Assembly (NCBI RefSeq): GCF_900099695.1
Contig: NZ_FNCY01000024.1
Span: forward strand, 1-63,922
Direction: 5' to 3'
DNA: 63,922 nt
Origin: Propionivibrio dicarboxylicus
Lineage (GTDB): Bacteria; Pseudomonadota; Gammaproteobacteria; Burkholderiales; Rhodocyclaceae
Shown: positions 1 through 63,922 of the stretch, piece after piece
Numbering within the stretch: position 1 is the first letter of the stretch
Layout: every line of letters starts with the position of its first letter
Program-made: the position numbers and the translations under genes
Notes under the pieces: model-generated
What the model was told of the DNA's origin: nothing
What the model saw: only the letters and a program-made list of their open reading frames with translations
Database searches by the model: none

Positions 1-91
1 CTCCAACCTGTACCTCAAACTGGTCGAAGTCCGTCTCCTGAACGTCAACGACAAATTCCCTGCTGCCAATGTTCAATGTATAGCGTCGCAT
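1..91 (-). CDS. Biotin carboxyl carrier subunit of a decarboxylase, 5' end only
   Basis: Only the first 30 codons are in the window. The reading frame starts at an ATG that overlaps the TAA of the upstream delta-subunit gene (TAATG), so translation is probably coupled. The visible protein begins MRRYTLNIGSREFVVDVQET, a lead-in typical of the biotin-carrier (gamma) subunit of oxaloacetate or methylmalonyl-CoA decarboxylases. The biotinylation motif would lie outside the window. In the family the biotin shuttles CO2 from the carboxyltransferase to the membrane beta subunit. The identification rests on this N-terminus and on gene order (alpha, delta, biotin carrier). Confidence 0.6.
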   Translation of the reverse strand, partial: MRRYTLNIGSREFVVDVQETDFDQFEVQVG

Positions 92-489
92 TATTTTCCT
101 CTCGGGGTCCAAGTGTTGGTTTGACGAACTCGTCCTGCAGATGCCCAGCGGCTAGGCTGCGTGCCAGGCCAAGCGGTGCGCATCATGGGAGCGGCTTCGC
201 CCCGCAGGATCATTTTGTGTTTCATGACAGCGATTGCGATCGCCGACACGAGGTCTGCCGCCATGCCGTGAACGGTATGGCTTTCGGGCGTTTGCGCCCC
301 AACGGCATCATCTGCCACCGCCGCGATGGCTTCTGCCTCGTCCGTTGCTTCAATGCCCGACACTTCTTCAACTTCTTCCTTGTCGAGCTTGAGCACCAGC
401 GTCAGCAGAACCCACAACAGCGCCAGCAGGGAGAAGACCAGTCCCATGCCGAGAACGGTCATCTGTAAACCCCAGCCTAGATTCTCCAT
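91..489 (-). CDS. OadG-family membrane subunit (delta) of a sodium-pumping decarboxylase
   Basis: A 132-residue protein with one N-terminal membrane helix (about residues 8-35), then an acidic linker containing KEEVEEVSG and an Ala-rich tail. This is the layout of OadG/MmdD subunits, which hold the carboxyltransferase, biotin carrier and membrane decarboxylase together. It lies 35 bases after the alpha subunit gene, has a GAGAG ribosome site, and its stop overlaps the next start. Short, low-complexity subunits diverge fast, so the call depends partly on the neighbours. The substrate (methylmalonyl-CoA rather than oxaloacetate) is inferred from the alpha subunit. Confidence 0.7.
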   Translation of the reverse strand: MENLGWGLQMTVLGMGLVFSLLALLWVLLTLVLKLDKEEVEEVSGIEATDEAEAIAAVADDAVGAQTPESHTVHGMAADLVSAIAIAVMKHKMILRGEAAPMMRTAWPGTQPSRWASAGRVRQTNTWTPRGK

Positions 490-524
490 TGTTTTCTCTC
501 GCTATTAGTTGATGAAACGACCCA

Positions 525-2078
525 TTAAACCGGCATCAGACCGTGCTTGCGCGGCGGGTTCTGCGCGACCTTGGTACGCAGGACTTCAAGCGCCAGCGCC
601 AGACGCGGACGGGTTTCGGACGGCTCGATGACTTCGTCGATCTGACCGATATCGGCAGCACGGTACGGGTTGAGGAATTCCTCACGATAGGCAGCAAGGA
701 TTTCCTGCTCGCGCTTCTTCGGATCTTCGGCCTTCTTGATTTCGTCGCGGTACAGCACGTTAACCGCACCTTCCGCGCCCATGACGGCGATCTGTCCGGT
801 CGGCCACGAGAACGCGAGGTCGGCACGCATCTGACGCGAGTTCATGGCGAGGTGAGCACCGCCGTAGGACTTGCGGGTGATGATCGAGACCATCGGCACG
901 GTCGCTTCGCAGTAAGCGTAGAGAACCTTGGCGCCGTGACGGATGACACCGCCGTATTCCTGGCTGGTACCCGGCAGGAAGCCCGGGCAGTCAACGAAGG
1001 TAACGATCGGCAGGTTGTAGGCGTCGCAGATGCGGATGTGGCGAGCGATCTTGTCGCTGGAGTTGATATCCAGCGCACCGGCCATGCAGCAAGGCTGGTT
1101 GGCGATGATGCCGATTGCGTAGCCATCCATGCGGGCGAAGCCGACGACGGCGTTCGGCGCGTAGTCCGGTTGGACTTCGAAGAAGCTGTCGCGGTCGAAC
1201 ACGGAAGCGATGACGTCGCGCATGTCGTACGGGCTGTTCGGGCCGTCCGGGATGATGCTGTTGAGCGACTCTTCCATGCGGCCGATCGAGTCTTCCGGCA
1301 CGATGCGCGGTGCTTCTTCGTTGTTGTTCTGCGGCAGGTAGGAGAGCAGCTTCTTGACCATGTTGAGGCCGTCTTCTTCGCTTTCAGCGGAGAGGTGCGC
1401 CACGCCGCTGGTGCCCATATGCACGCCAGCACCACCGAGGTCGTCGATCGACACTTGCTCGCCCGTCACCGACTTGATGACTTCCGGCCCGGTCAGGAAC
1501 ATGTAGCTCTTGCCAGCCATGATGATGAAGTCGGTCAGCGCCGGCGAGTACACGGCACCACCGGCACACGGCCCGAGGATGACCGAAATCTGCGGAATGA
1601 CGCCCGAGGACTGAACGTTGCGAACGAAGACTTCGCCGTAGGCAGCCAGACTGCGCACGCCTTCCTGAATCCGCGCACCGCCCGAATCGCCGAGGCCGAT
1701 GCAGGGAATGCCGGCTTCCAGGGCCTTGTCCATGATGCGGGTGATCTTTTGCGACTGGATTTCGGAGAACGAGCCGCCGAGCACCGTGAAGTCCTGCGAG
1801 TAAATCGCGACACGACGGCCATTGATCTTGCCGAAACCGGTCACGACGGCGTCGCCGGCGAAACGCTGCTTGTCCAGACCGAAAGTGGTCAGGTTGTGCG
1901 TCGCCATCATTCCAAATTCATGGAAAGAGCCTTCGTCAAGCAACAGGTTGATGCGCTCGCGGGCCGTCAGCTTGCCGCGTTCATGCTGAGCGTCGATCCG
2001 CTTTTGACCGCCTCCCAGCATCGCACCAGCACGCTTCTTGCGCATGCCCTCCAGCAGTTTATTCGTCATTCCTTCCAT
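525..2078 (-). CDS. mmdA: Methylmalonyl-CoA decarboxylase alpha subunit (carboxyltransferase)
   Basis: The 517 residues match the acyl-CoA carboxyltransferase family (MmdA/PccB). In the family this subunit moves the carboxyl group of (S)-methylmalonyl-CoA to biotin, giving propionyl-CoA. Visible marks are the N-terminal TARERINLLLDEGSF block, the oxyanion-type glycine motifs GDSGGARIQEG and GPCAGGAVYSPALTDF, and the second-half PGFLPGTSQEYGGVIRHGAK segment. An OadG-like delta gene and a biotin-carrier gene follow directly, which favours the Na+-pumping decarboxylase over a biosynthetic propionyl-CoA carboxylase. A GGAG site 8 bases upstream supports the first ATG; a second ATG four codons in is possible. 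The complex would couple succinate-to-propionate fermentation to a sodium gradient. Confidence 0.85.
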   Translation of the reverse strand: MEGMTNKLLEGMRKKRAGAMLGGGQKRIDAQHERGKLTARERINLLLDEGSFHEFGMMATHNLTTFGLDKQRFAGDAVVTGFGKINGRRVAIYSQDFTVLGGSFSEIQSQKITRIMDKALEAGIPCIGLGDSGGARIQEGVRSLAAYGEVFVRNVQSSGVIPQISVILGPCAGGAVYSPALTDFIIMAGKSYMFLTGPEVIKSVTGEQVSIDDLGGAGVHMGTSGVAHLSAESEEDGLNMVKKLLSYLPQNNNEEAPRIVPEDSIGRMEESLNSIIPDGPNSPYDMRDVIASVFDRDSFFEVQPDYAPNAVVGFARMDGYAIGIIANQPCCMAGALDINSSDKIARHIRICDAYNLPIVTFVDCPGFLPGTSQEYGGVIRHGAKVLYAYCEATVPMVSIITRKSYGGAHLAMNSRQMRADLAFSWPTGQIAVMGAEGAVNVLYRDEIKKAEDPKKREQEILAAYREEFLNPYRAADIGQIDEVIEPSETRPRLALALEVLRTKVAQNPPRKHGLMPV

Positions 2079-2500
2079 CGTCAGGACTCCATCAGGTTAA
2101 AACAGCTCAAATTGGATACGAACAATCCACGCACCAAGACGCGGCGTCGTTATTTTCCGAGGGAACTGGGGTACAACAACAGCCAGTACACCCCGCAAAT
2201 ATCAACTTTCCGCCCCAAAATAACAATTGTGGGAAACCACAAGCACGCTTTCGCTCGCAAAGGGCCGCGAATCATAGCATTGAAGGCCATAAAATCCGGC
2301 AAAACCCCGGCCTTCCGGCGCACATTCCCAAACCAACACGATATACACGCGGAAAAACAAGAAAAAATACAAATCCGTCAAAAACGCAGACGGCAGCGCC
2401 GACGTGGAAGATACAAGACGACATACATCATTTCGAACAGGACGGCGGCAGAAACTGCGGGTTTCCGCAATAGTCACGGGCGACAGTTTTCGTCATAGTG
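2079..2500. other. Intergenic region upstream of mmdA
   Basis: About 420 bases without a convincing gene. It is richer in A/T than its surroundings, especially 2200-2400, and must contain the leftward mmd promoter and 5' leader. The reverse strand has TATGAT-like and TTGCCG-like elements near 2260-2310, but their spacing is poor, so no promoter is assigned. Long open frames crossing it on the plus strand are antisense extensions of mmdA and show no protein-like features. Confidence 0.4.
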
Positions 2501-2775
2501 ACTAGGGGGTGTTCACAATCAACCGCTGGATTGCGTTACACCCTGCGCTGGAACGGCTGCAAGGCGTGCGTCACAGTGAAGGGTCGTTCCCTTCACAAGA
2601 CGCGCAACGCCGCAGACGACCGGCGCAGGGGCAACCCGAAGGGCAAGGGATTGGCAGGGAGCATCGCGTTGTTGCCGGATGCTTGCATGGATGACCATGC
2701 TGCGCATCCGACGCCTAGCGCTGCGCCCTGCCAATCCCTTGCGCAACCAACGCTTGATTGTGAACACCCCCTAGT
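2501..2775. mobile_element. MITE-like element with IS5-type terminal inverted repeats
   Basis: A 275-base element is bounded by perfect 22-base inverted repeats at 2501-2522 and 2754-2775. The ends read CTAG then GGGGTGTTCACAATC inward. The outer CTAG on both sides fits a YTAR-type target duplication, as used by IS5-group elements. Further imperfect inverted pairing extends inward: the GCAAGGGATTGGCAGGG block near 2643-2659 recurs inverted at about 2728-2744. A small nested hairpin GTGAAGGG/CCCTTCAC lies near 2576-2596. No transposase frame exists inside, so it would be non-autonomous. It sits between the divergent mmdA and dctP genes, ending about 50 bases before the dctP start. The family assignment is inferred from the ends alone. 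Confidence 0.65.
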
Positions 2776-2826
2776 GGCTCCGCCTCACGAAGTTTTTCCA
2801 GGAAACAGCCGACCCGTCGTTCCGTG

Positions 2827-3828
2827 ATGAAGACCTTTTTTTCCCTGATCGCTGCCCTCGTTGTGGGCTGCTCCTCCGCGCTCGCAGAGCAGCCGATCCT
2901 GATCCGATTCAGCCACGTCGTTGCCCCTGACACACCCAAGGGCAAGGCCGCCGAATTCTTCGCCAAGCGTGCCGCCGAACTGACGCGCGGCGCCGTCAAA
3001 GTCGAGGTTTACCCGAATTCGACGCTGTACAAGGACAAGGAAGAAATGGAGGCGCTGCAACTGGGCGCCGTGCAGATGCTGGCACCGTCGCTGGCCAAGC
3101 TGGCGCCGCTCGGCTTCAAGGAATTCGAGCTTTTCGACCTGCCGTACATCTTCGACAACATGGAGATGCTGCACCGGGTCACCGACGGCGAAATCGGCGC
3201 CAGCCTGCTCGCGCGTCTCGAACCCAAGGGCATCAAGGGGCTCGCTTTCTGGGACAACGGCTTCAAGTCGTTCTCGGCCAACCGGCCGTTGCGCAAGCCG
3301 GCCGACTTCAAGGGCCTGAAGATCCGTATCCAGCCCTCGAAAGTACTCGAGTCGCAGATGCGCGCGCTCGGCGCCGTGCCGATGAACATGGCCTTCTCGG
3401 ACATCTACCAGGCCGCGCGTACCGGCATCATCGACGGTGCCGAAAACCCGCACTCGAACTTCTACACGCAAAAGATGTACGAGGTGCAGAAGAACATCAC
3501 GCTGACCGCGCACGGTTATCTCGGCTATGCCGTCATCACCAACCGCCGTTTCTGGGACAGCCTGCCCTCGGGCACGCGCCACCTGCTCGGCCAGGCGATC
3601 CGCGAAGCGACGACCTACGCGAACCGTATCGCCCAGGAAGAAAACGACACGGCGCTGAAAAAGATCATCGAGACCGGCAAGACCCGCGTTTATACCCCGA
3701 CGGCCGCCGAGCGCGCCGAGCTCAAGAAGCTGATGCTCAAGACGCACGCCGAAATGGCGCCACGCATCGGCAAGGACATTATCGACGCGATCTACAAGGA
3801 AACCGGCTTCGACCCCGCCCGGATGTAG
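2827..3828 (+). CDS. TRAP-type C4-dicarboxylate-like solute receptor (DctP family)
   Basis: A 333-residue periplasmic binding protein with an N-terminal signal peptide (MKTFFSLIAALVVGCSSALA, cleavage after ALA). The mature part opens with the DctP-type IRFSHVVAPDTPKGKAAEFF segment. It contains the conserved central region GLKIRIQPSKVLESQMRALG and AFSDIYQAARTGIIDGAENP, where family receptors hold the substrate carboxylate with an arginine. A GTG one codon upstream is possible; ATG at 2827 is preferred. There are no DctQ or DctM membrane genes beside it, so it must work with components encoded elsewhere. The MITE ends 50 bases upstream and may have altered its promoter. Substrate: a dicarboxylate or similar acid, not determinable here. 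Confidence 0.85.
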   Translation: MKTFFSLIAALVVGCSSALAEQPILIRFSHVVAPDTPKGKAAEFFAKRAAELTRGAVKVEVYPNSTLYKDKEEMEALQLGAVQMLAPSLAKLAPLGFKEFELFDLPYIFDNMEMLHRVTDGEIGASLLARLEPKGIKGLAFWDNGFKSFSANRPLRKPADFKGLKIRIQPSKVLESQMRALGAVPMNMAFSDIYQAARTGIIDGAENPHSNFYTQKMYEVQKNITLTAHGYLGYAVITNRRFWDSLPSGTRHLLGQAIREATTYANRIAQEENDTALKKIIETGKTRVYTPTAAERAELKKLMLKTHAEMAPRIGKDIIDAIYKETGFDPARM

Positions 3829-3858
3829 CCGCGACGCGACGCGCGAGAACCCGGTCGG

Positions 3859-3864
3859 TATAAT
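3859..3864 (+). promoter_or_regulatory. Consensus -10 element immediately before mutL
   Basis: A perfect TATAAT lies with only six bases between it and the mutL ATG. Transcription would start at or next to the start codon, giving a leaderless or nearly leaderless mRNA. No matching -35 hexamer is visible 16-18 bases upstream (the region is GC-rich), and no ribosome site precedes the ATG. Confidence 0.5.
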
Positions 3865-3870
3865 GGCCGG

Positions 3871-5790
3871 ATGAAGCCGCCCCCCTCGATTCACCTGCTC
3901 CCCGACCTGCTGATCAGCCAAATCGCCGCTGGCGAGGTCGTCGAACGTCCCGCCTCGGTGCTCAAGGAACTGCTCGAAAACGCGCTCGACGCCGGCAGTT
4001 CCGCCATCCAGATCCAGATCGAGGAAGGCGGCGTCAAGCTGATCCGCATCAGCGACGACGGCTGCGGCATCGCCCGCGACGAACTGGCGCTCGCGCTGAC
4101 GCGCCACGCCACCTCGAAAATCGCCTCGCTCGACGATCTCGAACATGTCGCCACGCTCGGATTCCGCGGCGAAGCGCTGGCGTCGGTGGCCTCGGTCGCA
4201 CGCCTGACCCTGACCAGCCGGCAGGCCGGTGCCAACCACGCCTGGCGCCTCGTCGGCGAGACCGGCGCCACGCCGGAACCGGCGGCGCTGGCGGCGGGCA
4301 CCGTCGTCGAGATGCGCGACCTCTACTACAACACGCCGGCACGACGGAAATTCCTCAAGGCCGAAGCGACCGAATTCGCGCACTGCGCCGAAACCGTCAA
4401 GCGCATCGCGCTGGCCCACCCGGGCGTCGCCATCTCGCTCGCCCACAACGGCCGCACCAGTTTCCAGTTGGCAAAGGGCGATGCCGCCGCCCGCGCCGGC
4501 GCCATCCTCGGCGACGACTTCATCGCCGAAGCGCGCCGCATCGATACCGGCGCCGGCCCGATCCGCCTGGTCGGCCATTGCTCGCTGCCGGCCCATTCAC
4601 GTGCCCGCAACGACGCCCAGTACTGCTACGTCAATGGCCGCTTCGTCCGCGACAAGCTGCTCGCACACGCCCTGCGCGAGGCCTATCAGGACATGCTGCA
4701 CGGCAGCCGCCACCCGGCCTACTGCCTGTTCATCGAAATCGACCCGGCCGCCGTCGACGTCAATGTTCATCCGGCCAAGACCGAGGTGCGTTTCCGCGAT
4801 TCCCGCGCCGTCCATCAATTCGTCTTCCACGCCGTCCAGAAAGCGCTGTCGACACCGGCCGGACGCGCGCCGGCAGAGGCGATAGTCCCCCTGTCGGCAT
4901 CGACTGCTCCGACCGCTCAAGCGATCCCGTCCCCGCGACCGCCGTCGCCGGCGTATAGCAGCCCGAGCGGCGGTGGCGCCGGAAACCGGCCGCGCTTCAT
5001 GCGTCAGGAATCGCTCAACGTCAGCGAACCCGCAGCTCGCGCCTACTACGCGTTCAGCCAGGCCGCGCAAGAAGCGACGAGCACGCCAGCACCGGTTGCC
5101 GCTCCCGCCCCGACTGCGACGGAACACGCCAGGACCGAGGCAATGCCGCAAGCATCCGAATCACCGCAGGCAGCGCAACAATCCCCGGCCGCCCTGCCGA
5201 CGGAAGAAGCGCCGCTCGGTTATGCCCTCGCCCAGTTACATGGCATCTACATCCTCGCCCAAAACCGGCAGGGGCTCGTGCTCGTCGACATGCACGCGGC
5301 GCACGAACGCATCCTCTACGAAAAGCTCAAGGCCGCGCTCGACCAACGCCAGGTGCCAACACAGGCACTCCTGATTCCGGCCGTGTTCTCGGCCAACGCC
5401 ATCGAGGTCGCCAGTGCCGAAGAGCACAGCGAGGCCCTGCACGCGCTCGGCTTCGACATCGCTGCAATGGGCCCGACCCAACTGGCGGTGCGCGGCACGC
5501 CGGCGCTGCTGCAAGCCGCCGACCCGACCGAACTCGCACGCGCCCTGCTCGCCGAATTGGCGGAGCACGGCGTCAGTCAGCTGACCACGGCGCGACGCAA
5601 CGAGTTGCTGGCGACCATGGCCTGCCACGGCGCGGTCCGCGCCCGCCGCCAATTGGCGATTCCCGAGATGAACGCGCTCCTGCGCCAGATGGAGGCCACC
5701 GAACGCGCCGACCAGTGCAACCACGGCCGGCCGACCTGGACCCAACTCTCGCTCGCCGAACTCGACCGACTCTTTTTGCGCGGGCGCTAA
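3871..5790 (+). CDS. mutL: DNA mismatch repair protein MutL with endonuclease motif
   Basis: The 639-residue protein has the GHKL ATPase N-terminus: ELLENALDAGSS, DDGCGIARDEL and TLGFRGEALASVASVA. A Pro/Ala-rich linker follows (about residues 330-440), then a C-terminal dimerisation domain. The C-terminus keeps the metal-dependent nicking motif as D473-MHAAHE-RILYE, with ACHGAVRAR and CNHGRPT also present. This indicates a MutH-independent nicking MutL, as usual in bacteria lacking MutH. In the pathway it links MutS-bound mismatches to strand incision. miaA follows after 4 bases, a common pairing. The frame starts just below a TATAAT. Confidence 0.97.
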   Translation: MKPPPSIHLLPDLLISQIAAGEVVERPASVLKELLENALDAGSSAIQIQIEEGGVKLIRISDDGCGIARDELALALTRHATSKIASLDDLEHVATLGFRGEALASVASVARLTLTSRQAGANHAWRLVGETGATPEPAALAAGTVVEMRDLYYNTPARRKFLKAEATEFAHCAETVKRIALAHPGVAISLAHNGRTSFQLAKGDAAARAGAILGDDFIAEARRIDTGAGPIRLVGHCSLPAHSRARNDAQYCYVNGRFVRDKLLAHALREAYQDMLHGSRHPAYCLFIEIDPAAVDVNVHPAKTEVRFRDSRAVHQFVFHAVQKALSTPAGRAPAEAIVPLSASTAPTAQAIPSPRPPSPAYSSPSGGGAGNRPRFMRQESLNVSEPAARAYYAFSQAAQEATSTPAPVAAPAPTATEHARTEAMPQASESPQAAQQSPAALPTEEAPLGYALAQLHGIYILAQNRQGLVLVDMHAAHERILYEKLKAALDQRQVPTQALLIPAVFSANAIEVASAEEHSEALHALGFDIAAMGPTQLAVRGTPALLQAADPTELARALLAELAEHGVSQLTTARRNELLATMACHGAVRARRQLAIPEMNALLRQMEATERADQCNHGRPTWTQLSLAELDRLFLRGR

Positions 5791-5793
5791 GGC

Positions 5794-6729
5794 ATGTCGG
5801 CACAAGCTCCCGCAATCCTCCTGATGGGCCCGACCGCCAGCGGCAAGACGGCGATCGCGATCGAACTCGCGCGCCGCTTCCCGCTCGAGCTGATCAGCGT
5901 CGATTCGGCGCAGGTCTTCCGCGACATGAACGTCGGCACGGCCAAGCCGGACGCGGCGACGCTTCGCGCCTGTCCGCACCACCTGATCGACATCATCAGT
6001 CCCGAGGAGGCCTATTCGGCCGCCCAGTTCCGCGCCGACGCGCTGCGCCTGATGTCCAACATCGGCGCGCGCGGCAGGACTCCGCTGCTGGTCGGCGGCA
6101 CCATGCTCTATTACAAGGCGCTGCTGGAAGGGCTGGCGGAGCTTCCTTCGGCGAGTCCCGAGACCCGCGCCGAAATCGACGCGATCGCCGCGGCGCACGG
6201 CTGGCCGCACGTCCACGCCCTGCTCGCAGAGGTCGACCCGGTGACGGCGGCACGCCTCTCACCGAACGACGCGCAGCGTCTTCAGCGCGCGCTGGAGATC
6301 TACCGCGTCAGCCAACGCCCGATGTCGGCCTGGCTGGCGGAGACCGAGGCACAGCGCCCGCCGTACCGTTTTCTCTCGCTCGGCCTGGCCCCGTCCGACC
6401 GCAGCGTGCTGCATCGTCGCATCGAACAACGCTTCGATGCGATGCTCGCCAACGGCCTCGAAGACGAAGTCAGCAGCCTGCGCCAGCGCTACCGGCTCAA
6501 CCTGAACTTGCCATCAATGCGCTGCGTCGGCTACCGGCAGGTCTGGGAAACGCAGGACGGACTGGCACCGCGCACCGACATGCGCGATCGCGGCATCTAC
6601 GCGACGCGACAATTGGCCAAACGGCAACTCACCTGGATGAACAACACGCTGCAACCGGAACGCTTCGACTGCCTCGACGCGTCGGTCGATGAACGCATCA
6701 TGCAACGCGTGGACGCCTTCCTCGCCTGA
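5794..6729 (+). CDS. miaA: tRNA dimethylallyltransferase MiaA
   Basis: A 311-residue enzyme that adds a dimethylallyl group to N6 of A37 in tRNAs reading UNN codons. The P-loop GPTASGKT is at residues 12-19. It is followed by the family signatures [20 protein letters not shown] and [20 protein letters not shown], and later [18 protein letters not shown] and [11 protein letters not shown]. Length and order match the family. It begins 4 bases after mutL and is surely cotranscribed with it. Confidence 0.96.
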
Positions 6730-6736
6730 CCCGCGA

Positions 6737-6772
6737 GAAAAACCGTCACGCCCGACTCAAAGCAGGTGACGG
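6737..6772 (-). terminator. Rho-independent terminator of the 2HCT carrier gene
   Basis: On the minus strand CCGTCAC and GTGACGG form a 7-bp stem followed directly by TTTTTC. The first arm overlaps the last codons of the carrier gene. The plus strand lacks a U tract, so it serves the leftward transcript. It also separates that gene from convergent miaA. Confidence 0.6.
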
Positions 6773-8043
6773 GCGACCGCCACACCGGCAGCGACCAGCA
6801 CGACGCCCAGCTGCGACAAGGTGATCACATAAGGAATCAAGGCCAGGCGGCGCGCCGCCGACAAGGTCGCCACGGCACTCACGTCACCGGGACCGCATTG
6901 TGCCGTCATGACCAGCGCCGAAGCCACCGGATCGAGCTTGAGCGCCCATCCGACGAGCGCGCCAACGACCGCCATCACCGCGACCGCCGTCACGCACACG
7001 CCGACATAACCCAGCGACAGCGCCTTGAGCAGATCCGGCCAGGACAAATGAATGATGCCCGTCCCGACCAGCACCGGACAGGTCAGGCGCACCGCGACAG
7101 CGCCGCAGAAACGCGCCAGGCGCTCGCCGCTCGCCGGTGAAAGCACACCCGAGGAACGCAAAGCCAACATCACGAAGATGGCCAGGATCGGCACCGGAAA
7201 ATCCGGATAAAACCCCAGCATTGCCCACAAGCCGCACACCACGCAGGCCGAGAGGATCAGGCACAGCCAGTCGCGCCGGGCAATTTCGCCGACAAGCGGC
7301 ACCCGGCGGCACGCCACGCATGCCGCCCCGAGTTCGACGGCATCGTCGGCGGCCGGCATCGCCCGCCGGGCGAACGCACCAAGCACGCCGGCCACCAGCG
7401 CCGAGAGTACCGTCCCGTTCAACGCCGCCGGCAGCAGTATCGGCAGCACCTCGACGGTCGCATCGCCAAGCAAGCCGAGTTCCGCGTATCCCCGCGACAA
7501 GAAATGCAAGCCATCGGCCAATCCGCCGCTCATCAACGGAATCAGGATGAAGAAGGTCGTGTAATACGGCGGGAATCCCAACCAGAGTCCGACGCCGATG
7601 CCGACCAGGAAGGCTGCCGCCGTGGCCACCGCCAACACCAGCAAGAGCGCGAGAAAACCCCGAGGAAAGCCGTTCCTGGGGAGACCATAGAGACACGCCA
7701 CCGCCAGACACGACAGATACGCATGGACCAGCAATGAAGACTGCATGACGGCCGCAATCGCATCGATCGCCACCAGCGGGAAGACCCCGTAGGCCACCAA
7801 GGCCGAAGGCAGCAGCAGCGACAACAGGGGCGCGCCCCCCAGGGCCCCGAGTACCGGCGTTTTCTCCCCGACGTAACGCAGCCCCCCGCCCAAAACAATA
7901 ATCAGGACGAGACCGAAAACGATGGACAGCGGCGCTGGCATCCGCCCACCCGCCTGCGCCACCTGCCAGACCAGGGCAGCCAGCACCAGGCCAACGACGA
8001 CCGCGCCGACACGGCGCGCAGTCAGCACCGACGGCAATTTCAT
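6757..8043 (-). CDS. 2-hydroxycarboxylate transporter family protein (CitS/MaeP-like)
   Basis: A 428-residue, almost wholly hydrophobic protein with about 11-12 predicted membrane segments. The C-terminal QCGPGDVSAVATLSAARRLA segment corresponds to the second GGxG re-entrant loop of Na+/citrate-malate carriers (usual form GGTGDVAVLSAA). SGGLADG in the centre corresponds to the first loop. Both glycine motifs deviate from consensus, so substrate or coupling ion may differ from CitS. The family imports citrate, malate or lactate with Na+ or H+, fitting a dicarboxylate-fermenting host. It is a single gene with its own terminator. The start has no strong ribosome site, so the N-terminus is uncertain by a few codons. 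Confidence 0.75.
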   Translation of the reverse strand: MKLPSVLTARRVGAVVVGLVLAALVWQVAQAGGRMPAPLSIVFGLVLIIVLGGGLRYVGEKTPVLGALGGAPLLSLLLPSALVAYGVFPLVAIDAIAAVMQSSLLVHAYLSCLAVACLYGLPRNGFPRGFLALLLVLAVATAAAFLVGIGVGLWLGFPPYYTTFFILIPLMSGGLADGLHFLSRGYAELGLLGDATVEVLPILLPAALNGTVLSALVAGVLGAFARRAMPAADDAVELGAACVACRRVPLVGEIARRDWLCLILSACVVCGLWAMLGFYPDFPVPILAIFVMLALRSSGVLSPASGERLARFCGAVAVRLTCPVLVGTGIIHLSWPDLLKALSLGYVGVCVTAVAVMAVVGALVGWALKLDPVASALVMTAQCGPGDVSAVATLSAARRLALIPYVITLSQLGVVLVAAGVAVARHLL

Positions 8044-8243
8044 CGCACGCAGCGCCCAACGGACCGAACCGGCTCACACCGATCCGGACAACACTCACGG
8101 CAGGGGATGTCGTCCACCGCGCTTCTCCAGAAACACTATCAACACACCGGCTCCGGATGCCTTTTCAGCAAACAAAGGAATACCGGAAGCGACTCATGCA
8201 CAAACGGGAGCCGAAGCATATACGGCCTTGCGTCCTGCGAGGA

Positions 8244-8378
8244 CTACTCCACGGAGTAGTTAGCGGGCGGGCCGCCCGGATGCTTGCGCCGGCAGACGAC
8301 GCACTCGTCGCCGCACAGTCGCCCATCGGGCTTGTGCCAACGCCCACTCCACCAGCATAACCTGCGATGCCATGGACA
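8244..8378 (-). other. Cryptic Cys-rich open frame without a start codon
   Basis: A 44-codon minus-strand frame runs from a TAA (8379-8381) to a TAG (8244-8246). Its second half has strongly coding-like third positions (mostly G or C) and encodes WHKPDGRLCGDECVVCRRKH, which resembles a small zinc-binding peptide. There is no ATG, GTG or TTG in frame. An ATG in the +1-shifted frame lies at the expected place (about 8354-8356). Either a frameshift or sequence error separates the start from the body, or the resemblance is chance. A TATAAT lies just upstream (about 8377-8382, minus strand). No function is assigned. Confidence 0.25.
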
Positions 8379-8454
8379 TTATACCCAACAAATTTCCGCC
8401 GCCGATCGAACGGTTGCGAGCACGATGGATTGACGCCATTGCCGCGCCAGAAAA

Positions 8455-8650
8455 CGGAAAAGCCCATGACTGCGGGTCATGGGCTTTTTGAGACTTCAAT
8501 CCCGGCACACCCGGCCAGGAAAACCAGCATATAGCTGCTATGGTTGCAACGCTGTCATCTTTAAAGAGCGGAAACAACTAACGACCATACAGTCTCCGTA
8601 AACGCGGCGGGCACTTCACTTCGTATCGGATTCGCCGCAAGTCACGACAC
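8455..8650 (-). ncRNA. Candidate structured small RNA, about 195 nt
   Basis: A promoter with good hexamers and a strong terminator hairpin enclose a stretch with no plausible protein. Predicted folds on the minus strand include GCGGCG pairing with CGCCGC across a 23-base loop (about 8605-8640), the imperfect TGGTT/AACCA hairpin near 8527-8550, a 7-bp TCCTGGC/GCCGGGA hairpin near 8500-8521, and the terminator. The length is near that of 6S RNA, but I see no sequence match to 6S, RNase P RNA, SRP RNA or tmRNA. Identity is unknown. Confidence 0.35.
8458..8489. terminator. Perfect hairpin terminator, able to act on both strands
   Basis: The arms AGCCCATGAC (8461-8470) and GTCATGGGCT (8476-8485) pair perfectly around a 5-base loop. 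Poly-A on the left and poly-T on the right extend the stem. The plus strand ends in five T residues; the minus strand in four, then CCG and four more T residues. It plausibly ends the small-RNA transcript from the right, or a short plus-strand transcript. Confidence 0.8.
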
Positions 8651-8656
8651 GAACTC

Positions 8657-8685
8657 ACTATAGACAAGCGCAACGCAAAAGCCAA
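8657..8685 (-). promoter_or_regulatory. Sigma-70-like promoter for the candidate small RNA
   Basis: On the minus strand TTGGCT (8680-8685) and TATAGT (8657-8662) are separated by exactly 17 bases. The start of transcription would be near 8650. It lies just downstream of the ACT-domain gene's stop codon, so it starts a new transcription unit. Confidence 0.5.
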
Positions 8686-8702
8686 GCCGATACGTGTTTC
8701 CC

Positions 8703-9134
8703 CTAGCGCGACAGCAACTCCACCGGCGCGACGACGTTGACGCCCTGTTGGGACAGGGCTTCGACGGCGCGGTCCGGATCGGTGAAGCGGATGATCACCA
8801 CCGCCCGGCGACCGGCCGCCATGCTGAAAGCGTACATGTATTCGATGTTGAGCCCGGCCGCGTCGGCCTTGGCGAGAATGTCGGCAAGGCCGCCGGCATC
8901 GTCGGGCACCTCGACGGCGACCACCTCGGTCTCCTTGGCCAGGTAGCCGGCCGCCTCAAGCGCCGCCTTGCCGGCCGCAGGGTCGGCAAGAACGAAGCGC
9001 AGGATGCCGAACTCGGCGGTATCGGCGAGCGACAGCGTATGGATATTGACGCCACGGTCGGCCAGGGCCGCACAGGCGGCGTGCAAGCGTCCAGGACGAT
9101 TCTCGATGAAGGTGGAAATTTGCGTGACTTTCAC
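8703..9134 (-). CDS. Tandem ACT-domain protein of the aryl-acetate cluster
   Basis: A 143-residue protein made of two ACT-like halves: MKVTQISTFIENRPGRLHAA at the start, and VVAVEVPDDAGGLADILAKA in the second half. ACT pairs bind amino acids. Stand-alone tandem ACT proteins are commonly linked to phenylacetate-CoA ligase and indolepyruvate oxidoreductase genes in anaerobes. It starts at GTG with a GGGAGG site 8 bases upstream. As last gene of the iorA-iorB-paaK-ACT operon it may sense aromatic amino acids, but no effector can be read from sequence. Confidence 0.8.
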   Translation of the reverse strand: MKVTQISTFIENRPGRLHAACAALADRGVNIHTLSLADTAEFGILRFVLADPAAGKAALEAAGYLAKETEVVAVEVPDDAGGLADILAKADAAGLNIEYMYAFSMAAGRRAVVIIRFTDPDRAVEALSQQGVNVVAPVELLSR

Positions 9135-9184
9135 GGCTCAAGCCTCCCAAAGATGATGAATTCGTGACAGGAGCGAGTACCTAC

Positions 9185-10519
9185 TCACTCGCCACGCTCG
9201 TCCCAGACACGCCGCGCCTTGCCTTCGCTGCGTGGAATGCTGTGCGGCTCGACCAGACGGACGCCGGCGCGAATGCCGGTGATCCGTTCGACGGCATGCG
9301 CCAGACGCTTGTGCAGCGCTTCCATCGCGCTCACCTGATCGCTGAACAGCTCGGCGCCGATCTCGACCTCGACATTCATCTGGTCGAGTCCGTGTTCGCG
9401 CGAAAGCAGGATACGGTAATGCGGCAGCACGCCCTCGACCGACAACAGCGCCGTCTCGATTTGCGACGGGAAGACATTGACGCCGCGGATGATGAACATA
9501 TCGTCACTGCGCCGCGCCACGCGGGCGATGCGCCGTACCGTGCGACCGCAACTGCAGGGTTCGGTGATGATGTGCGTGATGTCACGGGTGCGATAACGGA
9601 TCATCGGCATGGCGCGCTTCGACAGGGTGGTGAGCACCAACTCACCTTCCTCGCCGTCAGGCAGCACGCGACAGGTTTCCGGATCGATGATCTCGGGATA
9701 GAAATGATCCTCGAAGATGTGCAGCCCGGCTTGCGCCGCACATTCGCTGCCGACGCCCGGCCCGATGATCTCGGACAGCCCGTAGATATCGAAGGCCTTG
9801 ATGCCGCTCTCCTGTTCGATGCGGGCGCGCATGCCTTCCGACCACGGTTCGGCGCCGAAAATACCGGTACGCAGCGGCAGCTCGCGCAGATTGATACCGA
9901 GTTCGCCGGCCCGCTCGATCAGGTGGAGGAAGTAGCTCGGGGTGCAGCAGATGCCGGTGACGCCGAAATCGCGCATCAGCATGACCTGGCGGTCGGTGTT
10001 GCCGCCCGAAGTCGGCACGACGGTGGCGCCGATCGCTTCAAGGCCGTAGTGCGCCCCCAGACCGCCGGTAAACAGGCCGTAGCCGTAGGCGTTCTGGACG
10101 ATGTCGCCGCGGTGGATGCCGGCGGCAGAAAAAGTGCGCAGCATCACCGAGGCCCAGACCTGCAGGTCTTCCTGGGTGTAGGCGACGACGATCGGCTTGC
10201 CGGTGGTGCCGCTCGACGCGTGCAGCCGGACGATTTCCGACATCGGGCTCGCAAACAGCCCGAACGGATAGTTGTCGCGCAGATCGGTCTTGATCGAGAA
10301 CGGCAGCTTGGCGATGTCTTCCAGCGTACGCATGTCGGCCGGCGTCACGCCGCGCTCGACCATGCGCTCGCGGAACGGTGCGACATTGGCATAGGCGCGT
10401 TCGACCACCGCCTTCAGCCGCCGCAACTGCAACTCGCGCAATTGCGCCGCAGGCAGATAATCCGGCGCACTGACCGGATGAAAGCCCTGACCGACATCGT
10501 TCCAGTTTTCCCGCATCAT
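9185..10519 (-). CDS. paaK: Phenylacetate-CoA ligase (AMP-forming)
   Basis: The 444-residue adenylate-forming ligase carries the family's AMP-binding signature as LHASSGTTGKPIVVAYTQED, the TPSYFLHLIERA segment, the acyl-adenylate motif YGLSEIIGPGV, and the C-terminal hinge TRDITHI with the cysteine pair CSCGRTVRRI. It converts phenylacetate (or indole-/hydroxyphenylacetate), ATP and CoA to the aryl-acetyl-CoA. The neighbours are iorA/iorB upstream and the ACT gene downstream. There is no aerobic paaABCDE operon in the window, so the context is fermentation or anaerobic use of aromatic amino acids. Confidence 0.92.
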   Translation of the reverse strand: MMRENWNDVGQGFHPVSAPDYLPAAQLRELQLRRLKAVVERAYANVAPFRERMVERGVTPADMRTLEDIAKLPFSIKTDLRDNYPFGLFASPMSEIVRLHASSGTTGKPIVVAYTQEDLQVWASVMLRTFSAAGIHRGDIVQNAYGYGLFTGGLGAHYGLEAIGATVVPTSGGNTDRQVMLMRDFGVTGICCTPSYFLHLIERAGELGINLRELPLRTGIFGAEPWSEGMRARIEQESGIKAFDIYGLSEIIGPGVGSECAAQAGLHIFEDHFYPEIIDPETCRVLPDGEEGELVLTTLSKRAMPMIRYRTRDITHIITEPCSCGRTVRRIARVARRSDDMFIIRGVNVFPSQIETALLSVEGVLPHYRILLSREHGLDQMNVEVEIGAELFSDQVSAMEALHKRLAHAVERITGIRAGVRLVEPHSIPRSEGKARRVWDERGE

Positions 10520-10550
10520 GTTCTTTTCTCCCTGTCATCCCCGGCCGGCA

Positions 10551-11033
10551 TCAACCCGCGACGGCCTGTCGTCCCTGCTCAAAGGCCTCAAGATTGAGGC
10601 GATGGTGTTTCTCGGGGAAACAACCGCGAATCGCGTCTTCCCAGATCTCGAGCGGAATCTCGAGCGAACGGCTGAGGACCCCGAGCAAGGCGACGTTGAT
10701 CGACTTGGCCTGCAGTTTTCCCGGCACCTTCTCGAGCGATGCGGGCGACACCAGCAGCCCGCCCGCTTTCAGCACATGCCGATTGACATCGACCTGGTCC
10801 GGCGCGACGACCACCAGGAAATCGGCCTGCCCGGTCGGAATCATCGGACTATGCACATGCGGCCCGAATCGCACGTCGCTGGCAACCGAACCGCCACGCT
10901 GGCTCATCCCGTGAATCTCGCTCTTCTTGACGTCGAGCCCGCAGCGAAAAGCCGCGTCGGCGAGCACGTCGGAGGCCTTGACCACCCCCTGCCCGCCGAG
11001 TCCTGCGACCACCACATTGATCACCTGAGTCAT
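10551..11033 (-). CDS. iorB: Indolepyruvate oxidoreductase beta subunit
   Basis: A 160-residue protein of the pyruvate:ferredoxin oxidoreductase gamma-domain family. It opens with VVVAGLGGQGVVKASDVLAD (nucleotide-fold glycine motif) and continues with SEIHGMSQRGGSVASDVRFG, the family signature. Together with IorA it oxidatively decarboxylates aryl-pyruvates to aryl-acetyl-CoA. It follows iorA after about 20 bases and precedes paaK by 31, in one operon. It is somewhat shorter than archaeal IorB (near 190-200 residues). Confidence 0.9.
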   Translation of the reverse strand: MTQVINVVVAGLGGQGVVKASDVLADAAFRCGLDVKKSEIHGMSQRGGSVASDVRFGPHVHSPMIPTGQADFLVVVAPDQVDVNRHVLKAGGLLVSPASLEKVPGKLQAKSINVALLGVLSRSLEIPLEIWEDAIRGCFPEKHHRLNLEAFEQGRQAVAG

Positions 11034-11054
11034 ATTCCCTGTTCCCCCTGACGT

Positions 11055-12686
11055 TCAACCATCGACGCGCACGGCGATGCCGATGCGCTTCTCGGCGGCG
11101 GCGCGTTCGTATTGACGGATTTTCGGCGCCGCCAGAATGCACGGCCGACGCGCCACGATCACCACCAGGCGGCCGCTGTCGAGCGCCTGACGCAGCACGT
11201 CGTCGAGCACGACGTCGCTGGCCATCGGATCGACGGTAATGACGTCGGCAATGCCCATCGCCCGTGCGATGTCTTCGAACAGCAGGCGCCCGGTCGCGTC
11301 GTGCAGCAGCGTACGGCCGGTGCCGGGGTGCTCCTGTTGGCCGGTCATCGCCGTCGTGCCGTTATCGACGATCAGCACCACGTGGCCGGTCGGCGGCGGG
11401 TTGTACACCATCTCGGCGAGGCCGGTCAGGCCGCTATGCACAAAGGTCGAATCGCCGATGACGCTGACCACGCGCTTCGCCTGCTCGGGCGGCAGCACAT
11501 GCCGCATGCCGAGTCCGACGCCGATGCTGGCGCCCATGCAGACCAGCGTGTCCATCGCCGTGAAGGGCGGCAGCACGCCGAGCGAATAACAGCCGATATC
11601 GCCCGAAACGATGCAGTCGAGCCGGTTCAACGCCTCGAACACCGGCCGGTGCGAGCAGCCTTCGCAGAGCGCCGGCGGCTTGCCGCCAGGAATTTTGGCC
11701 TCGGGCGAATCGTCGTGTTCAAGGATGCGGCGAACACGGTCGGCGTTGAGTTCGCCGAAACGGAAACGCTCCGGCTTGCCCTCGACGGCGAGTCCTTCAG
11801 CGCGCAGTTCGGTGACGAGGATCCGATCCCCCTCCTCGATGACGACGCAGCGCTCGACCGAAGCGACGAAATCGCGGATCGCCTGCATCGGCAGCGGATA
11901 CGAGAAGCCAAGTTGCAGCAGGCTGGCTTCCGGCGCGACTTCGCGGGCGTGCATCGCGGCGACACCGGAAGCGATGATGCCGAGCGCCTTGCTGCGCGGC
12001 TCGACGATCGTCTGCGCGCAGTTTTCGGCGTAAGCCGCGGCGCGTGCCAGCTTGTCGCGCAGCGCATGATGCGCCGGACGCGCATAGGCCGGAATCATCA
12101 CCCGCGCCGGAATGTTGCGTTCGAAAGACGGCGCCTGCGCCGGTCCCGGCAACGCCGTCTGCGTGACGATGCTCTTGGAATGGCAGGTGCGCGTCGTCAT
12201 GCGCAGCAGCACGGGCTGGCGGAATTGTTCGGACAGCGCGAAGGCGGCAGCGGCGAAGTCGTAGGCCTGCTGCGAATCGGCGGGCTCGAGCATGAGGAGG
12301 CCGGCGGCGCGTGCATAGTGCCGGTTGTCCTGTTCGTTCTGGCTCGACGCCATGCCGGGGTCATCGGCCGAGACGAGCACCAGGCCGCCGGTGACGCCGG
12401 TGTAGGCGGCGGTGAACAAGGCATCGGCGGCGACATTGACGCCGACGTGCTTCATCGTCACCAGCGACCGGCCGCCGGCGAAGGCGACGCCGATGCCGAC
12501 TTCGAGCGCGACCTTCTCGTTTGGCGCCCACTGTGCCTTGCCGCCCAACGCGGCGAAGGCTTCGAGGATTTCGGTGGAGGGAGTTCCGGGATAGCCGGTG
12601 CCGAGCAATACCCCGGCATTGAAGGCGGCGAGCGCGACAGCTTCGTCGCCGGAAAGGAGCATGCGATCAGCGAGCTTGGCAACCAT
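11055..12686 (-). CDS. iorA: Indolepyruvate oxidoreductase alpha subunit lacking its ferredoxin domain
   Basis: From the ATG at 12686 the protein has 543 residues. It contains the N-terminal pyrimidine domain (AAFNAGVLLGTGYPGTPSTE), the conserved ALCEGCSHRPVFEALN cysteine segment, and the thiamine-diphosphate motif VIGDSTFVHSG...DNGTTAMTG. It ends IAVRVDG, just where family members normally run into a C-terminal 2[4Fe-4S] ferredoxin domain; no Fe-S cysteine cluster remains and none is encoded downstream. The frame is open 54 codons further upstream, but that part is unlike the family. The enzyme would need a separate electron acceptor. Substrates are likely phenylpyruvate, indolepyruvate or hydroxyphenylpyruvate. 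Confidence 0.9.
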   Translation of the reverse strand: MVAKLADRMLLSGDEAVALAAFNAGVLLGTGYPGTPSTEILEAFAALGGKAQWAPNEKVALEVGIGVAFAGGRSLVTMKHVGVNVAADALFTAAYTGVTGGLVLVSADDPGMASSQNEQDNRHYARAAGLLMLEPADSQQAYDFAAAAFALSEQFRQPVLLRMTTRTCHSKSIVTQTALPGPAQAPSFERNIPARVMIPAYARPAHHALRDKLARAAAYAENCAQTIVEPRSKALGIIASGVAAMHAREVAPEASLLQLGFSYPLPMQAIRDFVASVERCVVIEEGDRILVTELRAEGLAVEGKPERFRFGELNADRVRRILEHDDSPEAKIPGGKPPALCEGCSHRPVFEALNRLDCIVSGDIGCYSLGVLPPFTAMDTLVCMGASIGVGLGMRHVLPPEQAKRVVSVIGDSTFVHSGLTGLAEMVYNPPPTGHVVLIVDNGTTAMTGQQEHPGTGRTLLHDATGRLLFEDIARAMGIADVITVDPMASDVVLDDVLRQALDSGRLVVIVARRPCILAAPKIRQYERAAAEKRIGIAVRVDG

Positions 12687-12886
12687 GACGATCTGAACAG
12701 GTGAGTGAAAAAAATCGTTGGAAAGCGTCGGCCGAAAAGACCTGGCCGTGCGAGGCGAAAGGCAGAGTATCCTAGCCTTCCTTCGCCCGGTCAATGCGCC
12801 CATCCCCTGATTTGCGGACATCCGAGGCCGCGAACCAATCGCCGACACGACGGTCTACCCACCGTCTCTCTCTGGAAGACTCGATC

Positions 12887-13171
12887 ATGATTTCACTGTC
12901 CGAAGACGCCGTTGCCTATGCCAACGAGAAGCGCTCGCCGATCCATATCGGCCTTCCCTACAAGGTCAGCGGCTGCTGTTTCGACCTGACCGAATCGCCG
13001 GCCGTGGCGCTCGGCGAACCCACCTCGCCGTCGGACTACCTGCGCCAGACGATCAGTGGTGTCACCGTCTTCGTGCCAAAAGAGTTTCCCGAACACGATC
13101 CGATCGTCATCAAGACGCGCAGCCTGCTCGGATTCCGCCAGTTGGTCATCGACGGCTGGAAGCTCGTCTAG
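12887..13171 (+). CDS. Small CC/Se-motif family protein
   Basis: A 94-residue protein beginning MISLSEDAVAYANEKRSPIH, with a GCC pair in VSGCCFDLTESPAVALGEP and a C-terminus VTVFVPKEF...LLGFRQLVIDGWKLV. This layout is that of the family in which the CC pair is replaced by Cys-selenocysteine in some relatives (CC/Se motif proteins), suggesting a redox or metal role. The function is unknown. A GGAAGA site 7 bases upstream supports the start. It is a lone plus-strand gene between two leftward operons. Confidence 0.65.
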   Translation: MISLSEDAVAYANEKRSPIHIGLPYKVSGCCFDLTESPAVALGEPTSPSDYLRQTISGVTVFVPKEFPEHDPIVIKTRSLLGFRQLVIDGWKLV

Positions 13172-13189
13172 GATTTTTGACTCTGCTTC

Positions 13190-13225
13190 AAAAAAAAAGC
13201 CCGGTGACCAACTATTCACCAGGCT
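13190..13225 (-). terminator. Rho-independent terminator closing the long Tct operon
   Basis: On the minus strand AGCCTGGTGA pairs with TCACCGGGCT (one G-U pair) and is followed by nine T residues. It lies about 40 bases beyond the tctA stop and marks the end of the leftward catabolic operon. Confidence 0.85.
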
Positions 13226-13266
13226 GAAGCAATCGAGACGGCCGGCGGCCGTCTCGGCAAGACATC

Positions 13267-14775
13267 CTATTCCTCGTCGACGAAGACCTCTTCGCGCTTC
13301 TTGCTGATCGCCGGCAACGTGATCATCACCATCAGGCCGACGGCCAGCACGATCATCGTCGCCGAAATCGGCCGCGTGACGAAGACGCTCCAGTCGCCGC
13401 GCGCCATCAAGAGCGCCCGACGCAGGTTTTCCTCCATCATCGGCCCGAGCACGAAACCGAGGATCAGCGGCGCCGGCTCGAAACCGAGCTTGTTGAAGAG
13501 GAACCCGACCACCGCGAAAGCCGCCGCACAATAGACGTCGAAGGTGTTGTTCGACAGCGTATAAACGCCGATTGCGCAGAAAGCCATGATCGCCGGGAAG
13601 AGGAAGCGATACGGCACGGTCAGAAGCTTCACCCAGATACCGATCAGCGGCAGGTTGAGGATCACCAGCATCAGGTTGCCGACCCACATCGACGTGATCA
13701 GGCCCCAGAACAGGCCGGGATTGGTCGTCATCACCTGCGGACCCGGCTGGATGCCCATGATCGTCATGGCGCCGATCATCAGCGCCATCACCGCACTGGT
13801 CGGAATGCCCAGCGTCAGCATCGGGATGAACGAGGTCTGCGCGCCCGAGTTGTTGGCGGCTTCCGGCGCGGCGACGCCCTGGATGGCGCCCTTGCCGAAG
13901 GCTTCGGGCGTCTTCGACATCTTCTTCTCGACCGAATACGAGGTGAAGGACGCCAGCATCGGCCCGGCACCCGGCAGCACGCCGAGCAGGCAACCGAGCA
14001 GCGTGCCGCGCAAGGCGGCCGGCGCTGCATCATGAAAATCCTGCTTGCTCGGCCACAGTCCGGTCACCTTCTTGACGAAGATTTCGCGATGTTCCGGCGG
14101 CTTGCCGAGGTTGGCGATGATTTCGCCGAAGCTGAACACGCCCATGGCGATGACGACGAAGTTGATGCCGTCCATCAACTCAGGAATGCCAAAACTGAAG
14201 CGCGGCACCGCGGTAATGACGTCAGTATTGATCTGGCCGAGCAGCAGGCCGAGCACGACCATCGCCAGCGCCTTGGCCAGCGAGCCGGACGCCAGCACAA
14301 CGGCGCCGACCAGGCCGAGGAACATCAGCGCGCAGTATTCCGGCGCGCCGAATTCGAAAGCGAGCGCGGTCAGCGGCGGCGCGAAGGCGGCAACCACCAG
14401 CGTGCCGATGGTGCCGGCGAAGAAGGAAGCCAGGGCCGCCGTCGCCAGCGCGGCGCCGGCGCGTCCGTGCCGCGCCATCTGATAGCCGTCGAGCGCGGTG
14501 ACCACCGACGAGGCTTCGCCCGGCACATTGATCAGGATCGCCGTGGTCGAACCGCCGTACTGGGCGCCGTAGTAGATACCGGCCAGCATGATCAGCGCCG
14601 AGGTCGGCTGCAGCGAGTACATCGACGGCAGCAGCATGGCGATCGTCGCGATCGGTCCCAGGCCCGGCAACACGCCGATCAGCGTGCCGAGCATGGCGCC
14701 GAGGAAGGCATACCAGAGGTTGATCAGCGACAGCGAAGTCTGGAAGCCGATATAGAGGTTTTGAAGCAAGTCCAT
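13267..14775 (-). CDS. tctA: Tripartite tricarboxylate transporter large permease, copy 1
   Basis: The 502-residue, roughly 12-segment membrane protein has the TctA signatures GVLPGLGPIATIAMLLP and GIYYGAQYGGSTTAILINVPG near the N-terminus, and the mirrored GCLLGVLPGAGPMLASF and GVAAPEAANNSGAQTSFIP in the second half. It is the channel of a secondary transporter fed by a TctC receptor and assisted by TctB. It is the last gene of the C1-B1-A1 module and is followed by a terminator. A second TctA with the same architecture lies upstream in the same operon. Confidence 0.95.
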   Translation of the reverse strand: MDLLQNLYIGFQTSLSLINLWYAFLGAMLGTLIGVLPGLGPIATIAMLLPSMYSLQPTSALIMLAGIYYGAQYGGSTTAILINVPGEASSVVTALDGYQMARHGRAGAALATAALASFFAGTIGTLVVAAFAPPLTALAFEFGAPEYCALMFLGLVGAVVLASGSLAKALAMVVLGLLLGQINTDVITAVPRFSFGIPELMDGINFVVIAMGVFSFGEIIANLGKPPEHREIFVKKVTGLWPSKQDFHDAAPAALRGTLLGCLLGVLPGAGPMLASFTSYSVEKKMSKTPEAFGKGAIQGVAAPEAANNSGAQTSFIPMLTLGIPTSAVMALMIGAMTIMGIQPGPQVMTTNPGLFWGLITSMWVGNLMLVILNLPLIGIWVKLLTVPYRFLFPAIMAFCAIGVYTLSNNTFDVYCAAAFAVVGFLFNKLGFEPAPLILGFVLGPMMEENLRRALLMARGDWSVFVTRPISATMIVLAVGLMVMITLPAISKKREEVFVDEE

Positions 14776-14810
14776 GTTCGATCTTTCTCTAAGTCACGCA
14801 GAGGGGCTGC

Positions 14811-15269
14811 TCAGGACAGCGCCGGCCACAAGGGAATGGTCAGCTGCAGACCGTAGATGAAAATGAGATAGGACATGACGGTCAGAATCGCCGCATTGAG
14901 TACTGCGTCCTTCCAGGTGAATTCGCTGCCGCCCGCGGCCGTCATGATGATCATCAGCGGGAAACTGATGACAAAACCGAGCCGCGGCAAGGCGAGACCG
15001 AAGAAAACGATGGCGCCGACGATGCAGAGCAGCGGCCGCCAGGGAATCTTTCCGATCGGATCGCCGTCGGTGCGCTTGCTCGTGAAGGCCGACGTCAGGA
15101 CGACGATGCCGAGCAAGGCGAGAATGATGCCGAGTCCGAAGGGGAAATAGCCCGGCCCCGGACGCACGGCGATGCCAAAATTGTAATTCGTCGCGCCGAT
15201 GGCGAAGGCGCCACCCACGAGGATCAGCAGGACGCCCGAGAGGAAGTCTTTCTGGCTTTTGATTTTCAT
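14811..15269 (-). CDS. tctB: Tripartite tricarboxylate transporter small permease, copy 1
   Basis: From the ATG at 15269 it is a 152-residue, four-segment membrane protein. It begins MKIKSQKDFLSGVLLILVGG, contains RPGPGYFPFGLGIILALLG (the TctB family motif after the first segment) and ends LTIPLWPALS. It sits between tctC and tctA of module 1. The open frame extends further upstream, but those residues do not resemble the family. Confidence 0.9.
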   Translation of the reverse strand: MKIKSQKDFLSGVLLILVGGAFAIGATNYNFGIAVRPGPGYFPFGLGIILALLGIVVLTSAFTSKRTDGDPIGKIPWRPLLCIVGAIVFFGLALPRLGFVISFPLMIIMTAAGGSEFTWKDAVLNAAILTVMSYLIFIYGLQLTIPLWPALS

Positions 15270-15357
15270 GGAGAATCCAGTGTGATGCTGAGAAACCGGC
15301 AGCGTCCGGACGGCTCGCGCCCGGACCGCCACCTTGTCGATCGATGCTATCTCAAGC

Positions 15358-16350
15358 TCAGTCGGCCTTGATGTTGGCGTCCTTGATCAGCTTGGTGTAC
15401 TTGGCGAATTCGTCCGGGCCGTACTTGGCCAGTTCGGACGCGACACCGGAGGCCGGAGCGACGCCGACGCCGCGCAGCTTCTCGATGACCTCAGGCTGCT
15501 TCAGCACCTTCTGCAATTCGACGCTGAGACGATCGACGATCGCTTTCGGCGTCTTGGCCGGCGCATAGAGCGCATACCAGCCGTTCACCGTGAAGTCGGG
15601 GTAGCCCGATTCGGCGAAGGTCGGCACATCGGGAAAGTCGGCCATGCGCGTCTTCGACGAGACGGCGATCGGACGCACCTTGCCGCCCTTGATCAGCGGC
15701 GTCGAGTTCGTCGAGGTATCGAAGATGACGTCGAGGCGTCCGCCGATCAGGTCGAGGATGTGCGCGCTGCCGCCCTTGTACGGGACGTGCGTCAGGTTGA
15801 TCTTGGCCTGCGCGGTGAACATTTCACCGGCGAGATGCAGCGGCGAACCGTTGCCCGAGGAACCGTACATCACCTCGCCCGGCTTGGCCTTGGCGGCCTC
15901 GACGACGTCCTTGAGCGTCTTGTACTTCGAATTCGGGAAGGTGATGACAACCATCGGCGCGGTGCCGAAGAGGCCGATCGGCTCGAAAGCGGTGAGCGGA
16001 TCGTACTCGGCCTTGAACAGGATCGGGCTGACCGCGTTCGAGGCGAAGCCGCCGACGAGCAGCGTATAGCCGTCAGCCGGGGCCTTGGCGACGACGGTTG
16101 CGCCGATCAGCGTGCCGGCGCCCGGCTTGTTGTCGATGATGAACTGCTGGCCAAGGCCTTCGGACAATTTCTGGCCGATCAGGCGACCAAGCATGTCGTT
16201 GGCGCCACCGGCCGGATAGGGCACAACGAGCGTCACCGGCTTGGTCGGATAGGTCTGCGCCTGGGCGAGACCGAAACAGCCGAGACCGGCAACCGCCGTA
16301 GCGGCGAGCAGACGGGTAAAGGTACGACGGGAGAGCAGCGAAGTGGTCAT
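15358..16350 (-). CDS. tctC: Bug-family tripartite transporter receptor (TctC), copy 1
   Basis: A 330-residue periplasmic binding protein. Its N-terminus has a twin-arginine-like segment (LLSRRTFTRLLAATAVAGLG) and cleavage after AQA, so export by Tat is possible. The mature protein shows the Bug motifs YPTKPVTLVVPYPAGGANDM, IIDNKPGAGTLIGA and VMYGSSGNGSPLHLAGEMF. Bug receptors enclose carboxylates between two lobes using backbone contacts, so the ligand cannot be read from sequence. It shares the operon with a second TctC. Confidence 0.93.
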   Translation of the reverse strand: MTTSLLSRRTFTRLLAATAVAGLGCFGLAQAQTYPTKPVTLVVPYPAGGANDMLGRLIGQKLSEGLGQQFIIDNKPGAGTLIGATVVAKAPADGYTLLVGGFASNAVSPILFKAEYDPLTAFEPIGLFGTAPMVVITFPNSKYKTLKDVVEAAKAKPGEVMYGSSGNGSPLHLAGEMFTAQAKINLTHVPYKGGSAHILDLIGGRLDVIFDTSTNSTPLIKGGKVRPIAVSSKTRMADFPDVPTFAESGYPDFTVNGWYALYAPAKTPKAIVDRLSVELQKVLKQPEVIEKLRGVGVAPASGVASELAKYGPDEFAKYTKLIKDANIKAD

Positions 16351-16403
16351 GGCTTCATTCCTTGACGAGGGATTGACGAAGCGATCGCGTCACAGCATCG
16401 ATC

Positions 16404-16441
16404 GGAAAATCGGGCGCCGGGCCGCTTGAAGCGGACCCGGC
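16404..16441 (-). terminator. Intercistronic hairpin between the two tctC genes
   Basis: On the minus strand GCCGGGTCCGCTT pairs with AAGCGGCCCGGC (one bulge) and is followed after GCCCGA by TTTTCC. It lies downstream of tctC2 inside the operon. It could be a partial terminator or an mRNA-stabilising structure that favours receptor expression. Confidence 0.45.
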
Positions 16442-16476
16442 ATTCGGGTGAATCAGAAACGATACAACATGCATTC

Positions 16477-17454
16477 TTACTTAACCTGCAAGTTCGCCTT
16501 CTCGATCACGGCCTTCCACTTGGTCATTTCGGCAGCGATGTAGTCGGCGAATTCCTTCGGCGAGGTGGCCACGGCTTCAGCGCCCGCCTCGGAGAATTTC
16601 TTGATCGTCTCGGGCTTCTTCATGCACGCCTGGACTTCGGCCGCGAGTCTGTCGACGATTTCCTTCGGCGTGCCCGCCGGCGCGATGAAGCCGTGCCAGG
16701 CGACCGCTTCGAAGCCAGGCAGGAACTCGGCCACCGCCGGCACCTTCTCGTCGAAGGCGGCGCGCTTGGCCGTCGCCGTTGCCAGCATCGTCAGCTTGCC
16801 GCCCTGCACATGCGGCAGCAGCAGCGGCACGTTGTCGAAGGTCATCGCCACCTGGCCGCCGATCATGTCGGTGACCATGCGCGCCGAACCCGGATACGGC
16901 ACGTGCGTGATCTTGGTCCCGGTCATCTGCTGGAAGAGTTCGGCCGCGAGATGCTGCGACGTGCCGACGCCCGAGGAGCCATACGCGACCTTGCCCGGAT
17001 TCTTCTTCAGATATTCAATCAGCTCCGGCACCGACTTGACCGGCAGCTTGCCCGAATTGATGACAAGAACATTGGGCACCTTGTCGAACATGGTCACCGG
17101 GATCAGGTCCTTGAGCGGCTTGTACGGCACCTGGTCGGGCCGCAGCTGCGGATTGATCGCCAGGCCCGAGGTACTGGCGATGCCGATCGTCAGGCCGTCC
17201 GGCTTGGAACGCGCGACCTGGGCGATGCCATTGACGCTGCCGGCGCCCGGCACGTTCTCGATGATGAACGGCTTGCCGAAGGCCTTCTGCAGGTGATCGC
17301 CGATGACGCGCGCAAAAATATCGGTGGTACCACCGGCCGTGAACGGCACGATGATCTTGACGGTATCGGTCGGCCACTCGTCCTTCGCCATCGACGGCGA
17401 AGCGATCAGGCCCAGACAGGCGGAAACGGCCAGCGAAAACAGTGTCTTTTTCAT
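16477..17454 (-). CDS. tctC: Bug-family tripartite transporter receptor (TctC), copy 2
   Basis: From the ATG at 17454, behind a GAGGG site, this is a 325-residue protein with a Sec signal peptide (MKKTLFSLAVSACLGLIASP, cleavage after SMA). It has the Bug signatures VKIIVPFTAGGTTDIFARVI, IIENVPGAGSVNGIAQVA and VAYGSSGVGTSQHLAAELF. It is clearly diverged from copy 1, so the two may bind different ligands. The order of this module is B-A-C, with this receptor downstream of its permease genes. Confidence 0.93.
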   Translation of the reverse strand: MKKTLFSLAVSACLGLIASPSMAKDEWPTDTVKIIVPFTAGGTTDIFARVIGDHLQKAFGKPFIIENVPGAGSVNGIAQVARSKPDGLTIGIASTSGLAINPQLRPDQVPYKPLKDLIPVTMFDKVPNVLVINSGKLPVKSVPELIEYLKKNPGKVAYGSSGVGTSQHLAAELFQQMTGTKITHVPYPGSARMVTDMIGGQVAMTFDNVPLLLPHVQGGKLTMLATATAKRAAFDEKVPAVAEFLPGFEAVAWHGFIAPAGTPKEIVDRLAAEVQACMKKPETIKKFSEAGAEAVATSPKEFADYIAAEMTKWKAVIEKANLQVK

Positions 17455-17537
17455 GATTGCCCTCTTTGTTTGAGTCGGTTGACGCGGTTCGATTCTATCT
17501 CTTGGAAACTGCAAATTGCATAACCCCCGAGCGGCGC

Positions 17538-19040
17538 TCAGTCCTCCTGGAACGCCTCCTGGCGCTTCTTCTTGATCGACGGCACGGCCATGATGGTGAT
17601 CAGGCCAGCGGTCGCGACCAGCAATGACAAGGAAATCGGGTTGGTGACGAAGGTCGAATAGCTCCCTTGCGACAGGATCAGCGCCCGCCGGAAGTATTCT
17701 TCCATCATCGGCCCGAGGACGAATCCGAGCAGCATCGGCGCCGCCTCGCAACCGAGCTTGGCGAGCACGTAGCCGAAGACCGAGAGAATCGCCGTGATGT
17801 AAATGTTGGCGACGTTGCTGTTGAGCGAATAGACACCGATGCAGCAGAACACCAGGATCGCCGGGTAGAGGAAGCGATAGGGGATGGTGAGCAGCTTGAC
17901 CCAGACGCCGAGCATCGGCAGGTTGAGGATCACCAGCATCAGGTTGCCGACCCACATCGACGCGATCAGGCCCCAGAACAGTTCCGGGTTGTTCTGCATC
18001 ACCTGCGGACCGGGCGTGATGTTGTGGATCGTCATCGCGCCGACCATCAGCGCCATCACCGCATTCGACGGAATGCCCATCGTCAGCAGCGGGATGAACG
18101 AGGTCTGCGCCGCCGCGTTATTGGCCGACTCAGGCCCGGCGACGCCTTCAATGGCGCCCTTGCCGAACTCGTCGGAATATTTCGAAATCTTCTTCTCGAA
18201 GGTATAGGCGGCGAACGAGGAAAGCACGGCGCCGCCTCCCGGCAGGATGCCGAGCACCGACCCGAGCGTCGTGCCGCGGAACACCGCCGGCAGCATGCGC
18301 TTGAAATCGGCCATCGAGGGCCAGAGACCGGAGACCTTGTTGGTGAAGGTCTCGCGCTTGTCCTTGAGCGAGAGGTTGCTGATCACCTCGGCGAAGCCGA
18401 AGAGCCCCATGGCGACGCAAACGAAATCGATGCCGTCGAACAGCGCCGGGATGCCAAAGGTATAACGCATGACGCCGGAATTGACGTCGGTGCCGATCAG
18501 ACCGAGCAGCAGACCCATGAGGATCATGCAGATGGCCTTGAGGATCGATCCCGACGACAGGATGATGGCGCCGACGAGGCCGAGCACCATCAGCGAGAAA
18601 TAGTCGGCAGGCCCGAAGCTGAAGGCGAGTTCAGCCAGCGCCGGAGCGAAGGCGGCGAGCACCAGCGTCGCCACGCAACCGGCGAAGAAGGAACCGAAGC
18701 CAGCGGTAAACAGCGCCGTCCCGGCCTTGCCGCGCCGCGCCATCTGGTAGCCGTCGATGGCGGTCACCACCGACGAGGACTCGCCGGGCAGGTTGACGAG
18801 GATGGCCGTCGTCGAACCGCCGTACTGCGCGCCATAGAAGATGCCGGCGAGCATGATCAGCGCCGTCGTCGGGCTGAGGCCGTAGGTCACCGGCAGCAGC
18901 ATGGCGATCGTCGCCACCGGGCCGATGCCGGGCAGCACGCCGATCAAGGTGCCGAGCAGGCAGCCGATGAAGGCATAGAGGAGGTTCTGCAGCGACAGCG
19001 CCGTGGCAAAACCGAGCGAGAGGTTGGCAATCAGGTCCAT
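17538..19040 (-). CDS. tctA: Tripartite tricarboxylate transporter large permease, copy 2
   Basis: A 500-residue TctA with the same paired motifs as copy 1: GVLPGIGPVATIAMLLP, GIFYGAQYGGSTTAILVNLP, GSVLGILPGGGAVLSSFAAY and GVAGPESANNAAAQTSFIP. It is 12 bases downstream of tctB2, with a GAGGA site. The two TctA copies are alike over their whole length but not identical, as expected of an old duplication or independent recruitment. Confidence 0.95.
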   Translation of the reverse strand: MDLIANLSLGFATALSLQNLLYAFIGCLLGTLIGVLPGIGPVATIAMLLPVTYGLSPTTALIMLAGIFYGAQYGGSTTAILVNLPGESSSVVTAIDGYQMARRGKAGTALFTAGFGSFFAGCVATLVLAAFAPALAELAFSFGPADYFSLMVLGLVGAIILSSGSILKAICMILMGLLLGLIGTDVNSGVMRYTFGIPALFDGIDFVCVAMGLFGFAEVISNLSLKDKRETFTNKVSGLWPSMADFKRMLPAVFRGTTLGSVLGILPGGGAVLSSFAAYTFEKKISKYSDEFGKGAIEGVAGPESANNAAAQTSFIPLLTMGIPSNAVMALMVGAMTIHNITPGPQVMQNNPELFWGLIASMWVGNLMLVILNLPMLGVWVKLLTIPYRFLYPAILVFCCIGVYSLNSNVANIYITAILSVFGYVLAKLGCEAAPMLLGFVLGPMMEEYFRRALILSQGSYSTFVTNPISLSLLVATAGLITIMAVPSIKKKRQEAFQED

Positions 19041-19052
19041 GGTCGCGAGTCC

Positions 19053-19511
19053 TCAGGAAAAGAGCGTCGGCCAGGTCGGGAACTGCAGGTGCAGCCCCAT
19101 GACGAAGACGCCGTACACCAGCGCGGCGAGGAGCAGCGACGAGGCCAGCGTCCCCTTCCAGGTGAACTCGTGGCTGCCGAGCGAGGAGACGATTACCAGC
19201 ACCAGCACCGAGAAGACGATGCCAAGGATCTGGAGCAGGAAGGCGAAGAGGACGACGGCGCCGACGATCCAGGCGACCGCCTTCCAGTCGAGCCTGCCGA
19301 TCTCGGTCGCCTCGGCTTTCGGCGCCAGCGCGCTGACGCTCAGCACCGTACCCAGCACGGCCAACAATACCGCCAGCCAGAACGGGAAATACCCCGGTCC
19401 GATATCGTCGCTCGCGCCCAGCGAATAGCTGCGCGCAACAACCGCGGCAAAAATGCCGAAGGCCAGAAAAAACAGCCCGGCGGCAAAATTCTGTTTGTTA
19501 CGAACCTCCAC
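19053..19511 (-). CDS. tctB: Tripartite tricarboxylate transporter small permease, copy 2
   Basis: The 152-residue four-segment protein starts at GTG behind a strong GAGGAGGGG site. It contains DIGPGYFPFWLAVLLAVLGT, the family motif, and ends LQFPTWPTLFS, like copy 1. It follows the dehydrogenase gene by 68 bases, so transporter and catabolic genes probably share one transcript. Confidence 0.9.
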   Translation of the reverse strand: MEVRNKQNFAAGLFFLAFGIFAAVVARSYSLGASDDIGPGYFPFWLAVLLAVLGTVLSVSALAPKAEATEIGRLDWKAVAWIVGAVVLFAFLLQILGIVFSVLVLVIVSSLGSHEFTWKGTLASSLLLAALVYGVFVMGLHLQFPTWPTLFS

Positions 19512-19579
19512 GTCCCCTCCTCCGCAGCGGCGTCGATGCGCCGCATTGATCTGAAACGCTATGACGAAACGGACGCCGC

Positions 19580-20530
19580 TCAGAGTCCGTTCATGACGTT
19601 CTGCGGCCGTGTCTTATGCACGATTGCCGCGACGATGGCTTCCACGCATTCCTCGCCGATGGCGTTGACGGCGCCGTCGGTGTAGCCGGCGATATGCGAG
19701 GTGGCAATGAAATTCTCCAGGCCGAAGAGCGGATGCGACTCAAGCGGTTCCTGTTCGAACACGTCCGACGCCACGCCCGCGATCGTCTTCGCCGACAGGG
19801 CCGAGAACAGGTCGGCCTCGTTGACGACGCCGCCGCGCGAGGCATTGACGAGATAGGCGCTCTTCTTCATGGCAGCAAAATCTGCGGCAGCGATGAAGTC
19901 GCGCGTGGTATCGGTCAGCGGCATGTGCAGCGTGATGAAATCGCTCTCTCCGAGCAATTCCTCCTTGCTGACGAAGCTAATGCCATTGGCCTCGGCAAAG
20001 GCCTTGTCCTGGAAGAAATCGAAGGCCAGGACGCGCATGTTGAAGCCCTTGGCGCGCAGCGCCACCTGCTTGCCGATGTTGCCGAGGCCGCAGATGCCGA
20101 GCGTCTTGCCATAGACATCGGTAGCAAAAATGCGCGGCCAACGCCCGGCCTTGGTGCCGGCATTGGCCTGCGGAATCTGCCGCGCCAGCGCCAGCACCAG
20201 CGCGAAAGCGAAGTCGGCGACGGCGTGCTTGTTGGCATTCGGCACGTTCGTCACCCAGATGCCGCGCTTGCGCGTTTCCTCGAGATCGATGTTATCGACC
20301 CCGACGCCGTGCTTGCAGACGATCTTGACGTTCGGCGCGCAGTCGAGCAGCTCGGCATTCACCTCGGTAAAGGCGACGATCAGCGCGTCGGCATCGGCCA
20401 GGTCGGCCTTGAGATCGGCCAGCGAAACATCCGCCGGAAACGAGCGCAGGACAAAACCGTTTTCGTCGAGCATCTCCACCGGATGGTTGCTGTACTTGGC
20501 AAACGACGGCGAAGTATTGATCACTTTCAT
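19580..20530 (-). CDS. D-2-hydroxyacid dehydrogenase (phosphoglycerate dehydrogenase-like)
   Basis: From the ATG at 20530 it has 316 residues. The NAD-binding motif is GKTLGICGLGNIGKQVALRA. The family catalytic trio is present: Arg in VNASRGGVVNEADL, Glu in FEQEPLESHPLF, and His in IATSHIAGYTDGA. There is no C-terminal ACT or ASB domain, so it is a catabolic-type enzyme rather than the biosynthetic SerA found elsewhere in the window. In this operon it probably interconverts a 2-hydroxy acid and its 2-keto acid. Substrate unknown. Confidence 0.88.
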   Translation of the reverse strand: MKVINTSPSFAKYSNHPVEMLDENGFVLRSFPADVSLADLKADLADADALIVAFTEVNAELLDCAPNVKIVCKHGVGVDNIDLEETRKRGIWVTNVPNANKHAVADFAFALVLALARQIPQANAGTKAGRWPRIFATDVYGKTLGICGLGNIGKQVALRAKGFNMRVLAFDFFQDKAFAEANGISFVSKEELLGESDFITLHMPLTDTTRDFIAAADFAAMKKSAYLVNASRGGVVNEADLFSALSAKTIAGVASDVFEQEPLESHPLFGLENFIATSHIAGYTDGAVNAIGEECVEAIVAAIVHKTRPQNVMNGL

Positions 20531-20558
20531 GTAGCGATTCCCCGTTTTTCCCGGCCGA

Positions 20559-21461
20559 TCAGAGCGCCGGCACCGTGCCGTACTTGGCAACCACCTGACG
20601 GATCGTCGCCAGATCCTCGTCCGAGAAGACGATCGGGTAACGGCTGTCGCCGACATCCTCGCCCAGCAGCAGCGCCGCTTTCTTGACCGCTGCCGGCGCG
20701 AAGGCGACGGCATAGAGGTCCTTGCGCAGACCGCTGATGAAATCCTGCGCCGCCTTCGACTTCTCGATGTTGCCGTCGCGGAAATTCTTCCAGATCAGGC
20801 TGACGCCTTCCGGCGACACGTTCGCGAGGCCGGAGATGCAGGCCGAGCAACCTTCGAGGAAGCCCTGGTGGGCGAGGTGGTCGGGACCGCTGAGGACATC
20901 GAAATCGGTTCTGCCCTTGACCGCATCGAGGAAGCCCTTGAGGCTCTCGTAGCTGCCGGCGCTGTCCTTGATGCCGACGATGTTCGGATGATCGGCAAGA
21001 ATCGCGGCAGTCGCCGGCTCGATGGTGTTGCCGGTGCGACCCGGGATGTTGTAGAGGAAGACGGGAACCGGCACGGCATCGGCGATCGCCCGGTAGTGCG
21101 CGATCAGTTCGCTCTGCTTGAGCGGCACGAAGTATGGGGTGATCACCGAAACGGCATCGACGCCCATCGCCGCGACGTCCTTGCCCAGCCTGATCGTTGT
21201 CGCCGTCGAGATTTCGCCGATATGCGCGACCACCGGCACCTTGCCGGCCACCTCTTCGACGCAGGTCTCGGTGACGAGACGCTTCTCGTTGAGGCTGAGA
21301 ACAAAGAATTCGCCATTCGTGCCATTACAGAACACGCCATTGTCGTATTTGACCTGGCGCCGCACCTGCGCGCGCAGGCGTTGCGGACAGACTTCACCGG
21401 ACGGATCGAACGGCGTCACGACGGCGGTCAGCACTCCACGAATCTGTTTCTTCACTTGCAT
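20559..21461 (-). CDS. Dihydrodipicolinate synthase-family lyase/dehydratase
   Basis: From the ATG at 21461, right behind AAGGAGAG, it has 300 residues. It has the (beta/alpha)8 features of the DapA/NanA family: GVLTAVVTPFDPSGEV, FCNGTNGEFFVLSLNEKRLV (the GTTGE-like carboxylate-binding loop), VFLYNIPGRTGNTIEP (catalytic Tyr) and NIVGIKDSAGSYESLKGFL (Schiff-base Lys). The family cleaves or dehydrates 2-keto acids. As first gene of a sugar-acid operon it is more likely a keto-deoxy acid aldolase or dehydratase than lysine-pathway DapA. Substrate unknown. Confidence 0.85.
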   Translation of the reverse strand: MQVKKQIRGVLTAVVTPFDPSGEVCPQRLRAQVRRQVKYDNGVFCNGTNGEFFVLSLNEKRLVTETCVEEVAGKVPVVAHIGEISTATTIRLGKDVAAMGVDAVSVITPYFVPLKQSELIAHYRAIADAVPVPVFLYNIPGRTGNTIEPATAAILADHPNIVGIKDSAGSYESLKGFLDAVKGRTDFDVLSGPDHLAHQGFLEGCSACISGLANVSPEGVSLIWKNFRDGNIEKSKAAQDFISGLRKDLYAVAFAPAAVKKAALLLGEDVGDSRYPIVFSDEDLATIRQVVAKYGTVPAL

Positions 21462-21779
21462 CTCTCCTTGACTCACGCTGGCGCACGCGGGGGCATAAAC
21501 CCGACGACGCCGATTGACGAATGATCGGAACACGCTGGAAGCATGGTGGTTGAAGTTGAGACATTTGTCAACAAACAGCGCGCGTTTTTCCCACTATCTA
21601 TCACAAAACACCAAAACACCCGGCGCCTGGCATCGATCGAAAACCATCACCGCCGCTTGCAAAGACCCTGCCAAAATCAGGGTAACCCCCCAGCATTATT
21701 GAATAAAACAAAAAAAATACCGACGAATACAAGCGAAAAGCGAGGACACCAAAACAAGCCAAGACAGCCAAAGTATCGA
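21462..21779. promoter_or_regulatory. Divergent control region of the catabolic locus
   Basis: This A/T-rich stretch separates the two arms of the locus. It holds a near-palindrome at 21555-21572 (GTTGAGACATTTGTCAAC), whose reverse strand contains TTGACA and so overlaps a likely -35 of the leftward promoter. This is a plausible operator for the DeoR-type regulator encoded alongside. No open frame here looks like a gene. Confidence 0.4.
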
Positions 21780-21808
21780 TTGCAATTTGCGCAACAATCT
21801 CCCATAAT
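21780..21808 (+). promoter_or_regulatory. Sigma-70-like promoter of the rightward regulator operon
   Basis: TTGCAA (21780-21785) and CATAAT (21803-21808) are 17 bases apart. Transcription would start near 21815. That leaves about 60 bases of leader before the GTG start at 21878, or almost none before the ATG at 21818. Confidence 0.5.
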
Positions 21809-21877
21809 CTACCAGTCATGAGCAAAAACCTCGTCATCACCACCGACGATCTGCCCTCGCCACCCAGGAGAACCGCC

Positions 21878-22708
21878 GTGGAAGCGCCCGCCGTCCTCGA
21901 GATGCCTAACGAACAGGAAAACACGCCCCTGCTGCCGGTCCAGCGACGGCAGCACATCGCCGAATTCCTCCAGCATCACGGTGCCGTCACCCTGCAACAG
22001 CTTGCCGACGCGCTGCACGTCTCGCTCTCGACCCTGCGACGCGACCTCGACGCATTGGCCGAAGAAGGCATCGTCGAACGCACGCACGGCGGCGCGCTGC
22101 TCAAACACCAGCAATACAGCACCTTCGAACCCAACATCACGGCGGCGCGCGACCTCTCGCCGCGCGAAAAGCGCATCGTCGGCGAAGCCGCCGCAGCGGC
22201 ACTGATCCCCGGGCAGAGCGTCATCTTCGACAGCGGCAGCACCGTGCTTGAAGCCGCCCGCGCGGTGGTGTCCCGCAAGATCCCGCTGATCGCCATCACC
22301 AATGACATCGAGATCGCGCAGGTGCTCAACAGCAGCCCGCTCGTCCAGGTGCACGTCTTCGGCGGCCAGTTGCGCTCGGGCAGCAACACGCTGGTCGGGG
22401 AACAGGTACAGGTGGCCGCCCGCAACATCCGCGCCGACGTGCTGTTCTTCGGCGCCCACGCGATCACCGACAACGTCGTCTCGGAAACCTCGCCGGAAGT
22501 CGCCGCCGTCAAGCGCACGCTGATGAAATCGGCCAATTCCTGCCGCCTGCTCGTCGACGCCTCGAAATTCCGCCCGCGCGTCTTCATGACGGTCTGCGAA
22601 ATCGGCGACATCGCCGAAGTCATCACCGACGACAACGCGCCGCACGAGGAAATCGAGCGCATCCGCTCGACCGGCGTGCGCGTCACCCTGGCCGGGACGC
22701 ACGCATGA
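21878..22708 (+). CDS. DeoR-family transcriptional regulator of the sugar-acid locus
   Basis: A 276-residue protein if started at GTG 21878, which has AGGAG 7 bases upstream; the frame is open to an ATG at 21818. The N-terminal winged helix is RRQHIAEFLQHHGAVTLQQL through LHVSLSTLRRDLDALAEEGI, the DeoR HTH signature. The C-terminal sugar-phosphate-sensing (isomerase-like) domain shows VIFDSGSTVLEAARAV, IAITNDIEIA, VHVFGGQLRSGSNTLVG and LVDASKF. Such regulators normally repress and respond to a phosphorylated intermediate, here plausibly the kinase product. Its stop overlaps the kinase start by 4 bases (ATGA). Confidence 0.9.
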   Translation: MEAPAVLEMPNEQENTPLLPVQRRQHIAEFLQHHGAVTLQQLADALHVSLSTLRRDLDALAEEGIVERTHGGALLKHQQYSTFEPNITAARDLSPREKRIVGEAAAAALIPGQSVIFDSGSTVLEAARAVVSRKIPLIAITNDIEIAQVLNSSPLVQVHVFGGQLRSGSNTLVGEQVQVAARNIRADVLFFGAHAITDNVVSETSPEVAAVKRTLMKSANSCRLLVDASKFRPRVFMTVCEIGDIAEVITDDNAPHEEIERIRSTGVRVTLAGTHA

Positions 22709-23859
22709 CGCGCCTGCGCATCCTCGCCGACGACCTGACCGGCGCACTCGACACCGCTGCCGCCTTTGCCGGCGAGGTGCCCGTCTTCATCGACCGGCCG
22801 CCGGCGGCCGACAGCCCATACTGGCAAGCTGCCGTCAGCGTCGTGGCGACGCCGACGCGCGACGTCCTGCCGGCCACCCTGCCCGACACCCTGACACCGA
22901 CGCTCGATTGGTTCGTCGCCGGCGATCTTGCTTACAAGAAAGTCGACAGCCTGCTGCGCGGCAACACCTTTGCCGAGATCGGCTGGCTGCGCGCCGCCGG
23001 GAAATTCCCGGGCGTCATTTTCGCCCCGGCCTTCCCGGGACAGGGCCGCATCACCACCGACAACCGACAGTGGGTGGTCAAGCCCGGACAGCCGCCCGAG
23101 GCGGTCGCCCAACCCTTGCGCGAAGCCTTCTCGACCTTCGGCATGACGGCAGCCACAACACCCGCCGATCGACTCGACGACAATGCCAGCTGGATTCCCG
23201 AGGTTCGCACCGACGCCGAACTCGACGCCATCGCCGCCCGGCTCGACATGCCGCACGCACGGCGCGCGCTCTGGTGCGGTAGCGCCGGACTCGCCCAAGC
23301 GATCGCCCGCCACGAAGGACTGACGCCGCACGCCGACGCCAGCCCGGCGGCGACCGACATCGACGGCCCGACGGTGCTCATCAGCGCCAGTTTCCAGCCG
23401 GTCCTCTATGCCCAATGGGAAGCGCTCAAAGCCGCGGCACCGACGCCGGCAATCGCCGAACGGGCGCGCCCCGACGAGATCGCAGCGGCACTGGCGCAGG
23501 CACAACAGGGCGCCGCCGACGTCCGCTTCGACCTCTCGCCGCGACGCGAGATGACGCAGACCGAGTCGCTCGCACTCCTGCAACAGAACATCGAACGCAT
23601 CGCCGCCGGGCTGCCGGCGCCGAAGCAACTGATGATCGTCGGCGGCGACACGCTGCTGGCGATCTGCCGCGCCACCGGCGCCGAAGCGCTGCTCGCCGGC
23701 GCCTCGATCCAGAACGGCTGGGGCCGCGCGACGCTGGTCGGCGGCCGCTGGCACGGAACCCACTGCCACTCGCGTTCGGGCGCGTTCGGCAAGCCCGATG
23801 ATTTGATCCAGATGATGCAGCGGCTTCGCCGCGACACGAATTTCGAGAAAGGAAAGTAA
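22705..23859 (+). CDS. Four-carbon acid sugar kinase (DUF1537 family)
   Basis: The 384-residue protein begins RLRILADDLTGALDTAAAFA, the N-terminal signature of the DUF1537 kinases, then YKKVDSLLRGNTFAEIGWL and FAPAFPGQGRITTDNRQW. The C-terminal nucleotide-binding half has LMIVGGDTLLAICRATGAEA. Characterised members phosphorylate threonate, erythronate or 3-keto-tetronates at O-4. A PdxA2-type dehydrogenase follows directly, a pairing known for D-threonate catabolism (kinase plus oxidative decarboxylation to dihydroxyacetone phosphate). The extra genes around it make the actual substrate uncertain. Confidence 0.9.
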   Translation: MTRLRILADDLTGALDTAAAFAGEVPVFIDRPPAADSPYWQAAVSVVATPTRDVLPATLPDTLTPTLDWFVAGDLAYKKVDSLLRGNTFAEIGWLRAAGKFPGVIFAPAFPGQGRITTDNRQWVVKPGQPPEAVAQPLREAFSTFGMTAATTPADRLDDNASWIPEVRTDAELDAIAARLDMPHARRALWCGSAGLAQAIARHEGLTPHADASPAATDIDGPTVLISASFQPVLYAQWEALKAAAPTPAIAERARPDEIAAALAQAQQGAADVRFDLSPRREMTQTESLALLQQNIERIAAGLPAPKQLMIVGGDTLLAICRATGAEALLAGASIQNGWGRATLVGGRWHGTHCHSRSGAFGKPDDLIQMMQRLRRDTNFEKGK

Positions 23860-24870
23860 ATGACAAAGGCAATCCGTTTGGCTGTCACCATGGGCGATCC
23901 CAGCGGGATCGGCCCCGAAATCATCGCCAAGGCCGCGCACCAGCTGCGCGAGGACATCGCCTCCGGCCGCCTGGAATTCATCGTTCTCGGCAACGCCCGC
24001 GCGCTCGACACGGCCTGCGCGCAAGCCGGCCTCGCGCGTGAGAGCGTGCCGCTGACAATGATCGATGTCGGCCCGGTCGACGGCGAGATCCAGACCGGCA
24101 AGATCACCGCCGTCGGTGGCGAGTGGGCCTACCGCGCCGTCAAGAAGGCGGTCGAGATGGTGCAGGCCGGCGAGGCCGATGCCATCGTCACGGCACCGCT
24201 GTCGAAGGAAGCGCTGCACATGGCCGGCCACCACTTCGAAGGCCACACCGAACTGCTCGCGCACCTCACCGGCCAGCGTGACGCCGTCATGATGCTGGCA
24301 CACGGCCCGATGCGCGTCTCGCACGTTACCACGCACTGCGCCATCAGCGACATCGCCAAACGCGTGACGCCGATCCGACTCAAGCGCGTCATCGACGTCA
24401 CCCTCGAGGCACTCGAGTGCCTCGGCATCGACACGCCGCGCATCGGCGTCGCCGGCCTCAACCCGCATGCCGGCGAAGGCGGCATCCTCGGCAAGGAAGA
24501 AGCCGACATCATCACGCCGGTGATCCAGGACTACGCCGCGCGCGGCATCGCCGTCTCCGGCCCGGTGCCCGGCGACACCGTCTTCATCAAGCTGCGCGGC
24601 AACCATTTTGACGCTGTCATCGCCATGTACCACGACCAGGGCCACATCCCGGTCAAGCTGCTCGGCTTCAACGTCAATCCGGCCACGGGCCAATGGGAAG
24701 CGATCAGCGGCGTCAACGTCACGCTCGGCCTGCCGATCCTGCGCACCTCGGTCGACCACGGCACCGCCTTCGATATCGCCGGCAAGGGCGTCGCCAATGC
24801 CGAAAGCATGATCGACGCGGCCGAATATGCACTCAAGCTGCTCGAAGGCCGTCGCAAGAAGGGCCTGTGA
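23860..24870 (+). CDS. PdxA2-type 4-phospho-sugar-acid dehydrogenase
   Basis: A 336-residue member of the PdxA family. It has the TMGDPSGIGPEIIAKAA N-terminus, TAPLSKEALHMAGHHFEGHT (metal-binding His), [14 protein letters not shown], and YHDQGHIPVKLLGFN with the second metal His. It is more like the catabolic PdxA2 branch (family context with DUF1537 kinases) than the vitamin B6 enzyme, which is encoded separately at 58158-59159. It would oxidise a 4-phosphorylated hydroxy acid with NAD(P)+ and decarboxylate it. It starts one base after the kinase stop and has a GGAAAG site. Confidence 0.88.
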   Translation: MTKAIRLAVTMGDPSGIGPEIIAKAAHQLREDIASGRLEFIVLGNARALDTACAQAGLARESVPLTMIDVGPVDGEIQTGKITAVGGEWAYRAVKKAVEMVQAGEADAIVTAPLSKEALHMAGHHFEGHTELLAHLTGQRDAVMMLAHGPMRVSHVTTHCAISDIAKRVTPIRLKRVIDVTLEALECLGIDTPRIGVAGLNPHAGEGGILGKEEADIITPVIQDYAARGIAVSGPVPGDTVFIKLRGNHFDAVIAMYHDQGHIPVKLLGFNVNPATGQWEAISGVNVTLGLPILRTSVDHGTAFDIAGKGVANAESMIDAAEYALKLLEGRRKKGL

Positions 24871-24898
24871 CACCGACCTCGCTTAGGAGATCCGTACC

Positions 24899-26068
24899 AT
24901 GACTGATTCTGCCCTGCGCCTCCACTCGCCGGCCGGCGACCCCAAGCGGGTCGAGGCCGACATTCCTGCGCCCTGTATCCAGAACCACGCCGCCAATTTG
25001 ATGCCGCTCGCCGAAGGCGACCTCGGCTGCGTCTGGTTCGGCGGCACACAGGAAGGCATCGCCGACATCTCGATCTACTTCTCGCGCCTGGCGCGCGACG
25101 CCGCCGCCTGGTCGACGCCGGTCAAGCTCTCCGACGACCCGACGCGCTCGGAGCAGAACCCGATCCTTTTCCCGGCCCCCGACGGCAAGCTGTGGCTGAT
25201 CTACACCGCGCAAAAATCGGGCAATCAGGACACGGCGATCGTCCGTTACCGCATTTCCGAAGACAATGGCATCAGTTGGGGGCCGATCGGCACGCTCTTC
25301 GAGAAGGCCGGCACCTTCGTCCGCCAGCCGGTCGTGGTGCTCGACAACGGCGACTGGCTGATTCCGGTGTTCTATTGCCGGACGAACCCCGGCGACAAAT
25401 GGGTCGGCAACAACGACATCAGCGCCGTCATGATCTCGACCGACCAGGGCGCGCACTGGCGCGAGGTCGAAGTCCCCGACAGCGTCGGCTGCGTGCACAT
25501 GAACATCGAGAAGCTGGACGACGGCAGCCTGCTCGCCCTGTTCCGCAGCCGCTGGGCCGACCACGTCTACAGCAGCCGCTCGATCGACAACGGCCGCAGC
25601 TGGTCGGCACCGCAGCCGACCGAATTGCCGAACAACAACTCGTCGATCCAATACACGCGTCTCGCCAACGGTCACCTCGCCATCGTGTACAACGACATCA
25701 GCTCGGCCCAGGCGACCGAACGCCGCGTCTCGCTCTATGACGAAATCGAGGACGAAGGCGACGCGCCCGGCGCGCCGCAGGTCGCTTCCGCCGCCGCCAG
25801 CGAAGGACGCACCGCCTTCTGGGGCACGCCGCGCGCACCGATGACGCTGGCAATTTCCGAAGACGGTGGCAAGACCTGGCCGTACAAGCGCAACCTCGAA
25901 GTCGGCGACGGCTACTGCATGTCGAACAATTCCGAGAAGAAGGTCAATCGCGAATTTTCCTATCCGTCGATCAAGGAAACGCCCGACGGCTTCATCCACA
26001 TCGCCTATACCTACTGGCGCCAGAAGATCAAATATGTCCGCGTCACCGAGGACTGGGTCAACGGCTGA
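24899..26068 (+). CDS. Cytoplasmic BNR-repeat (sialidase-fold) protein
   Basis: A 389-residue protein with several Asp-box-like segments (SEDNGISWGP, STDQGAHWRE, SIDNGRSWSA, SEDGGKTWPY) spaced as in the six-bladed sialidase propeller. There is no signal peptide, so it acts in the cytoplasm, unlike secreted sialidases. The N-terminus has PAPCIQNHAANLMPLAEGDL. Tyr/Glu residues are present in the second half, but I cannot confirm the sialidase arginine triad. Position between PdxA2 and an alcohol dehydrogenase suggests a hydrolase, lactonase or isomerase acting on the imported compound. The activity is unknown. Confidence 0.75.
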   Translation: MTDSALRLHSPAGDPKRVEADIPAPCIQNHAANLMPLAEGDLGCVWFGGTQEGIADISIYFSRLARDAAAWSTPVKLSDDPTRSEQNPILFPAPDGKLWLIYTAQKSGNQDTAIVRYRISEDNGISWGPIGTLFEKAGTFVRQPVVVLDNGDWLIPVFYCRTNPGDKWVGNNDISAVMISTDQGAHWREVEVPDSVGCVHMNIEKLDDGSLLALFRSRWADHVYSSRSIDNGRSWSAPQPTELPNNNSSIQYTRLANGHLAIVYNDISSAQATERRVSLYDEIEDEGDAPGAPQVASAAASEGRTAFWGTPRAPMTLAISEDGGKTWPYKRNLEVGDGYCMSNNSEKKVNREFSYPSIKETPDGFIHIAYTYWRQKIKYVRVTEDWVNG

Positions 26069-26092
26069 CCGCCACCGAACAGGAGACAGAGC

Positions 26093-27247
26093 ATGAGCAC
26101 CTACACCCTTTTGAATGCCGGCCGCATCCACGCCGGCCCCGGCAGCATCGAAAGCCTCAAGGACGTCGTCGCCGACTTCGCCGCGAAGAATGTCCTCATC
26201 ATCAGCGACAAGGGCGTCGCCGGCGCTGGCCTGATCGCGCAGCCGCAGGCGCTGATCGAAGCCGCCGGCGCCCGCGTCAAGCTCATCGACAACACCCCGC
26301 CGGAACCCGATGTCGGCCAGGTCGAAGCCATCCTCGAAGCCGCCAAGGGCGCCACCTGGGATCTCGTCATCGGCATCGGCGGCGGCAGCGCCATGGACGT
26401 CGCCAAGATTGTTGCCGTCATGCTCGGCAACGACGTCAAGCTGCGCGACCTGCTCAACAAGGCGCCGATCCCGCGCCGCGGCGTGCCGACCGTGATGGTG
26501 CCGACGACTGCCGGCACCGGTTCCGAAGCGACACCGAACAGCATCATCCTGGTCCCCGAGGACGAACTCAAGGTCGGCATCGTCAGCCCGAAGCTGATGC
26601 CCGACTGCGTCATCCTCGACCCGCTGATGACGCTCGGCCTGCCGCCGGCGATCACGGCCTCGACCGGCATGGACGCGCTGACACACGCCATCGAGTGTTA
26701 CACCTCGAAGAAGGGCAATCCCTTCGCCGAGATGATCGCGCTCAAGGCGATCGGCCTCATCTCGCGCAGCATCCGCACGGCCTTCAGCGACGGCAAGAAC
26801 GTCGACGCGCGCCATGACATGATCCTTGGCGCCTTCTACGGCGGCATGTGCATCGCCACCTCGAGCACGACTGCCGTGCATGCGCTCGCCTACCCGCTCG
26901 GCGGCAAGTATCGCATCGCCCACGGCATCTCGAACGCCATCCTGCTGCCCTATGTCATGCAGTTCAATGCCGTCGGCAACGAAGCGAAGTTCCGCGACGT
27001 CGCCGCCGCGATGGGACTCGACATTGCCGGCAAGAGCGACGCCGACGCCGCCACGGCGATGATTGACGCGCTCTACGCGCTCAACCGCGATCTCGACATC
27101 CCGGCGGATCTCAAGCGCTGGGCGATCACCGAGGCCGACCTCGACACGCTGGTCGAGGGCGCTGCCAAGGTCACGCGCCTGCTCGACAACAATCCGCGCT
27201 CGATGAACAAGGACGACATCCGCGCCGTCTACCGCCAGTTGCTCTAG
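26093..27247 (+). CDS. Iron-containing alcohol dehydrogenase of the sugar-acid locus
   Basis: A 384-residue type III alcohol dehydrogenase. The NAD-binding motif is GIGGGSAMDVAK, and the metal-ligand region shows TGMDALTHAIECY, AVHALAYPLGGKYRIAHG (Asp and three His in family positions). PTTAGTGSEATPNSIIL is the conserved substrate loop. Relatives reduce or oxidise short hydroxy aldehydes, hydroxy acids or maleylacetate. It is the last gene of the rightward arm, has an AGGAG site, and is closed by a strong terminator. Confidence 0.9.
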   Translation: MSTYTLLNAGRIHAGPGSIESLKDVVADFAAKNVLIISDKGVAGAGLIAQPQALIEAAGARVKLIDNTPPEPDVGQVEAILEAAKGATWDLVIGIGGGSAMDVAKIVAVMLGNDVKLRDLLNKAPIPRRGVPTVMVPTTAGTGSEATPNSIILVPEDELKVGIVSPKLMPDCVILDPLMTLGLPPAITASTGMDALTHAIECYTSKKGNPFAEMIALKAIGLISRSIRTAFSDGKNVDARHDMILGAFYGGMCIATSSTTAVHALAYPLGGKYRIAHGISNAILLPYVMQFNAVGNEAKFRDVAAAMGLDIAGKSDADAATAMIDALYALNRDLDIPADLKRWAITEADLDTLVEGAAKVTRLLDNNPRSMNKDDIRAVYRQLL

Positions 27248-27261
27248 GCAAGCCCCGACTG

Positions 27262-27299
27262 AAAAGCCGCCCCGGTTTCCGCCGGGGCGGCTTTTTTTT
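27262..27299 (+). terminator. Strong rho-independent terminator of the rightward arm
   Basis: AGCCGCCCCGG and CCGGGGCGGCT form a perfect 11-bp stem around a 6-base loop, followed by eight T residues; A residues on the left flank make it usable from the other strand too. It lies 15 bases after the dehydrogenase stop and also faces the end of the convergent GGDEF-EAL gene. Confidence 0.92.
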
Positions 27300-27317
27300 G
27301 CGCCGAGAAACCTGCGT

Positions 27318-29486
27318 TCAGATGCCGCGTTCGGCGGCAAAGGCAAGAAAGCGATCGGCCGGCAAAGGCCGCGCGAAGTGGTAACCCTGCGCCTCGTCGC
27401 AGCGGTAAAGCCGCAGCAGATCGAGCACCTCCTTGTTTTCGACGCCCTCGGCGATCGTCTTGAGGCCGAGGCTGTGGGCCATCTGGATGATGGCGCGGAC
27501 GATCGCCGCGTCCTCGGGGTTGTGCGCCAGATCGCGCACGAAGGACTGGTCGATCTTGAGCTTATCGACCTCAAAACGCTTGAGATAGGAGAGGCTCGAA
27601 TAACCGGTGCCGAAATCGTCGATCGACAGCCGGATGCCCATCAGCTTGAGGCGCTTGACCGCAGCAAGGATCGATTCGGTATCGCGGATCAGGATCGACT
27701 CGGTCAATTCCAGTTCGAGCATCGACGGATCGAGGCCGGTCGCCTCGAGCGCCTCGGCCACCGTTTTCTCGATGTCGCCACGCTTGAACTGCAGCGCCGA
27801 CAGATTCACCGCCACCGCCAGGTCCTGCCCCAGGACACGCCGCCATTCGACCGCTTCGGCACAGGCTTCGTGCAACACCCAGTCGCCGATCTCGGCGATC
27901 AGCCCGGTCTCCTCGGCGACGGGGATAAAGCGCCCCGGGTAGACCAGCCCGAGATCGGGATGATTCCAGCGGATCAGGGCCTCGGCGCCAAGCAGGCGCC
28001 CGCTGCCCATTTCCAGCTGCGGCTGGTAATGCAGCACGAACTGGCGCGCATCGAGCGCGCGCCGCAAGCCCGAAAACAGCGTCACCTGCGCCACCGCGTC
28101 GTCGTTCATCTCCTCGTTGAAGAAGCGGTAGGTGTTGCGCCCGGACTCCTTCGAGCGGTACATCGCCATGTCCGCCTTCTTGAGCAGCGTGCCGTAGTCG
28201 GCGCCATCCTCGGGATAGATGGCGACGCCGACCGAGACCGAAATGGTGAGTTCCTGATGGTCGACGGAAAAGGGCTCGGCCAGATTCGCCATCAATTCGG
28301 CCGCGTACGTGGCGATCGCATCCGGCTCGGACACGTTGGTGAGCAGCAGCAGGTATTCGTCGCCACCCTGGCGACAGACCGTGTCGGTCGCCCGTGTATT
28401 CTGCTCGATGCGCCGGGCGACTTCGACCAGCAGGCGATCGCCGACCTCATGACCAAGGACGTCGTTGATCGCCTTGAAGCGATCGATGTCGATCAGCAGC
28501 AGCGCCACCTTCGTCCCCGCCCGCACGGCGAAGGCCACCGCCTGCTGCAGGCGGTCCTGAAAGAGCTGCGGATTCGGCAGACTGGTCAGGACATCGTGAT
28601 AGGCGAGAAAGCGCGCGCGCTCTTCGGCGTCGTGCCGCTCGGTCACGTCGGAAATCACCCAGATCGAGTCGGACACCGGACTTTCCGAATCGAGCGCCCG
28701 TCCCGACAATTCGCACCAGATCGGCGTCCCATCGACGCGCTGCATCTGCAGCGTCACTGAAAATTGCTTGCCTGACTCGCCGAGCGAACGATACGCCTCC
28801 TCGCCGACCGAGGAAAAATCGTAGTCGGTCGGATAGAAAATCCGCGTCGACAAGCCGATCATGCCGCCTGGCGGATAGCCGAAAATCTCCTCGATGCGCC
28901 GGTTGCAGGCGACGATCCGACGCTCGCGAGTATGGACGATGCCGACCAGCGCGTTTTCGAGCAGCGCCTCCTTCTCGGCCAGCAGCGCCGCCACCATCGC
29001 ATGCGCATGCTGACGCTCGGTCACGTCGCGGGCGACGAGGACGCAATAGCATTCGTTATCGAGCAGCGTCGTGCGCAGAGACAGGTCGAAGCACATCGTC
29101 CTGCCGTCGCGCGAAAACTCGGTCAGCATCGAATGGCTATCGACCGGCCGGTCGCGCGCCGCCGAACAGGCGTCTTCGGAGAGGATTTCCAGAATACGCG
29201 CGGTATCGCCCAGGCCGAGCGAAGCGAAGTCACGGCCGATCAGCGCCTCGACCGGTTCGCCGAGCAGCACGCCGAAGGCCTCGTTGCCATCGACGACCTT
29301 GCCCTCCGGCACCGAGAGCATGACAACGATATCGGTCGTACGATCGAGCAGCAGGCGGAAACGCTGCAGGCGGTCGAGATTCTGGCGCAGCTGCGGATAG
29401 TAGCTCTTGCGGAACGAGCGTTCGCCGAGACCGACGATCTGGCCTTTGCGCAGTTCCCAGTCGTCCGGATCAGAGGGCGTCGCCAT
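27318..29486 (-). CDS. PAS-PAS-GGDEF-EAL cyclic-di-GMP signalling protein
   Basis: A 722-residue soluble protein with no membrane segment. Two PAS domains lie at about residues 45-160 and 175-285, a GGDEF domain at 290-460 (active-site GGDEY, 374-378) and an EAL domain at 470-715 (EAL at 502-504, DDFGTGYSSL and AEGVE present). Both catalytic motifs look intact, so it may be bifunctional or switch with the PAS signal. Its first 17 bases overlap the end of the upstream iron alcohol dehydrogenase, implying coupled expression and a link between alcohol sensing and c-di-GMP. Confidence 0.93.
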   Translation of the reverse strand: MATPSDPDDWELRKGQIVGLGERSFRKSYYPQLRQNLDRLQRFRLLLDRTTDIVVMLSVPEGKVVDGNEAFGVLLGEPVEALIGRDFASLGLGDTARILEILSEDACSAARDRPVDSHSMLTEFSRDGRTMCFDLSLRTTLLDNECYCVLVARDVTERQHAHAMVAALLAEKEALLENALVGIVHTRERRIVACNRRIEEIFGYPPGGMIGLSTRIFYPTDYDFSSVGEEAYRSLGESGKQFSVTLQMQRVDGTPIWCELSGRALDSESPVSDSIWVISDVTERHDAEERARFLAYHDVLTSLPNPQLFQDRLQQAVAFAVRAGTKVALLLIDIDRFKAINDVLGHEVGDRLLVEVARRIEQNTRATDTVCRQGGDEYLLLLTNVSEPDAIATYAAELMANLAEPFSVDHQELTISVSVGVAIYPEDGADYGTLLKKADMAMYRSKESGRNTYRFFNEEMNDDAVAQVTLFSGLRRALDARQFVLHYQPQLEMGSGRLLGAEALIRWNHPDLGLVYPGRFIPVAEETGLIAEIGDWVLHEACAEAVEWRRVLGQDLAVAVNLSALQFKRGDIEKTVAEALEATGLDPSMLELELTESILIRDTESILAAVKRLKLMGIRLSIDDFGTGYSSLSYLKRFEVDKLKIDQSFVRDLAHNPEDAAIVRAIIQMAHSLGLKTIAEGVENKEVLDLLRLYRCDEAQGYHFARPLPADRFLAFAAERGI

Positions 29487-30627
29487 AGATCACCTCGACG
29501 TCGGCCCGGCTCACCCGACGCGGATTGGTCACCACACAGGCATCGCGGATCGCATGCCGGGCGAGTTCCGACAGATCGGCCGAGCGCACACCGCGCGCGC
29601 CGAGACCGTTGCTGATACCGACACGCCGACGCAGATCGGTGATCGACTGCGTGATGCGCGCCGCGATCGTCTTCGCCTCCATGCCGCGGGTATCGACGCC
29701 CATCGCCTCGGCGATCTGGCGGTAGCGCTCGGGCGCCGCCGGCAGGTTGAAGCGCACCACGTGTTCGAGCAGCAAGGCATTGCACTCGCCGTGCGGCAGA
29801 TCGAGAAAACCGCCGGCCGAATGCGCCAGCGCATGCACGGCACCGAGACTGGCGTTGGAAAAGGCCAGCCCGGCCTGCAGACTGGCCAGCATCATGTTCT
29901 CGCGCGCCGGCAGATCGCCGGGCGCCGCCACGGCGCCATCGAGATTGCCCATCACCAGGCGGATCGCCGCCAGCGCGTGCACATCGACGATCGGCGAACA
30001 GGCCGTCGACACATAGGCCTCGATCGCATGCGTCAGTGCGTCCATGCCGGTACAGGCGGTCAGGTAGGGGTCCATCGAGCGCGTCGTCTCCGGGTCCACG
30101 AGCGCGACATCGGGCACCACGGTTTTGCTGATGATCGCCATCTTGTAGTGCTCGGTGCTGTTCACGATGATGCAGAACTGCGAGATATCGGCCGCCGTCC
30201 CCGCCGTCGTCGGAATGCAGATCAGCGGCGGCCCCGGCACCTCGATCTGATCGACGCCCTCGAACTGCAACACGCTGCAGCCATTGGTATGCACGACACC
30301 GATCGCCTTGGCGCAGTCGATGACGCTGCCGCCGCCGAGCGCGACAATGACGTCGCAATGTTCGCGCGCGTAGAGCGCGGCGCCGGCCATCACTTCGAAA
30401 TCCTTGGGATTGGGCGAGAGGCCCTGGAAAACCACGCTCTCGATCCCGGCTGCCGCCAGGTCTTCCTCCAACTCGCGCAACCAGCCGGCGGCGATCACAC
30501 CGGCATCACAGACCACCAGCACCCGCCGCGCCATCATGTTGCGCGCATAAAAACCGACGCGGTGCCGGGCACCGACGCCAAAGATAAACTCGGGTGCAAC
30601 GAACTTGCGCATTTCATAGAGCGCCAT
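29470..30627 (-). CDS. ErcA-like iron-containing alcohol dehydrogenase
   Basis: A 385-residue type III alcohol dehydrogenase beginning MALYEMRKFVAPEFIFGVGA. It has GGGSVIDCAKAIGV (cofactor), PTTAGTAADISQF, and the metal ligands in GMDALTHAIEAY and AVHALAHSAGGFLDLPHGECN. This N-terminus and its partnership with a PAS sensor gene resemble ErcA, the alcohol dehydrogenase-like regulator of ethanol oxidation in Pseudomonas. The start at 30627 is chosen because GGGAGGGG lies just upstream; an ATG four codons earlier is possible. It overlaps the GGDEF-EAL gene by 17 bases. Confidence 0.8.
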   Translation of the reverse strand: MALYEMRKFVAPEFIFGVGARHRVGFYARNMMARRVLVVCDAGVIAAGWLRELEEDLAAAGIESVVFQGLSPNPKDFEVMAGAALYAREHCDVIVALGGGSVIDCAKAIGVVHTNGCSVLQFEGVDQIEVPGPPLICIPTTAGTAADISQFCIIVNSTEHYKMAIISKTVVPDVALVDPETTRSMDPYLTACTGMDALTHAIEAYVSTACSPIVDVHALAAIRLVMGNLDGAVAAPGDLPARENMMLASLQAGLAFSNASLGAVHALAHSAGGFLDLPHGECNALLLEHVVRFNLPAAPERYRQIAEAMGVDTRGMEAKTIAARITQSITDLRRRVGISNGLGARGVRSADLSELARHAIRDACVVTNPRRVSRADVEVIYGDAL

Positions 30628-30805
30628 CACCCCTCCCATTATCTTTGCATAACAACCCTCTAGTGCACGTTAGTGCCGACACCCGGCGCCGTCAAGGCGC
30701 GGGGCGGCCTCATTACACGAATTGACATAGGCGGTGGCGGATGATTCAAGTCTGTGCCGGCGCTGCCGATACCTGATGCATGGGGTGAGCGGACAAGGAG
30801 CGGCC

Positions 30806-31114
30806 ATGACGATCATCGAAGCGACGGGCGCGGCGCTGAAAAGCGCAGAAGCGGGCATCCATCGCCGGCAGGATCTGCGTGCCGAGCCGATCGGCGCCTC
30901 GGCCGAACTGCGCCATGAACTTTCCGACCGCCCGACCGGCGACCAACGGCCGGCCGGAAACGGCAGTGCTGCCGCGGCCGTATCGGGACACAACTATTTT
31001 GGACCGGAACGGCGGATCGCCCAGCGCCGCCAGGCGCGGCGAAACGTCATGCTCGACACGCGCACGCGCGATCGGCGGGCCGGCGCCGATGTCGAACGCC
31101 CGGCCCTCGCATAA
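30806..31114 (+). CDS. Small basic protein with FGPERR...DRR motifs
   Basis: A 102-residue hypothetical protein. The start is supported by AAGGAG with good spacing. The N-terminal half is Ala/Glu-rich. The C-terminal half carries HNYFGPERRIAQRRQARRN and then TRTRDRRAG, an Arg-rich repeat style (YxGPERR...DRR) seen in small proteins of proteobacteria. There are no membrane segments or known domains. It stands alone between two leftward genes. Codon usage is like its neighbours. Confidence 0.5.
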   Translation: MTIIEATGAALKSAEAGIHRRQDLRAEPIGASAELRHELSDRPTGDQRPAGNGSAAAAVSGHNYFGPERRIAQRRQARRNVMLDTRTRDRRAGADVERPALA

Positions 31115-31461
31115 AGCAGATCAGGGCGACTGTTTCCATCCACGCCCATCGTTGCCGCGGGGTGACGCGTGCAAGCCGGTAACCGAGTCACCACAAGGGC
31201 ATGCTTCCCCCTCTCGTTGCTGACGGATGTGGCGCTGAAATCCTTCGCGGAACTCACCCCGATCGTGCCAAAAACCAGCGTGCGCAACCCAAGCTGTCGA
31301 TTTTCCGTTGCGCCTGAACAGGACCCCTCTCGAACGATACGACGCAGCCCAAGAGCGGATCATCGGACACGCCAATAAAAACGGGGAAGCATTCGCTTCC
31401 CCGCAAAAAACTACTCGCCGGCCACGAATGGCCTCGGTAATCCAAACTGTTACAAGACCCC
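31115..31461. other. Intergenic region downstream of purM
   Basis: About 350 bases with no convincing gene on either strand. Its left two-thirds show no promoter, repeat or RNA structure that I can recognise. The right end contains the purM terminator, listed separately. Confidence 0.4.
31374..31404 (-). terminator. Rho-independent terminator of purM
   Basis: On the minus strand CGGGGAAGC and GCTTCCCCG form a perfect 9-bp stem with a 4-base loop, followed by TTTTTATT. It lies about 58 bases past the purM stop. Confidence 0.85.
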
Positions 31462-32499
31462 TCAGACGACGATCGTCTGTGCCTCGTCGCCGTTGCGCGG
31501 CTCGATGCGACCGATCTCGACCGGCGCTTCGCCAGCGGCCTGGAGCAACTGGATCGCCCGCGCGGCATTCTCGCGCGCGACGATGACGACCATGCCGATA
31601 CCGCAGTTGAAGACGCGGTGCATTTCGCTCTCGGCGACGTTGCCCTCGCGCTGCAGCCACTGGAACAGCTTCGGCCGCTGCCACGCCGACTGCTCGACCA
31701 CGGCCTTGACCGTCTCCGGCAGGACGCGCGGGATGTTCTCGGTCAGGCCGCCGCCAGTGATGTGCGCCATGCCCTTGACTTCGAGCTCGGCCATCAGCGC
31801 CAGCATCGGCTTCACGTAGATGCGCGTCGGTTCCATGATCGCCTCGGCCAGCGTGCGGCTGCCGTCGAAGATCGCATCGAGCGCCGGGTTGGCGCGTGCC
31901 AGGATGCGGCGCACCAGCGAATAGCCGTTCGAGTGCGCGCCCGAGGACGGCAGACCGAGGACGACGTCGCCCGGCACGATCGACTGGCCGGTGATGATCT
32001 TCGATTTTTCGACAGCGCCGACGGCGAAGCCGGCGAGGTCGTATTCACCTTCCGGATACATGCCCGGCATTTCGGCGGTCTCGCCGCCGATCAGCGCGCA
32101 GCCCGCCAGCTCGCAGCCCTTGGCGACGCCGGCGATGACGCTGGCCGCCGTATCGACGTCGAGCTTGCCGCAGGCGAAGTAATCGAGGAAAAACAGCGGT
32201 TCGGCGCCCTGCACGAGCACGTCGTTCACGCTCATGGCGACGAGATCGATGCCGACCGTGTCATGCCGGTTGAGATCGAAGGCCAGCTTGAGCTTGGTAC
32301 CGACCCCGTCCGTTCCCGACACCAGCACCGGCTCGCGATAGCGCTTGGGCACCTCAAACAGTGCGCCGAAGCCGCCAAGACCGCTCAACACGCCTTCGCG
32401 CAGCGTTTTCTTGGCGAAGGGCTTGATGCGTTCAACCAGTTCGTCGCCAGCCGAAATATCGACGCCGGCATCACGGTAGGAAAGGGATTGCTGATTCAT
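31462..32499 (-). CDS. purM: Phosphoribosylformylglycinamidine cyclo-ligase
   Basis: From the ATG at 32499 it has 345 residues. The order of motifs is that of Pur[97 protein letters not shown] and [17 protein letters not shown]. It makes 5-aminoimidazole ribonucleotide from FGAM and ATP in purine synthesis. The frame remains open upstream, but that part overlaps the divergent hda gene and is spurious. Terminator at 31374-31404. Confidence 0.97.
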
Positions 32500-32643
32500 C
32501 TGGAAGTCGTCCGAACGGGGCAAAGGGAAGACGGAAGGGCGCACGATAGTGTTAAAATGCGCGACTTCGTCCGCAAAAGGCGGAATTTTAACCGAAATCA
32601 CCGCATTACGGGCCGCCCGCGCCGTGTTGCCGCCCTGTTTGCC

Positions 32644-33321
32644 ATGCGCCAACTGCTCCTCGACCTCCTTCCGGAAGCTCCGCCCAGCCTCGACAATTTC
32701 GTTGTCGGCGGCAACGGCGAAGCCGTGACCGGCCTCGCCGCCTGGCTCGCTCCCGACAACCACGAGACTTCGCTGTTGTTCTGGGGCGAGGCCGCCTCGG
32801 GCAAGACGCATCTGCTGCGCGCCTGCGGCATGCCCTACTGCGACGCCGCCGCCGATCCCGACCTGACCGCCGTCGCCCCCCTCGAAGACGACGACAGCGA
32901 CTGCCTCGCCGTCGACCACATCGAAGCCCTGAGCCTGGGCGGCCAGATCGCCCTTTTCAACCTCTTCAACCGTCGCCGTGCCGCCGGCAAGCACCTGCTC
33001 ACCGCAGCGAGCCAACCGCCGATCGGTCTCCGCCTGCGCGAGGACCTGCGCACCCGGCTCGGCTCGGGCCTGATCTACCGGCTGCAGCCGCTCACCGACG
33101 ACGAGAAGATCGCCGCCCTCAGCGCCCAGGCACTGGCCCGCGGCATGCGCCTGCCGAAGGAAGCCTTCACCTACCTGCTGGCCCGCGCGCCGCGCGACAT
33201 GCGCAGCCTCTCGGCGCTGCTCGCCGCACTCGACCGCTTCTCGCTCGAACACCAGCGCCCGATCACCCTGCCCCTGCTGCGCGAAGTGCTTCACGCAGCG
33301 CCCGAAACCGAACGCTGCTGA
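32644..33321 (+). CDS. hda: DnaA-related replication control protein Hda
   Basis: The 225-residue protein begins MRQLLLDL, a short beta-clamp-binding motif (QLxLxL type) typical of Hda. It is followed by a DnaA-like AAA+ module: [18 protein letters not shown] (Walker A), a degenerate Walker B region ([10 protein letters not shown]), [20 protein letters not shown], and [20 protein letters not shown] (arginine-finger region). In the family Hda with the loaded clamp stimulates DnaA-ATP hydrolysis after initiation. It is divergent from purM and begins the hda-HAD-pcnB-folK-pan run. Confidence 0.92.
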
Positions 33322-33338
33322 CCCGGAAGACACCGCCC

Positions 33339-34004
33339 ATGCACCTCGCCCTGTTCGACCTCGACAACACGCTGCTCGCCGGCGACAGCGACTACGAGTG
33401 GACCCAGTTCCTCGTTAACAAGGGCATCGTCGACCGCGACAGCTTCGAACGGCAGAACGCCGCCTTCTTCGAGCAGTACAAGGCCGGCACGCTGAACATC
33501 CTCGAATTCCTCGACTTCCAGCTGCGGCCGCTGGCCGAGCACCCGCGCGCCGACCTCGACGCCTGGCACACGGAATTCATGGAAGACAGCATCCTGCCGC
33601 GCATTTCGCAGCAGGCACGCGACCTCGTTCGCCGCCACCTCGACGCCGGCGACCTCTGCGCCATCGTCACCGCCACCAACAGCTTCGTCACCGGGCCGAT
33701 CGCCCGCGAATTCGGCATCGCCCACCTGATCGGCACGATTCCCGCCCAGCAAGGCGGCCAGTTCACCGGCAAGCCGCGCGGCACGCCTTCGTTCCGCGAA
33801 GGCAAGATCACGCGCGTCGAGGCCTGGCTCGAGTCGATGGGACTGTGGTGGGGCAGCTTCGAACGCAGCTGGTTCTACAGCGACTCGCACAACGACCTGC
33901 CGCTGCTCGGCCTGGTCAGCGACCCGGTCGCCGTCGATCCCGACGCAACGCTGCGCGCGCATGCCGAGCGCGCCGGCTGGACCGTTCTTCACTTACATCT
34001 CTGA
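33339..34004 (+). CDS. HAD subfamily IB phosphatase (SerB-like)
   Basis: A 221-residue HAD hydrolase. Motif I is FDLDNTLL (nucleophile D7, acid D9), motif II IVTATNS, and motif [17 protein letters not shown]. The cap region ([20 protein letters not shown]) matches the SerB-like IB group. It lies 17 bases after hda and overlaps nothing. Members of this group in betaproteobacteria act on phosphoserine- or histidinol-phosphate-like small molecules. Which one is not determinable. Confidence 0.85.
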
Positions 34005-34027
34005 ATACCGACTTCCAACACATCGCG

Positions 34028-35383
34028 ATGATTCGCAAACTCATTTCCCGCGTCTTCGGCCGCAAACACGCCACCCACCCCGGCAAGTCCGACGCGCCGG
34101 CCGTCATTCCCGTCAGCCAGCACGGCATCCGCCGCGACGCGCTCAGCAGCGGCAGCCGCCGCACCGTTGAAACACTGCAACAACACGGCTACCAGGCCTT
34201 CGTCGTCGGCGGCGCCGTGCGCGACCTCATCGCCGGCATCTCGCCCAAGGACTACGACGTCGCCACCGACGCCACGCCAGAGCAGGTGCGCCAATGCTTC
34301 CGCCGCTCGCGCATCATCGGCCGCCGCTTCCAGATCGTGCACGTCATGATGGGCTCGGAAACCATCGAGGTCACCACCTTCCGCGGCCACCACGACGATC
34401 AGAGCGGCCCCCGCGCCCAAACCGACGCCGAGGGCCGCGTCCTGCGCGACAACGTCTTCGGCAACCAGTTGCAGGACGCGGCGCGACGCGATTTCACCGT
34501 CAATGCGCTCTATTACGACCCGAGCAAGGAAACCATCCTCGACTACCACCACGGCGTCGCCGACATCAAGCAGAAGACGCTGCGCATGATCGGCGACCCG
34601 GTCACGCGCTATCGCGAAGACCCGGTGCGCATGCTGCGCGCCGTGCGCCTCGCCGCCAAGCTCGGCCTGACGATCGCCCCGGACACGCGGCGACCGATCC
34701 GCGAACTCGCCGTACTGATCGAGAACGTGCCGCCGTCGCGCCTGTTCGACGAGATGCTCAAACTGCTGACCTCGGGCTACGCCGTCCGCTGCATCGAGCA
34801 ACTGCGCGCCGAAGGCCTGCACCAGGGCCTGCTGCCGCTGCTCGACGTCATCCTCGAACAGCCGCTCGGCGAACGTTTCGTCATGCTCGCGCTCGAGAAC
34901 ACCGACCGGCGCGTGCGCGCCGGCAAGGCGATCTCGCCGGGGTTCCTCTTCGCCACACTGCTCTGGCACGAAGTCCTGAGCAAATGGGAAGCGCTCAAAG
35001 CCGGCGGCGAGCGCGCCATTCCGGCGCTCTTCCAGGCCATGGACGAAGTGCTCGACGTGCAGGCGGAGAAGCTCGCGATCACCCGCCGCGTCGCCGGCGA
35101 CATCAAGGACATCTGGGCGCTGCAGCCGCGCTTCGAGCAGCGCACCGGCAAACGCCCCTACGGCCTGATCGAGCAGCCACGCTACCGCGCCGGCTACGAC
35201 TTCCTGCTGCTGCGCGCCGAATCGGGCGAGATCGAACAGGAACTCGCCGACTGGTGGACGCGCTTTATCGACGCCGACGGCGAGGAACGCGCCGCGCTCC
35301 TGCTCCCGGCCCAACCCGGCGACGCCAAGAAGCGCCGGCGGCGCAAGCGCAAGCCGAACAGCGCCGCTGCGGCCGCCGACTGA
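34028..35383 (+). CDS. pcnB: Poly(A) polymerase I
   Basis: From the ATG at 34028 it has 451 residues. The nucleotidyltransferase motif is VVGGAVRDLIAGISPKDYDV (GG at 61-62, metal-binding Asp 75 and 77), followed by VTTFRG and RRDFTVNALYYD. The RNA-binding half has GDPVTRYREDPVRMLRAVRL, and the tail is Lys/Arg-rich (KKRRRRKRK). The basic tail and motif spacing favour poly(A) polymerase over a CCA-adding enzyme. It adds 3' A tails that target RNA for decay. It sits in the usual hda-pcnB-folK setting. Confidence 0.93.
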   Translation: MIRKLISRVFGRKHATHPGKSDAPAVIPVSQHGIRRDALSSGSRRTVETLQQHGYQAFVVGGAVRDLIAGISPKDYDVATDATPEQVRQCFRRSRIIGRRFQIVHVMMGSETIEVTTFRGHHDDQSGPRAQTDAEGRVLRDNVFGNQLQDAARRDFTVNALYYDPSKETILDYHHGVADIKQKTLRMIGDPVTRYREDPVRMLRAVRLAAKLGLTIAPDTRRPIRELAVLIENVPPSRLFDEMLKLLTSGYAVRCIEQLRAEGLHQGLLPLLDVILEQPLGERFVMLALENTDRRVRAGKAISPGFLFATLLWHEVLSKWEALKAGGERAIPALFQAMDEVLDVQAEKLAITRRVAGDIKDIWALQPRFEQRTGKRPYGLIEQPRYRAGYDFLLLRAESGEIEQELADWWTRFIDADGEERAALLLPAQPGDAKKRRRRKRKPNSAAAAAD

Positions 35384-35429
35384 GCCCACCGCCTTTCCCG
35401 GATATCGCCCCGCAGTCACCCCGGTCATC

Positions 35430-35924
35430 ATGTCCATTGCCTATGTCGCCCTCGGCGCCAACCTCGACGACCCCGTCGCCCAGGTGCGCCGTGCCCTCGA
35501 CGCGCTGAAGGCGCTGCCCGGCGCCCGTCTGCAGCGCGCCTCCTCGCTCTACCGCACCGCGCCGGTCGGCATCCACGGCCAGCCCGACTTCATCAACGCC
35601 GTCGCCGCGCTCGAAACGACGCTGTCTCCGTCGGCGCTGCTCGACGAACTCTTCGCCATCGAAGCCGTTTTCGGCCGCCGCCGCGACTATTACCACGCGC
35701 CGCGCACGCTCGACCTCGACCTGCTGCTCTTCGACGATTGCGTCATCGACACCCCGACGCTGAGCGTGCCGCACCCGCGCATGCACCTGCGCGCCTTCGT
35801 CCTCGCACCGCTGCTCGAAATCGCCCCCGACTGCCGCATTCCCGGCCGCGGCAGCGCCGCCGCCTGGCGTCCGGCAACACAGATGCAGGCGATCGAGCGC
35901 CTGCCTGCAGACATCCACAATTGA
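35430..35924 (+). CDS. folK: 2-amino-4-hydroxy-6-hydroxymethyldihydropteridine pyrophosphokinase
   Basis: A 164-residue FolK with [40 protein letters not shown], and [20 protein letters not shown] (the signature with metal-binding Asp pair), ending [20 protein letters not shown]. It transfers pyrophosphate from ATP to the pterin alcohol in folate synthesis. It lies directly after pcnB and before panB. Confidence 0.97.
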
Positions 35925-35988
35925 CGCAAGGCCCCGAAGTCCGTATATCCTTGCGCCCATCCAACATTTCCACCTTGAGACCTTACTC

Positions 35989-37660
<1,672 letters not shown>

Positions 37661-37753
37661 GTTGTTACGTAAAGCCACAACTTGACAGCCCCGACACAGG
37701 GTCTAGAATCTCCCTCCCGGTTTCCCAACCTGCCAGCGCATCAAGACATCATC

Positions 37754-38134
37754 ATGCAAAGAACCATGCTCAAATCCAAGCTGCATCGTGTCACCACGAC
37801 GCACTCCGAGTTGCATTACGAGGGCTCGTGTGCGATCGACGACGATCTGCTTGAAGCAGCGGACATCATCGAGAACGAACAGATCGTGATCTGGAACGTC
37901 AATAACGGCGAACGCTTCACGACCTATGCCATCCGCGCCGAACGCGGGTCGGGCATCATCTCGGTCAATGGCTCGGCGGCTCGCCGTGCCGCCCCGGGCG
38001 ACCTCCTGATCATCGCCAGCTTCGCCAATTACGACGAAGCCGAACTGGCGAATCACAAGCCGAAGCTCATCTACGCCGACGCGCAGAACCGTATCGCGCG
38101 CACCGGCGACACCATCCCGACGCAAAAAGCCTGA
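37754..38134 (+). CDS. panD: Aspartate 1-decarboxylase, self-cleaving proenzyme
   Basis: From the ATG at 37754 it has 126 residues. With this start the processing site Gly24-Ser25 falls at the canonical position (YEGSCAID), which decides against the internal ATG four codons later. The remaining motifs are [20 protein letters not shown] and [19 protein letters not shown]. Ser25 becomes the pyruvoyl group that decarboxylates aspartate to beta-alanine. The stop TGA abuts base-to-base the stop of the convergent histidine kinase. Confidence 0.96.
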
Positions 38135-40339
38135 TCATCCGACCGGCGGACGCGCGTCGTCCGCCCGGCGCAGCCTGGCCAGCACCGCTGCCAGTGCTTC
38201 GAAGCGGTACGGCTTGCTGATGAAGTCGTCCATTCCCGCCGCCTGACACTCCTGCCGATCGCTGTCGAAAGCATTGGCCGTCATGGCGACGATCGGAATC
38301 GGAGGCGTATTGCCGTTCTGGCGCTCCCAGGCGCGGATCATCCGTGTCGCCTGCAGCCCATCCATCACCGGCATCTGGATGTCCATCAGGATGACATCCG
38401 GGACAGCGCCGCCGACCACCGCATCCACCGCCTGCTGACCGTCCTCGGCGATCGACACGGCGACCTCGAGCTTGGCCAGCAAGGCTGAAATCACCTTGCG
38501 ATTGACGGCGTTATCCTCGACGACCAGCGCGCGCATGCCGCGACACACGCCGTCGGCGGTCGACACACGCTCGCCCTGACGCGCTTCCTGGCCGGCGGCA
38601 ACCGTTTCCGTCTCGCAAGTAAACCAGAAACGGGACCCCTGTCCGGGCACGCTCTCGACACCGACCTCGCCCCCCATCAGGTGTGCCAGACTCTGAACGA
38701 TCGACAGGCCGAGACCGGTGCCGCCAAATTCGCGCGTCGTCGAGTTGTCGGCCTGGGAAAACGGCTCGAACAACGCCGCCAGCTTGTCGGCGGCGATGCC
38801 GATGCCGGTATCGCGCACCGAAAACTCCAGCAAGGCAGCGCCATCGCCGCGCCCGCATTCGCGGCCCTCGATCGTGACGCTGCCGCTCGGCGTGAATTTG
38901 ATCGCATTGCTGACGAGATTCGCCAGCATCTGGCGCAGACGATAGACGTCGGCGCGGCAGCGCTGTCCCGCATCGCCATGCCACTCGCATTGCAACTGCA
39001 GATCCTTGCTCGTCGCCGACCCGGAAAAGAGATGGCCGACCTCGCGGATCAGCTGGTCCGGCGCGAACACGGCCGGCTCCAGCACCATCTTGCCGGCTTC
39101 GATCTTGGAGAGGTCGAGGATGTCGTTGAGCAGATTGAGCAGCGACTGGCCGGACGTCAGGATCGTCCGGGTGAACTCCTGACGCTCGGCCTCGGCCGTT
39201 TTCGGCATCAGCAGGAGTTGCGCCATGCCGAGGATGCCGTTGATCGGCGTGCGGATTTCGTGCGACATCGTCGCCAGGAAGCGGCTCTTGGCGAGATTGG
39301 CCGACTCGGCCTCGGCCTTGAGCCGGCTCATTTCGGCCAGATGCGCCTCGCGCTGCGACAGGATGCGCAGCAAGGCGAGCAGGGCGAGCAGCAGCACCAG
39401 CATGGCCGCCGCCGACATGCCGGCAATCGTCCAGGCCGAAGTACGCCAGCGCGCCAGGAAAAGATCCTCGGGAATGACAAGCACGACTGCCAGCGGATAG
39501 CGGTCAAGCTGCCGCGCCGCCGTCAGCCGCAGCTCGGGCTGCCCGGTCGAAAAGCGCGGCGTGCTGCGCAACAGCACGGCATCGCGCAGTTTCATGCGCT
39601 CAATCACCTCGTAAGCGCCGCCACTGCGGTTGATCGTGCCGATCACCTCGTCCCGGTACGGCCAGCGCGTCAGCAAGGTCAGATCGTTGCGAAACAGGCT
39701 GATCGTCGTGCCCTCGCCGGTATTTTTTGCGATGCGCTCGAAGAAGTCGGTGAACGCATCGACCGACATGCCGACCAGCACCATGCCGAGAAACTCACCC
39801 GACGCGTCGTTGAGCCGCCGGCTGATGTAGAAGGTCCACTTGCCGTTGCCCTTGTTGCGCACCGGCTGGCTGATGAAGTCGCCGAGCGCCGGATTATCGA
39901 CGTGCGCCTTGAAATAGTCGCGCTCGGCGAGATTGATCGGCGGGATCGGATAGGCGCGACTGAAATTGATGTTGTCGCCGTTGGCTGCGACAATGCTGGC
40001 GACATCGATCTGCGGCAGGCCACGGATGCGCTCGCGCAGCATCTCGTGGATCTCGGGCGTCGCCAGCTTCTGGCGGAACGCCGCCTGATCCCGCACGCCG
40101 GCGGCACGAACCCGGTCGGTCACCGAGTCGAGCACGAGGTACGCAGCGAAAACCGTCTGTTCGGTCTGCTCGGCAAGCAGCAGCGACATGGTGCTCATCT
40201 GCCGCTGCCAGTCCTCGATCTCGCGTTCGCGCAAGGCCAGCACGGCAACGATCGCAACGACGGCCATGGCGACCATCAGCACGCCGCCGGCGATGCCGAC
40301 GACGCGACTTGCCCGCAGCCGAAAGTCTCCCACGTCCAT
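38135..40339 (-). CDS. Membrane hybrid sensor histidine kinase with periplasmic Cache-like domain
   Basis: From the ATG at 40339, behind GGGGGG, it has 734 residues. Membrane helices at about 13-36 and 301-324 enclose a PDC/Cache-like sensor (50-290). The kinase core has [18 protein letters not shown] (phospho-His 360), the N box [17 protein letters not shown] and [11 protein letters not shown]-terminal receiver has Asp653 in [11 protein letters not shown] and the lysine in SKPYRFEAL. There is no HPt domain, so the phosphate must pass to a separate HPt protein. No response regulator lies next to it. The signal is unknown; Cache domains often bind amino or carboxylic acids. Confidence 0.92.
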
Positions 40340-40500
40340 TCTGCCCCCCGCCGGCATCGCATCGGCATCCAGTGTATCCCCCGCAACGGCCTCCGGGCAA
40401 CGATTTGGCGCGAGCCGCAGGCGATCGGCGAAGGCGACGGCCGGGCAATAAAAAGCCGTTCCCGGCGGAAACCCCGTAATTTCGCTAAAATTGCCGGGTT

Positions 40501-40528
40501 GGATCGTCATGCCCCGGTATGACGATCC
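40501..40528 (+). promoter_or_regulatory. Perfect hairpin in the serC leader
   Basis: GGATCGTCAT (40501-40510) and ATGACGATCC (40519-40528) form a 10-bp stem with an 8-base loop, followed by TTGCCTTTTTCC. It lies 54 bases before serC. A TAAAAT-like -10 lies just upstream (about 40485-40490). It may be an attenuator or an mRNA-stabilising structure; no leader peptide is seen. Confidence 0.4.
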
Positions 40529-40581
40529 TTGCCTTTTTCCGATTGCCCGTCTTTTCACCTTCCATTCAGAAAGGATTTTCC

Positions 40582-41664
40582 ATGGATCGCATCTTCAATT
40601 TCAGCGCCGGCCCCGCCGCGCTGCCGCAGGCCGTCCTCGAACAGGCTCGCGACGAACTCGTCAACTGGCAGGGTTGCGGCATGTCGGTCATGGAAATGTC
40701 GCACCGCGGCAAGGAATACATGGGCATCCAGGCCGAGGCCGAAGCCGACCTGCGCGAACTGATGAACATCCCCGCCAACTACAAGGTGCTGTTCCTGCAA
40801 GGCGGCGCCTCGATGCAGTTCGCCATGGTGCCGATGAACCTCTTCCGCGGCAAAGCTTCGGCCGACTACCTCAATACCGGCGAGTGGTCGAAGAAGGCGA
40901 TCAAGGAAGCCCAGAAGTACGGCAAGGTCAACGTCGTCGCCTCCTCAGAAGACAAGAACTTCACCTACGCGCCGGCCCAAAGCGCCTGGAAGCTCGACCC
41001 CAACGCCGCCTACGTGCATTACACGACGAACGAGACGATCGGCGGCGTTGAAATCTTCTGGACGCCGGAAACCGGCAATGTGCCGCTCGTCGCCGACATG
41101 TCCTCGGACATCCTCTCGCGCCCGATCGACGTCTCGAAATTCGGCCTGATCTACGCCGGTGCGCAGAAGAACATTGGCCCGGCCGGCCTGACCATCGTCA
41201 TCGTCCGCGAAGACCTGCTCGGACAACTCGTCCCCGGCACGCCGACGATGTTCGACTACAAGATCGCCGCCGACAACGACTCGATGTACAACACCCCGTC
41301 GACCTATGCCATCTACATCGCCGGCCTGGTCTTCAAGTGGCTCAAGAAGAACGGCGGCATCGCCGCCATGGAAAAGGTCAACCGCGCCAAGGCCAAGCTG
41401 ATCTACGACTTCCTCGACCAGTCGAAATTCTTCCAGTCGCCGGTCGCCGTCGAGAACCGTTCGCTGATGAACATTCCGTTCACGCTCAAGGACGCGGCGC
41501 TCGACGACGAATTCCTCAAGGCGGCGAAGGCCCGCGGCATGGTCCAGCTCAAGGGACACCGCTCGGTCGGCGGCATGCGCGCCTCGATCTACAACGCCAT
41601 GCCGATCGAAGGCGTACAGGCCCTCGTCGCGCTGATGAAGGAATTCGAACAGCAACACGGCTGA
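40582..41664 (+). CDS. serC: Phosphoserine aminotransferase
   Basis: From the ATG at 40582, behind AAGGA, it has 360 residues. The signatures are [81 protein letters not shown] and the PLP-binding lysine in [12 protein letters not shown]. It transaminates 3-phosphohydroxypyruvate with glutamate. serA lies 117 bases downstream, beyond a terminator-like hairpin. Confidence 0.98.
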
Positions 41665-41675
41665 GCCCGCCGCAA

Positions 41676-41710
41676 CGCCCCGGCCGCCCTGCGCGGCCCG
41701 GGCGCTTTTT
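41676..41710 (+). terminator. Terminator-like hairpin between serC and serA
   Basis: GCCCCGGCCGC and GCGGCCCGGGCGC pair with one mismatch and are followed by TTTTT. Readthrough to serA is possible, as serA has its own space for a promoter (41711-41781). Confidence 0.65.
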
Positions 41711-41781
41711 GCTGATGCCAACAACATGCGCCCGGCGCATCGTCCGCGCCGGTCACGACACTTAATGTCGAGGACATATTC

Positions 41782-42951
41782 ATGACCCGCAAGATCCAGA
41801 CGCTCAACTCGATTTCCAAGAAGGGCCTCGCCCGCCTGCCCGAGGGCTACACCGTCGCCAACGACATCGCCGCGCCGGACGCGATCCTCGTCCGCTCGCA
41901 GCTCATGCATGACATGGCGATAGCCGACAGCGTGCTCTGCATCGGCCGCGCCGGCGCCGGCACCAACAACATCCCGGTCAAGGCGATGAGCGACAAGGGC
42001 GTCGTCGTCTTCAACGCGCCCGGCGCCAACGCCAACGCCGTCAAGGAACTCGTCATCGCCGGCATGCTCCTCGGCACGCGCAACCTGTTTCCGGCGCTGC
42101 GCTTTGTCAACGGCCTCGTCGGCGACGACGAATCGCTGCTCAAGCAGGCCGAAGCCGGCAAGAAGCACTTTGTCGGCCACGAACTGCGCGGCAGCACGCT
42201 CGGCATCATCGGCCTCGGCGCGATCGGCTCGCAGCTCGCCGAGTCGGCCATCCAGCTCGGCATGAACGTCGTCGGCTATGACCCCGAAATCACCGTCGAC
42301 GCCGCCTGGCGACTGCCCTCGCAGGTGCGCAAGGCGACCAGCGTCGATGACCTCGTCAAGCGCGCCGATTTCATCAGCCTGCACGTGCCGCTGCTGCCCG
42401 CGACCAAGGACCTGATCAATGCCGAACGCATCAAGCTGATGAAGAAGGGCGCCATCCTGCTCAACTTCTCGCGCGAAGGCATCGTCAATGACCGCGCCGC
42501 CTTCGACGGCCTCAACGAAGGCCGCCTGCACGCCTATGTCTGCGACTTCCCGAGCAACCTGCTGCGCAGCCATCCGAACTTCGTCGCACTGCCGCACCTT
42601 GGCGCGTCGACCGAGGAAGCCGAGGAAAACTGCGCGATCATGGTCGCCGAACAGGTCGCCGACTATCTCGAGAACGGCAACATCCTCAACGCCGTGAACT
42701 TCCCGAACATCTCGATGCCGCGCGAATCGGCGTACCGACTGGCGATCGCCAACGCCAACGTGCCGAACATGCTCGGCCAGATCTCGACCGCGCTCGCCGG
42801 CGCCGGGCTCAACATCCACAACATGGTCAACAAGTCACGCGGCGACTTCGCCTTCACGCTGGTCGATGTCGAAAGCGCCGTCCCGCAGACGCTGATCGAC
42901 CAGCTCAAGACGATCGGCGGCGTGTTGCGCGTCCGTTACCTGCCGGCCTGA
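41782..42951 (+). CDS. serA: D-3-phosphoglycerate dehydrogenase with ACT domain
   Basis: A 389-residue SerA. It has the substrate loop IGRAGAGTNNIPVKAMSDKG, the NAD motif LGIIGLGAIGSQLAESAI, catalytic Arg in NFSREGIVND, and the His of LPHLGASTEEAEENCA. A C-terminal ACT domain (MLGQISTALAGAGLNIHNMV) would give serine feedback. There is no ASB insertion domain. A GAGGA site lies 7 bases upstream. It feeds serC in the serine pathway. Confidence 0.95.
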   Translation: MTRKIQTLNSISKKGLARLPEGYTVANDIAAPDAILVRSQLMHDMAIADSVLCIGRAGAGTNNIPVKAMSDKGVVVFNAPGANANAVKELVIAGMLLGTRNLFPALRFVNGLVGDDESLLKQAEAGKKHFVGHELRGSTLGIIGLGAIGSQLAESAIQLGMNVVGYDPEITVDAAWRLPSQVRKATSVDDLVKRADFISLHVPLLPATKDLINAERIKLMKKGAILLNFSREGIVNDRAAFDGLNEGRLHAYVCDFPSNLLRSHPNFVALPHLGASTEEAEENCAIMVAEQVADYLENGNILNAVNFPNISMPRESAYRLAIANANVPNMLGQISTALAGAGLNIHNMVNKSRGDFAFTLVDVESAVPQTLIDQLKTIGGVLRVRYLPA

Positions 42952-42968
42952 TTCCAGACGGCATTCCC

Positions 42969-42994
42969 CGGGGGCGGCAAGGCCCCCGCTTTTT
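42969..42994 (+). terminator. Rho-independent terminator of serA
   Basis: CGGGGGC and GCCCCCG pair around a 6-base loop, followed by CTTTTT. It lies about 18 bases after the serA stop and before the DUF3088 gene's ribosome site. Confidence 0.85.
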
Positions 42995-43008
42995 CCAAGG
43001 AGACCCTG

Positions 43009-43353
43009 ATGAGCCGTGACATCCTGTTCCTGCTGGCCCCGGACCATATCCAGAGCGAAGGCAAGTTCCGCTACTGTCCCGACTGCGCGCTGGTGGCCGG
43101 CTATCTGAGTTTCTATCCGGCCGTCGCCAACGCGATCGACGTGCGTCGCGTCGCGCCACCGCGGCCGCGCCCCGAAATCGTCGCGCTGCTCGGCGAGGCG
43201 AACCAGGGCGCACCGGTGCTCGTCCTCGCCGCGTCGTCACCGACGCTGCCCGGCATCGCCATCAAGGAAGCCCAGGGCAAGCGCTTCATCGATGTGCCGG
43301 GCGACATCCTGGCCTATCTCGGCCAGCGTTATCCCGGCGGCCTGCCGCTCTAG
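43009..43353 (+). CDS. DUF3088 (thioredoxin-like) protein
   Basis: A 114-residue soluble protein, begins MSRDILFLLAPDHIQSEGKF and has the YCPDCALVAGYLSFYP segment with a CPxC pair typical of DUF3088. The C-terminal part GQRFIDVPGDILAYLGQ-type sequence is also conserved. No function is established for the family; the CPDC motif suggests thiol chemistry. It has an AAGGAG site and precedes the cytochrome gene by 7 bases, so the two are probably cotranscribed. Confidence 0.75.
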   Translation: MSRDILFLLAPDHIQSEGKFRYCPDCALVAGYLSFYPAVANAIDVRRVAPPRPRPEIVALLGEANQGAPVLVLAASSPTLPGIAIKEAQGKRFIDVPGDILAYLGQRYPGGLPL

Positions 43354-43360
43354 CCATCCG

Positions 43361-43924
43361 ATGCGCCAGACACTCGCCGCCCTGGCAGCCGCTTTCCTCA
43401 GTACCCTCGCCTTCGCCGCGCCGGCCGGGCTTGAGGCCTGCGCGCGCTGCCACGGTGTCGACGGCATCGCCACCGACCCGGCGACGCCGCATCTGGCCGG
43501 TCTCGACGCCGGCTACCTGAGCCGCCAGGTCGCCGCTTTCGCCGACGGCCGGCGGCGCCAGGACGACATGAGCACGCTGGCCGGCGACATCGATGCCGAA
43601 CGCCTGGCGCCCCTCCTGCGCTGGTACGCCAGCCGACCGCCTTTCCCGGCCGGCGACGCAGCGCGTCCCGGCGCCGCGCAGACACTCTATGACGAAGGCC
43701 GGACGCAGATCGGCACACCGGCCTGCGTCACCTGCCACCAGCCCGACGGCGTCGGCAACGCGCGCTTTCCGCGCCTCGCCGGCCAGAAGAAGGCCTATCT
43801 CGTCGCGCAGCTCGAAGCGTTCAGGAGCGGCCGGCGGGGGACCGATCCGGCGATGACGGAAACGGCACGCAGCCTCAGCGCCGGTGACATCCGCGCGCTC
43901 GCCGACGCCCTCGGCCGCGACTAG
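43361..43924 (+). CDS. Periplasmic dihaem cytochrome c (c4-like)
   Basis: A 187-residue protein with a signal peptide (cleavage near AFA-AP, residue 20) and two CXXCH haem sites, CARCH (27-31) and CVTCH (122-126). Each half has the PHLAGLDAGYLSRQVAAF / PRLAGQKKAYLVAQLEAF pattern of cytochrome c4-like proteins, with candidate Met ligands (DDMST, DPAMTET). It would carry electrons in the periplasm. It faces the octaheme reductase cluster convergently with only 4 bases between stops and could be its electron donor, though this is inference. Confidence 0.85.
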   Translation: MRQTLAALAAAFLSTLAFAAPAGLEACARCHGVDGIATDPATPHLAGLDAGYLSRQVAAFADGRRRQDDMSTLAGDIDAERLAPLLRWYASRPPFPAGDAARPGAAQTLYDEGRTQIGTPACVTCHQPDGVGNARFPRLAGQKKAYLVAQLEAFRSGRRGTDPAMTETARSLSAGDIRALADALGRD

Positions 43925-43928
43925 CCCC

Positions 43929-44621
43929 CTATTTCGGCGATGACGCCGGCGCCGCCGCCTCGCCAAGACCGGCGGCGTGCTCGGCCTTACCGCGCGCCTG
44001 CTTGAGCGCCGTCTCGATATCCTGATAGAACTCGCTGCCGGGCGGCAGGCGCTTGAGCAGGTGCCGCCAGTAGAACGCCGCCTGCGCCCATTCCTGACGC
44101 TGGTACGCGGCCAGCCCGGCGAGTTCGAGCGCCTTTTCTTCCTGCGGATCGAGTTCGAGCGCGGCCTCGACCTTCGCCCGCGCACGCTTCTGCAGATCGC
44201 CCTGATCGGCCAGCGCCATCGCTTCGGCATGATGCGAGAGATAGCGCGCCGTCGTCGGCGCCAGCTTCACCGCCTTCGCCAGCGCCGTCTCGGCCTCGGC
44301 GATGCGCTGCTGCGCCTGATAGGCGCGTCCGAGCACATACCAGCCCTCGGCATCGTCGGGTTGTTTCTTGAGCCGCGCTTCGAGCGCTGCCAGCATCGCC
44401 TCGGCGTCGTGGCTGCGTCCCTGCAAGGCTGGCTCGACATCGAGAATCGCCGGCGCACCGAGTTGGCGATACAGCCCGAAGGTCGCCAGCGGTACGACAA
44501 GGGCGAGCAGCCAGAGCCAGCGCGGCTGTTCCCCGATCGTGCGACGCCGCCAGAGCGGCACGAGCGCGCTGGCCAGCGCGACCAGAACCAGGCCGGCAGC
44601 GGCTAAACCGAAGGTCATCAT
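43929..44621 (-). CDS. CcmI/NrfG-like TPR subunit of a haem lyase
   Basis: From the ATG at 44621 (GGAG with 7-base spacing) it has 230 residues. A signal anchor and a second hydrophobic helix are followed by three TPR repeats (EGWYVLGRAYQAQQRIAEAE, TARYLSHHAEAMALADQGDL, EKALELAGLAAYQRQEWAQA). NrfG and CcmI use TPRs to grip the C-terminus of the apocytochrome. Its start overlaps the stop of the CcmF/NrfE gene (ATGATGA). In this setting it is probably dedicated to the octaheme reductase upstream. Confidence 0.85.
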   Translation of the reverse strand: MMTFGLAAAGLVLVALASALVPLWRRRTIGEQPRWLWLLALVVPLATFGLYRQLGAPAILDVEPALQGRSHDAEAMLAALEARLKKQPDDAEGWYVLGRAYQAQQRIAEAETALAKAVKLAPTTARYLSHHAEAMALADQGDLQKRARAKVEAALELDPQEEKALELAGLAAYQRQEWAQAAFYWRHLLKRLPPGSEFYQDIETALKQARGKAEHAAGLGEAAAPASSPK

Positions 44622-46519
44622 GCGCATTCTCCGGCAAGGGACTTGCGGCCGGCCATCGCTGCCAGCACGGCGCCGAGCGCCATCAGCACGGCGCCGGCCC
44701 AGATCCAGGCGATGAAGGGCTTGGCGAGTACGCGCAACGTCCAGGCATCGAGGCTGAGCGGATCGCCGAGCACAACATACAGATCGCCGCCCGGCCGCGA
44801 CAAGATGGCCGACTCGGTCATCGGCAGCTTCGAGGCGTGATAGATGCGTTTCTCGGGCGACAGCGTCGCCAGCGGCGTATCGCCGCTGCCAAGCACGGCA
44901 ACCGTGGCACGCACGGCCGAATAATTCGGCCCCGGCACTTCGACGACACCGTCGAAACGCAGCGCATACCCGGCAAATGAAAAACGCTCGCCGCGCGTTA
45001 CGGTCAGGCTGTGTTCGCTTTCGAAACTGCTGACGAGGCCGATGCCGACGACGACGACGGCCAGCCCGCCATGCGCCAGCGCCATGCCGAGGCGCCGCCA
45101 CGACAGGCCGGCGCGGATCACGCCCATCGCCGTGGCGACAACGATCCAGACCGACAGCGCGAGCGCCAGCACGGCCCATCCCTGCACCTCGCCGCCAAGC
45201 GCCAGCGAGAGCAGCGGCGCGGCTACCAGCGCCGAGAGTGCCGGCAAGCGCAGCCCGCGCCAGAAAACCACCCGGTCGGCCTGCTGCCATCCGGCAAACG
45301 GCGCCGCGCCGGCAAGCAGGAGCACCGGCGCCATCAACGGCACGAAGACGGCGTTGAAATACGGCGGCCCGACCGAGACCTTGCCCTGCCCAAGCGCGTC
45401 GAGCACGAGCGGATAGAGCGTGCCGAGCAGCACCGACCCGGTGGCTACGAGCAGCAGCATGTTGCCGCCCAGCACCAGCGTCTCGCGCGACAGCCAGGCG
45501 AAGGGCGCAGTCGGCGCCGCCGCCGATGCCCGCCGGGCGAGGATCGTCAGCGCGGCGCCGACGAGTAGCGCGAGCAGCAACAAGAGGAAGAAGCCACGCG
45601 CCGGGTCCTGGGCGAAGGCGTGCACCGACGAGAGCACGCCCGACCGGACGAGGAAGGTGCCGATCAGCGACAGGCCGAAGGTCCCGATCGCCAGGCTCAT
45701 CGTCCACACCTGAAAGCCGCCGCGCCGGCCGGTCATGCCGAGCGAATGAAGCAGGGCGGTGCCGACCAGCCAGGGCATCAGCGAGGCGTTCTCGGTCGGG
45801 TCCCAGAACCACCAGCCGCCCCAGCCGAGTTCGTAATAGGCCCAGCCCGACCCGACGGCAATGCCGAGGGTGAGAAAAGCCCAGGCCAGCCGCGTCCATG
45901 GCTGCGCGCGCTTCGCCCAATCGGCGTCGAGCCGGCCGCAGAGCAAGGCGGCGACGGCAAAGGCGAAAGCGACGGCGAAACCGACGTAGCCGAGATACAG
46001 GAGCGGCGGATGCGCGACCATGCCGGGGTCCTGCAACAGGGGATTGAGGTCGAGCCCGTCGGGCGGCGGCGGATCGAGCCGCTGGAAGGGATTCGAGGTG
46101 AACAGGATGAAGGCCAGCATGCCGGCATTGATGGCGCCGAGCACGGCCAGCGCACCGCTGCCAAGATCGTCGGCGGCACCACGCGAGACGGCGACGGTCA
46201 CCGTCCACAAGCCAAGCAGCACCGCCCAGAGCAGGATCGAGCCTTCATGCGAGCCCCAGGCGGCGGTGATGCGATAGCCGAGCGGCAGATGGCGCGACGA
46301 GTGCTCGGCGACGTTGAGCACCGAGAAATCATTGACGGCGAACGCCCAGACAAGCGTCGCAAAGCCGAAGACGACGAGCAGGCTCTGGCCGATCGCCGCG
46401 CCGCGCGCCGCCGCGGCGTGGGCCATTCGCCCGCGTGCCCCGGAAAAACCGAGCGCCGCCTGCACGAGCGCCAGTTGCAGCGCCACGATCAGGCCGATAT
46501 GACCAAGTTCTGGAATCAT
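44618..46519 (-). CDS. CcmF/NrfE-like haem lyase
   Basis: From the ATG at 46519 (GGAG, 4 bases) it has 633 residues and about 14-15 membrane segments. The tryptophan-rich haem-handling motif is GWGGWWFWDPTENASLMPWL. Conserved histidines are in AAWGSHEGSILLW, VAHPPLLYLGYVGF and SSVHAFAQDP. It ligates haem to apocytochromes. It lies just downstream of a reductase with a CXXCK site, and NrfE is the CcmF paralogue specialised for that motif, so this copy is probably the NrfE type. No NrfF/CcmH gene is next to it. Confidence 0.9.
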   Translation of the reverse strand: MIPELGHIGLIVALQLALVQAALGFSGARGRMAHAAAARGAAIGQSLLVVFGFATLVWAFAVNDFSVLNVAEHSSRHLPLGYRITAAWGSHEGSILLWAVLLGLWTVTVAVSRGAADDLGSGALAVLGAINAGMLAFILFTSNPFQRLDPPPPDGLDLNPLLQDPGMVAHPPLLYLGYVGFAVAFAFAVAALLCGRLDADWAKRAQPWTRLAWAFLTLGIAVGSGWAYYELGWGGWWFWDPTENASLMPWLVGTALLHSLGMTGRRGGFQVWTMSLAIGTFGLSLIGTFLVRSGVLSSVHAFAQDPARGFFLLLLLALLVGAALTILARRASAAAPTAPFAWLSRETLVLGGNMLLLVATGSVLLGTLYPLVLDALGQGKVSVGPPYFNAVFVPLMAPVLLLAGAAPFAGWQQADRVVFWRGLRLPALSALVAAPLLSLALGGEVQGWAVLALALSVWIVVATAMGVIRAGLSWRRLGMALAHGGLAVVVVGIGLVSSFESEHSLTVTRGERFSFAGYALRFDGVVEVPGPNYSAVRATVAVLGSGDTPLATLSPEKRIYHASKLPMTESAILSRPGGDLYVVLGDPLSLDAWTLRVLAKPFIAWIWAGAVLMALGAVLAAMAGRKSLAGECA

Positions 46520-46586
46520 GTTGCTCCACACATAAAAAGGGCGCGGAGAAAAACGCCTCCGCGCCCCCGATGCTTGCTACGGGTGC

Positions 46587-48314
46587 CTACTTCTTGGCGA
46601 GCGCCGCAATGGCGTCGTTGAGTACCTTGATGCCGGCCTGCGACGCGTCCATCGAACGCGTCAGCGACTCGCGCGCGGCACCCGGGTTATGGAAGCCGTC
46701 CGAATTCTCGGCCGTCCACCATTCCCAGTAGATGTGCGCCTGGTCGTGGTGCGCCTGCGCCTTCTTGATCGCCTCATCCGGCACGCCAGCGGCACGCGCC
46801 TTCGGGAAGGTGTCGATCAACTGCGCCAGCCAGTACTCCGCCTTGGCCAGCTTGCCGCGCGTGTAGTTCTGGATCGAATCGATCGTATACACGGCCTGCT
46901 GCTCGTTCATGTCGTTATGACACTTGAGACAGGTGTCCTTGACGTTGTAGCGCGGCGAACGCTGGAAGTGCGAGGTGTAGGTCTTGCCGTCCTGCTTGAT
47001 CTTCGGCATGTGGCAGCTCTTGCACTCGACGTTGTTGCGTTCGTGCGCGCTACCCCAGAAGGTCTCGGCCTCCGGATGCTGGATCTTGGAGAGCAGGGCG
47101 CCGGTCGTCGCGTGCTTGAAGTCCTTGAACGAGATCTTCTCGGCCGCTGCCTTGTAGTCGAAGACGTTCGACCAGAAGTAGTGGTTGGCACGACGGTCGG
47201 CCATCGTCACGCTGAGCTCGCCGGTCTTGGTGTCGAAGCCCGGGTTGCAGTTGTATTCGACGTGGCACTGCGCGCACATCAGGTTCGAATCGGGCTTGTT
47301 GAGCACGCCGATCGCCCGGAAGCCGTCGCGGAAGGTCACCTTGGTCATCGTCACCTTGCCGCTCTTGGCCTTGTCCTGCGGATAGGTGCCCATGCCGCGA
47401 TCGACGACCGCCTCGATCAGCGCATCGCGAACGACGCGCGGCGCCGTCGAGTGCGGATCGTGACAGGTGTAGCAGTTCATCGGGTGCTTGAGATCGCGGA
47501 CGAAATCGACGACCTTCGAGGTGCGCGACCACTTCGCCTTCGGATCGGGATCGCCCATGTACTTCCACTTGAGGATGTGATCCTGCGTCTTGCAGTTGAG
47601 GCAGACCGGATTCGATGCCGTTGCCGTCTGCGGCATGAACACTTTCTGATCGCTCGACGACGGATCGGCATCCTTGAGCAGCGCGCTCCAGAGCTGCGTC
47701 TCGGCGCCCTTGCCGTCGGCCAGCATGCTCCAGTCATTGAGCTGGAAACGGCCGCCATAGCTACGGTCGATCAGCAACTGGTCGAGCAGCATGAAGATGT
47801 GGCTGCGCGGCTCGGTATGCTCCTTGGTGAAGCCATGCGGTGCCATCAGCTTGTCGAAGAGCGGCGAGCGGCCCTTGTAGGTCGCCTTTTCGATGCGCGC
47901 CTTCGATTCGTAATTGACCGAGAGGAAGGATTCGTACTGCGGCTGGTGGCAGGTGCCGCAGACCGCGTGGTCGGTACGCGTGGCGATCGGCGCCTTGCCG
48001 TCCTTGGCCACATGCTCGTCGAAATTGGTGTGACAGGTCGCGCAATTGACGCTGGCATGCTTGCTCGAGACGTGGAATTCCTTGATGTCCTTGTGGCAGG
48101 AATAGCACGCCGCGACATCGGCCTGCTTGTCCTTGGCCATCGCCGTCTTCGGCAGTGCGCCGCGGACCTGCTCGAGCGTCTTCTGCGTCACCTGATCCTG
48201 CTGTTTGACGACCGCCGGATCGGGCTGTCGTGCCTCGGCAACGCCGATGCCGAGCACCGTCGCGCAAATCGCCAACACACCGACCAAACCCGCCTTGATT
48301 TTTTTCGTTCGCAT
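46587..48314 (-). CDS. Octaheme nitrite reductase (ONR/TvNiR type) with CXXCK haem
   Basis: From the ATG at 48314 (GGGAGG) it has 575 residues and a signal peptide cleaved after AEA28. Eight haem sites: CYSCH 70, CATCH 91, CGTCH 119, CLNCK 238, CYTCH 281, CAQCH 347, CKSCH 431, CLKCH 462. The lysine-ligated catalytic haem is fourth, as in octaheme nitrite reductases, not first as in pentaheme NrfA. HVEYNC gives Tyr354 and Cys356, the pair cross-linked in the Thioalkalivibrio enzyme, and IQHPEAE gives Gln412-His413 of the active site. The enzyme reduces nitrite (and sulfite in some) to ammonia in the periplasm. Haem lyase genes follow. Confidence 0.9.
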
Positions 48315-48453
48315 GGGGCCTCCCGTGAGATGGAATGACTTTGGCACTTCCGGCAGTATAGGTAACCGGCCGGGAAGCGCAATGTCATTTTTCCGGAACG
48401 CCGTCGACGACGTTCCTCGCCCGCGAACTTAGCACGGGCGCCGCCGTATTTTT

Positions 48454-48467
48454 TTGATCGGCATCAA
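48454..48467 (-). promoter_or_regulatory. Perfect FNR/Anr-type box upstream of the octaheme reductase
   Basis: TTGATcggcATCAA (palindromic, so read equally on both strands) matches the FNR/Anr/Dnr consensus at all ten fixed bases. Its centre is about 147 bases before the reductase start. Placed at -41.5, transcription would begin near 48419, and a TGC-TAAGTT extended -10-like element lies at the expected place (48426-48431, minus strand). It implies induction without oxygen, or by nitrogen oxides. Confidence 0.75.
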
Positions 48468-48525
48468 AAACGCGCGTTGCCGGCGTCCGGGTGTTGCGTA
48501 GAGGGTCCAGTCCGGCCGAACGGGA

Positions 48526-49140
48526 TCAGCCGACGCTTGGCCGCCCCGCGATGCGGTCGCGCCAGGCCTGCAGGTGCGCGAGCCCGGCGTCGCCGGCGCG
48601 GAAGCGAATCAGCCGGGCGAATTCGAGAGCGCAGAAGGCGGTGATGTCGGCGATCGTGAAGCGTTCGCCGGCGACAAAGGCCTGCCCGGCCAGCGTCGCG
48701 TCGAGCGTCGCCGCTGCCTCGCGCATGCGTACGCCCTGCACCGCACCATAGTCGGCGAACTGCGGCTGTTCGAGCGGGGCGAAGCCGGGATGCGTATGAC
48801 GGATGTGCTGCATCAGCGGCACGAAGAAGCCGAATTCGATCTGGCGATCGGCCATCTCGATGAAAGCGCGCTCGTCGCTGTCGCGGCCCATCAGGTTCGG
48901 TTCCGGGCAAAGTCCTTCGAGGTAGGCGCAGATCGCCCGCGACTCGGACAGGCAGCGGCCGTCGTCAAGTTCGAGGACCGGCACGCGACCGAGCGGATTG
49001 CGGCGCAGGAAGGCCTCGGTCCGATGCTCGCCGGCGTTGAGGTCGACCGCGACGCGTTCGATGCCGGCAATGCCCTTTTCGGCGATGAAGATCTCGACGC
49101 GCCGCGGATTCGGCGCCCGGGGGGCGGTGTAGAGTTTCAT
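48526..49140 (-). CDS. Glutathione S-transferase family protein, first copy
   Basis: A 204-residue GST. The thioredoxin-fold N-terminus has MKLYTAPRAPNPRRVEIFIA, RVPVLELDDGRCLSESRAI (glutathione-binding cis-Pro and Glu-Ser). The helical domain includes VAGERFTIADITAFCALEF. AGGAG precedes the start. It is next to another GST but the two differ in sequence, so they are probably not a recent duplication. Substrate unknown. Confidence 0.88.
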   Translation of the reverse strand: MKLYTAPRAPNPRRVEIFIAEKGIAGIERVAVDLNAGEHRTEAFLRRNPLGRVPVLELDDGRCLSESRAICAYLEGLCPEPNLMGRDSDERAFIEMADRQIEFGFFVPLMQHIRHTHPGFAPLEQPQFADYGAVQGVRMREAAATLDATLAGQAFVAGERFTIADITAFCALEFARLIRFRAGDAGLAHLQAWRDRIAGRPSVG

Positions 49141-49153
49141 CCCGTTCTCCTTT

Positions 49154-49846
49154 TCAGCGTTTGCCGGTCTCGACCATTTTCAGCGCTTCCTCGGAAAACT
49201 TGCGCGCCGTGTCGGGATCGTTGCGGGCGTCGACGTTCGACGGCGGCCTCAGGATGCCGCGTTGCACCGCCGGCCGGGCGCGGATCGCCGCGATCCAGCG
49301 CTGCAGATGCGGAAAATCGTCCACCTCGACGCCGGACCAGCGGTGCGTGCGCACCCAGGCCCAGTTGGCGATGTCGGCGATCGAAAAATCGCCGGCGAGA
49401 TATTCGTGATCCTTGAGCTGGCCGTCGAGCACGCCGAACAGCCGGCGCGTCTCGCCCTGATAGCGGTCGATCGCCACCGGAATCTTTTCCGGCAGATAGC
49501 GGAAAAAGACATTGGCCTGCCCCATCATCGGGCCGATGCCGCCCATCTGGAACATCAGCCACTGCAGCACGCGTGAGCGCCCCTTGGCGTCCGCCGGCAA
49601 CAGCCGTCCGGTTTTTTCGGCCAGGTAGATCAGGATCGCGCCCGACTCGAAGACGGCGAAATCGTCGGCGTCATGATCGATGATCGCCGGAATGCGGCCG
49701 TTCGGGTTGATCGCCAGGAACCACGGTTCCTTTTGTTCGAGCTTGCCGAGATCGAGCACGCGCAGTTCATAGGGCAGCCCGAGTTCCTCGAGCGCGATCG
49801 AGACCTTGTGTCCGTTCGGCGTCGCCGCCGTAAAGAGTTCGATCAT
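49154..49846 (-). CDS. Glutathione S-transferase, YfcG/Ure2-like
   Basis: From the ATG at 49846 it has 230 residues. The N-terminus [20 protein letters not shown] with TPNG, and [13 protein letters not shown]...[15 protein letters not shown], are typical of the Nu-class/YfcG group, which uses Thr/Asn near glutathione and often has disulfide reductase activity. The helical domain ends [20 protein letters not shown]. It lies 13 bases upstream of the other GST gene. The open frame continues upstream over the NYN gene's end but only as an antisense-like extension. Confidence 0.9.
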
Positions 49847-49856
49847 GAGGGTCTCC

Positions 49857-51032
49857 TCAGGAGGTCGCGCCACCGTCGCTCTTGGCGGCAGCCGCCTTGG
49901 GTTTACGCGGCCGCCGACTGCGCGACGCCGCTTTGGCCTTGGCCTCGGATGCGGCCGCAACCGGCGCCGCCTCGGCGACAAGCGCCGGCACCTCGACCGG
50001 CAACTCGGGAACGCTCGCCACGACCGGCGCAGGCTCGGGAGCGGCGGCAACCGGCGCTTCCTCGGCCGCCACCCGCTTGCCGCGTCCGCGCCGCTTGACC
50101 GGGCTGCGTGATTTGACCTCGCCCTCCGGCGCCGGTGTCTCGGCAACAGCCTCGACCACTGCCGCCTCCGGCACGACAACGCTCACCGCCGCTTCCGGCG
50201 CGAGAGACAGGACGTCGGCCCGACCGACCGGCAGGGCGCTGCGCGAGACAAAGGCGCCCGATTTCTCGTCGCGTCCGAGTTCGATCAGGCCGCGCGACTG
50301 CGCATCCTCGAGCAGATTGCCGAAACTGCGGAAACCGTAGGCACTCTCGGCAAAATCGGGCTTGCGCCGCTTGAGCGCCTCTTTCAGCATCGACGCCCAG
50401 ATCTTGCCGCTGTCGCCACGCTCGGCGACGAGTGCATCGAGCGTCTCGACCGCCAGTTCGACCGCCTCGCTGCGCCGCGCTTCGAGTTCCCCGGGCAAGC
50501 GCCGCGGTGCCGACTGCGCCGCCTTGGGATCGCGCCGCGCCGCCTTGCGCTGGTTCTCGCGCACGAGATCGTCATAAAAGATGAATTCGTCGCAGTTGGC
50601 GATCAGCAAATCCGAGGTCGAGTGGCGGACGCCGACGCCGATCACGTACTTGGCATTTTCGCGAAGCTTCGAAACCAGCGGCGAAAAATCCGAGTCGCCG
50701 CTGACAATGACAAAAGTATTGACGTGCGATTTGGTGTAGCAGAGGTCGAGCGCATCGACGACCATGCGGATGTCGGCGGAATTCTTGCCGGACTGGCGCA
50801 CATGCGGAATTTCGATCAGCTCGAAATTGGCCTCGTGCATGCCGGCCTTGAACGGTTTGTAGCGATCCCAGTCGCAATAGGCCTTCTTGACGACGATGCT
50901 GCCCTTGAGCAGCAAGCGTTCGAGCACCGGCTTGATGTCGAATTTCTCGAGCTTGGCATCGCGCACACCGAGCGCGACGTTCTCGAAATCGCAGAACATC
51001 GCCATGCTGACGGTTTCGGGGGATGCGGCCAT
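49857..51032 (-). CDS. NYN-domain (PIN-like RNase) protein with LOTUS-like domain
   Basis: From the ATG at 51032 (AAGGAG) it has 391 residues. The N-terminal NYN domain shows [43 protein letters not shown] and [20 protein letters not shown], with the acidic residues of the PIN-like nuclease centre. A winged LOTUS/OST-HTH-like segment follows ([20 protein letters not shown] ... [18 protein letters not shown]). The last 110 residues are Ala/Pro/Val-rich with basic patches ([18 protein letters not shown]). It is probably an RNA-processing nuclease; targets are unknown. Confidence 0.85.
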
Positions 51033-51094
51033 TGGATTCTCCTTGTTCGAATGGGCGGAGTATAGCCCGCCGCCGGTGATGACGCTCGAATTGG

Positions 51095-52111
51095 CTAGGC
51101 AGCGCCGTCGGCGAGGCTGCGGGCGCGCAACTGGCCGCAGCCGCCATCGACGTCCTGGCCGGCCGAATCGCGCAGGCAGGCGACGATGCGGCGACGGCGC
51201 AGGCGCGCGACGACCTCGACCAGGCGTTCCGGCGACGGACGGCGGAAGGGTGACCCGTCGACCGGATTGAAGGGGATGAAGTTCATCATCGCGTACTTGC
51301 CTTCCAGCCAGTCGGCGATCCGATCGATATCGGCATCGCCGTCGTTGACGCCCGCCAGCAGCGTCCACTGGTACTGGATCGGATAGCCGCAGGCACGTGC
51401 ATAGTCTTCGCCAAGCGCGACGAGTTCGGCCGGTTCGATCGCCGGCGCCTTCGGCAGCAACTGCCGCCGCAGTGCCGGATCGGTCGTATGCAAGGAGAGT
51501 GCCAACGCCGGCTTGACGGGAGCATGCGGCAGGCGATCGAAAACCCTGCGATCGCCGACCGTCGACAACACCAGGTTCTTGTGGGCGATACCGCCCTCGC
51601 TGCCCATCAGCGCGATCGCTTCGAGCACGGCGTCGAGATTGTGCGCCGGCTCGCCCATGCCCATGAATACGACCTTCTTGACTGGTCGCAGCGACCGCGC
51701 CAGCACCAGTTGGGCGACGATCTCGGCGCTGCCGAGTTGACGCAGAAGGCCGCTCTTTCCGGTCATGCAAAAAGCACAGCCGACGGCGCAGCCCACCTGC
51801 GTCGAGATGCAAACGCCATCACGCGGCAGGAGCACGCTCTCGACCGTCTGCCCGTCGGCCAGTCCGACCAGCAGGCGGGCCGAACCGTCGCCGCCCGGGT
51901 GCCGTGAGCGCAAGCACGCCAGATTTGCCCATTCATGGGCGAGCGCCGGCAGCGCCTCGCGCAAAGCGCGCGGCAGGCAATGTTCAGCGGGCTGGCGGCG
52001 CGCGCCAGCGTCGAGCGGACGCGCCGCCAGCCAGGCCGCAAGAATGCGACGGACATGGCCGGGTTTGGCGCCGAGCGACTCGAGCCGCTCTCGGAGGAAT
52101 TCAATACGCAT
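51095..52111 (-). CDS. RlmN/Cfr-family radical SAM RNA methyltransferase
   Basis: A 338-residue protein. The cluster motif is CISTQVGCAVGCAFC (CxxxCxxC preceded by the conserved Cys seven residues earlier), then GMGEPAHNLDAVLEAI. The C-terminal methyl-carrying Cys is in DSAGQDVDGGCGQL. All residues for the RlmN mechanism are present, but the sequence differs from the usual RlmN (for example SAGQDVDGG for the usual TRGxDIDAA). It may be a second RlmN-like paralogue acting on another RNA site. Not in the usual ndk-rlmN setting. Confidence 0.82.
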   Translation of the reverse strand: MRIEFLRERLESLGAKPGHVRRILAAWLAARPLDAGARRQPAEHCLPRALREALPALAHEWANLACLRSRHPGGDGSARLLVGLADGQTVESVLLPRDGVCISTQVGCAVGCAFCMTGKSGLLRQLGSAEIVAQLVLARSLRPVKKVVFMGMGEPAHNLDAVLEAIALMGSEGGIAHKNLVLSTVGDRRVFDRLPHAPVKPALALSLHTTDPALRRQLLPKAPAIEPAELVALGEDYARACGYPIQYQWTLLAGVNDGDADIDRIADWLEGKYAMMNFIPFNPVDGSPFRRPSPERLVEVVARLRRRRIVACLRDSAGQDVDGGCGQLRARSLADGAA

Positions 52112-52277
52112 GGGAAGCGAATCCTACACCAAGCGCCCGTTTCGTTTGTAGCTGCTGGGATGCGCTGCCCCGGCGCAGCCTCGATGCCGCTCCCTTCGTT
52201 TGTCGACAAATCCGGGAATGTCGGTGACAATTCCAATATCGTAAATTCCGCCCACTGCCGTCCCCCGACCCTTCCCG

Positions 52278-55200
52278 ATGAGTGCCACGCCGAGCAAAAC
52301 GCCCTGGAGTCCGCCGCCGATGCCGCGGCTGGGTTCGCTCAAGGCGCGCATCACGGTCACCGCACTCGTCATTCTGCTGGCCGGCATCTGGTCGCTCTCC
52401 TTCTTCGCCAACCAGATGCTGCGGCGTGACATCGAGCGCATGCTCGGCGACCAGCAATATTCCATCGTCACACTGATCGCAACGCAGATCGAGCAGGAAA
52501 TGGCGGGACGCATCCTCGCCCTGAACCGGACCAACAGCCTGGTCGCCGAAGCGATGGGGCACGGCAATGCCGCCCTGCAGACCTTTGTGGACAGCCGAGT
52601 CAATCTGATGGCGATGTTCAACGGCGGCATCGTCGTCACCGACGCCAAAGGCGAGGTCATTGCCGACAGCGCACCGCCGCGCCGCCGCGCCGATGCCCTC
52701 GGTATCGATGCCGAGACGCTGGGCAACCTCTTGCGCAACGGCCAGGCGACGGTCAGCCGACCGACGCAGGGCCGGAACGCTCAAAGCGCACGGTTCGCGA
52801 TCGCCACGCCGGTCTTCGGTCGCGACAACAAAGTCATCGGGGCGCTGATCGGGATCACCGACATCGACGGCCAGAACTTTCTCGACTCGATCTCCCACAA
52901 CCGCTATGGGCGGACCGGCCACTACCTGCTCGTCGACGGCCGTCATCGCCTCATCATCACCAGCACCGGCCAGCGACGCGTCCTTGAACGCCTGCCCCCA
53001 TTGGGTACCCGACCGATGATCGATGCGTTTGTAGCCGGACGGGAAGGCTCACAGATCCATCGCAATGTGCAAGGCGTCGAAGTGCTGAGTTCGGTCAAGC
53101 GTATCGCATCGGCCGGCTGGCTGGTGGTCGCCGACCTGCCGACCGACGAGGCGTTCGAGCCGATCCGCGACATGCAGTGGCGCGTCTGGATCGTCTCCCT
53201 CCTGCTCAGCCTGGTGACCGTCAGCCTGATCGGCTGGATCCTGCGGCGGCAATTGTCGCCGCTCGACCACGCCACCCGCCTGCTCGCCGCGCTTCCGGAC
53301 GATTCCCTGCCGCGGCAAGCCCTGCCGGTGGCGCAGAACGACGAAATCGGGCAACTGATCCGGCGCTTCAACCGCGTGCTGCAGACGCTCTGGCAACGCG
53401 AAGCGGCCCTGCGCGAAAGTGAGGAACGCTTCAAGGTCCTCTATGACGCCTCCTTCGGCGGCATCATGATCCATGATAACGGCATTATTATCGACTGCAA
53501 CCAGGGGCTCTGCGAGCTCTCCGGCTACAGCCGCGACGAGCTCATCGGCAGCGACGGATTCCTGCTCGTCACGCCCGAATGCCGCGACGCCATCCGCCAA
53601 CATGCCCAGAGCGGCTACGAACAGGCGATCGAGGGAATCGGCCTGCGCAAGGATGGTTCGCGCTATGACATCAGCGCCGCCGGCAAAAACATTCATTACA
53701 AGGGTCGGACGCTCCGCGTCACCGAGCTCCGCGACATCGGCGCGCGCAAACAGGCTGAAGACTCGCTGCGGCAAAGCGAGGAAAGCTTCGGCAACTTCTT
53801 CCACAAGAATTCATCGGTCATGCTCCTGACCGAGCCTTTCACCGGCGAAATCGTCAACGTCAACGAATCGGCCTGCCGCTACTACGGCTACACGCGCGAG
53901 CAGATGATCGGCATGAACATCAGCGTCATCAACACCATGGCGCCGGCACAGATTTCCGAGCAGCGCCTGCGGGCGCTGAACAACGAATGCAACGTCTTCT
54001 ACTTCGTGCACCGCCTCGCCTCGGGCGAGTTGCGCGACGTCGAGACCCACCTCTCGCCGATCGATCAGCACCACCGTCCGCTGCTCTTCTCGATCATCCA
54101 CGACATCACCGAGCGCAAACGCGCCGAAGAAAAGCTCGAACTCGCCGCCAGCGTCTTCTCGCATGCGCGCGAAGCGATCATGATCACCCGCGCCGACGGC
54201 ACGATCATCGACGTCAATGACGCCTTCACCCGCATCACCGGCTATGCCCGCGGCGAAGTCATCGGCCGCAATCCGCGCATGCTCGATTCGGGACGACAGG
54301 GACGCGAATTCTTCGCCGAACTCTGGCAGGCGCTGCGCGAGAAAGGCCATTGGTACGGCGAGATCTGGAACCGCCACAAGAGCGGCGACCTCTACGCCAG
54401 CCTGCAGACGATCAGCACGGTCTTCGACGCCCGTCGCGTCCCCCAACATTATGTCGCGCTCTTCTCCGACATCACGGCGTTCAAGGAACACGAGAAGAAA
54501 CTCGAGCATGTCGCCCATTATGATGTACTGACGACGCTGCCCAACCGCGTCCTGCTCGCCGACCGGATGAAGCAGGCGATGGCCCACGCCTTGCGGCGCG
54601 GCCAGCTGCTTGGCGTCGCCTATCTCGACCTCGACGGTTTCAAGGCGGTCAACGACCAGCACGGTCACGAAACCGGCGATCGCCTGCTGATCGCCCTGGC
54701 CGAACGGATGAAACAGTCGCTGCGCGAGGGCGACACGCTGGCCCGCCTCGGCGGCGACGAGTTCATCGCCGTGCTCGGCGACCTCGGCTCGCCCAGCGCC
54801 AGCCTGCCCTTGCTGAGCCGCATGCTCGAAGCGGCGGCGACGCCGGTGCTCGTCGGCGACCTTGAATTGCGCGTTTCGGCCAGTCTCGGCGCCACCTACT
54901 TCCCGCAGGCCGACGACGTCGACGCCGACCAGTTGCTGCGCCAGGCCGACCAGGCGATGTACCAGGCGAAACTGGCCGGCAAGAACCGATTCCACCTCTT
55001 CGACGCCGAGCAGGACCGCAACGTGCGCGGCCACCACGAAAGCCTCGAGCACATCCGGCGCGCGCTCGAAGCCCGCGAACTCGTGCTCCACTACCAGCCC
55101 AAGGTCAACATGCGCACCGGCGCGATCATCGGCACCGAGGCCCTGATCCGCTGGGCGCACCCGGAGCGCGGACTGCTCCCGCCCGGCATTTTCCTGCCGG

Positions 55201-56192
55201 TCGTCGAGGAACACCCGCTGGCGGTCGACATCGGCGAATGGGTGATCGAGCATGCCTTGCAGCAGACCGAAGACTGGCAGCATCAGGGAATCAACCTGCC
55301 GGTCAGCGTCAACGTCGGCGGGCGGCAACTGCTGCACGGCGACTTCACGCAACGACTGCGCGACGCGCTCGGCCGGCACCCCGCCGTAGCGCCCCAGCAA
55401 CTCGAGATCGAGGTGCTCGAAACGAGTGCGCTCGAGGATCTCGTCCGCGTCTCGCAGATCATCAACGACTGCCAGGCGCTCGGCGTCAGTTTCGCGCTCG
55501 ACGACTTCGGCACCGGCTACTCGTCGCTGACCTACCTCAAGCGGCTGTCGGTCAATCAGCTCAAGATCGACCAGAGCTTCGTCCGCGACATGCTCGACGA
55601 CCCCGACGACCTGTCGATTCTCGGCGGGGTACTCAACATGGCGACCGCCTTCCGCCGGCAAGTTATCGCCGAAGGCGTCGAGACCGTGGCGCATGGCACC
55701 ATGCTGCTGCAACTCGGCTGCGAACTGGCGCAGGGCTACGGCATCGCCCGGCCGATGCCGGCCGAGGCGATTCCCGGCTGGATCGCCTCCTGGCAACCGA
55801 ACGAGGCCTGGACCAGCATGCAAGCGGCCAGCCGCGACGACCTGCCGCTGCTCTTCGCCGGCGTCGAACACCGGGCCTGGGTCACCGCCGTCGAGGACTT
55901 CCTCAACGGTCGCCGCAGCGGCCTGCCGCTCTCGCACCACCAGTGCCGGTTCAGCGCCTGGCTCGACGAGGAAGGCCGGGCGATGCACGAAGACCGCCCC
56001 GCCTTCATCTCGGTCATTGAACTGCATCGCGACATCCACCAGCTCGCCAGCCGGCTGTGCAGCGCCGAACCGCCCCTCGCCGCCGACATTCGCGTCGCCG
56101 GCATTGAAGAACTTCGCCAGCTGCGCGACAATCTGCTCGCCCAGCTGCAAGCGCTGATCACCGACACACGTTCCGACGCGGACCGGAATTAG
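52278..56192 (+). CDS. Large membrane PAS-GGDEF-EAL protein with C-terminal CZB domain
   Basis: A 1304-residue protein. TM helices at 26-46 and 303-322 flank a periplasmic Cache-like sensor (50-300). A HAMP-like segment (323-375) and three PAS domains (about 380-490, 500-615, 625-735) follow. GGDEF is at 740-910 (GGDEF 825-829) and EAL at 925-1165 (EAL 954-956, with N1012, DD1075-1076, K1096, E1132). A chemoreceptor zinc-binding (CZB) domain at 1195-1260 has H1198, HHQC (1220-1223) and H1250/H1254. Both enzymatic motifs are intact. Zinc or hypochlorite sensing through the CZB domain could control c-di-GMP turnover. Confidence 0.9.
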   Translation: MSATPSKTPWSPPPMPRLGSLKARITVTALVILLAGIWSLSFFANQMLRRDIERMLGDQQYSIVTLIATQIEQEMAGRILALNRTNSLVAEAMGHGNAALQTFVDSRVNLMAMFNGGIVVTDAKGEVIADSAPPRRRADALGIDAETLGNLLRNGQATVSRPTQGRNAQSARFAIATPVFGRDNKVIGALIGITDIDGQNFLDSISHNRYGRTGHYLLVDGRHRLIITSTGQRRVLERLPPLGTRPMIDAFVAGREGSQIHRNVQGVEVLSSVKRIASAGWLVVADLPTDEAFEPIRDMQWRVWIVSLLLSLVTVSLIGWILRRQLSPLDHATRLLAALPDDSLPRQALPVAQNDEIGQLIRRFNRVLQTLWQREAALRESEERFKVLYDASFGGIMIHDNGIIIDCNQGLCELSGYSRDELIGSDGFLLVTPECRDAIRQHAQSGYEQAIEGIGLRKDGSRYDISAAGKNIHYKGRTLRVTELRDIGARKQAEDSLRQSEESFGNFFHKNSSVMLLTEPFTGEIVNVNESACRYYGYTREQMIGMNISVINTMAPAQISEQRLRALNNECNVFYFVHRLASGELRDVETHLSPIDQHHRPLLFSIIHDITERKRAEEKLELAASVFSHAREAIMITRADGTIIDVNDAFTRITGYARGEVIGRNPRMLDSGRQGREFFAELWQALREKGHWYGEIWNRHKSGDLYASLQTISTVFDARRVPQHYVALFSDITAFKEHEKKLEHVAHYDVLTTLPNRVLLADRMKQAMAHALRRGQLLGVAYLDLDGFKAVNDQHGHETGDRLLIALAERMKQSLREGDTLARLGGDEFIAVLGDLGSPSASLPLLSRMLEAAATPVLVGDLELRVSASLGATYFPQADDVDADQLLRQADQAMYQAKLAGKNRFHLFDAEQDRNVRGHHESLEHIRRALEARELVLHYQPKVNMRTGAIIGTEALIRWAHPERGLLPPGIFLPVVEEHPLAVDIGEWVIEHALQQTEDWQHQGINLPVSVNVGGRQLLHGDFTQRLRDALGRHPAVAPQQLEIEVLETSALEDLVRVSQIINDCQALGVSFALDDFGTGYSSLTYLKRLSVNQLKIDQSFVRDMLDDPDDLSILGGVLNMATAFRRQVIAEGVETVAHGTMLLQLGCELAQGYGIARPMPAEAIPGWIASWQPNEAWTSMQAASRDDLPLLFAGVEHRAWVTAVEDFLNGRRSGLPLSHHQCRFSAWLDEEGRAMHEDRPAFISVIELHRDIHQLASRLCSAEPPLAADIRVAGIEELRQLRDNLLAQLQALITDTRSDADRN

Positions 56193-56240
56193 TCCGCCCC
56201 TCCCCTTTATCACTCATCACTGCAACACAGGAGCATAGCC

Positions 56241-57281
56241 ATGCGTATCGAACAGGACATCAAGCTCGACTTCAAGGACGTCCTCATCCGGCCAAAGCGC
56301 TCGACGCTGACGTCGCGCTCGGAAGTCGACATCTCTCGCGAGTTCGTTTTCCTGCACTCCAAGAAAAAGTACAGCGGCATTCCTATCGTCGCCGCCAACA
56401 TGGATGCCACGGGCACCCTTGAAATGGCGCGGGCATTGGCGCGGCACCGGCTGTCGGCGGCCCTGCACAAGCATTACAGCGACGAGGAATTGCTCGCATT
56501 CTTCGCCGAACCGGGCGCCGGCGCCAGCCACTTCTACTCGATGGGCATCACCGTTCCAGACCTGGAAAAATTCAGGCGCATCATGGACAAGGCCAACGGC
56601 ACGATCACCAACGTCTGCGTCGACGTCGCCAACGGCTACACCAAGGCCTTCATCAGCTTCATCCACAAGCTGCGTGCCGCCTATCCTGAAATCACGCTGA
56701 TGGCCGGCAACGTCGTTACCGGCGAAATGACCGAAGAACTGATCCTCGACGGCGTCGACATCGTCAAGGTCGGCATCGGCCCCGGCTCGGTGTGTACGAC
56801 GCGCAAGATGGCCGGCGTCGGCTATCCGCAGTTGTCGGCAATCATCGAATGCGCGGACGCCGCGCACGGCCTCGGCGGACTCATCTGCGCCGACGGCGGC
56901 TGCACCTCGCCGGGCGACCTGGCCAAGGCCTTTGGCGCCGGCGCCGACTTCATCATGCTCGGCGGCATGCTGGCCGGACACGACGAATGCGGCACCGACT
57001 TCGTCGAGGTCAACGGCGTGCGCAAGATGCGCTTCTACGGCATGAGTTCGCGCGAGGCGATGAACAAGTACTCCGGCGGCGTCGCCGGTTACCGCGCCTC
57101 CGAAGGCAAGGAAGTCCTCCTCGACGCACGCGGCCCGATCGAGGCGACGCTGCAGGACATCCTCGGCGGCGTCCGTTCGGCCTGTACCTACGTCGGCGCG
57201 ACCAAGCTCAAGGAACTCTCGAAGCGCACGACCTTCGTCCGCGTCACGCAGCAGCTGAACGAAGTCTTCGGCAAGTCCTGA
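56241..57281 (+). CDS. guaC: GMP reductase
   Basis: The 346-residue protein has the GuaC layout: [39 protein letters not shown], catalytic Cys in [20 protein letters not shown], then [20 protein letters not shown] and [16 protein letters not shown]. There are no CBS domains, which separates it from IMP dehydrogenase. It reduces GMP to IMP with NADPH. AGGAG precedes the start. It is convergent with rsmA, with an inverted repeat between them. Confidence 0.95.
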
Positions 57282-57329
57282 GACGCTGTACCCGCCCGCC
57301 CCGGCAGCGCCGGGGTGGGGCATCACCTT

Positions 57330-57382
57330 AGAGCCTATTTCGGTAGGGATCGTGGGCCGCGAGCTCTACCGAAATAGGCTCT
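57330..57382. repeat. 17-bp inverted repeat between guaC and rsmA
   Basis: AGAGCCTATTTCGGTAG (57330-57346) and its exact reverse complement (57366-57382) flank a 19-base loop. The right arm reaches the last base of the rsmA stop codon. There is no T tract on either strand, so it is not a typical intrinsic terminator. It could be a small palindromic repeat, a remnant of insertion-sequence ends, or a bidirectional transcript end. Confidence 0.7.
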
Positions 57383-58161
57383 TAAGCCAGGGCGTTGACG
57401 ATGCGGACGTAATCCTCGACGGCCAGTTCCTCGGCACGTGCCGTCGGGGCGATGCCAAGGCGCTCGAACAATTCGGGCGCAACGAGATCGCGCAGCGTGT
57501 TGCGCAGCATCTTGCGCCGCTGCGAGAAAGCCGCAGCCACCAGCGTCGTCAGCAGGGCCGGGTCCCGCGCCGTCAACTCGGCAGCCGGACGCGGAATCAG
57601 GCGAACGACCGCCGAATCGACCTTCGGTGCCGGATCGAAACACTCGGGGGGCACGTCGAACAGCCGATCGATATAAAACCGGTACTGCAGCATCACCGAC
57701 AGACGCCCGTAATCGGCCGTTCCGGGGAGCGCCGCCATGCGATCGACAACTTCCTTCTGCAGCATGAAGTGCATGTCGGCGACATGATCGGCAAAGCCGG
57801 CGAGATGAAAGAGCAGCGGTGTCGAGATGTTGTAGGGCAGATTGCCGACGACATGCAGCGGCGGCGCCCCTTCGCCGCACAGGCGGGCGAAATCGAAGGC
57901 GAGCGCATCGCCCTCGTGAATACTGAGTTTTTCGGCCGGAAAGCGCTGCTTCAACCGGGCGACGATGTCGCGGTCGATCTCGACGACGTCGAGGTGGTCG
58001 AGACGCTTGAGCAGCGGCCCGGTCAGCGCGCCAAGACCGGGGCCGATCTCGACGACGCGCGCATCGCGGCGCGGCGCGACGGCGTTGATGATGTCGGCGA
58101 TGACCTGATCGTCGATCAGGAAATTCTGGCCGAAACGCTTACGGGCAATATGCGCACTCAT
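57382..58161 (-). CDS. rsmA: 16S rRNA dimethyladenosine transferase
   Basis: A 259-residue KsgA/RsmA. It has [20 protein letters not shown], the SAM motif [35 protein letters not shown] (catalytic NLPY) and the C-terminal [13 protein letters not shown]. It dimethylates A1518 and A1519 of 16S rRNA. Its ATG overlaps the pdxA stop by 4 bases. The order lptD-surA-pdxA-rsmA is the classical one. Confidence 0.97.
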
Positions 58162-59159
58162 CGCGCCCGCTCCGCCATGTCGATGGCCTGCTCGACAGCG
58201 ACGAACAGGCTGCCGGGGTCGGCCGATCCTGTGCCGGCGAGTTCCAGCGCCGTGCCGTGATCGACCGAGGTGCGGATCACCGGCAAGCCGAGCGTGACAT
58301 TGATGCCCTGTCCGAAACTCGCGTATTTCAGGGCCGTCAGCCCCTGGTCGTGGTACATCGCCAGGACGCAGTCGCCCTTGGCCAGCAGCGGCGGGGTGAA
58401 CATCGTATCGGCCGGCAACGGGCCGGTCAGCATCATGCCTTCGCCACGCAGCCGTTCGAGGACCGGCGTGATAACCTCGATCTCCTCGCGTCCGAGATAG
58501 CCGCCTTCGCCGGCATGCGGATTCAGTCCGGCGACGAGAATGCGTGGTGCCGCAATGCCGAATTTCCGCTTCATGTCGGCCTGCAGGATGCGCAGGGTTT
58601 CTTCCAGCGATTCGGCGGTGATCGCCGCCGGCACGTCGCGCAACGCCAGATGCGTCGTCGCCAGGGCAACGCGCAAACCGCCGCCGGCCAGCATCATCAC
58701 GACGCGGCCGGTTCCCGTCTTCTCGGCCAGGTATTCGGTATGCCCGGTGAAAGCGATGCCGGCGTCGTTGATGACACCCTTGTGCACCGGCGCCGTCACC
58801 ATCGCCGCGAATTCACCGGCGCAGCAGCCGGCCAGGGCGCGATCGAGCAATTGCAGCACATAGCCGGCATTGCCGGGATCGAGCCGACCCGGCGTCGACG
58901 GCCGGGCGAGCGGCAGCGAGAGGACGTCGAGTACGCCATCCTCCGGCGCGCGATCGGGCTGCCACGGACGCAGTTGGCACGCGATCTTCGTCTCGTGCGC
59001 GCGTTGCGCCAGCAGGTCGATATCCCCGAGCACGACGGGCTGGGCACGCCCCCGCCAGGCGCCCTCCCCGGCCAGACGCAGGCAAAGCTCCGGACCGATG
59101 CCGGCAGGCTCTCCTGACGTCACCGCGATGCGCGGCAGCGCGCTCTTGCTAGGGCTCAT
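58158..59159 (-). CDS. pdxA: 4-hydroxythreonine-4-phosphate dehydrogenase (vitamin B6 pathway)
   Basis: From the ATG at 59159 it has 333 residues. It has [60 protein letters not shown] and [20 protein letters not shown] with metal-binding His residues. Its gene order with surA and rsmA marks it as the biosynthetic enzyme, in contrast to the PdxA2 copy in the sugar-acid locus. Its start overlaps the end of surA by 11 bases and its stop overlaps rsmA by 4, giving a tightly coupled operon. Confidence 0.95.
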
Positions 59160-60450
59160 CGAGCCGGCTCTCGACATAGGCGCGATCGCGCTCCTGGCGC
59201 AACCAGTCCTGATAGGCCTCGTCCTGCCGGCGCTCCTTGAGCAACTGGCGCACCGATGCGCGCTTGCGATCGCCGGAGGCTTCCTGAACGCGCCGTTCCT
59301 CGACACGAATCAGGTGATAACCGAAGGGCGAACGGACCGGGCTGCTGAGTTCCCCGGGTTTCAGGCCGTCCATCGCGCGCTCGAATTCCGGCACGGTGTC
59401 GCCCTGATACAACCAACCGAGATCGCCGCCCTTGGACGCTGAGGCGTCCTGGGAGAAGAGCCGTGCCAGTTCCTCGAACTTGGCGCCGTTCTTGAGCCGC
59501 TCGTGCAAGTCCTCGATCTTGTGTCGCGCCTCGGTATCCGAGACCAGCTCATTGACCTTGATGAGGATATGGCGCGCCCGCGTCTGCTTCACGGGCGCCA
59601 TCGCCGACAGACCGCGTTTGGCGACAAGCTTGACGATATGGAAGCCATTCGAACTACGAATCAGCGGCGCCACCTCGCCGACCTTGAGTTTCTCCGCGAC
59701 ATCGGAAAACACGCTCGGCAAGCGGTCAAGCGGACGCATGCCGAGACTGCCGCCCTGCAAACCGTCGGGGGCATCCGAATAGGAAGCCGCCATTTCCGCG
59801 AAATCCTCGCCGTTTTTCAGGCGGTCGTAGATCTGGTCGGCTTTGGCGCGCAAGCGCTGGATTTGTTCCGGACTCGCCGCTTCCGGCGCCCGCAACAGGA
59901 TGTGCGCGATCTCGTATTCCTCGCCGGACGACCCGACAGCCGATTCGCCGCTCAGATAATTGTCGATTTCGCCTTCGGAAACGACGATTTTTGCGTCGAC
60001 CTCACGTTCGCGCAGTCGCGCAATCGTCATCTCGGCGCGAATATCCTCACGGAATTTCGTGAAGGCGATGCCATCCTGCTGCAAGGCATCGCGGAACTGC
60101 GCCAGCGACATCTTGTTACCGGCGGCAATCCGTTGCAGCGTCTGCTCGAGCTGTCCGTCATCGACGCGCAAGCCGATTTCCTTGGCCCGCTGCAACTGGA
60201 TCTTGTCCGTCACCAGGCGCTCGAGCATCTGTCGTTCCAGCACATCGCGCGGCGGCAAACGCGTTCCCTGCCGACGCAGTTGGCTGAGCGCCAGTTCGAG
60301 GCGATCGTTCAGTTCGACATAGGTCACCACTTCATCATTGACGACGGCGACGATCCTGTCCGCGGCCTGCACGCCGCGCCCCGCCCCCTGGGCCCACGCC
60401 GTTCCGCTCAGCAGACAACACAGACATAGCCACGGAAATAGACGCTTCAT
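59149..60450 (-). CDS. surA: Periplasmic chaperone / peptidyl-prolyl isomerase SurA
   Basis: The 433-residue protein has a signal peptide ([20 protein letters not shown]). The N-terminal chaperone domain ([20 protein letters not shown]) is followed by two parvulin domains ([20 protein letters not shown] ... and [20 protein letters not shown] ...). It escorts outer-membrane barrels such as LptD to the BAM machine. It lies 10 bases after the PagP-LptD gene, so chaperone and client are cotranslated from one transcript. A GAGG site precedes the start. Confidence 0.96.
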
Positions 60451-60460
60451 GCGTTCACCC

Positions 60461-63400
60461 TCATTGCAAGTAATCGGACCCGGTACTGGGTTCGTTGATC
60501 AGGCTGTAGCCCTGGATACTCCGCCGCAAGATACCGACCGGATTGAAGCCGACACTGGCGAAATCGTTGAGTTCGAGCTGGATAAAGAAAGCCGACGAGG
60601 CCGTCGACGAGGTCAGCGCCGTCCGCTGGATGACGCCGCGCACCACCCAGCAACCGCCGTTGTACTCGACGCCCGCCACGGCCTGCACGACGCGGCCGGT
60701 CTGGCTCGTCGTCGACAAGGTGGTTCCGGTATCCTTGAACGAATAATTGAAACGCCCGAGGCCATAGAGCCGGCCGGCGAGCGGCCACTGCCCGGAAAAG
60801 TCGACCTGGTTGGTCGGCGCACTCTGATCGGCGTTGTAGCGATAGGCGGCATTCAGTACCTTGCCCGGTTCCGGCAGGTAACGCATGCCGAGCGACTGCC
60901 GCTTGAAGCGCTGGTCGGCGAAGTTGTACTGCATTCCAAGGTCGGCATATACCTTCGGCAGCACCTGGCCGCTAAAGGCCGACAGGAAGTCGGACTTATC
61001 CCAGGAACGGTCGTTTGCGCTGGCAAGCGTATTGGAACTCAACGCCACCTGGTTACGCGAGAAATAGAAGCGTTCGCCAACCATCACCCGGACGATCTCG
61101 GCGCCAGTCTTCGGGTCAAGCAGGCGGCTCGTCGCCGCCGCCGTCAACTGATTGGCGTTGTTGATGCGATCCCAACCCGAGAACTGATTCTCCGAGAAGA
61201 TCTGGGCGAAGTTGAAGTCGGCCAGCGCCGCATCGAAAACCGGGATGTTGTCCTGGTTCCGGTACGGAATGTTGACGTAATAGAGGCGCGGCTCCAGGGT
61301 CTGCGTATAGTCACGGCCGAACCACTGGCTCGAGCGCTCGAAGGTCATGCCGGAATCGAAGCTCATGATCGGCACGCTCGTGCTGACCGACGCCGGCACC
61401 CCGGTCGCCTGCCGCGTCAAGGCGTACTGCCGCATGTTCAGGCCGATCTTCGGCGTCACGTACCAGCCGGGCGTGACATAAGGCATGGCGAGTTGCGGAT
61501 AGAGCACGAGCCGCTGCCCTTCGGGGTCCGAGATCTTGGTACCGTTGATGATCTGCACCGGCTTGGTAAAGGCCGTGTATTGCCCCATGAAAATACCGTC
61601 AGCATTCCATAGATCCGGCCGGCGGGCATTGACCGTGATCTGCGGCAACATGCGGTACTGTTCGGCGACCGGGTTGGCGGCATCGGGCTGCAGCGTCTGG
61701 TAGGTCTGGAAGTTCGCCGTGGCATTCCACCAGCCGCCACCGCTGTAGCCGACCATTCCCTGTTGCAGCAACTGGGTTTGCGAGGTCGCGGTGATGTTGC
61801 TCGACAGGTCGGTGAAATACGTGTCGTCCGAAACCTTGTTGTAGTTGACCAACCCGGTAAAGCCGTTGCCCGTGCTCTGCCGGTGTTGCAGCGAAATGCC
61901 GTAACGCGAATCGCCGCTCTTGGCTTTGTCGCCGGGCAAGGTTTCAACACGCGCTTCGCCCGAATAAATACCGCCATAGGAGGTATTCAGGTAACGGAAA
62001 TCGGTATTGAGCTGAACGCCGCGCTTGGCCATTTCCCGCGTCGTGATCGTCGCGTCCATGTTCGGCGCGATATCCCAGTAATACGGCACGCTGAGCGACA
62101 TGCCGCTGTTGGTCGTCGTGCCGAAGGTCGGCGCCAGCAGTCCGGACTTGCGTTGGCGGTTCAGCGAGAACGGCAGCCACGGCGAATGCAGGATCGGCAC
62201 ATCCTTGAAATACACCGTCGCATCCTTGCCGTCGCCACGTTCCTGGTCGTAGTCGAGCTTCAGTTCGCTGGTCTTGACGTACCAATCGTCATTGCCGGGT
62301 TTGCAGGTGGTGAAGGAACTGTTGACCAAGCGGTAGTGGTTCTCGCTCTCGAAATCGATCCAATCGGCTTCGCCGCGCCCATCCGATTGCGCCCGCCCGC
62401 GATTCGGCTGGTTGTAGAAATTCTGCACGAAAGCACGCGGCACATCGAAACCGGAATTCCAGTAATCGCCGCGGCTCTGCTGTTCCAGCGACGCTTCGAC
62501 CGCGGCATTGGCTTCGGCCGCCTTGCTACCGGTCGCCGGCTTGCGCCGGATCAGGAAGCTGGGTTGTTCGAAGAAGCCCACCTGGTCTTCAAGCCGCAAG
62601 CGCATCTTCGGGCCGCTGACGACATCATTCTCCTGTTCGAGACGGACATTGCCCTCGGCCTCGACCTCATCCTCGACCGGCCAATAAGTCAGGCGATCGC
62701 CGGTCAGCACCGTGCCGACCTTCCGCAACTGCGCGGCCCCCTCGGCGTTGAACTCGCGCTCGACATCGCCGCCCATCCGGTGGGCGCTCAAGAAGACGGG
62801 GCGAGGCTCGTCACTCTTGCGCTTCTGCGGCGCCATCTGGCGGGACGACTTCAGCGCCATCGCCGGCATCGCATCCGGCGCACTCTCGGCAACCGCCTGC
62901 TGGGCCACACCTGCAGACCCTGCATCGCCAACCGCGGCACCGCCCCTCGTGCTTGCGACATCCGCCGAGGACGCCGCCGGGCGGCCTGCCGCGGGCGCTG
63001 CCCCCGCGAGCGAACCGTAGGACGAGGTCAGACCGGGAATATCGAGCGCAGGACCGTAGGGGACACGCCGTGCCTGACGCGGCGCCGTGACATCGACCGG
63101 TGCCTTCGCCAGCGCGGTTTCCTCGATAGGGGCCGGCCGGGCCGGCGTACCGATCCGCTCGCCGTCCTTACCCATTTCCCATTTCGCCCAGAAAAAGGCG
63201 ACGTTGCCCCACCCGGCGCCGCCGGGGATAAAGGCTCCGTTCAAGCTGAAATTCTTGTAGGCAATCGACCCCGCCGGCACAACCAGCGGGAACGGTTTGT
63301 AATTGATGATATCGGTCCGCGACATCAGGCCGCCGACATAGCCGAGGCCCAGGCGCCAATCATCGGCCGGTCGCCAGATCGACTGCCAGCCATATCCGGC

Positions 63401-63922
63401 CATGTACATCGGCTTGAAATGGGAGTCCTGGAAGGCCATCGCATAAACGCCTTCCAGATCGCCTTTTTCATTGTAAAAACTGCGGCCAAGGCCAAAGCCC
63501 TTGGGTTTTTCCTGATAGGTCGCAATTTTTTCCTGCGAATAGGCGCTGCGCAGATGATAGGTTTCGAACGGCAGATAGAGTTCCAGACTGCCCTGCTGAT
63601 AGGCGTTCGCTACCGGCGCCCACCAGCGTTGATACCAGGGACGCTCATCACGCGCCTGCGGCTTCATCGCCAACGACACGGGTTTCTGCCGCGTCGTCGC
63701 CAACGACTCGGCGTCTGGCATCGGCACAGACTCGCTCAAGCCGATCAACGCCGGATCGACCCGCAAGGGCGCCAGCGCCGAGCCAACCGGCGCAACACCG
63801 GACGTTGCCGTTGGACGTGCGGCAAATACCGGGGACGGCGCGGTCACCGTGCTCACGCGCTTCTGCGGCGACACAGCCGTCGCCTGAGTCGCCTGAGTCG
63901 CCTGAGTCGCCTGAGTCGCCTG
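60461..63922 (-). CDS. lptD: PagP-LptD fusion: lipid A palmitoyltransferase joined to the LPS-assembly barrel (5' end outside window)
   Basis: One frame covers at least 1153 codons and enters the window already open. Counting from the GTG at 63874, residues 80-234 match PagP: LYLPFETYHLRSAYSQEK, GFGLGRS, GVYAMAFQDS, YMAGYGWQSIWRP and PGGAGWGNVAFFWAKWEM. Catalytic His107, Asp150 and Ser151 correspond to E. coli His33, Asp76 and Ser77. A 120-residue Ala/Pro linker leads to an OstA jellyroll (about 358-442, AEGNVRLEQENDVVSGPKM) and the LptD barrel (505-1137, YFKDVPILHSPWLPFSLN). Only two Cys are visible, C524 (TTCKPG) and C1075 (NGGCWVVRG), allowing one interdomain disulfide. surA, pdxA and rsmA follow. 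The signal peptide lies beyond the edge. Confidence 0.88.
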   Translation of the reverse strand, partial: QATQATQATQATQATAVSPQKRVSTVTAPSPVFAARPTATSGVAPVGSALAPLRVDPALIGLSESVPMPDAESLATTRQKPVSLAMKPQARDERPWYQRWWAPVANAYQQGSLELYLPFETYHLRSAYSQEKIATYQEKPKGFGLGRSFYNEKGDLEGVYAMAFQDSHFKPMYMAGYGWQSIWRPADDWRLGLGYVGGLMSRTDIINYKPFPLVVPAGSIAYKNFSLNGAFIPGGAGWGNVAFFWAKWEMGKDGERIGTPARPAPIEETALAKAPVDVTAPRQARRVPYGPALDIPGLTSSYGSLAGAAPAAGRPAASSADVASTRGGAAVGDAGSAGVAQQAVAESAPDAMPAMALKSSRQMAPQKRKSDEPRPVFLSAHRMGGDVEREFNAEGAAQLRKVGTVLTGDRLTYWPVEDEVEAEGNVRLEQENDVVSGPKMRLRLEDQVGFFEQPSFLIRRKPATGSKAAEANAAVEASLEQQSRGDYWNSGFDVPRAFVQNFYNQPNRGRAQSDGRGEADWIDFESENHYRLVNSSFTTCKPGNDDWYVKTSELKLDYDQERGDGKDATVYFKDVPILHSPWLPFSLNRQRKSGLLAPTFGTTTNSGMSLSVPYYWDIAPNMDATITTREMAKRGVQLNTDFRYLNTSYGGIYSGEARVETLPGDKAKSGDSRYGISLQHRQSTGNGFTGLVNYNKVSDDTYFTDLSSNITATSQTQLLQQGMVGYSGGGWWNATANFQTYQTLQPDAANPVAEQYRMLPQITVNARRPDLWNADGIFMGQYTAFTKPVQIINGTKISDPEGQRLVLYPQLAMPYVTPGWYVTPKIGLNMRQYALTRQATGVPASVSTSVPIMSFDSGMTFERSSQWFGRDYTQTLEPRLYYVNIPYRNQDNIPVFDAALADFNFAQIFSENQFSGWDRINNANQLTAAATSRLLDPKTGAEIVRVMVGERFYFSRNQVALSSNTLASANDRSWDKSDFLSAFSGQVLPKVYADLGMQYNFADQRFKRQSLGMRYLPEPGKVLNAAYRYNADQSAPTNQVDFSGQWPLAGRLYGLGRFNYSFKDTGTTLSTTSQTGRVVQAVAGVEYNGGCWVVRGVIQRTALTSSTASSAFFIQLELNDFASVGFNPVGILRRSIQGYSLINEPSTGSDYLQ
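63881..63922 (-). repeat. In-frame 9-bp tandem repeat encoding Gln-Ala-Thr units
   Basis: The 9-base unit CGCCTGAGT (plus strand) is repeated almost five times up to the window edge. In the frame of the PagP-LptD gene it encodes (Gln-Ala-Thr)n. As a multiple of three it can vary in number without breaking the frame. The full array length is not visible. Confidence 0.9.

Follow-up and report, generated by a model that had tools for sequence, protein, structure and literature searches.

Can an essential LPS exporter and a lipid A-modifying enzyme be made as a single protein with two outer-membrane barrels, and what would the enzyme do there? This is the question raised by a gene at the end of the window analysed here, the window being the whole of a Propionivibrio dicarboxylicus contig (C13, 63922 bases, with the contig end at position 63922). 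We think it probable that the gene encodes one exported two-barrel protein in which a working palmitoyltransferase is tethered to the LPS exit gate; that the enzyme is active, that the chain remains single and uncut in vivo, and that closeness to the gate brings a gain are points that we infer.

A PagP domain and LptD in one frame of the lptD operon

The gene and its surroundings in the window are as follows.

60461..63922, minus strand: pagP-lptD fusion gene, from the open frame and Pfam; 5' end lost at the contig end
59149..60450, minus strand: surA, profile match
58158..59165, minus strand: pdxA, start approximate, profile match
57382..58161, minus strand: rsmA/ksgA, profile match
63878..63922, minus strand: 9-bp tandem repeat (CAGGCGAC+T/G; reads QAT) at the contig break, from the sequence

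The minus-strand frame 60461..63922 runs without a stop up to the contig end and encodes 1153 aa; counted from a GTG, the open reading frame is 60461..63874 and 1137 aa long. Consistent with the initial annotation, which had placed PagP and LptD in one frame at the lptD position of the operon, both Pfam domains are present in this frame, PF07017 (PagP) at residues 104-247 with 162.4 bits against a cut-off of 24, and PF04453 (LptD) at residues 672-1050 with 316.9 bits against a cut-off of 22.4. The NCBIfam PagP model NF008271 is also passed by the window protein (167.6, cut-off 155), and two NCBIfam LptD equivalog models match it under their own cut-offs (336.4 of 683 and 295.7 of 944). Downstream of the fusion gene lie surA, pdxA and rsmA; PdxA and RsmA pass their model cut-offs, and the SurA profile score of 302.6 bits is under its cut-off of 394.

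We searched 395 genomes sampled from the family, finding a PagP match in 51 and PagP and LptD in one frame in 12, the window's genome included, with frames of 1075-1455 aa. This search gave 52 PagP places, of which 30 with loci were used (12 fused, 18 standalone), and another PagP search gave 61 places, of which 30 with loci were used. One locus with a stop inside PagP (L010) gave no row, and the standalone PagP set numbers 45. The junction motif and purH/purD counts below cover the places with loci.

The missing N-terminus

Contig C13 breaks inside CAGGCGACT 9-bp repeats, which translate as QAT. When the N-terminal part of the nearest relative (G495) was used to search this genome, it matched bases 3-377 of contig C11 at 90% identity. 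Contig C11 starts in a similar repeat, CAGGCAACC, and encodes the signal peptide MTFLPRRKPLARIFLLGFAGMMVGGNVIDARAQ; amgK and murU lie upstream of this N-terminal piece (MurU passes its cut-off, and the best AmgK model scores 416.6 of 550). We treated the two contigs as separate pieces, unjoined. The residue numbering from the GTG at 63874 in the initial annotation is correct, but because the window ends at a contig break and a signal peptide sits on contig C11, this GTG is unlikely to be the real start of the fusion gene. The signal peptide that was to be sought further upstream is there, on C11, and relatives show it as well. In 10 of the 12 fused genomes the signal peptide and both domains share one frame; the remaining two are the window's, with its signal peptide on C11, and G710, whose signal peptide is in another frame than PagP, owing to an assembly fault or a real break. 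Signal peptides were judged by eye and from hydropathy, with no predictor.

Structure prediction and the linker

Along the chain, in the order of translation, the window gene encodes the following parts.

63740..63766, minus strand: LRVDPALIG motif ahead of PagP, a second copy; in relatives the first follows the signal peptide
63173..63658, minus strand: PagP domain with its N-terminal helix, from Pfam, structure model and alignment
63143..63172, minus strand: junction motif GKDGERIGTP right after the last PagP strand, from a motif search
62828..63172, minus strand: Ala/Pro-rich linker, predicted disordered (pLDDT <50 in the model)
62243..62827, minus strand: LptD periplasmic jellyroll, ends approximate, from structure model and Foldseek
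60464..62242, minus strand: LptD barrel, start approximate, from Pfam and structure comparison

We modelled the window chain from residue 80 (1074 aa, 58 sequences), obtaining a pLDDT of 71.5 and a pTM of 0.58, and with this low pTM and the disordered linker the relative placing of the two barrels is not readable from the model. The predicted order is a helix at model residues 17-31, the PagP strands, the disordered linker at 182-285, and then the jellyroll and barrel. Foldseek returned LptD structures first for this model, with LptDE matches at E values down to 1.8e-52, and in the same run gave a separate match to PagP 3gp6 (TM by target 0.76). By sequence, the nearest solved LptD chain is 7omm, from N. 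gonorrhoeae. Modelled alone from 8 sequences, the PagP part reached a pLDDT of 66, which is middling confidence, and matched 3gp6 and 1thq with TM by target of 0.79 and 0.80; the model has the N-terminal amphipathic helix and barrel of the PagP fold, though its strand count, eight in the PagP fold, is not exact. The signal peptide, the periplasmic linker and the two barrels fit a single exported chain that would have both PagP termini and the start of LptD in the periplasm, in line with known topology. With the segment that joins the PagP barrel to the LptD jellyroll predicted to be disordered, the compatible topology claimed in the initial annotation stands.

A GKxGxxxGTP junction lies directly past the last PagP strand in all 12 fused proteins and in none of 45 standalone PagPs. 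The linker is 88-167 aa long in 11 of the 12 fused proteins and 47 aa in one.

The linker bears on whether PagP and LptD stay joined. The chain could be made as one and cut in the linker after export, in which case PagP and LptD would be separate proteins and the fusion would couple their production only. Long disordered segments are easy protease targets, and the linker in the window is long, predicted disordered and fast-evolving, with a dN/dS of 0.40 in comparison with locus L067 (0.23 for the segment ahead of PagP). Cleavage of this kind sits less well with the junction motif after the PagP barrel, which is kept in all 12 fused proteins, and with the persistence of the fusion over at least three genus groups, and we regard it as improbable. 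As a full-length chain, the R. tenuis fusion has an estimated mature mass of ~140 kDa, and over the R. tenuis and R. gracilis fusions the estimates span ~140-147 kDa.

Alternatively, LptD could be initiated separately inside the frame, for which each of the 12 linkers offers 1-4 Met codons. A Kyte-Doolittle analysis of the linkers of the 12 fused proteins, however, found no clear signal-peptide-like hydrophobic stretch: the highest 11-residue mean is 0.85-1.83 in the linkers (n=12) and 1.91-2.76 in the N-terminal parts of 11 fused proteins, the window's N-terminal part, without a signal peptide, having a maximum of 1.55. The margin is narrow for L059, whose linker reaches 1.83, and in L059 and L069 the N-terminal hydropathy maximum lies outside the signal peptide. 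We do not favour separate initiation, and continue with a single chain that carries both barrels.

Conservation of the PagP domain

The catalytic codons of the PagP domain were located by alignment with E. coli PagP 3gp6.

63554..63556, minus strand: catalytic His codon
63422..63427, minus strand: catalytic Asp-Ser codons

We take the His to be H33 of E. coli PagP and the Asp-Ser pair to be D76 and S77. The initial annotation named His107, Asp150 and Ser151, numbered from the GTG; these residues are at the right positions and align with the His, Asp and Ser of 3gp6. All three are present in the 12 fused PagPs, and among the standalone PagPs (n=45) His and Ser are found in 45 and Asp in 44. In the comparison of the window with L067, dN/dS is 0.030 for PagP, 0.052 for the jellyroll and 0.070 for the LptD barrel; in seven other pairs it is 0.10-0.27 for PagP and 0.11-0.21 for the barrel, and the PagP value exceeds that of the barrel, slightly, in four of the eight pairs. 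By these ratios, purifying selection acts on the fused PagP as it does on the LptD barrel, and the fused PagP is most likely enzymatically active.

Another way to view the PagP part is as a catalytically idle domain that serves LptD as a structural anchor or clamp. Speaking for this view, related LptDs manage without PagP, and no PagP match was found in 12 of the 20 genus genomes searched. Against it stand the catalytic residues, all three of which are retained in every one of the 12 fused proteins, and the dN/dS of PagP, which resembles the value for the LptD barrel; we consider this reading very improbable.

An active PagP may not transfer the same acyl chain in every carrier. Gly88 of E. 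coli PagP sets or limits acyl length, and the equivalent position in the 12 fused PagPs is Gly in eight, Ser in two, Thr in one and Ala in one. With Gly at this position in no more than 8 of the 12, transfer of palmitate itself is uncertain, and the length of the transferred chain may, from these residues, differ among species. The one relevant paper found on the lipid A chemistry of R. tenuis, PMC8954225, gives, in the passages seen, LPS sugars and C16-rich fatty acids for Rhodocyclus, with no lipid A acyl chains there.

The LptD part

Two cysteines are invariant in the 58-row alignment, both in LptD, and their codons in the window were placed from the alignment.

62303..62305, minus strand: first of two conserved LptD Cys codons
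60650..60652, minus strand: second conserved LptD Cys codon

Conserved cysteines of LptD form the disulfide that ties the jellyroll to the barrel, and E. coli LptD has four cysteines. In all 12 genomes the fused gene is the sole LptD match and the sole PagP match found. As no other LptD was found, it would have to export LPS, and the presence of just one LptD match in each genome speaks for a working LptD.

Distribution of the fusion

PagP matches were found in 58 of 399 genomes in the order sample and in 15 of 369 in the class sample, and in these two samples a PagP frame of fusion size occurred only in the window. All three Rhodocyclus genomes in the set are fused, including strains of R. 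tenuis (2761; G499) and R. gracilis (DSM 110; G451). An LptD match was found in 26 of the 28 genomes of the window's genus, and 8 of these are fused. PagP is cut by a contig end in two more genomes of the genus, G781 (Candidatus Propionivibrio aalborgensis) and G788; LptD is cut at contig ends in G768 and G782, where the fusion state is unreadable. A complete LptD without PagP is present in 14 of the 28, so the fusion has been dispensable in evolution.

Among 80 named loci, 8 are fused: two Propionivibrio bins, Ca. P. aalborgensis, a bin labelled Accumulibacter, an uncultured Rhodocyclaceae, a groundwater betaproteobacterium, R. gracilis and R. tenuis. Both domains are far over the Pfam cut-offs also in four named relatives. 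Relatives with the joined architecture, whose absence the initial annotation held would count against the fusion, thus exist. The carriers, which fall in Propionivibrio, Rhodocyclus and a groundwater lineage, form a small set of bacteria from fresh water and sludge. R. tenuis and R. gracilis are phototrophic and are not known to be pathogens.

An assembly or annotation artefact joining two adjacent genes is refuted by independent genomes and its chance is negligible, for although a repeat truncates the gene in the window and metagenome bins or uncultured isolates make up 6 of the 8 named carriers, the repeat sits ahead of PagP rather than between the domains, and the same order is found without a stop in 12 genomes, two of them named strains.

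Origin of the fusion

A long N-terminal segment rich in Ala and Pro is already present in unfused LptDs of the genus and in those of Accumulibacter-like relatives, and in 16 of 28 unfused LptDs an LRVDPALLG-type motif occurs in it two times, once behind the signal peptide and once before the jellyroll. In the fused proteins, PagP is placed after the second copy of this motif. In the alignment, a QRRPYG segment of the unfused LptD L182 resembles a PagP relic, and is too short to count.

Standalone pagP stands beside purH and/or purD at 14 of the 18 loci examined (of 40 non-fused places), and in 9 of 18 standalone genomes it shares a contig with the LptD barrel match at a distance of 8.8-11.8 kb; the two are on one contig but far apart in 2 of 18 and on different contigs in 7 of 18. 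No pagP was found at the purH/purD place in the 12 fused genomes, where the purH-purD gap is 15-110 bp in ten and ~1.9 kb, without pagP, in G421 and G533. The distance from purD to the fused gene is 7-11 kb in 9 of the 12 (measured to the N-terminal piece on C11 for the window's genome) and 25 kb in G699, and in G559 and G421 the two are on different contigs. Because standalone pagP is found near purH/purD, often ~10 kb from lptD, and is absent there in fused genomes, a short move is suggested, the simplest account being that pagP moved over a short range (~10 kb) into the disordered LptD segment and that losses followed.

The trees bear on how often this happened. Built by a quick method from 50 rows, 13 of them fused, the LptD tree requires no fewer than five label changes, of which the starred branches force three, and unfused Propionivibrio are nested among the fused; on these changes we reject a single clean clade of fused LptDs. 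In the PagP tree, the 12 fused PagPs are grouped in 75% of 200 bootstrap trees, with a branch support of only 74/40. Because the fused PagPs group together and the junction motif is common to all, we read the sequences as one gain of the fusion with repeated losses. The pattern may instead reflect several independent gains or a transfer of the fused gene.

Comparison with known systems and proposed mechanism

The fused enzyme has all the parts of PagP (PF07017; PDB 3gp6, 1thq): the full domain, the helix at its N-terminus, the barrel and the three catalytic residues. In 18 standalone PagPs from the family the chain ends 2-12 residues past the matched domain, whereas in the fusion the end of the domain is internal and is followed by the conserved junction and LptD, in a gene of the lptD operon. 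The LptD part (PF04453) likewise has the jellyroll, the barrel and the surA/pdxA/rsmA neighbours, and is the genome's only LptD match. It differs from LptD elsewhere in having another membrane barrel, one with the fold of an enzyme, placed after the signal peptide and before the jellyroll.

Multi-barrel outer-membrane proteins are already a known kind. Solan et al. (PNAS, 2021), on multibarrel OMPs, reportedly described many barrel fusions; a PagP-LptD pair may be among them, which is the main threat to novelty. Our literature search by title and abstract start found no PagP-LptD fusion. GfcD, presented in PMC11494523 as a multi-barrel outer-membrane protein, likewise has two membrane barrels in one chain with a periplasmic join, but in the present case one barrel belongs to the essential exporter of LPS, and the other is an enzyme that works on the lipid so exported.

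PagP normally stays in the outer membrane until phospholipid appears in the outer leaflet, and then transfers palmitate from it to lipid A. In the mechanism that we propose, one polypeptide with one signal peptide would be exported and folded into two outer-membrane barrels, with the PagP palmitoyltransferase first, then a flexible periplasmic linker, and then the LptD jellyroll and barrel. Beside the LptD gate, the PagP part would acylate lipid A of the outer leaflet at the expense of stray phospholipid. Being expressed from the lptD gene, it would give a capacity for palmitoylation that is constitutive rather than stress-regulated, and would place a PagP at every LPS exit site, one-to-one with the export gate. 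In a stronger form, export and acylation would be mechanically coupled, with PagP at the LptD lateral gate palmitoylating LPS as it leaves and consuming displaced phospholipid, so that each export site has its own enzyme for repairing the asymmetry of the outer membrane; this we regard as possible but doubtful.

The significance of the fusion is that a lipid A-modifying enzyme is tied to the essential machine that installs LPS, and that this is so in organisms that can be grown, such as Rhodocyclus tenuis. The fusion makes it testable whether lipid A is modified late, at the site of export, how a single chain is folded by BAM and SurA into two different barrels, and whether PagP acts locally to guard outer-membrane asymmetry. 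It is also an apparent case of a gene that moved ~10 kb into an essential gene, at a disordered segment, and was lost again more than once.

The N-terminal segment of LptD

Behind its signal peptide, the LptD of Propionivibrio and its relatives carries a LRVDPALLGLPP motif that often recurs further along the chain, a second copy being present in 16 of the 28 unfused LptDs (those lacking a PagP domain) examined. The motif may serve to bind an Lpt partner. The N-terminal segment also contains QAT or AQ tandem repeats, and it is at such repeats that the assembly of the window is broken. AQ repeats are likewise present in genome G710, where PagP and the signal peptide lie in different frames.

Features of the N-terminal segment (L numbers denote loci)
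63740-63766 of the window, and N-termini of L181-L195, L112, L119, L120, L123, L146 and L153: LRVDPALLGLPP motif
63878-63922 of the window, start of L205, and L069: QAT/AQ repeats

Three LptDs without PagP (L189, L190 and L193), from members of the genus with small genomes (2.2-2.7 Mb), group as a divergent nested branch in the LptD tree.

PagP outside the fusion

Within the window's family, standalone pagP is usually arranged as purH-pagP-purD (for example at loci L016, L032, L035 and L228), and it adjoins purH, purD or both in 14 of the 18 standalone loci examined.

In another family of the same order, PagP is followed in-frame by a barrel-like region at L199, L201 and L202 (genomes G019, G335 and G362), in frames of 539, 394 and 392 aa respectively. 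A Pfam scan of L201 and L202 placed OMP_b-brl above its cut-off in both. This architecture is a second PagP multibarrel, different from PagP-LptD.
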